Positions 1 through 23,166 of a DNA stretch of 23,166 bases are shown in pieces (positions within the stretch are counted from its first letter, which is position 1; each line of letters starts with the position of its first letter). The notes below the pieces were generated by a model, which searched no databases, was not told where the DNA came from, and saw only the letters and a program-made list of their open reading frames with translations. The stretch comes from a virus. The stretch covers positions 1-23,166 of the IMG/VR virus record IMGVR_UViG_3300025132_000316; one strand, 5' to 3'. The translations under genes were made by a program, and so were the position numbers.

Positions 1-480
1 GTTGTTTATGTTGATGAACCCGTTGATTGTTTTGCTAAAACTGGAATAGAAGTTAAACCTCTTTCAGTTCTTAAATATGATTTAGATGAACATTATGAAA
101 ATAATGGTCGCCTTTTAGGTCATAATATTGTTGCATTTGATTTACCTGTTTTAAGAGATTCAATGGACATATATTGTATCAGAAAGTATATGCAGAAAAA
201 AGCATATATTGATACAAGTTCTTCATTAGTTTCAGGACATGGTAAAAGAATTAGATTAAACAATTTAGTAAAACATTCATTGGGGGATTCAAAAACAATG
301 GATAGTGCAGATGCTCCCCTTTTATGGAAACAAGGAGATTTTAATACAGTTACAGAATACTGTCTTAAAGATACACAACTCGTCTATGATTTATGGAGAT
401 TTGGTCAAAATAATGGCTATGTATCTGCATATGATATAGACGAAGAAATTAAAAAACAATATGAGGTGAAATGGAAATGA
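1..480 (+). CDS. DEDDy-type 3'-5' exonuclease-like protein, C-terminal part (5' end outside window)
   Basis: The frame is open from base 1, so this is the last 159 codons of a longer gene. Motifs seen: GHNIVAFDLPVL (residues 40-51 of the visible part), matching the Exo II block of RNase H-fold exonucleases, and YCLKDTQLVYDLW near residue 120, matching the Exo III block with Tyr and Asp four residues apart (DEDDy type). The intervening NLVKHSLG and SADAPLLWKQGDF, and the trailing FGQNNGYV, resemble the RNase H-like domain found on some DEAD/DEAH helicases and stand-alone predicted exonucleases. The Exo I motif (DxE) must lie upstream and is not visible. The likely role is nucleic acid trimming in replication, repair or recombination. 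Its TGA stop overlaps the next gene's start (ATGA). A B-family polymerase exonuclease domain is less likely because the gene ends soon after Exo III. Confidence 0.7.
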   Translation, partial: VVYVDEPVDCFAKTGIEVKPLSVLKYDLDEHYENNGRLLGHNIVAFDLPVLRDSMDIYCIRKYMQKKAYIDTSSSLVSGHGKRIRLNNLVKHSLGDSKTMDSADAPLLWKQGDFNTVTEYCLKDTQLVYDLWRFGQNNGYVSAYDIDEEIKKQYEVKWK

Positions 481-623
481 GTGCATGGAGTTGGTTAGGC
501 TTACTATTATACATAATGCTTATGGCAGTATTCTTCTTTGCGGCCTTTGGAACATCAAATATGTCCGAAGATAGTATTGATGAATATATGGATAAATTGA
601 TTAGAGAGTCCGGTAGTAGATAA
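477..623 (+). CDS. 48-aa single-pass membrane protein
   Basis: This short gene starts in an ATGA overlap with the exonuclease-like gene and its TAA overlaps the ATG of the following gene (TAATG), so the three are probably translationally coupled. The product begins MSAWSW. A hydrophobic segment follows at about residues 7-25 (Leu, Ile, Met, Val, Phe, Ala), and the acidic-to-basic soluble tail of about 20 residues ends GSR. One transmembrane helix is the only feature I can support and no family is recognised. The tight overlaps on both sides are the main argument that it is a real gene. Confidence 0.6.
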   Translation: MSAWSWLGLLLYIMLMAVFFFAAFGTSNMSEDSIDEYMDKLIRESGSR

Positions 624-781
624 TGTCTTTAAAATGCGATTGTAAGTATTGTGGTCTTACTACGATACCTAAGAGAATACAAGGCATTTATGTTGGTTCG
701 ACAGAAACGATAAAATTATGGGAATGTCGAGAGTGCTTTTTTGTTTGGTCAGAAAAGAATCCTCTCGGAATGCCCGTTTAA
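623..781 (+). CDS. 52-aa zinc-ribbon-like protein
   Basis: The start ATG overlaps the preceding stop (TAATG). The product has KCDCKYC at residues 4-10 and ECREC at residues 34-38. This gives Cys-x2-Cys knuckles about 25 residues apart, a typical treble-clef or zinc-ribbon layout, with an extra Cys in the first knuckle. Between the knuckles lies a short basic and hydrophobic stretch (PKRIQGIYVG). Such mini zinc ribbons in viruses usually bind nucleic acid or a protein partner, but the target cannot be inferred here. It is the last gene of the rightward group and is followed at once by two T6 runs. Confidence 0.65.
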   Translation: MSLKCDCKYCGLTTIPKRIQGIYVGSTETIKLWECRECFFVWSEKNPLGMPV

Positions 782-800
782 AATTTTTTGAATTTTTTAC
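782..800 (+). terminator. Oligo-T terminator after the rightward genes
   Basis: Directly after the TAA at 779-781 come two T6 runs (784-789 and 793-798) separated by GAA. Archaeal RNA polymerase terminates on such oligo-T tracts without needing a hairpin. The position at the end of the rightward group and ahead of a convergent operon fits. There is no strong hairpin upstream of the T runs, so a classical bacterial intrinsic terminator is not indicated. Confidence 0.5.
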
Positions 801-809
801 AGACATATT

Positions 810-835
810 TTAGTATTTCAATATAGAAATACTAA
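810..835. repeat. Perfect 10-bp inverted repeat with 6-nt loop
   Basis: TTAGTATTTC (810-819) and GAAATACTAA (826-835) are exact inverted copies around the loop AATATA. The element lies just past the oligo-T terminator of the rightward genes and inside the interval between convergent transcription units. It could act as a bidirectional RNA hairpin or as a protein-binding palindrome. There is no oligo-T run directly after it on either strand. Confidence 0.6.
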
Positions 836-887
836 TTTCAGAATAATTAGGGATTATTATTTCATTTCTATTAGCCGACGGCGAGGG

Positions 888-896
888 TATTTAAAT
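888..896 (+). promoter_or_regulatory. TATA-like box (possible promoter of a small RNA)
   Basis: TATTTAAAT is a good match to an archaeal TATA box, in a gap with no gene start to explain it. A start site about 25 nt downstream on the plus strand would fall near 917-920 and the transcript would run through the GC-rich patch that follows. The core ATTTAAAT is palindromic, so direction cannot be decided from the box. The upstream GCGAGGG is purine-rich but not a clear BRE. Confidence 0.3.
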
Positions 897-917
897 CGGG
901 ATTTGTTTCAAAAAACA

Positions 918-1050
918 TCAACGATTGGGTCAGAAAAATACCTCGATACGATGCCCTAAATTATCTCTCAGGGACATCCCTGAATCATGCATGGGTGCGG
1001 TGGCCCCGACATATCCAACGGCCTCTCAGACCCCCTCAGAGGCTTGTATT
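918..1050 (+). ncRNA. Possible structured RNA or cis-acting site in the convergent gap
   Basis: No convincing gene covers this stretch. Bases 961-1043 are about 59% GC by hand count, against roughly 30% around them. They contain two hairpins: TCAGGG/CCCTGA (968-983) and GCCTCT/AGAGGC (1021-1026 with 1038-1043). The second is followed on the plus strand by TTGTATTTT. Together with the TATA-like box at 888 this has the layout of a small RNA gene of about 130 nt. The same sequence is also the 3' untranslated tail of the leftward operon, whose oligo-T stops on the minus strand would be at 934-938 or 910-915. A replication origin or packaging site is an alternative. It is not a tRNA, because no T-loop or acceptor stem is visible. 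Confidence 0.3.
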
Positions 1051-1143
1051 TTAATCACCATAAGATGTAAATAAAATTAACATCGCAATTATCAAAAGAA
1101 GTAAATTTATTACTCCATAAACAACCTTTGTTTTATTTTTCAT
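1051..1143 (-). CDS. 30-aa single-TM peptide at the end of the late operon
   Basis: One base after the tail fibre stop (TGA-T-ATG) a short frame encodes a peptide starting MKNKTKVVYG. It continues with an unbroken hydrophobic run at residues 11-25 (VINLLLLIIAMLILF) and a short polar end. The basic N-terminus followed by one transmembrane helix is the shape of many viral membrane peptides. The 1-nt spacing equals that between the two preceding genes, which supports translation by coupling, but no family is recognised and it could be a chance frame. A holin or other lysis accessory would fit the operon position. That is inference only. Confidence 0.45.
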   Translation of the reverse strand: MKNKTKVVYGVINLLLLIIAMLILFTSYGD

Positions 1144-1144
1144 A

Positions 1145-3070
1145 TCAACCAGTTTGTGAAATAACTAGCCAACCTTCACCAGTAGCCGCACCTTCATCAT
1201 AATTTGAATAGTTATTTGTATCATATCCATCAAGAATGTCTTGTAATTTTATATGAGTTTCATTTGCATCACCATATGCCATTATAGTAATTGTAGCCAT
1301 AGCAGGTAATGAAATTGTATTTGCGGCTGAAATAAAAGCATTAGAAGTTTGACCAAAATCAATATGTTCTTGAACATGGCCTGAATAAATTGTTGCAGTT
1401 TGATGACCTATATTTTTAAGAGTCATAGTAAACCCATGTGGAATACTATATGCAACAGGAGAACTACCAGTGGGTAATGCCCATAATTGGAAATATGTAT
1501 TACTACCTACTGATGTATCTAATAATGATAGTTTTTGTGGGAATAAACTTCCGGGAGTTCCACCACCTGACGGATTCGCGCCACCTGCAACTTTAATAGA
1601 GTTACTTTCACCCCATTGATGCGCTATTCCCCATGTTTCTCTAGTAGCAACATGAGCAGGGAATTTACCTAACATAGTTATTGCAGGATTTATAGCGTAA
1701 CTTGTTCCGGGATATACTTTACCTACATGCAAATCTAATTGTCCCATTTCAGCACCATTAGTAGCAGTAGCCAAACTACTAGTTATATAACTAGTTTCTT
1801 TTTGAGTTCCAGAAGCATTTTCTACTTCAAACTTCATTCCTACTCCAAGTCCATGAGTAGCAGTTCCAGAAGTAGTTTCAGTTAATTTAAATGGATAAAC
1901 AATAGCATTTGTTGTTGCATCACTATTTTGAACTTCTAATAAATTATCAGGTGAATTAGTTCCAATACCTACTTTACCGTCTGTATGGATTCTCATTCTT
2001 TCTACAACAGTATCAGTATCAGCAATTTTAGTGCTAAAAGTCATAATAGAAGTCCCTGTTCCATCACCACCGCCTGATTTTAAATGTAAATCCCCACCAT
2101 TAATATTAGAACCATTCGTTGCAGTAGAACCTGCTTCAATAGTTAAATCACGACCCGCAGTAGAAGAAGTAGTAGCAGCGACTTTTAATGTTGAATCCTG
2201 TGCATTACCATAATTAATATCACCACCATTAACAGTTAAATCAGTTGTAGTAGTTAATCCACCACCAATAGTTACATTATCACTTGTGTCCATAGTAATA
2301 GTGCTTCCACCATCAGAAGCCTGTATTTCATTTCCTCCAACCTTTAGATTATTACCAATAGTTACATTATCACTAGCATCTAACGTAATTGTTGAACCAC
2401 CATCAGAAGCCTGAATTATATTCCCTCCGACTTTAATATTACCATTAAACGCAGCAAGACCCGCTTCACTCATATCTAATGTTAAAGCAGTAATAGCACT
2501 AGAACTATCGGTTCCTTTGAATCTAATATCTTTATCTGCTACTTTAGCAGTAATATCAGTATGACCTGCATCTGATACAACAGATAATGTTTCAGTATAT
2601 CCTGAATCATCATAACCTATACTTAAATTATTTTCAGTTTTATTTAAAGTAAGATATTGAATACCAACATTTGCTGTCCCATTATGAGTAATAACAGCAA
2701 TAATAGTATCTCCTGCCGTATATTCTGGAACTAGATTTGCAGCAGTAGGGTTTCTTATAGTTAATACAGGCGCGGTAGCATGACTATTAGCAATTAATAA
2801 ATGATAACCATTAGTATAAGTAGAACTCAATGTTAAATTATTTACGGCAGCAACCGCTAATCTTTTACCATCTCTAAAAATAACACCTGCTCCTACATCA
2901 ATTTGTGTTGCACTATCAATTGTAATATCAAATCCACTTATTGCATAGTTTTGCCCTAAGCCATCAGAAAGTGCTTTAATAATTCCTGTATGTGGAAAAT
3001 CCACACCATCAGTAATTTGTGCATTTGGGTTAGTATGACTTTTACTGTAATAATTAGGGTTACTTACCAT
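1145..3070 (-). CDS. Tail fibre / receptor-binding-type protein (641 aa)
   Basis: A 641-residue protein rich in Gly, Ser, Thr, Asn and Asp with almost no hydrophobic core stretches, as in extended trimeric fibres. The N-terminal part (residues 20-75) carries the AISGFDITIDS...DVGAGVIFRDGKR pattern seen in fibre proteins of many marine viruses. Residues about 210-269 are two copies of a 30-residue beta repeat (VGGN-IQASDGGSTIT-D-SDNVTIG). Residues about 366-380 hold the motif GKVGIGTNSP-LLEVQ, typical of tail-fibre stalks ahead of a tip domain. The C-terminal 100 residues form a separate Tyr/Asn/Gly-rich beta region, perhaps the receptor-binding tip. No Ser/Lys autoprotease dyad of an intramolecular chaperone is evident. 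The RBS GGAGGTC is 7-8 nt ahead and the gene starts one base after the previous stop. Confidence 0.75.
   Translation of the reverse strand: MVSNPNYYSKSHTNPNAQITDGVDFPHTGIIKALSDGLGQNYAISGFDITIDSATQIDVGAGVIFRDGKRLAVAAVNNLTLSSTYTNGYHLLIANSHATAPVLTIRNPTAANLVPEYTAGDTIIAVITHNGTANVGIQYLTLNKTENNLSIGYDDSGYTETLSVVSDAGHTDITAKVADKDIRFKGTDSSSAITALTLDMSEAGLAAFNGNIKVGGNIIQASDGGSTITLDASDNVTIGNNLKVGGNEIQASDGGSTITMDTSDNVTIGGGLTTTTDLTVNGGDINYGNAQDSTLKVAATTSSTAGRDLTIEAGSTATNGSNINGGDLHLKSGGGDGTGTSIMTFSTKIADTDTVVERMRIHTDGKVGIGTNSPDNLLEVQNSDATTNAIVYPFKLTETTSGTATHGLGVGMKFEVENASGTQKETSYITSSLATATNGAEMGQLDLHVGKVYPGTSYAINPAITMLGKFPAHVATRETWGIAHQWGESNSIKVAGGANPSGGGTPGSLFPQKLSLLDTSVGSNTYFQLWALPTGSSPVAYSIPHGFTMTLKNIGHQTATIYSGHVQEHIDFGQTSNAFISAANTISLPAMATITIMAYGDANETHIKLQDILDGYDTNNYSNYDEGAATGEGWLVISQTG
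2264..2443 (-). repeat. Two tandem 90-bp in-frame repeats in the fibre gene
   Basis: Units 2264-2353 and 2354-2443 share long blocks, including ACCAATAGTTACATTATCAC and CCACCATCAGAAGCCTG as read on the plus strand. Each unit encodes 30 residues. Differences are mostly at third positions or are conservative, so this is a duplicated beta-stalk module that has begun to diverge. Confidence 0.75.
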
Positions 3071-3071
3071 A

Positions 3072-3488
3072 TTATTCGACCTCCGCCACTAATGTGATAT
3101 TAACTGTATCTGATGCCGTAAATGGCCCTAAAGCATCAAAATTGAATCTAGCAACCATAACTGTATCTGTTGTTGTAGCAGTAGCAGTAACAGAACCAGT
3201 TAAAGCCATATTGGTTTGCATTTGTGTAAACTGGGCTTCATTAGTAGGTAATACAGCAAAAATACCAAACTCTCTTATTGTTTCACCATTTAGTGAATTA
3301 AAGGTTGCATTAAAATCAACTACATTTTCATCTGATAATACTGTTGAAAATGATGATGAAGATGAAACTACTGAATCTAAATCATTACTTGATGGATTGG
3401 TATTATCACCACCATTACCTACTTTTGCACTCGTTGTAAATGTTTTTAAAAACATAGCCATTCTTCGTTTCGTTTCTTCAGTTATCAT
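3072..3488 (-). CDS. Small tail-tip / baseplate protein (138 aa)
   Basis: The start overlaps the stop of the giant hub gene (ATGA), and its TAA is one base before the tail fibre start. The gene therefore links hub and fibre, and a connector or adaptor position at the tail tip is likely. The N-terminus (MITEETKRRMAMFLKTF) is helical and basic, a Ser-rich linker lies near residues 41-50, and the rest is beta-type. The segment NGETIREFGIF (about residues 68-78) resembles the conserved IREvGLF block of many baseplate and tail-fibre attachment proteins, and VARFNFDALGPFTASDTVNI looks like the strand that usually follows it. The exact family cannot be named. RBS AAGGAGAT lies upstream. Confidence 0.55.
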   Translation of the reverse strand: MITEETKRRMAMFLKTFTTSAKVGNGGDNTNPSSNDLDSVVSSSSSFSTVLSDENVVDFNATFNSLNGETIREFGIFAVLPTNEAQFTQMQTNMALTGSVTATATTTDTVMVARFNFDALGPFTASDTVNITLVAEVE

Positions 3489-6400
3489 AAGTTTATCTCC
3501 TTTAATGTAGTAGTGCTTGAACCGGTTCCTCCGGTAAATCCTAACGTAGTGGTTCCTGTATTTAATGTTTGAGCAAAACCCAATGTGAATGTTCCTGCAC
3601 TAGTAGTTTTAGTTATTATTAATTTAATTGGTTTTACTTTATATTGTTCAAGATTGATAGCAGTTTCTTCATTTTCTTTGAAAGTTTGTCCACGAATAAA
3701 CGCCTTTGATTTTTTATTATCAATCAATATTTCTGCTAATTTTGCTTGTAAACCTGAATTAAAAACACCTAATTCTAATTCTAGAGGCCCTAAACCATAT
3801 TTTATTCCTAAAACTAAATATTCGCCTCTAGTTATCCCATTATATTTAGATTCAAAATCTACCACATCACCAACTCTTAAATATTTTAATTTATCAGAAC
3901 TTAATGATACTGTAACTCTTTTACTATTTTCAGTATGTTGTTGAAGTAATCTCCTTGCTTCTGTGTTTACTTCTTCTTGAGTATTTAAAGATTCATCTGT
4001 AATTTCTAATGCTTTTGTTTTATGTTTCTTAATTCCTTTAATATCTCTAACTCTAGATTTTACTCCTCTGCCATAAACAGTAATATCATTATAATAATCA
4101 AATAATGAATTTTCTCTACTTACACTAGTAATTTTATAATCTGAATTTTCATCTGTTATATAGGCTTTAATAAAATTACTACTATCCAATATTTTAGTTA
4201 ATGAAATAACATCATTATTAAAATCTAATCGTTTGTTTTTTAATCTTGCTAAGAAATTAATCGCTGAATAAGCATCTGCTCCCTGAAAGTTTGGCCCTAT
4301 GAAATACTCAAACTCAGGTATTGTATTATCAAATTGTATATTATTCCTCTCTAAAATATCATTAATTATATCTTCTGCTTCTAATGTAATACTCACCGAA
4401 CAACCAATTTTTGCTTTAGATGCCTTTCTTAAAGAAACGGGTCTAGGCGATGTAATTGTAAAGGGAGTTGAAAAGGAAACTATACCAACCTGCCGTTTAA
4501 ATTTAGAACCGAAAGTTAGAGTAGGAACTGTATAAGTTGCTGTATCAGGAAAATTATTATTACTAGAATTTTTAGATGCAGTAAATAAATCTATCTTTAA
4601 ATTTTGTTTATATTTTTCTTCACCATCAGTAGTATAAAAAGTATAATTACCTTCACTTAAACCGGTTCCAAAGAAATTTTCAGGACTTCTAACGACATAA
4701 TCATTTCCATCTCCTAATCTATCAGAATCAACAATAACATACATTGATAATACTCCCTCCTTATAACCTGAAACTACACTTCTTTCAGCATTTACCACTT
4801 CTGCTTCTGTTGAAGTTGTATTACCTAAAACAGAATTTTGAAAACTATTTGAACTTGGAACATCCTTATACATTTTATCACTTCTAGGTTCTTTAGTATA
4901 TTCGGATTTAAGTGTATAAAATTCTAATTCATTAGGTGTATTTTCATGAAAACAAACTTCAGATGGTTTCAAGATTCTAAAATATCTATTAAATGGTGTT
5001 GCTGAATCAGTTATATTTCCATCCACAACTATTTTATGAGTTATACCATTTGCATCCCCTATAATTGTATGTGAAACAACATAATATATATTATTTGGTT
5101 GTAAGGAATAAGAAGAAACTTCATTCATATCATAACCAGTATATACATTTGCTGATGCTTCATTTAAATCAGTAATATATCCATCCATTGATGCTAAATA
5201 ATAACCTGTTAAATTTGGTGCAAAATCTAACCAATAATTATTAGGATGATAATTACCTGTTCCATCAGGAGTTATATTACTACTATCATAATTATTAATG
5301 TGGATTTCAGTATGTGTTCTAGTTCCTTTTGTTACAATATTCATAGCAGGGTATGTTCCACTCATATCAGTTTGTGCTTTTAATGCAAGTATAGGTTTAA
5401 AGAAATATTCACAACCTACTCCTAAATAATCACCACTTTGAATATTAATATCTTTAGCAAACGTATCTTCCAATGGTAAAAATATTGAAGTATATCTCTT
5501 ACCACTAGTTTCTGCATCTACTTTAAGTGAAATACCTCCATTAGCAACAGGAATACACATCCCATTTATAGAAGATACATTTATTTTTTGAGTATCATTT
5601 GAAGAACCATCAGGAGCAGCATCTAAAGAATATTTATCAAATAAAACTACTCTTGAAGGATAATAAATATTAGTTTTTAATAAATTTTGTCTATTACCAA
5701 TAATACTAGAAGAGTTATTTCCCTGTGATTCTGTTTGAAATGCTTCTATAACTCTAGATGGGTGAATAAAATCCTCTGGGTCATGCGTCGTTCCACTAGC
5801 CCTTTTAACTGTAAAAGTTGCTTCATTTGCACTTGTTGAACTATCATAAATATCTGTATTAGTTATTTTAAAAGTATTTCCATTGGAAGCCGAACCAATA
5901 GTTGTTATTTCAATAGTTACTTCTCTTCTATAATGACTTGATACAGTAACTTTAACTCTTAAATCTGTTACACCCGAACCATCAGTTGCTACTGGTGTTA
6001 TATTAGCATATTCACCCGGAGTTCTTTCACCCGGATTTAATAAACCACCAAGAAGTTTCCTATTACTCCCATATTCAACAAAAGAATAACCATCATTTTG
6101 AAACACAAGGGCATTAAAATTTTCATAAGAACCCGTTGTCTTTTGTTCTAAATAAAATGGTATTTGTAGTGCTTGTTCACTGTCTTGTTCTGATTTATAA
6201 TTTACATTATCATGTTTAAAAGTTGCAGTTTCTGAATTAAATACGCCTCCTTTATACATTTGAAATCCTTCATTTTGTTTAGGAGTAGAACGACTCCCTT
6301 TCATATTATGCAAAGTATCTTCTTTTCCTTGCCCCTTTACAATTGTATTAATAGTTTCATTACCAGATAAATAAGTAGATACTCTATGATGTAACTTACT

Positions 6401-9400
6401 ATTATTTTCTGGAAAATTACCATCCGTATCAGAATTTATTCCATTAGGATTATCTTGACCTGCTCCTATATTAAGAATTATATCCCCTGAAACAACCGAA
6501 CTAACTTTACCTAACATATTTCCATCAGGATAAAAGGCATAATCTCCAGCAGTAAAATGATTTGCACCCGAACCTAATATTGGAACTTTTATTGTATCAG
6601 GGCTTCCTGATGTATAAATCATAGCACCATTAACAGTCATTACTTTTGCTGATGCAAATTCAATACTAGAATGAGCCGAATAAACAAAATTAGGTATTGT
6701 AGTATGTTTTTCTATAATATTTTCAGGGTCTACAATATTAAAATGCCAATCAAAACATAATTCAGTTAAACGCATCACACCAAATCTATTTAATTCAGAT
6801 GGTTCATGAGAAGATTCAGATATAGTTAATGTTTCATAATTTTCATCAGTATTATTACTACGGTTTAATTTACCCAAAATATCTTGATATTCAATTAAAC
6901 TTTCTTCTAGAGTTGGTTCCCCATATATCATAATATTATAATCAGCGAATGATTTACTACCATTTAAAATATTACTTTCTCTAGTTTTAGAATCAGGATA
7001 AATGTCCGAAGGAGAGAAAATAAAATATTTTTCTGCACTTTTATGTATATGCTCTAAATATTCTTTTGCTCTACGGATAGCATTTAATCGCCCTTGATTT
7101 TCTTCACTAAATTGTGATTCTCTACCTAAACTTCCTCGCGCCCAATCTACATCAGAATCTAAATGCGATTTAGGTAAACATAAAACCTTTGATTGTTTAT
7201 TAGAAGAAGTATCAAGTAATGCAAAATTATGTGGTAGATAATCAGAACGAGCATTTGTTGATTTATAATTATTTGCATCTAAAAAGTTACTACCAACAAG
7301 AGGTCTATTTTCGGTCAATTCGTGAGGAGTTTGAATATTAACACTAGTTTTTGGAGTAGTATAAGTGCTAAATGTTGCATTAAAGGCACTACCCGGATAA
7401 AAATTATATGAAGATGCTGCTGTTTTTAATTCACTATTAGTTCCCATAATTGGTTGAGTATTCGTCATATTAACTATAATATTATTATTACCAATTAATC
7501 CAGAATCAGATGCATGTAAATCCAAATATCTGTATAAATTTCTCCCATGAAATGTTTCTGATGTTATATCGTGAAAACCAATCGGTCTATTTCCTCTTGA
7601 ATATTGAGGATTTACTAATTGAACTACACCGCCAGAATCTATATTATTTTTATTTAAGAAATAAAGTTGTTTGTTAGAATAAGTAGAGATGATATATATT
7701 TTTTCACTAGCAGTAGAAGTATATTCCCTATCTAAAGAAATTTGATAATTAAAGGTAGTGGTATTAGAAGTATGTTTTCTTTTCCATAAAACCTTTCCAA
7801 TAACAGTTCCATCTGATTTATAGATATATCCAGATTGTAATGTAGAATGAGTAAAAGGTATATTAGCCCAAGTTCCACCTTGAATAGTAAAATTATTTGC
7901 AGTTACTCCAGCAGAAAATGTCCAACCAGAATCTGCTAAAGTTTCTAAAGTAGTATTTTCTTCATTAATATTTACTCTTGCTAAAATTGCTGGATTTATT
8001 GGTGCTAATTCAATTGTGCTTTTGTTAGTTTTTTGCTCAATATCAATTACATCATAAGTCATAACACTATTTACAATTTTAGATTCAGCATATTTTTTAT
8101 AATACTCTGAATGCTCTAAACCAGTTAAGGCACAATAAAAATTACTATCGTTGCTTATATTATCTGGAGATGTAATATTATATCCTCTAGCATCCTCGTT
8201 TGTATTTAATGAAGAACCAATTAAAGTAATATCAGTATTTAAATCCATTCCTGAAGAGAAAATTAAACCTTTATTTGCACTTGCGTCTAAAGATGTTGCA
8301 GAATTAACTTTATTGTTATTAGATTGAATTGCTTTAGAAAAAGATAATAATGGATATGAAGTAAAATGTATTGGCTCAGTATTTGAAAGCGAAGTCATAG
8401 CACCATCTTTTAATGTAATTTCATTTGTTCCATCATCAAATGATGCTACTTCACCGACAAAATGCTTATCAGAATTGAAAATTAATTGCCCAACATATAT
8501 TGCTTGTGTTCCAGCAGAATCACCATCATGATGATTTAATGTAATAGTAGTAGCATTAATAGCCACCGAACCTACTGAATATATATCAGAAGAACCATTC
8601 GATATTGTTCCCGACTCTACAATAGGCCCATATGTTGAATATACCATATCTTCTGAATGAGTGTAATTTCTATTAATTATTGGTCCAAGTAATTCTCTAA
8701 CTTTATTTCTTCCAATAATTTTAAATGTTGGCATTCCGTGTAAAGATTCTTCTATAATTATTTCTACAACACCCTCAAATATTTTTTTGTCTATAATATA
8801 TCCACCAACATAAAAATCTAAAATATGTTGAATTAAATTTGAATTAAATCTGGTTGTTGTATATGTTAAAGTAACAAAATTATTATTAGTATCTGCTGTG
8901 GCGAAAGGTAATCTTGTTCCTGCTAAAGTTCCTTGAGTTAAGAAAATTTCTAAATCTGAAATTCTAGAATCTAATTCAAAATCAACTATTAAATTTTGAG
9001 TTATTGTAGACCATCGCGGCCTGTATGCAAGTTCACTAGAATAATTTGCTTGTAGTCCACCACTCGACCTACTGCTAATACTAGTTCCATAATGACTAAT
9101 CGTTAAAGTTTGGCTATTAGAACTAACCGAACTAATAGCACTAATACTATAATAATGATTACCTAATTTAATATCTTGATAATCACTACCACTTTTCAAT
9201 AAATTAGTTAAATCTTGGCCGTTTTCTAAAGTTACAGTCAATGATGTTGAACCAGATGTTCCAGTAAATGTTCCTATTAATTGTGCATCATATTCACTAC
9301 TCATGCTATTATGAGTTAAATTTTTTCTTACAGTTAGTGGGTCATTTTCCTTTATCTTACTAGACATAATTCTTTGAGCGTCGGTGAATTTTATTTCACA

Positions 9401-10528
9401 ATAATCACCACTGACTGAAATATTTTTATTTATTTCAATATCCATTATATTTACATGTAAAGAACATTCTTCAGGTGAAGGAGTATAATGTAAATATCTA
9501 GTGGGGCCAGCATAAACACTACCGGTATCACCTGTTTTTCTCTGAATATTTAAAATACAAGTGTCCCAATCCACATAATCATTTGTTGCTGATTCATCAG
9601 CATCTCTAAAATTATCTACTAATTTAATATTGTATGAATATAAACTATTATCAATAATTCTTTCACCAAAATCTTGAACAGTAGAAAATACTGTTTTAAT
9701 GTGTGAAACAGAAGAACCATCTGACCTAGACGAGTATAAAGTATATTTTGTGTTATGGTCTAACTCGCTTGAATTATTTACTCTATCTTCATAAAAGTAA
9801 AAGTTAGGTCTTGATAAGTATGTATGATTAGCATGTTTATTACCACTACCACCCATTCTTAATCCGTATGCTAATGCTACAACATCTGTATTTACTAAAT
9901 TACCAGAACCATCCCTAAATTGTGGTCCTTTAAAAATTGTAAATTTAGTTCCTTTAGGGATTTCTTTACTATAACTAGGAGTAAATTCAAATGAAGTTCT
10001 ATTACCATCGTCATCTTTAACATATTCAGTAATTTTAGCAAAATGATGTTTATTTTCATCATCTGGAAATAATAACACAAAATGGTCATAACTACTATTT
10101 GTAATAACAGAAGTGTGATTGTTTGAAGGTGTTTGTAAAGTAGAAGATGTGGGGTCAATAATAATTCTATATCCGGGTGTATTAGCGAAGTTTTCAGCAT
10201 ATGTTGTAACATCAGCCGCAGTAGGAAAAATTCTATTTAATTGAACAGGATTACCGTTTGTATGACTTACTCCATTTGTAGCAACAGTATCTCCTGTTGA
10301 TTTATTTTTAATTATTTCATAACAAACAATACCTGTTGCAGTAATAGGAGTAGTAGTTTCTGGGCTACCTACATTTGCTGGCCATTCTCCACCTGTTGAA
10401 GCAGAATTAGGATTATAAAATCTAATTAATGGATTTGTTGGAACTTCTACTCCTGAATTGCTAGGTGGGGTAGAAGTAGTTAAACCACCCCGTTGCATAA
10501 CAACTAAATCAGAATAAGTATTAGTCAT
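3485..10528 (-). CDS. Giant baseplate hub / central tail-tip protein (2347 aa)
   Basis: At 7 kb this gene takes almost a third of the window and sits where the tail-tip hub or tail-associated fibre gene lies in siphoviruses. Residues about 579-613 (FEGVVEIII...TFKIIGRNKVRELLG) resemble the first barrel of gp27/late-control-D-type hubs. Residues about 2060-2290 resemble the closing part of such hubs: an ITLEAEDIINDIL helix, then NDITVYGRG, an EEVNTEARRLLQ helix, and LRVGDVVDFESKYN...RGEYLVLGIKYGLGPLELELG. About 1500 residues of beta-rich, Asn/Ser/Thr-rich sequence with a few helical patches lie between. The N-terminal 350 residues look like fibre or Ig-type repeats. The C-terminus ends with two short copies of TTxLGF before ILKEINL-like residues. 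RBS GAGGAGGG; the start overlaps the LamG gene stop (ATGA). The host-contact role is inferred. Confidence 0.7.
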   Translation of the reverse strand: MTNTYSDLVVMQRGGLTTSTPPSNSGVEVPTNPLIRFYNPNSASTGGEWPANVGSPETTTPITATGIVCYEIIKNKSTGDTVATNGVSHTNGNPVQLNRIFPTAADVTTYAENFANTPGYRIIIDPTSSTLQTPSNNHTSVITNSSYDHFVLLFPDDENKHHFAKITEYVKDDDGNRTSFEFTPSYSKEIPKGTKFTIFKGPQFRDGSGNLVNTDVVALAYGLRMGGSGNKHANHTYLSRPNFYFYEDRVNNSSELDHNTKYTLYSSRSDGSSVSHIKTVFSTVQDFGERIIDNSLYSYNIKLVDNFRDADESATNDYVDWDTCILNIQRKTGDTGSVYAGPTRYLHYTPSPEECSLHVNIMDIEINKNISVSGDYCEIKFTDAQRIMSSKIKENDPLTVRKNLTHNSMSSEYDAQLIGTFTGTSGSTSLTVTLENGQDLTNLLKSGSDYQDIKLGNHYYSISAISSVSSNSQTLTISHYGTSISSRSSGGLQANYSSELAYRPRWSTITQNLIVDFELDSRISDLEIFLTQGTLAGTRLPFATADTNNNFVTLTYTTTRFNSNLIQHILDFYVGGYIIDKKIFEGVVEIIIEESLHGMPTFKIIGRNKVRELLGPIINRNYTHSEDMVYSTYGPIVESGTISNGSSDIYSVGSVAINATTITLNHHDGDSAGTQAIYVGQLIFNSDKHFVGEVASFDDGTNEITLKDGAMTSLSNTEPIHFTSYPLLSFSKAIQSNNNKVNSATSLDASANKGLIFSSGMDLNTDITLIGSSLNTNEDARGYNITSPDNISNDSNFYCALTGLEHSEYYKKYAESKIVNSVMTYDVIDIEQKTNKSTIELAPINPAILARVNINEENTTLETLADSGWTFSAGVTANNFTIQGGTWANIPFTHSTLQSGYIYKSDGTVIGKVLWKRKHTSNTTTFNYQISLDREYTSTASEKIYIISTYSNKQLYFLNKNNIDSGGVVQLVNPQYSRGNRPIGFHDITSETFHGRNLYRYLDLHASDSGLIGNNNIIVNMTNTQPIMGTNSELKTAASSYNFYPGSAFNATFSTYTTPKTSVNIQTPHELTENRPLVGSNFLDANNYKSTNARSDYLPHNFALLDTSSNKQSKVLCLPKSHLDSDVDWARGSLGRESQFSEENQGRLNAIRRAKEYLEHIHKSAEKYFIFSPSDIYPDSKTRESNILNGSKSFADYNIMIYGEPTLEESLIEYQDILGKLNRSNNTDENYETLTISESSHEPSELNRFGVMRLTELCFDWHFNIVDPENIIEKHTTIPNFVYSAHSSIEFASAKVMTVNGAMIYTSGSPDTIKVPILGSGANHFTAGDYAFYPDGNMLGKVSSVVSGDIILNIGAGQDNPNGINSDTDGNFPENNSKLHHRVSTYLSGNETINTIVKGQGKEDTLHNMKGSRSTPKQNEGFQMYKGGVFNSETATFKHDNVNYKSEQDSEQALQIPFYLEQKTTGSYENFNALVFQNDGYSFVEYGSNRKLLGGLLNPGERTPGEYANITPVATDGSGVTDLRVKVTVSSHYRREVTIEITTIGSASNGNTFKITNTDIYDSSTSANEATFTVKRASGTTHDPEDFIHPSRVIEAFQTESQGNNSSSIIGNRQNLLKTNIYYPSRVVLFDKYSLDAAPDGSSNDTQKINVSSINGMCIPVANGGISLKVDAETSGKRYTSIFLPLEDTFAKDINIQSGDYLGVGCEYFFKPILALKAQTDMSGTYPAMNIVTKGTRTHTEIHINNYDSSNITPDGTGNYHPNNYWLDFAPNLTGYYLASMDGYITDLNEASANVYTGYDMNEVSSYSLQPNNIYYVVSHTIIGDANGITHKIVVDGNITDSATPFNRYFRILKPSEVCFHENTPNELEFYTLKSEYTKEPRSDKMYKDVPSSNSFQNSVLGNTTSTEAEVVNAERSVVSGYKEGVLSMYVIVDSDRLGDGNDYVVRSPENFFGTGLSEGNYTFYTTDGEEKYKQNLKIDLFTASKNSSNNNFPDTATYTVPTLTFGSKFKRQVGIVSFSTPFTITSPRPVSLRKASKAKIGCSVSITLEAEDIINDILERNNIQFDNTIPEFEYFIGPNFQGADAYSAINFLARLKNKRLDFNNDVISLTKILDSSNFIKAYITDENSDYKITSVSRENSLFDYYNDITVYGRGVKSRVRDIKGIKKHKTKALEITDESLNTQEEVNTEARRLLQQHTENSKRVTVSLSSDKLKYLRVGDVVDFESKYNGITRGEYLVLGIKYGLGPLELELGVFNSGLQAKLAEILIDNKKSKAFIRGQTFKENEETAINLEQYKVKPIKLIITKTTSAGTFTLGFAQTLNTGTTTLGFTGGTGSSTTTLKEINL

Positions 10529-11325
10529 TCATTACCCTCCTCAAATTTTAGATACAATAAGGTATTATGTATTTGTGGATGTAATGTAAATTGTCTTGGT
10601 GTTCGTTCAACATTAATATTAGAAAATGCTAATTCATGTATTTCACCCATAAATTGCCTTCGTGTATAAGCATCAGCATTAGAAAATTGTGCATGGTCTA
10701 CACCAATATAAATATCTTCTGCACCCATAGCAAAATCATCGGTAGTATCAAATGTCTGTTCTCCCACATTTATCCCATTAACAAATATTTTAATATTTTT
10801 GGAATTATTATTGAAAGTAACTAATATATGAAATGGGGTATGAGAATATACATTTTCTTTTTCAGCAGTTGTTTTTTTACCAGCAGTAGAAAGAATACAA
10901 GTGCTAGAATTACATGTCCATTCTGTGCTACCAAGTAAGGTAGTAGTTTCCACTCTATATTCAGCCGGAGCAGATGTAGATGAATTTTGAGTATTTCTTA
11001 CTCTTATTTCTAATGCTGAACAACTATACAAACACATTCTATGACTTCCTCTGTTTGATGCAGATAAATAACTAATTCCCTGCCCACCACCTACTGCTGG
11101 CATGCTTTTAACCGATGTATTAAAAGAATTAGTTGCATTTCCCATAACATCATAAGGAGTTACAATTGCTTCAAAGGTAAAACTATCATAATCATCCCAA
11201 ATACCATAAACATTATCAGTTCCAGCATCATCAACAACATTATCACTATAATCTAATTTAACGTAACCACTACACATAACAGGAAAAACTAAACTATTGT
11301 TTTGCCCTACATATGTTGAATACAT
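10525..11325 (-). CDS. LamG/concanavalin-A-like jelly-roll tail protein (266 aa)
   Basis: The C-terminal half reads like a laminin-G/concanavalin-A-type lectin sandwich. FHILVTFNNNSKNIKIFVNG (about residues 167-186) is the classic 'v.vtyd...i.lYvNG' strand pair. It is followed by GEQTFDT, EDIYIGVD, then RQFMGEIHELAFSNI near residues 225-239, the usual closing 'f.G.i.ev.iyn' strand. The N-terminal half (YDSFTFEAIVTPYD) is the opening strand pair. Such domains in tail modules usually bind glycans. The gene lies between the distal tail gene and the giant hub gene, overlapping the latter by 4 nt, so a virion tail-tip adhesin is likely. There are several Cys residues (at about 18, 97, 102, 138 and 143), unusual among its neighbours. 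Confidence 0.65.
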   Translation of the reverse strand: MYSTYVGQNNSLVFPVMCSGYVKLDYSDNVVDDAGTDNVYGIWDDYDSFTFEAIVTPYDVMGNATNSFNTSVKSMPAVGGGQGISYLSASNRGSHRMCLYSCSALEIRVRNTQNSSTSAPAEYRVETTTLLGSTEWTCNSSTCILSTAGKKTTAEKENVYSHTPFHILVTFNNNSKNIKIFVNGINVGEQTFDTTDDFAMGAEDIYIGVDHAQFSNADAYTRRQFMGEIHELAFSNINVERTPRQFTLHPQIHNTLLYLKFEEGNE

Positions 11326-11329
11326 TTTA

Positions 11330-12022
11330 TTACCCCATAGACATTGTTGCTACTTGAAAGTCCAAATTAAATTCTATTGTTCCAGAATCAGCAGAAATTG
11401 TTGTATTAAAGTTTCTAACGAATCCTTTTAAACCACTAACTTCTAATCCATCACTACTTAAATTAGGAAAATCTGATTGAAGTAATGAATCAATATTTTC
11501 ATCATATCCGTGTAATGTCCCAATATTATCAGAGTTCCTTACTTTATATGTAAAAGGTATGGTAGGTAAATTAGAAATATCAGTTGTTGCATCTACACCA
11601 GAATGATATTCAAATGTTTTATCTACTCTAGATGGTAATAAAATAATTAACTCATTTAAATTTTGATGAGGTTGTAAGAAAGAAGAATCAACATATGAAT
11701 GAATTAATTGCGCTATTTCAAATGCAGTAAATGATTTTGATGTTTCACCATCAGTATCATTATATTTTTTTGCAATATTCATTTCAATTATTGTTCCAGA
11801 TAAACTAATAGTTTTATCAGCCATACCTAAATCTAATGAAGCAATTGATGATTCTCCCGTCATTAAACCGCTAAATGGAACAGGAAAAGACATTACAGTT
11901 TTACCAGTTGATATTTGAACATTATTACATAACAATGGTATTCTGTTAGTTGTATATAAGTCACCTGTCTTTCGAGATTGTAAATTCAAAAGGACTCTAA
12001 ATCCATCACTATAACTAACCAT
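11330..12022 (-). CDS. Distal tail / baseplate protein downstream of the tape measure (230 aa)
   Basis: The gene starts 8 nt inside the tape measure gene and is the first tail-tip gene after it, the place of the distal tail (Dit) or first baseplate protein in siphoviruses. The sequence is mixed alpha/beta. NVQISTGKTVMSFPVPFSGLMTGESS, then DLGMADKTISLSGTI at about residues 65-80, recall baseplate components that start with a beta barrel. The C-terminal GLKGFVRNFNTTISADSGTIEFNLDFQVAT is an amphipathic beta pair of the kind used in ring oligomers. No catalytic motif is seen. The assignment rests mainly on position and beta character. A LysM or hub-associated protein is an alternative. Confidence 0.5.
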   Translation of the reverse strand: MVSYSDGFRVLLNLQSRKTGDLYTTNRIPLLCNNVQISTGKTVMSFPVPFSGLMTGESSIASLDLGMADKTISLSGTIIEMNIAKKYNDTDGETSKSFTAFEIAQLIHSYVDSSFLQPHQNLNELIILLPSRVDKTFEYHSGVDATTDISNLPTIPFTYKVRNSDNIGTLHGYDENIDSLLQSDFPNLSSDGLEVSGLKGFVRNFNTTISADSGTIEFNLDFQVATMSMG

Positions 12023-13820
12023 ATCTTCTTACCCCCGATGATGTATGTCTATTTATTTCACGATTAATGTGTTCACCTACTTTCTTAGCAATATCTCTAA
12101 TTTCTTGGTCAGATGCACCAATTCTTCCTTGAACCTGAACTGTTATATTATTAGTTACACCACCTCTCATGTTCTTAGATTGTGCATTAGAAGTAACTTG
12201 AGAACCTTTTGGTAAAGAAACTATTTCAGGGCCTCTTTCACCAACAACTGTTAATGGTGTAGTTACAGTTCCACCAGTAGATGCAAAACCAATAGCACTA
12301 GCAATAGCAGTTCCAACTGCAAGTCCTAACATTGTTATCCATTGGAATGAAGCAATTAAACCAATAATTAATAGTATTCCCATTATTAATGCCGCAATTT
12401 GCGCTGTCCATTGAATCGCCGCCTCTACCCAATTAGCAGTATCTTCAACGGCTTGAATCCATGCACCGTGAAGTAATGCCAAAACTGCTCCTAAAAGTGC
12501 GCCCAAAATCAGTCCTAATGATATAAGTCCAGCAAATATTACATTTTTTACTATTGATAAACCAAGCGAAATAACTTCCATAATATCTCCATTTACAAAT
12601 GCATCTTTTAAATCTATAAAATCTTCATATAAACTTTCAAAAACACCGCTTAAAATCCCAAATCCCCATAATAATCCATCACGTAATTGTCCAAAGGTTA
12701 TTAATAATGATGGACCATTTCTTTGAAAAAATTTATAAATTGCATAAACTCCTATTAAAGCAGCAACAAATAAGAAACTGTATTTCATTACACTAGTGGC
12801 CAATCGGCCAATTGCGTTTTGTAACCTCATCATCCTTGCTTGCCATTTTTCACCTTTTAATCTGTGTTCTTTCAGTTTTTCTTCTCTATCTTTGAACCAT
12901 TTTAATACTTTCCCTTCACTTTCTTGTGCTTCACCAGCAGCCTTTCCTGCTCCTAAAACACTCTTTAATCCTTTATCCTTTATTTCTTTAGTTTCGGCTC
13001 TAAGGTCTTTTAAATCTTGTTGTGCCAGTTTCTTTTCTTCTAATGTATTTTTAAGTGCTTCTTGCCATCGTTCTAATTTTTTCTCATCTGCTTCTTCACC
13101 AAATATTTTTTGTTCATATTTTATTTCATCTTTGAGTTCTTTAATTTTTTTGTTTGCCTTTGATATGTTATCTTTTTGTTCATCTATTTTTTTTGGTAAA
13201 TCTCCTAAATCTACCTTTTCGGCCATTTTAGCAACACTACCAACAACACCTGCGCCGCTTTTCCAGAAACCATCAGCAAATTTTTGTAGTCCTGTAATAA
13301 AGGGGGAATCTTGTGCTGCTTTTTCTAATTCTTTACCCATTCTCCTTTGAACTTTTTTAGCAGTTACTAATTGTGATTGAAACGCGCCTTCAACTAATTT
13401 TTCTGCTTGTTCTGTTATTCTTTCTTTTTCAAACACTTCTAATTCATCTTTTGTTTTACCAGTAGCAGCAATTAAAGCCGATGCTACTGAATCAAATTCA
13501 GGAGTATCATCTAAATTTTTTAAAGAATCGGTTAAATAATCAACAGATTCAGTAATCTTCTTCATATTTTTAGCATTTTCAAGCATCTTTTTTGTTCCAG
13601 AATCTTGAACATCATAAAAAACAGTTAATACGTTTCCAACCGCACGAATTTTGTTTTGTATTCTCCATAGACCACTTCCTGAAAGTAGTCGAGAACCAAT
13701 AGTCCATAATTTACTATTTTCAGATAAATTAGCGAAAGAGCGACCTAAACCATCATTTTGCTCTTGTAATACAGCACTGGCTTCTGCGAGAGAATTTATT
13801 GTTCTCTCCATTTCGCTCAT
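12015..13820 (-). CDS. Tape measure protein (601 aa)
   Basis: The architecture is that of a tail tape measure. An alpha-helical N-terminal part is followed by a long charged coiled coil at about residues 200-330 (many Lys/Glu/Asp). Three hydrophobic stretches lie near residues 343-363, 425-448 and 473-510. The C-terminus carries VGERGPEIVSLPKGSQVTSN, the hallmark block found near the end of many phage tape measures. It follows the G/GT chaperone genes, as in lambda-like viruses, and its start overlaps the chaperone stop (ATGA). It sets tail length and is injected with DNA. By the usual rule of about 1.5 angstroms per residue the tail would be roughly 90 nm. RBS GAGGAAT. Confidence 0.92.
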   Translation of the reverse strand: MSEMERTINSLAEASAVLQEQNDGLGRSFANLSENSKLWTIGSRLLSGSGLWRIQNKIRAVGNVLTVFYDVQDSGTKKMLENAKNMKKITESVDYLTDSLKNLDDTPEFDSVASALIAATGKTKDELEVFEKERITEQAEKLVEGAFQSQLVTAKKVQRRMGKELEKAAQDSPFITGLQKFADGFWKSGAGVVGSVAKMAEKVDLGDLPKKIDEQKDNISKANKKIKELKDEIKYEQKIFGEEADEKKLERWQEALKNTLEEKKLAQQDLKDLRAETKEIKDKGLKSVLGAGKAAGEAQESEGKVLKWFKDREEKLKEHRLKGEKWQARMMRLQNAIGRLATSVMKYSFLFVAALIGVYAIYKFFQRNGPSLLITFGQLRDGLLWGFGILSGVFESLYEDFIDLKDAFVNGDIMEVISLGLSIVKNVIFAGLISLGLILGALLGAVLALLHGAWIQAVEDTANWVEAAIQWTAQIAALIMGILLIIGLIASFQWITMLGLAVGTAIASAIGFASTGGTVTTPLTVVGERGPEIVSLPKGSQVTSNAQSKNMRGGVTNNITVQVQGRIGASDQEIRDIAKKVGEHINREINRHTSSGVRRYG

Positions 13821-14008
13821 AGTTTATTCCTCGCTTGTTCTAATGTTTCTGCTTCTATCTTCTTAACTTCACCGTGAATTAATAGCATTTCTTTTGCTAA
13901 ACTCATAGGCATGTTATATACTTCTACGGGATTAATACTAAATGCTTGCGCTAATGTATATACCATTATTTTAGACGCAGTTACAGGGTCACTAGACCCT
14001 CCATTCAA
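13817..14008 (-). CDS. Tail assembly chaperone, T-type extension (made by -1 frameshift from G)
   Basis: This frame encodes 63 residues (conserved-looking TLAQAFSINPVEVYNMP, then a Lys/Glu-rich helix) and begins only with a TTG at 14008 that overlaps the G stop (TTGA). There is no ATG in frame at its start. The frame is open upstream to 14038 and contains the slippery heptamer GGGAAAG at 14029-14035. A -1 slip there joins the first 119 residues of G to 70 residues here, giving a GT protein of about 189 residues. This matches the lambda gpG/gpGT system, in which GT brings the tube protein to the tape measure. The tape measure gene starts in its stop codon (ATGA), as expected. Independent TTG initiation is possible but less likely. 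Confidence 0.75.
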   Translation of the reverse strand: MNGGSSDPVTASKIMVYTLAQAFSINPVEVYNMPMSLAKEMLLIHGEVKKIEAETLEQARNKL

Positions 14009-14385
14009 AACTGCTCGGTATTTTCGTCCTTTCCCTCGTCATCCCCCATTATATCACCAAAGGGATTAGGGAGTATTTCTTTTAATTGATTCCCAATATA
14101 GGGATTGAGTCGTAACATATCAATGGTAGATAAACTTGGTTCAGTTTTTTCAACGAAGTTATCAACCATGTATCTATACATCTTATTTAAATCTAAATCA
14201 AAATTCTGTGATTTTGAATCTATATTCAACACGCTAGAAAGCGCGGTTTCTACTTGAAGCCATGTAGGTTCTTTAACCCAAACTTTCAAGTATTCTTCAC
14301 TATCGGGAGATACCTTCAAGTGATGGCATTCTGTGTTTACTGCTGCAAACAATTTATTCTTATCTGATACTACTTTCTTTTCCAT
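14005..14385 (-). CDS. Tail assembly chaperone, G-type (126 aa)
   Basis: A small, mostly helical, acidic-ended protein directly upstream of the T frame and the tape measure gene, the conserved position of gpG-type chaperones. Motif-like parts are VKEPTWLQVETAL near residue 40 and LNKMYRYMVDNFVEKTEPSLSTIDMLRLNPYIG in the middle. The tail is Asp/Glu/Gly-rich (DIMGDDEGKDENTEQF). I place the start at ATG 14385 rather than ATG 14400: GAGGTG sits 8 nt ahead of the former, inside the first codons of the longer form. The GGGAAAG heptamer lies 12 codons before the stop and lets a fraction of ribosomes enter the T frame. Confidence 0.75.
   Translation of the reverse strand: MEKKVVSDKNKLFAAVNTECHHLKVSPDSEEYLKVWVKEPTWLQVETALSSVLNIDSKSQNFDLDLNKMYRYMVDNFVEKTEPSLSTIDMLRLNPYIGNQLKEILPNPFGDIMGDDEGKDENTEQF
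14029..14035 (-). promoter_or_regulatory. Programmed -1 ribosomal frameshift site GGGAAAG
   Basis: In the G frame the codons read GAG GGA AAG GAC, so the heptamer is G GGA AAG (X XXY YYZ). This is the same heptamer used by phage lambda for gpG/gpGT. After a -1 slip the reading is GGG AAA GGA CGA, which continues openly into the T frame to its stop at 13817. Confidence 0.8.
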
Positions 14386-14402
14386 TTTTTTCCACCTCAT
14401 AT

Positions 14403-14423
14403 ACCAACAAACAAACAGTTGGT
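14403..14423 (-). repeat. 6-bp stem hairpin in the leader of the chaperone gene
   Basis: ACCAAC (14403-14408) and GTTGGT (14418-14423) pair around a 9-nt loop. The hairpin lies between the 52-aa gene and the GAGGTG ribosome binding site of the G chaperone. No oligo-T run follows on the minus strand, so mRNA processing or translation control is more likely than termination. Confidence 0.4.
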
Positions 14424-14436
14424 GGAATTTAATCTA

Positions 14437-14595
14437 TTACTTTTTTTTCGTATTTTTTTGCACCTTTTTAGTCGCTACTTTGGTAGCAGTTTTGAGGGGC
14501 TTAGTAGCCTCAACAGGGGGAGTTTTAGGTTTAGGGGCCGCTTTTTCTGCCTCTTTCTCAGCCGCTAATCGGGCTTTTTTATTGTAAATAGGCAT
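14437..14595 (-). CDS. 52-aa Lys/Ala/Pro-rich basic protein
   Basis: This frame fills the gap between the tail tube gene and the tail chaperones. The tube gene ends in tandem stops (TGATGA) and this ATG follows about 10 nt later, behind AAGGATGATG. The product starts MPIYNKKARLAAEKEAEKAA and continues with Pro-Lys and Thr-Lys repeats to a KNTKKK end. It resembles the basic tails of histone H1 or viral DNA-condensing peptides. Codon use differs from the neighbours (GCC, GCG, CCC, CTC are common), making it more GC-rich than the genes beside it. A nucleic-acid-binding or tail-lumen role is possible, but nothing proves it. The complementary strand also has an open frame of similar length, which is less likely because it would oppose the operon. 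Confidence 0.6.
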   Translation of the reverse strand: MPIYNKKARLAAEKEAEKAAPKPKTPPVEATKPLKTATKVATKKVQKNTKKK

Positions 14596-14604
14596 AATGC
14601 ATCA

Positions 14605-16458
14605 TCATCCTTGAATAATCCAACCACCAGTGTATTTGGCTTCATTTAATTTTCTAGCCATGATAGTAACTGAAACTTCAATTGGTCCTTTATCATCAGG
14701 AAGTGGAATATCTGCACCAGTAATCATATAATCTTGGAATTTAAGATTAAAGGTTTCTCCAGTATCTTTTTGGAAATTAAACTCTAATAAACTATCACTA
14801 GCATTTTCAGTTTGGGAACGTAATTCATCCCAAATCTTAGTGTCTGTAATTAAACATGTAGCCTGAATTTCATAAGTTCTTTGTGCTGGAATATGCTCAG
14901 ACATAATTTGCCTATTATAATTACCAACATATCTTTGTTGTGTAAGATTATTATTAATAGTAACACTTGCAGTTTTAACTCTAGCAAAGTTAGAACCAAA
15001 TATCTTTAATGAACCTTCAAAGTATTGGAAGGGTAAATTATAATCTCTAGAATAGAAATTAAATAAATCACTTGCTGATTTATCAGCAGTATCAATATCA
15101 CCATTTACATCAATTGACCTTTGAATAATATATTTTGATGGGCAATCAAAAATACGCCTTGTAGCAATATCAACACTTGCTTTAACTTCTTGACCTTCTT
15201 CAAAATTAAGTGTTAATGTATTGACTTGATTTCCAGTCAATACTCTAGCATACATATTTTTATTATTTGTTTCTGCATCAACCTGTTTAGATGTATCGGA
15301 TTCTTTACGATAGACGACTTCAAGTGCAAAAGAAGGTAATCTTTCTGAATTAGCAGCACCGAAAGTATAATTTAATTTGTTAGTGCTAAAATTACTTGTT
15401 GTTATTGGAGTATATTCTAATACTTGACCTGCTATTGTTCCTGCTCTTAATGCTGGAAGTATTACTTCATTTGCTCTTATTTTAGATTTTAAAACTTTAT
15501 GGAAAAATGGCCCACTAACATCATCTATACCTGTTGAATTATCATTAAACAATACATCTCCTACTCCGTGGTCAGAATTAGTTGTTTCACCATTTGTTCC
15601 ACTTACCCCTGTTCCATACGCAGTTCCGGGAGTTTGTGCATCTAGTAAAGTAATACTTCCAAGTGCATAATAAAGCCAAGACATATTATTTAATGATATA
15701 TCTAATGATGCACCACTAACTGTTTCTGCTCCTTTGTATTGAAATGCATAATCTCTTGATGCACCAAAGGCTAAATTTAATTGTTTCATTTCTGCATCAA
15801 TAGAAGGTGGACTAAATGAATTTACAAGCCCTAACCAATTATCTGAATTTAATACTCTTCCTTCATCAACATATAATGCAGCACTACTTAATGTTCCTGA
15901 TGCACCTGTTCTATCAACTGTTAAAGTATTAGCAGTAGTATTAACAACAGTTACAGTTCCAAGAAATTGACTAGCACCAAAAGTAGTTCCTGAATTATAC
16001 AGTTTATCTCCAACATTGTATAATGCACTATTTCCTGCTGTTGCTGGTGTTACAGTAGTGCTACTAAGTGTAGCATTCCCATAAGATGTAATTGTAAGTG
16101 GAGCAGGACAAGGTGCGCCAAAAGGTTGAATTTCTAAATCAGTAATAGAATCTGGAAAATCATCAGCAACACCACTAAATAATAAAGAATCAGTAGTGTT
16201 ATATGCAATTCTAGCAAATACTGTGCTATCACCTACAATTTTAGCCATACAACCAGTGTATAAATCTGGAATCAACTTATAATAAAGCCTTGAATTATCT
16301 CCAATGTTTATCCTAATTAAATGAGTTCTATTTATACCATCTCTAAATGTTCTACTTTCGGCTTCAGGATTCGCAATTGACCCTTCACCAACATTAATGT
16401 AAGTTTCTGGGATTAAACTTACAGACGCACCTGCTCCAATAAATACTTCGTTACTCAT
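14605..16458 (-). CDS. Major tail tube protein, unusually long (617 aa)
   Basis: The C-terminal 150 residues have the signature of tail tube proteins. VKTASVTINNNLTQQRYVG is the beta strand and loop that forms the tube ring. YEIQATCLITDTKIWDELR...SLLEFNFQKDTGETFNLKFQDYMITGADIPLPDDKGPIEVSVTIMARKL is the strand pair and closing barrel. The gene lies between the tail terminator and the tail chaperones, as expected. Usual tube proteins are 150-350 residues. Here extra beta-rich segments (about residues 115-195 and 270-320) probably form surface decorations. RBS is GGTGA, sharing its first bases with the TAG stop of the previous gene. A separate sheath gene is absent, so the tail should be non-contractile. 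Confidence 0.8.
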   Translation of the reverse strand: MSNEVFIGAGASVSLIPETYINVGEGSIANPEAESRTFRDGINRTHLIRINIGDNSRLYYKLIPDLYTGCMAKIVGDSTVFARIAYNTTDSLLFSGVADDFPDSITDLEIQPFGAPCPAPLTITSYGNATLSSTTVTPATAGNSALYNVGDKLYNSGTTFGASQFLGTVTVVNTTANTLTVDRTGASGTLSSAALYVDEGRVLNSDNWLGLVNSFSPPSIDAEMKQLNLAFGASRDYAFQYKGAETVSGASLDISLNNMSWLYYALGSITLLDAQTPGTAYGTGVSGTNGETTNSDHGVGDVLFNDNSTGIDDVSGPFFHKVLKSKIRANEVILPALRAGTIAGQVLEYTPITTSNFSTNKLNYTFGAANSERLPSFALEVVYRKESDTSKQVDAETNNKNMYARVLTGNQVNTLTLNFEEGQEVKASVDIATRRIFDCPSKYIIQRSIDVNGDIDTADKSASDLFNFYSRDYNLPFQYFEGSLKIFGSNFARVKTASVTINNNLTQQRYVGNYNRQIMSEHIPAQRTYEIQATCLITDTKIWDELRSQTENASDSLLEFNFQKDTGETFNLKFQDYMITGADIPLPDDKGPIEVSVTIMARKLNEAKYTGGWIIQG

Positions 16459-16468
16459 TTCATTTCAC

Positions 16469-16996
16469 CTAATCTGCACATTCCGCGAATCTTTTTAATT
16501 CTACTGACATTTTATAACCTAACAATCTTTTGCCTCTATCGTTAGCCTCACTTCTACCAGTTAATTTAACCATACTTGCTTTTCCTTCTACATTATCACT
16601 ATTATCTACAACTTTAGGAAGTAATGACTTCGTTTCTAAGATGTAGCGAACCACGCGGTATAGGTCTTTAAGCCTGTCGCGAGCAAATGTTAGACCTGTG
16701 GAATCATCACTTCTTCTTTGTAATACCCTAAGATGTAAAGTGAGTCCATAAGTTTCATTTCTTGCTACATGGTCTATTGTTGGGTATTCCAAACTGGCTG
16801 AATCTTCAAAGAAAATAATAACTGCCTTTTGGTCTACATCTACTCTATTACCTCTATTTGGTTCAATAGAACGTATATCAATGAATAAAGGAGTATTAGT
16901 ATTACTAGAAGATATATCACCTCTAGACAATAATGTTGAGGAAGCAGATGACCAATTATCAGAAATCAATCTAATTACGAAAGTGATTTCATCCAT
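16469..16996 (-). CDS. Tail terminator / tail completion candidate (175 aa)
   Basis: The position directly upstream of the tail tube gene and after the connector genes is that of the tail terminator in siphoviruses (lambda gpU or SPP1 gp17 type). The sequence is alpha/beta of the right size. AVIIFFEDSASLEYPT (about residues 58-73) and TYGLTLHLRVLQRRSDDSTGLTFARDRLKDLYRVVRYILE (83-122) look like strands with a following helix, and the C-terminal GRSEANDRGKRLLGYKMSVELKRFAE is a closing strand pair. No sequence-level family match can be claimed from reading alone. It overlaps the preceding small gene by 22 nt and has a GGGGGAT RBS 8 nt ahead of its ATG. Confidence 0.55.
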   Translation of the reverse strand: MDEITFVIRLISDNWSSASSTLLSRGDISSSNTNTPLFIDIRSIEPNRGNRVDVDQKAVIIFFEDSASLEYPTIDHVARNETYGLTLHLRVLQRRSDDSTGLTFARDRLKDLYRVVRYILETKSLLPKVVDNSDNVEGKASMVKLTGRSEANDRGKRLLGYKMSVELKRFAECAD

Positions 16997-17187
16997 TCAT
17001 TCATATCCCCCTTGATATTTTCTAATAGTTTTTGTTCTAATATATCTTGAGCATTTTTAATTATTTGTTCATCAGAAAAACTAATATCAAATCCTATCAT
17101 TTTAGAAACTTCTTTCAATGCCTCATTTCTTTCTTTTTCTATTTCAATTAATCTTCTAAAATCTGAGATTAACTTACTCCTAGACAT
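16975..17187 (-). CDS. 70-aa helical protein of the neck region
   Basis: A short, charged, entirely helical protein (FRRLIEIEKERNEALKEVSK, then NAQDILEQKLLENIK) between the connector and tail terminator genes. I prefer ATG 17187, spaced correctly from GAGTGAT, over the GTG at 17196 that lies in the overlap with the previous stop (GTGA). The longer form would add three residues. It may be a small coiled-coil assembly or neck factor. The family is not recognised. Confidence 0.6.
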   Translation of the reverse strand: MSRSKLISDFRRLIEIEKERNEALKEVSKMIGFDISFSDEQIIKNAQDILEQKLLENIKGDMNEWMKSLS

Positions 17188-17192
17188 TAATA

Positions 17193-18290
17193 TCACTCAA
17201 TTAAGAATACAATATTTTTCTTACCTTCAATAATCTTATTTGCTTCTTCAATTAGAATATCATGCTTTTCTTTTAATGAAATTCCTGATTGAGTATCTGC
17301 AATTAAGATAGAATTATCATCATGTCTAATAATTTCTGCCGCTACTAATTTTGTAGCAGCGTCATGAATAGCAGAATTAACTCTTTTAGAACCAGCAACA
17401 TAAGTTACTCTAATAGAATGTTTCTTAAGATAAGGATAGTTTTTCAAAAAGAATATTTTTCCTTCACTGTTGATAGTCCAATAATCTCCTAATCTTTTCA
17501 TAGTTTGATTATCTGTAAAAGCAGTTACAGTTGCTCCTGAACCTTGAACAGTAATACCACAATTAGTTCCATCATCGCCCGGTAATTTAGAAGAAATAAT
17601 TACTTTAGTGCTATCTTCTGAATCTGTTGTAGCATAAAAGAAATCTGATACAGAAAAAGAATCACCACCTTCTTCTTCTATACTTTTAGCAGAAGTAGCA
17701 CCAGTAAATTCAGCAGTTTTGTATGGGAATATTTCATTAATACATGCTACTAATTCTTGTGCAGTAGTTTTAGGACCATAAGAACGATTAAATCTAGTAG
17801 ATACTCCACCTGATTCTGCTGAACGTATTACAAAACTATGTGGCCCAACAGTTAGTGTAATACTAGTTAAACTACTTAATGAAGAACTTAAAGTAACTGA
17901 TGCAGTAGCAGATGCTAAATCAAGATAATTATTACCTTGCCAAACTTCTAATCTTAATATCTTTCTAACGTTAGAATGGTCTAATTGAACAAAACCAACA
18001 TAATCAATATAATAAGCCATTGGTTGATATGGTAATCTACTAAATTCAAAATCGTGATATTCATCATTATAAATTACTGGGCGAAAAGATGTTTTCGTAG
18101 AATCATCAATTTTGCCTTCTACTCTTTTAATTATTTTTCCAACCTCTGCTAGAGTTGGAGTAGTATTAGCATCAAAATCTGCTATTTGTAATAGGCTTGC
18201 TACATCAGAAGCAGTTGTATAATAACCTCTTCCCGCAGTATAATTTACATCAATAGCGGTATAATCGCTTGGGGAAGAAAAAGTAGTCAT
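17193..18290 (-). CDS. Head-tail connector / adaptor with an inserted beta domain (365 aa)
   Basis: Residues 24-70 (YTTASDVASLLQIADFDANTTPTLAEVGKIIKRVEGKID) have the helix layout of gp6-like head-tail connectors, where a DVasLL-like helix is followed by a helix ending in the conserved small and basic residues. The last 70 residues (AIHDAATKLVAAEIIRHDDN...LKEKHDILIEEANKIIEG) supply the C-terminal helices. Between them residues about 120-260 form a separate beta-rich insert with SFVIRS...TTAQELVACINEIFP...VIISSKLPGDDGTN, a pattern seen in small beta domains of virion proteins. Usual connectors of this family are 100-150 residues. The start overlaps the previous stop (ATGA). It should sit below the portal and join the tail. 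Confidence 0.65.
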   Translation of the reverse strand: MTTFSSPSDYTAIDVNYTAGRGYYTTASDVASLLQIADFDANTTPTLAEVGKIIKRVEGKIDDSTKTSFRPVIYNDEYHDFEFSRLPYQPMAYYIDYVGFVQLDHSNVRKILRLEVWQGNNYLDLASATASVTLSSSLSSLTSITLTVGPHSFVIRSAESGGVSTRFNRSYGPKTTAQELVACINEIFPYKTAEFTGATSAKSIEEEGGDSFSVSDFFYATTDSEDSTKVIISSKLPGDDGTNCGITVQGSGATVTAFTDNQTMKRLGDYWTINSEGKIFFLKNYPYLKKHSIRVTYVAGSKRVNSAIHDAATKLVAAEIIRHDDNSILIADTQSGISLKEKHDILIEEANKIIEGKKNIVFLIE

Positions 18291-19357
18291 GTTTGCCTCA
18301 CTTCATTTTCAAGGGTTGAATAGTTTCTAGATATAACATTTAATACTTCTTGTAAATCTTTTTGCATTTCATCCGGTGTAAATGCTTGTATTTTAGTTCG
18401 TGCTAATTTTTCTGGTGTGTTATCTTTACCTGTTTTTACAGGTATTTTAAATCTGGTTCTACCAATATTAGGAGTAATAGTATAATTTGTTAAAGTTATA
18501 TTTACTCTCCCCTTTACATCATTTTCTATTATTTCTAATCTAAAGGTTTTGAATGTATCGTATTTATACACTCCTTGTTCAATATTCGCATTCATATGCG
18601 CCATGTTAAGTTTTCCATCCTTTTCTAATTTGTTTATAATTTGTCCAGTATTTGCTGTTCCGACAACAAATGGAGTTTCTTTATTGGCTGTAATATTAAT
18701 TTCCTTTGTATCAGACATTACTGTATATTTAATCTTTGCTTTAACATATAAATCTGTTATTTGGTCATGAGTATCTAATATAGTTGTATTATCGCCTTCA
18801 TTTTTACCGAGCATTTCTATTTGCATTTTAATTGGGTTTGCTTCATCGTCATCTTTAGTAAATACCTCTTTTAAATTATTATTTAAAATAGCATTTCTTA
18901 ATTCACCTTCTTCGACTTCTTTCTCTGAATCAGCAAGACGTTCAACACCGAATATTTTTCCACGAATAAAACTATCATTTAAATTAGAAACAGTTAAATC
19001 TTCTAATACATCTTTATTTTTAAATTTCTCAGATAAAGTTTTTCTATACTGAAGGTCTTCTTTAGATTCAATTAATCCAGCCTCTATTAATTTTTCTCCT
19101 ACTTCATCAGTAAAGAAATCTAATAAATCAGTGTTTGCTACTTTTGTTAATTCGCCCTGTATAATAACTTTTAATTTTTCTTCATCCTCTTCAGAAACTA
19201 CTTCATCAACATCTAAATCCTCTAAAAAATTATCATCTATCTCTCTAAGAGAAATTGAATAATCACTCACTAAGTAAGCAAGCATATGACTATTATAGCG
19301 TTTTTCAATTTCTTTAACACTTAAATCCTTTTGCCCATCAAAAAGATTTAGTTTCAT
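18287..19357 (-). CDS. Acidic two-part virion-cluster protein, unknown function (356 aa)
   Basis: The N-terminal half (residues 1-170) is helical and very acidic (DLDVDEVVSEEDEEKLK; SEKEVEEGELRNAI). The C-terminal half (about 190-310) is beta-rich (TDLYVKAKIKYTVMSD; KTFRLEIIENDVKGRVNITLTNYTITP) and ends in a helix that includes PDEMQKDLQEVLNVISRNYSTL. This looks like a helical arm plus a beta domain. The gene sits between the WW-like protein and the connector and is joined to the connector by ATGA overlap. A portal is unlikely (no clip or crown pattern, too short). RBS AGGTGAT is 4 nt ahead of the ATG and its first base is in the TAG of the previous gene. Confidence 0.6.
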   Translation of the reverse strand: MKLNLFDGQKDLSVKEIEKRYNSHMLAYLVSDYSISLREIDDNFLEDLDVDEVVSEEDEEKLKVIIQGELTKVANTDLLDFFTDEVGEKLIEAGLIESKEDLQYRKTLSEKFKNKDVLEDLTVSNLNDSFIRGKIFGVERLADSEKEVEEGELRNAILNNNLKEVFTKDDDEANPIKMQIEMLGKNEGDNTTILDTHDQITDLYVKAKIKYTVMSDTKEINITANKETPFVVGTANTGQIINKLEKDGKLNMAHMNANIEQGVYKYDTFKTFRLEIIENDVKGRVNITLTNYTITPNIGRTRFKIPVKTGKDNTPEKLARTKIQAFTPDEMQKDLQEVLNVISRNYSTLENEVRQT

Positions 19358-19366
19358 TTAAATCAC

Positions 19367-20059
19367 CTAAGCCAACCATTTAGCCCATGCAGCACCTTGA
19401 CGCGCTAATCCTACCATTGTTGAACCTAAATGTAACCCGCTAGAAGGAGGTTCAAAAGTCATTTGTTGCGTATTTGGGTCTATCCAATATGGACGGCCAT
19501 AATTATCTTGACCAGCCGGAGGAACCGGATAATTTGTTTGTTGAGGCATAGGTTGATTCATCCCCGAATATGCCCCCATAGATGCACCTCCTACTGCTCC
19601 CATAGCACCCATTTGAGCCATAGGCATCGCACCCGCATTAGTAGGATTATTGGGTTGTGGAGGCGCAAAACCTTGTGATTCAAGGTATTGCTGTTTGGCT
19701 AACTTACGTTGCATAACCACCTCAGAATTAACAGCCGAATTTAACAATGCTTGTAAATCTAATTCAATGTTTTCCTGAGTAATTTTCTCATAATCCCTTA
19801 AAGTGTCTGTATTAACACTAATAATGGTTCCATCTTGTTTAAATTCTAATTTGGCTAACATTTGAGATACTACTCTACTAGTAACATCTTCCATTAATTT
19901 TTCTAATGCTCCTAAAAATTCAGGACCGTGATATTGAAAAAACTCTTCAACATGATTATCCTGTAAAGTTAGTAAATTATTAACTGTTTTAAACGTGCTA
20001 TTATTACTACTACTTATCTGTTTAGCCAAATTGCCATTACTCGTTCCTAAGATTCCCAT
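19367..20059 (-). CDS. Helical protein with Met/Pro/Gly/Gln-rich linker and WW-like C-terminal motif (230 aa)
   Basis: Residues 20-125 are helical. Residues 130-178 are a low-complexity stretch rich in Pro, Gln, Met, Gly and Ala (NNPTNAGAMPMAQMGAMGAV). Residues 179-205 contain GRPYWIDPNTQQMTFEPP, which follows the core of a WW domain (G-R-x-Y-[YFW]-x-[DN]-x-x-T-x-x-x-T-[WF]-x-x-P). However, the first signature Trp is missing and the second is Phe. The C-terminus (GLARQGAAWAKWLA) may be an amphipathic helix. No family is recognised. The start overlaps the TAA of the upstream gene (TAATG). It is perhaps an internal head or scaffold-like protein. Its flexible linker suggests an assembly adaptor. 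Confidence 0.6.
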   Translation of the reverse strand: MGILGTSNGNLAKQISSSNNSTFKTVNNLLTLQDNHVEEFFQYHGPEFLGALEKLMEDVTSRVVSQMLAKLEFKQDGTIISVNTDTLRDYEKITQENIELDLQALLNSAVNSEVVMQRKLAKQQYLESQGFAPPQPNNPTNAGAMPMAQMGAMGAVGGASMGAYSGMNQPMPQQTNYPVPPAGQDNYGRPYWIDPNTQQMTFEPPSSGLHLGSTMVGLARQGAAWAKWLA

Positions 20060-20706
20060 TATTCTTCACCTATCTTTGTGTTCTGCACCAAAATTAAATT
20101 ATCTATTCTTTCAATATTAGATTTCATTTCGGTGAGTAATCTATAAACTTCTTCTGTTGAAGTTTCTGTTTCTGATTTAGGTGGTTTTATTGTCCATCCT
20201 AATGCTGCTAATGATGCCATATCTTCTCGCTTTAATCTAGTTAAAGGCCCTGTATTCCCTGTGAACATTTGGGGCATTTTAGGTTTAGGAATATAACCTC
20301 TAAATTCTAAACCACTTTCTTCTGCTAAAATCTGTTGCTCTAACATTTCCATTTGTTTCCACATTGCTGCGTGTTTTTGGCAGTAAGTTCCCCTAATTGG
20401 TTTTCCTTTAGTAACTTCTGTTAAAGGTATTCCGGGTCTTAATGGGTCAGAAATATCCCATTGATGAAAAGTCCCACAAACAACACAATGGTTTTGTATT
20501 GCATATTTAGCACCCCATTTAAAAATTAAGAATTTTTTCTTTTCTGGTAATAATACCTTTCTTATTTCTTTTAGTTGCTTTTTAGATTTTATACTACTAT
20601 ACTCAAATTTTTCTACTGGGCCACTTGACCTAGCCTGTTCAAATTTAGGTAAAAATCTATTAGGAGCATCTATTCCAGAACCAATTAATGAAGGTTGTTG
20701 AAACAT
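20059..20706 (-). CDS. Protein with a Cys2-CysHis metal-site candidate (215 aa)
   Basis: The start is taken as ATG 20706 because GGTGA lies 5-6 nt ahead. A GTG at 20715 lies inside that ribosome binding site and is rejected. Residues 74-77 are CVVC and residues 109-112 are CQKH, a CxxC...CxxH layout that could bind zinc (the 31-residue gap holds a His-Gln-Trp-Asp and a Pro-rich loop). The N-terminal 60 residues are basic and helical. Downstream are a Met/Gln-rich helix (MWKQMEMLEQQILAEESG), Pro-rich linkers, and a C-terminal helix (EEVYRLLTEMKSNIERIDNLI) fit for coiled-coil pairing. It follows the GTPase gene directly (TAGGTGA junction) and may act with it. The function is unknown. Confidence 0.65.
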   Translation of the reverse strand: MFQQPSLIGSGIDAPNRFLPKFEQARSSGPVEKFEYSSIKSKKQLKEIRKVLLPEKKKFLIFKWGAKYAIQNHCVVCGTFHQWDISDPLRPGIPLTEVTKGKPIRGTYCQKHAAMWKQMEMLEQQILAEESGLEFRGYIPKPKMPQMFTGNTGPLTRLKREDMASLAALGWTIKPPKSETETSTEEVYRLLTEMKSNIERIDNLILVQNTKIGEE

Positions 20707-20715
20707 ATTATTCAC

Positions 20716-21378
20716 CTAATAATCTTTTATCATAGTCATTATTCCACGATATACCATTTCCGGGTCTGATTTAGCACTTACTATATATTTGTATGTAGGT
20801 ATTCCTATCCCATTTAATTTTTGCATTCCATATTTAAAAGGTTCAAAGATTGGATGTTTATCTATTGTTTCTCCTAAAGGATAATTTTTTCCCCATAAAT
20901 CAAACTTATTTGCCCATACTCCTATTGCTTCTGGATAATCTTTATGTTTTTTCTTTTTTCCATTAGGCCATGTTTCAGACATTATCATATCCACTAAATA
21001 TTTCCATGCTACTTGATGTTCTAAACTCGCTCTATTATTTAAATGTCTATCATCTATCATAAATATAACATACTTAGGTTTTCTTTTTTTGTAATCTTTT
21101 AACCAAAGGCTCCAATAAATTGATTCTCCACCTACATCTGAACTTCTAACTGTTTGAATATTACCATCAATTTTAACTATTTTTCTAGTTGGTTTTTCTA
21201 ACCCTACTGTTCTTTTTTTAATATCTGGAACTTCTCCCCTTGTTCTAATTTGATGATGTAATGTGGTTTTTCCTACTTTACTAACTCCATAAATACCAAA
21301 ATTAATTGCGTGAACTTTTTTATATATTGCGAATATACCTTCTAGTAATACTACTGTAAATCCTGCTACAACCGACAT
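20716..21378 (-). CDS. Arf/Ras-type small GTPase with N-terminal hydrophobic anchor (220 aa)
   Basis: All five G-box motifs are in order at family spacing: G1/Walker A GVSKVGKTT (31-39), a switch I region with candidate Thr (57 or 64), G3 DVGGES (81-86), G4 ANKFD (156-160) and G5 SAK (201-203). The stretch after G3 (SLWLKDYKKRKPKYVIFMIDD) matches the Arf pattern (pLWrhYf....glifvvD), so the Arf/SR-beta branch is the best fit. Residues 3-19 (VVAGFTVVLLEGIFAIY) are hydrophobic and probably anchor the protein in a membrane, in place of the Arf amphipathic helix. The catalytic Gln of Arf/Ras is Glu85. It starts one base after a 1-TM gene stop (TGA-T-ATG), within the virion gene operon. It likely works as a membrane-bound switch. 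Partner and cargo are unknown. Confidence 0.88.
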   Translation of the reverse strand: MSVVAGFTVVLLEGIFAIYKKVHAINFGIYGVSKVGKTTLHHQIRTRGEVPDIKKRTVGLEKPTRKIVKIDGNIQTVRSSDVGGESIYWSLWLKDYKKRKPKYVIFMIDDRHLNNRASLEHQVAWKYLVDMIMSETWPNGKKKKHKDYPEAIGVWANKFDLWGKNYPLGETIDKHPIFEPFKYGMQKLNGIGIPTYKYIVSAKSDPEMVYRGIMTMIKDY

Positions 21379-21379
21379 A

Positions 21380-21592
21380 TCACCACAAAACGTGTTTAAA
21401 CGATTCCCATGCTATATGAAAAAAATCTATACCAAATGAACCAGCAATATTACCTAGTAATAATGAGGCGACAACAGCAGTTATCCCCCAAATCCATGCC
21501 CTTAATCTGGCTATTGTTAATTCAGCAGAATGCGCCCTTTGAATATCAAAAGCCACATTGTTTGAATCATAACCAAATAGTGCATCAATCAT
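21380..21592 (-). CDS. 70-aa single-pass membrane protein upstream of the GTPase
   Basis: An N-terminal polar and amphipathic region (residues 1-30, RAHSAELTIARLRAW) leads into one transmembrane helix at about residues 32-54 (IWGITAVVASLLLGNIAGSF). A short aromatic C-terminal part (FFHIAWESFKHVLW) could lie along the membrane. The gene ends one base before the GTPase start and begins shortly after the 2-TM gene stop, so the three form a compact membrane module. GGGGAT, 4-5 nt ahead, is the RBS. A holin or membrane scaffold are possibilities. No family is recognised. Confidence 0.65.
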   Translation of the reverse strand: MIDALFGYDSNNVAFDIQRAHSAELTIARLRAWIWGITAVVASLLLGNIAGSFGIDFFHIAWESFKHVLW

Positions 21593-21600
21593 GTTATCCC

Positions 21601-21984
21601 CTATTGTTCAATAGAGGCTAAAAATTGACTTCCAACCTCATTTGTATTAGATTGAGTTATATAATTAGGTGTTATATTAAATTGATTCATAGCATCACGA
21701 AGTTTCTTTTTTTGTTCTTCATCACGCTGTTTTCTTTCCCAATAAGACCTAATTCTTCTATCTAACAATCTAAGTTCTATCCAATCATTGAGAGCCATAT
21801 CAAATATAGCCTTCATAATCATAATTCCTCCAATTGTAATTAAACTGAATAATACTGCATGACTTAATGGAGTCCACGGTAATTCCCCACCGTAAATACC
21901 ATAAAAGAAAACATTTAACCCACAACAGGAGCCAACAAAAAGAATAGCCATAATTAAGCGAGTATCTTTATCAATTGCTGCCAT
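21601..21984 (-). CDS. Two-pass membrane protein with basic coiled-coil tail (127 aa)
   Basis: The start is ATG 21984, 4 nt after AGGTGAT. A GTG inside that site (21993) would add three residues and is less likely. Transmembrane helices are at about residues 10-30 (IMAILFVGSCCGLNVFFYGIY) and 43-64 (LFSLITIGGIMIMKAIFDMAL), joined by a short loop (GGELPWTPLS). Residues 66-100 are a charged helix (LRLLDRRIRSYWERKQRDEEQKKKLRDAM). The rest is a polar tail. A hairpin membrane anchor with a long basic cytoplasmic helix suggests recruitment of a soluble partner, perhaps the GTPase. It is the first gene of the membrane trio. The function is unknown. Confidence 0.65.
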   Translation of the reverse strand: MAAIDKDTRLIMAILFVGSCCGLNVFFYGIYGGELPWTPLSHAVLFSLITIGGIMIMKAIFDMALNDWIELRLLDRRIRSYWERKQRDEEQKKKLRDAMNQFNITPNYITQSNTNEVGSQFLASIEQ

Positions 21985-21993
21985 AATAATCAC

Positions 21994-22272
21994 CTACTGA
22001 AATTCAATGGAACAAGCAACTGCTCCTGTCGTTTCTTCAAAGTATAATCCATCTTTACAGATAACACCATGCATATCAAATTCAATTGATTGACCTGCTG
22101 TTAAAGTAATTCTTGCTACTTCAAGTCCTGAATTACTAGTGCCATCAAATACCTTAATTAAAGCACCTGCTCCTGCTTGTTCAGAAACATGAATACTAAC
22201 CAATTTACATTGATGCCTAGCAACTACCGCAGAAGCGGTTAAAACTCCAGATGTTCTACAACCAGCAACCAT
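21994..22272 (-). CDS. Small beta-sandwich virion protein, decoration type (92 aa)
   Basis: The sequence follows the pattern of a small beta protein found widely in virion clusters of marine tailed viruses: KLVSIHVSEQAGAGALIKVFDGTSNSG (about residues 23-49), ARITLTAGQSIEFDMHGVICKDGLYFEETTGAVACSIEF (53-91). This corresponds to 'l.sv.v....g.g.v.lyDGts.sg', an 'aG.s...d..gv.f..Glyv..tg.v..tv.y' hairpin and a closing strand. Such proteins are usually attached to capsids or fibres. It has three Cys (5, 22, 72; Cys86 as a fourth). RBS GGAGAG. It ends in TAG, which doubles as the start of the next gene's ribosome binding site. Confidence 0.6.
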   Translation of the reverse strand: MVAGCRTSGVLTASAVVARHQCKLVSIHVSEQAGAGALIKVFDGTSNSGLEVARITLTAGQSIEFDMHGVICKDGLYFEETTGAVACSIEFQ

Positions 22273-22297
22273 TTTAATCTCTCCGAAAACGACTAAT

Positions 22298-22342
22298 CCG
22301 CCTTATTTTTATGAGGGGAGCAATCCCCTATATACTTGGCGG
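22298..22342. repeat. Nested inverted repeats between head genes
   Basis: An outer CCGCC/GGCGG pair (22298-22302 with 22338-22342) encloses an inner AGGGG/CCCCT hairpin (22314-22318 with 22325-22329). The element lies in the 70-nt gap between the 106-aa and 92-aa genes, one of the few true gaps in the operon. No oligo-T run follows on the minus strand, so it is not an obvious terminator. Confidence 0.5.
22328..22336 (-). promoter_or_regulatory. TATA-like box, possible internal promoter
   Basis: On the minus strand the gap reads AAGTATATAG, TATA-like, about 60 nt ahead of the 92-aa gene start. A start site about 25 nt on would leave a leader of roughly 30 nt ending in GGAGAG. It could raise expression of the membrane, GTPase and connector genes separately from the capsid gene. 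The evidence is sequence only. Confidence 0.25.
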
Positions 22343-22663
22343 TCAAGAAGCCTTTTTAACCGTTTTCTTTGGTTTAATGGTCTTCTTTTTACCAAGTAAT
22401 TTAATTGTTAATTCTTCTGATGAAGCATTAGACATACCTAATACTGTCCTAAGATTCCTTAATCCAGCACCTTCTAAATTAAGAAGGTAATCTCGGTCCT
22501 TTTCATCAAAAGTAATTTCTAATGAAGAACCACCTAATGCGACAGAAGCGTATTTAGTGGGTAGATTAATTGGCTTCTCATGATTAAAAGTAAATTCCTC
22601 ACCTTCAAATCTAAGAGTTAAATCCCCATGTGGAGATTTGCTCGACATTTTGGCTAATGCCAA
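22343..22663 (-). CDS. 106-aa virion-cluster protein with basic C-terminal tail (TTG start)
   Basis: I choose the TTG at 22663: GGGTGAT ends exactly 4 nt before it, the spacing used by several neighbours. An ATG at 22648 is too far from that site, and longer forms would run deep into the upstream gene. The product has a beta-rich middle (GDLTLRFEGEEFTFNH; ASVALGGSSLEITFDEKDRDYLLNLEGAGLRNLRTVLG) and ends in KLLGKKKTIKPKKTVKKAS, a highly basic tail that could touch DNA or the capsid interior. It follows directly after a decoration-type gene. No family is recognised. Confidence 0.55.
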   Translation of the reverse strand: MALAKMSSKSPHGDLTLRFEGEEFTFNHEKPINLPTKYASVALGGSSLEITFDEKDRDYLLNLEGAGLRNLRTVLGMSNASSEELTIKLLGKKKTIKPKKTVKKAS

Positions 22664-22679
22664 ATTAATCACCCAATGC

Positions 22680-23039
22680 TCAAATAAGGCCCCAAACTCT
22701 GACTCGGATTTCACCAATATTATCGGTATTACTCGCTTCTTTAGCGTGTATTTGGAATCTATCATTTTGTCCATGATATTTTCCACCATTGGTCGCACCG
22801 GACATTACTTCGGGAGCAATCATTCTTGCTTCATAACCACCTGTAAGGGTATCAACAGAAATACCTGTTACAACAACACAATTAATTGTGCTTAATCCTA
22901 GAGCAGTAGCGAGAATTTCTTCGCCGTTAGCAGTATAAGATGTAATATCCAATACTGCATCAACGACATATTCATCACCACTAACTCTAGGACGAGTAAA
23001 TCCCTTAGAATCGGCTAAGATTGTTACTGTATGTGCCAT
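22680..23039 (-). CDS. Capsid decoration / head-associated protein candidate (119 aa)
   Basis: The first gene after the presumed capsid gene, 37 nt downstream of its stop, with RBS AGGAGAG. The sequence is a beta protein with SGDEYVVDAVLDITSYTANGEEILATALGLSTINCVVVTGISVD, then GGYEARMIAP, and a C-terminal strand IGEIRVRVWGLI. The 'D.tsYt.gGe.l....lGls.i..V' block is common in small proteins next to capsid genes in tailed viruses, thought to be decoration proteins or structural head proteins. There are no catalytic residues of note. The alternative is another minor structural protein. Confidence 0.6.
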   Translation of the reverse strand: MAHTVTILADSKGFTRPRVSGDEYVVDAVLDITSYTANGEEILATALGLSTINCVVVTGISVDTLTGGYEARMIAPEVMSGATNGGKYHGQNDRFQIHAKEASNTDNIGEIRVRVWGLI

Positions 23040-23065
23040 ACTTAACTCTCCTTTTATTGATTACT

Positions 23066-23097
23066 AAGATTAAACCTCACTTGAGGTTTGTAATCTT
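23066..23097 (-). repeat. Near-perfect hairpin across the capsid gene stop
   Basis: AAGATTAAACCTC (23066-23078) pairs with GAGGTTTGTAATCTT (23083-23097) with a 2-nt bulge and a short loop (ACTT on the plus strand). The stop TGA of the capsid gene (23077-23079) lies in the stem. No T-run follows on the minus strand, so it may protect or mark the 3' end of the capsid mRNA rather than end transcription fully. Confidence 0.6.
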
Positions 23098-23166
23098 ACC
23101 TTGACCCTTAAAGAATGAACAACCTACTTCTGCAATTGTGCGGTATAATGCCTGATTACCGAGAGT
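23077..23166 (-). CDS. C-terminus of a probable major capsid protein (partial, 29 codons visible)
   Basis: The frame is open from the window edge and reads TLGNQALYRTIAEVGCSFF, then KGQGKITNLK and a TGA stop. The position fits a major capsid gene: a lone longer gene just upstream of decoration-type genes and head-tail connectors, ending in a strong hairpin. NQALYRTIAEVG looks like the last helix and loop of an HK97-like capsid subunit. This is an inference from position and a few residues. A scaffold or other abundant head protein remains possible. Confidence 0.45.
   Translation of the reverse strand, partial: TLGNQALYRTIAEVGCSFFKGQGKITNLK

Follow-up and report, generated by a model that had tools for sequence, protein, structure and literature searches.

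Introduction

Haloferax volcanii possesses ArvA (OapA), a small GTPase of Arf-like type that carries a membrane helix at its N-terminus and drives outward vesiculation: Deletion of ArvA results in fewer vesicles, and its overexpression in more (PMC10927574). The zinc-ribbon protein ArvC, its operon partner, behaves as a negative regulator, since more vesicles are formed upon its deletion, and the authors suggested that it may be a GAP (PMC10927574).

Magroviruses are predicted viruses of marine Poseidoniales, with the Aoguangviridae carrying a split PolB and GroEL (PMC10768690, PMC12999244, PMC5332604). The Magrovirales have genomes of 90-110 kb that encode PolB, RFC-S, a DNA ligase, an ERCC4 nuclease, a chaperonin, an HK97 MCP, an S78 protease, a portal and TerL (PMC10768690, PMC12999244, PMC10160649). 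They are predicted to be lytic (PMC10768690) and presumably rank with the most abundant viruses in ocean surface waters (PMC10160649).

Here, we analyse a small GTPase encoded in the virus record IMGVR_UViG_3300025132_000316, a genome fragment of 23,166 bases, the whole of which is referred to as the window. The gene covers positions 20716-21378 of the minus strand and encodes 220 amino acids; read on the plus strand, the same interval contains stops throughout.

Results

The GTPase gene lies in the head-gene block of a magrovirus

The genes that surround the GTPase gene are given here from upstream to downstream.

23077..23166, minus strand: C-terminus of the HK97-type MCP, cut at the contig end (MCP family against HVTV-1 gp120, E 7e-23)
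22680..23039, minus strand: decoration-like head protein, occupying the place of HVTV-1 gp122 (by position; no Pfam or PHROG match)
21994..22272, minus strand: p92, a head-associated protein of 92 aa that opens a tightly packed run (locus comparison, gaps)
21601..21984, minus strand: TM130, a protein of about 127 aa for which two membrane helices are predicted and whose C-terminal tail is charged (locus comparison)
21380..21592, minus strand: TM70, 70 aa, one predicted membrane helix and a RAHSA motif, adjoining the GTPase gene upstream (locus comparison)
20716..21378, minus strand: small GTPase of 220 aa, with a membrane helix at the N-terminus (translation, motifs, AlphaFold, structure search)
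20059..20706, minus strand: Zn218, soluble, with an invariant CxxC...CxxH motif (C74, C77, C109, H112), adjoining the GTPase gene downstream (alignment of relatives)
19367..20059, minus strand: p230, conserved, following Zn218 (locus comparison)
17193..18290, minus strand: head-tail connector, a relative of HVTV-1 gp125 (halovirus match)
14605..16458, minus strand: tail tube (Pfam Phage_tube_2, E 3.7e-10; halovirus tail tubes)
12015..13820, minus strand: tape measure protein (phrog_19914, E 1e-6)

With the capsid C-terminus and the decoration-like gene upstream and the connector, tail tube and tape measure genes downstream, the head-gene setting that had been proposed for the GTPase was recovered. 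The tail tube and connector proteins of the window match those of haloarchaeal tailed viruses; the alignment of TerL with that of HVTV-1 was poor and was set aside. In the long relatives (54-96 kb), PolB is split into two ORFs (e. g. G001:C1:67864-71123), and those that were annotated also encode an RFC small subunit, an ATP-dependent ligase, an ERCC4 nuclease, a portal, TerL and an S78 protease. A chaperonin is present in about half of the 20 long relatives checked; it is mostly GroEL-like and in one case strongly thermosome-like. The relatives of 86-96 kb carry the Magrovirales gene set, of which the window is a 23 kb piece. The contig is a fragment of a magrovirus, a tailed virus of marine Poseidoniales archaea according to the host assignment in the literature.

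Several features of these genomes were observed in passing. The slot between p230 and the connector gene (p356, window 18287-19357) is filled by an ORF of about 235-810 aa that is often unrelated among the loci, in a gene order that is otherwise rigid. On the minus strand, a strong GGGG..CCCC hairpin (window 22273-22345), which folds more stably than the majority of shuffled sequences (z -2.4), is located between a 151-aa ORF and p92; it may serve as a terminator or a processing site in front of the run from p92 through TM130 and TM70 to the GTPase gene. The record IMGVR_UViG_3300021958_000021 (L125/L332) has 184,733 bases, double the usual magrovirus size, and carries two genes for GroEL-like proteins at a distance of about 90 kb; it may be concatemeric, consist of two genomes joined together or result from an error of assembly. 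Finally, many small and otherwise unrelated ORFs of one long relative (G001, about 9-32 kb; L080-L081) open with MxWKDILK, MSWEEILK or MWKDEIIK, as if they shared an N-terminal tag or signal.

Motifs and predicted fold identify a divergent Ras-superfamily GTPase

The original prediction had named the G motifs GVSKVGKTT, DVGGES, ANKFD and SAK; all of them were found, and RTVG in switch I can be added.

21313..21375, minus strand: N-terminal hydrophobic helix, residues 2-22 (AlphaFold helix; hydrophobicity and invariance in 153 relatives)
21262..21288, minus strand: G1 / P-loop GVSKVGKTT, residues 31-39 (sequence; motif positions invariant)
21202..21213, minus strand: switch I / G2, R56-T57-V-G59 (R, T and G invariant in 153/153)
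21121..21138, minus strand: G3 / switch II DVGGES, residues 81-86 (alignment of relatives)
20899..20913, minus strand: G4 ANKFD, residues 156-160 (alignment of relatives)
20770..20778, minus strand: G5 SAK, residues 201-203 (alignment of relatives)

In the 153 relatives, G31, G36-K-T-T39, R56, T57, G59, D81, G83 and G84 are invariant, as are W92, N157, K158, D160 and S201-A-K203. The catalytic position, residue 85, which is Gln in Arf and Ras, is occupied by Glu in 143 of the 153 relatives and by Gln in the other 10.

The hydrophobic N-terminus that had been noticed in the single sequence proved to be a feature of the family, with a mean Eisenberg hydrophobicity of 0.65 for residues 2-19 and with G6, F7 and E13 invariant in the 153 relatives. 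An Arf-type helix can, however, not be assigned: Position 2 is occupied by Ser in no fewer than 90% of the representatives, the Arf-type Gly2 is absent, and the moment is low (0.19). Since the helix is hydrophobic and has this low moment, the anchor looks transmembrane-like, as opposed to the amphipathic helix of the Arf type. Both membrane insertion and GTP binding are predicted for the protein.

The AlphaFold model, obtained with an alignment of 38 members (pLDDT 77, pTM 0.77), consists of a Ras-superfamily G domain that follows one helix. The order of its elements, b1-a1-b2-b3-a2-b4-a3-b5-a4-b6-a5, corresponds to the six-stranded alpha/beta topology of G domains; the predicted structure is thus a Ras/Arf GTPase fold and not a P-loop fold of another kind. 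With this model, Foldseek retrieved 1,315 PDB chains at E <= 1e-3, Rab proteins coming first. In a second comparison with VIA-align, in which rows at most one Z unit apart count as tied, Arf6 (2a5d)/Arf1 were at the top, aligning over 160 residues with Z 16.8, an rmsd of 2.5 A and 21% identity. They were followed by a RagA-like GTPase from Lokiarchaea (Z 16.2), by SRbeta (15.7) and by the Asgard Arf proteins (about 15.5-15.6); the chains of Arf, SRbeta, Rag and G-alpha proteins covered Z values of 14.8-16.8.

The profile models gave a mixed picture. For the window protein alone, the Pfam matches were weak and under the cut-off (Roc 0.0015, Ras 0.016, MMR_HSR1 0.054). Among 38 representative relatives, MMR_HSR1 was matched by all, Ras and SRPRB by 32 and Pfam Arf by 7, in every case weakly. 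The NCBIfam model small_GTP (TIGR00231) was likewise matched by all 38 representatives (best E 2.2e-6); the window protein scored 16 bits, under the cut-off of 42.5 bits. It is therefore below the curated cut-offs of TIGR00231, and also below those of PF00071 and PF08477, and it does not reach the gathering score of Pfam Arf (PF00025) or any other Pfam cut-off. A comparison of the GTPase profile by hhalign yielded 92.8% for K-Ras versus 13.5% for Arf1, the sequence of the latter having been confirmed against PDB 1r8q; this preference lends no support to membership in the Arf family on sequence.

The protein combines traits of both groups. Of the Arf type are the DxGG[QE] motif, the invariant Trp 11 residues past its Asp, the Thr-x-Gly in switch I and the helix before strand 1; of the Ras type are the interswitch RKIVKIDG (RKQVVIDG in K-Ras) and the SAK at G5. 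The designation as Arf-like therefore stands for the fold, with Arf6/Arf1 as the top match, and for the DxGG...W spacing, but not for the profile preference, the Pfam Arf matches and the Ras-type SAK. Taken together, sequence and model support a small GTPase of the Ras superfamily whose fold is Arf-like, but not an Arf family member. It is by its fold and its motifs, rather than by the scores of curated models, that the protein is a divergent member of the Ras superfamily (TRAFAC P-loop GTPases). A chance match to the motifs was rejected based on the fold, the invariance of the motifs in 153 relatives and the small_GTP matches of all 38 representatives.

The GTPase is a constant part of the magrovirus head module

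Relatives of the GTPase are encoded on at least 374 stretches in IMG/VR. In order not to bias the counts toward searches with the GTPase itself, loci were gathered via the MCP: All 54 loci with at least 4.5 kb downstream contained the GTPase gene. In a second MCP sample, which partly overlaps the first and was ordered by resemblance to the HVTV-1 capsid, the gene was present in 47 of 48 loci and in 47 of the 47 magrovirus loci, the lone exception, L337, being a different archaeal tailed virus. When loci with room downstream were found via TM130, the result was 67 of 67. These samples were drawn from the at most 80 loci listed per scan and consist of capsid-bearing fragments; published groups of magroviruses without structural genes (PMC10160649) are outside these counts. 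The same gene thus occurs at the same position in the related viruses, as 54/54 and 47/47 magrovirus MCP loci attest. Contamination or a host fragment as the source of the gene was ruled out, since it sits alike in every magrovirus locus sampled.

A scan of 84,980 genomes for cellular homologues, performed with short conserved peptides that distant relatives would escape, identified only two contigs, both in a MAG assigned to Maricaulis in the Alphaproteobacteria (L100, NZMJ01000024.1, and L101, NZMJ01000101.1), which encode the GTPase at 61-66% identity. These contigs are most likely mis-binned magrovirus sequences in a public bacterial genome. No relatives were detected in the phage GenBank collection or in plasmids, no paralogues in four magrovirus genomes, and no matches in the halovirus regions. 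The GTPase is a fixed core part of the magrovirus morphogenetic module and no stray capture.

The mean p-distance of the GTPase (0.294) is lower than that of the MCP (0.331), i. e. the GTPase is the more conserved protein, and with a dN/dS of about 0.065 it is under strong purifying selection.

Two membrane proteins and a zinc-motif protein accompany the GTPase

In 157 loci, TM70 is located directly upstream of the GTPase gene in 140 and TM130 is next in 140, whereas on the downstream side Zn218 adjoins the gene in 108 loci and comes one ORF later in another 38. The median gaps are 9 nt between p92 and TM130 as well as between TM130 and TM70, 3 nt between TM70 and the GTPase gene and 1 nt between Zn218 and p230; such short gaps are consistent with coupled translation. 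The distances of the GTPase correlate with those of TM130 (r 0.88), p230 (0.875), TM70 (0.86) and the MCP (0.73), which partly reflects shared ancestry.

In a crude hydropathy scan of four genomes of 86-96 kb, the membrane proteins shared by all or almost all of the genomes were the GTPase, TM130, TM70 and the tape measure protein alone, with TM70 slightly under the threshold in one of the four; the other recurring match was the C-terminus of the chaperonin, identified as such from its sequence. For TM130 and TM70, searches against Pfam, PHROG, NCBIfam and the PDB returned no match, and there was no match to holins, the families of which are very diverse. Zn218 gave no sequence match to ArvC/DUF2072 or to Arf GAPs. 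Neither DUF2072 nor DUF2073 was matched when the Zn218 members (at E <= 10) and the other cassette proteins were scanned with filters that mostly drop matches with E above about 0.1. The AlphaFold model of Zn218 is of low confidence (pLDDT 61, pTM 0.31).

The Druskaviridae lack the GTPase in the corresponding slot

The Druskaviridae HVTV-1 and HCTV-1 share the order MCP, decoration, connector with the magroviruses, and where the latter have the GTPase cassette they encode a single small protein with one helix. These slot proteins, HVTV-1 gp124 (L079:18406-18738) and HCTV-1 gp116 (L336:5511-5840), are conserved and unannotated, and are candidate membrane or release proteins of the haloarchaeal viruses. 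Like TM130 and TM70 of the magroviruses, they are small membrane proteins encoded between the head decoration and connector genes; the Druskaviridae differ in that their slot has no GTPase and in that no homology of gp124 and gp116 to TM130 or TM70 was detected. Their regions also contained no match to Zn218 or p230. In two Saparoviridae, no membrane protein was predicted in the corresponding slot. As judged by presence and absence, the cassette was probably gained in the magrovirus lineage.

Discussion

The GTPase with its two obligate membrane partners provides a named and testable candidate for the step by which tailed viruses of archaea leave hosts that have no peptidoglycan. According to a review from 2015, isolated archaeal viruses had no known holin gene at that time (PMC4456609); a structure-based survey of 2025 proposed some putative holins for archaeal viruses. 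Since the magroviruses are predicted to be lytic, since isolated archaeal viruses were without a known holin gene as of that review and since the trio is found in all sampled capsid-bearing loci, the GTPase, TM130 and TM70 are the leading candidate for the exit step of these viruses. We suggest, with slightly less than even confidence, that the protein is a membrane-anchored GTP switch that acts late and remodels or opens the host membrane for exit together with TM130 and TM70. The GTPase would be made late, along with the head proteins, and its N-terminal helix would hold it in the cytoplasmic membrane of the host with the GTPase domain on the cytoplasmic side. There, it would pair with TM130 and TM70; the invariant Glu13 within the helix suggests a fixed partner. 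The GTP/GDP state would then set when and where the two partners remodel or open the membrane, and the virions would thereby leave a cell that has no peptidoglycan wall. Zn218 may be a regulator or an effector of the GTPase. The broader idea that magroviruses exit or assemble by means of a dedicated GTP-gated membrane machine composed of the GTPase, TM130 and TM70, perhaps with Zn218 as the regulator, is put forward tentatively and with still more reserve.

The late role in assembly at membranes or in egress that had originally been proposed is possible, and the position of the cassette bears on the choice between the two: It occupies a central place within the head block and does not close the late operon, and assembly fits this position at least as well as egress. 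The main rival to an exit role is accordingly a membrane platform in which the GTPase and TM130/TM70 recruit, time or place portal or capsid assembly and do not open the membrane, comparable in idea to the membrane-associated prohead initiation of phage T4. This reading draws on the location of the cassette between the capsid/decoration and connector genes, with Zn218 and p230 close behind, and on the distance correlations, according to which the GTPase evolves together with the proteins of the Zn218/p230 side; the Druskaviridae, however, build similar heads with one single-helix protein only and with no match to the GTPase, Zn218 or p230, and we regard a pure assembly platform as rather unlikely. 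The neighbourhood of the decoration-like and p92 head genes would also suit a virion component, with the GTPase and the membrane proteins being packaged, or associated with the head, and acting upon entry on the membrane of the newly infected cell. Hydrophobic helices are, however, unusual in capsid components of tailed viruses, a precedent was not found, and the tape measure protein already provides conserved hydrophobic segments, all of which makes an entry function quite improbable.

It is also conceivable that the GTPase is directed at the host, where it might compete with or redirect small GTPases involved in vesiculation, division or polarity, or block superinfection. Vesiculating GTPases are present in haloarchaea and other archaea (PMC10927574), and a membrane-bound viral form could compete with them. 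Accessory genes that modulate the host are expected to come and go, but this gene is strictly present, fixed among the head genes and more conserved than that of the MCP, and a host-directed role is therefore considered unlikely. The takeover of host membrane traffic by a captured gene, as initially envisaged, is for the same reason less likely than a core late function: All sampled magrovirus loci that bear the capsid gene contain the GTPase. Finally, the GTPase fold might have been retained for binding alone, as a scaffold that is independent of the nucleotide. The Glu at residue 85 in 143 of 153 relatives indicates that hydrolysis may be altered; yet all motif residues that contact the nucleotide and Mg are invariant, which would be unexpected if no nucleotide were bound, and such a scaffold appears very improbable indeed.

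If the proposed exit or assembly function is correct, the GTP-gated machine would be a release or remodelling system of a kind unknown in tailed viruses that is built on the switch family of eukaryotic membrane traffic. A Ras/Arf-type switch, best known from that traffic, is now found among the core structural genes of a tailed virus, which is relevant to how widespread the use of these switches in membrane processes is among archaea and the viruses that infect them. The magrovirus literature that was searched does not mention the GTPase; the founding paper and two later surveys were outside this coverage, and a prior annotation is possible. A search for literature that pairs Caudoviricetes with small GTPases found only a citation of the ArvA work. 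Virus-encoded small GTPases are known from giant viruses, but a strictly conserved one in the head module of a tailed virus was not found described in the literature searched.

Comparison with known systems

Among the 50 matches listed from the BFVD viral models, all are proteins of large eukaryotic DNA viruses. The Ras/Rab-like GTPases of giant eukaryotic viruses are virus-encoded as well but, unlike the magrovirus protein, are not linked to the head module of a tailed virus. With Ras and Rab proteins (PF00071), the viral GTPase shares the best profile match (K-Ras), the SAK motif and the RKxVxIDG interswitch; it differs from them by DxGG in place of DTAG, by the lack of a C-terminal lipid motif, by its N-terminal anchor and by the score of the window protein under the cut-off. 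SRbeta (SRPRB, PF09439) resembles it in having an N-terminal anchor followed by an Arf-like domain, as reflected by the structural match and the weak SRPRB matches of most representatives. In contrast to SRbeta, the viral protein matches that model only weakly, is encoded in a head-gene setting, and no partner of the SRalpha type was seen. Arf6 and Arf1 (PF00025) have in common with it the fold, the DVGG[Q/E] motif, the Trp at +11, the helix before strand 1 and the Thr-x-Gly in switch I; it departs from Arf/Arl proteins in its Ras-type interswitch and SAK, in the lack of a myristoylated Gly2 helix, in having mostly Glu for Gln71 and in remaining below the Pfam cut-off.

ArvA, a strong precedent for the proposed role, was compared with the viral GTPase by description. 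Both are archaeal proteins with an Arf-like fold, an N-terminal membrane helix, a zinc-motif protein encoded in the operon and no clear Pfam subfamily. ArvA is cellular and its helix is amphipathic, whereas that of the viral protein is transmembrane-like. ArvB (DUF2073) and ArvC (DUF2072) were not detected in the viral cassette, no homology between the partners was found, and two membrane proteins are encoded upstream in the virus. By analogy, the magrovirus GTPase would work like ArvA; the likeness concerns the way of working and is no claim of membership in the ArvA group.
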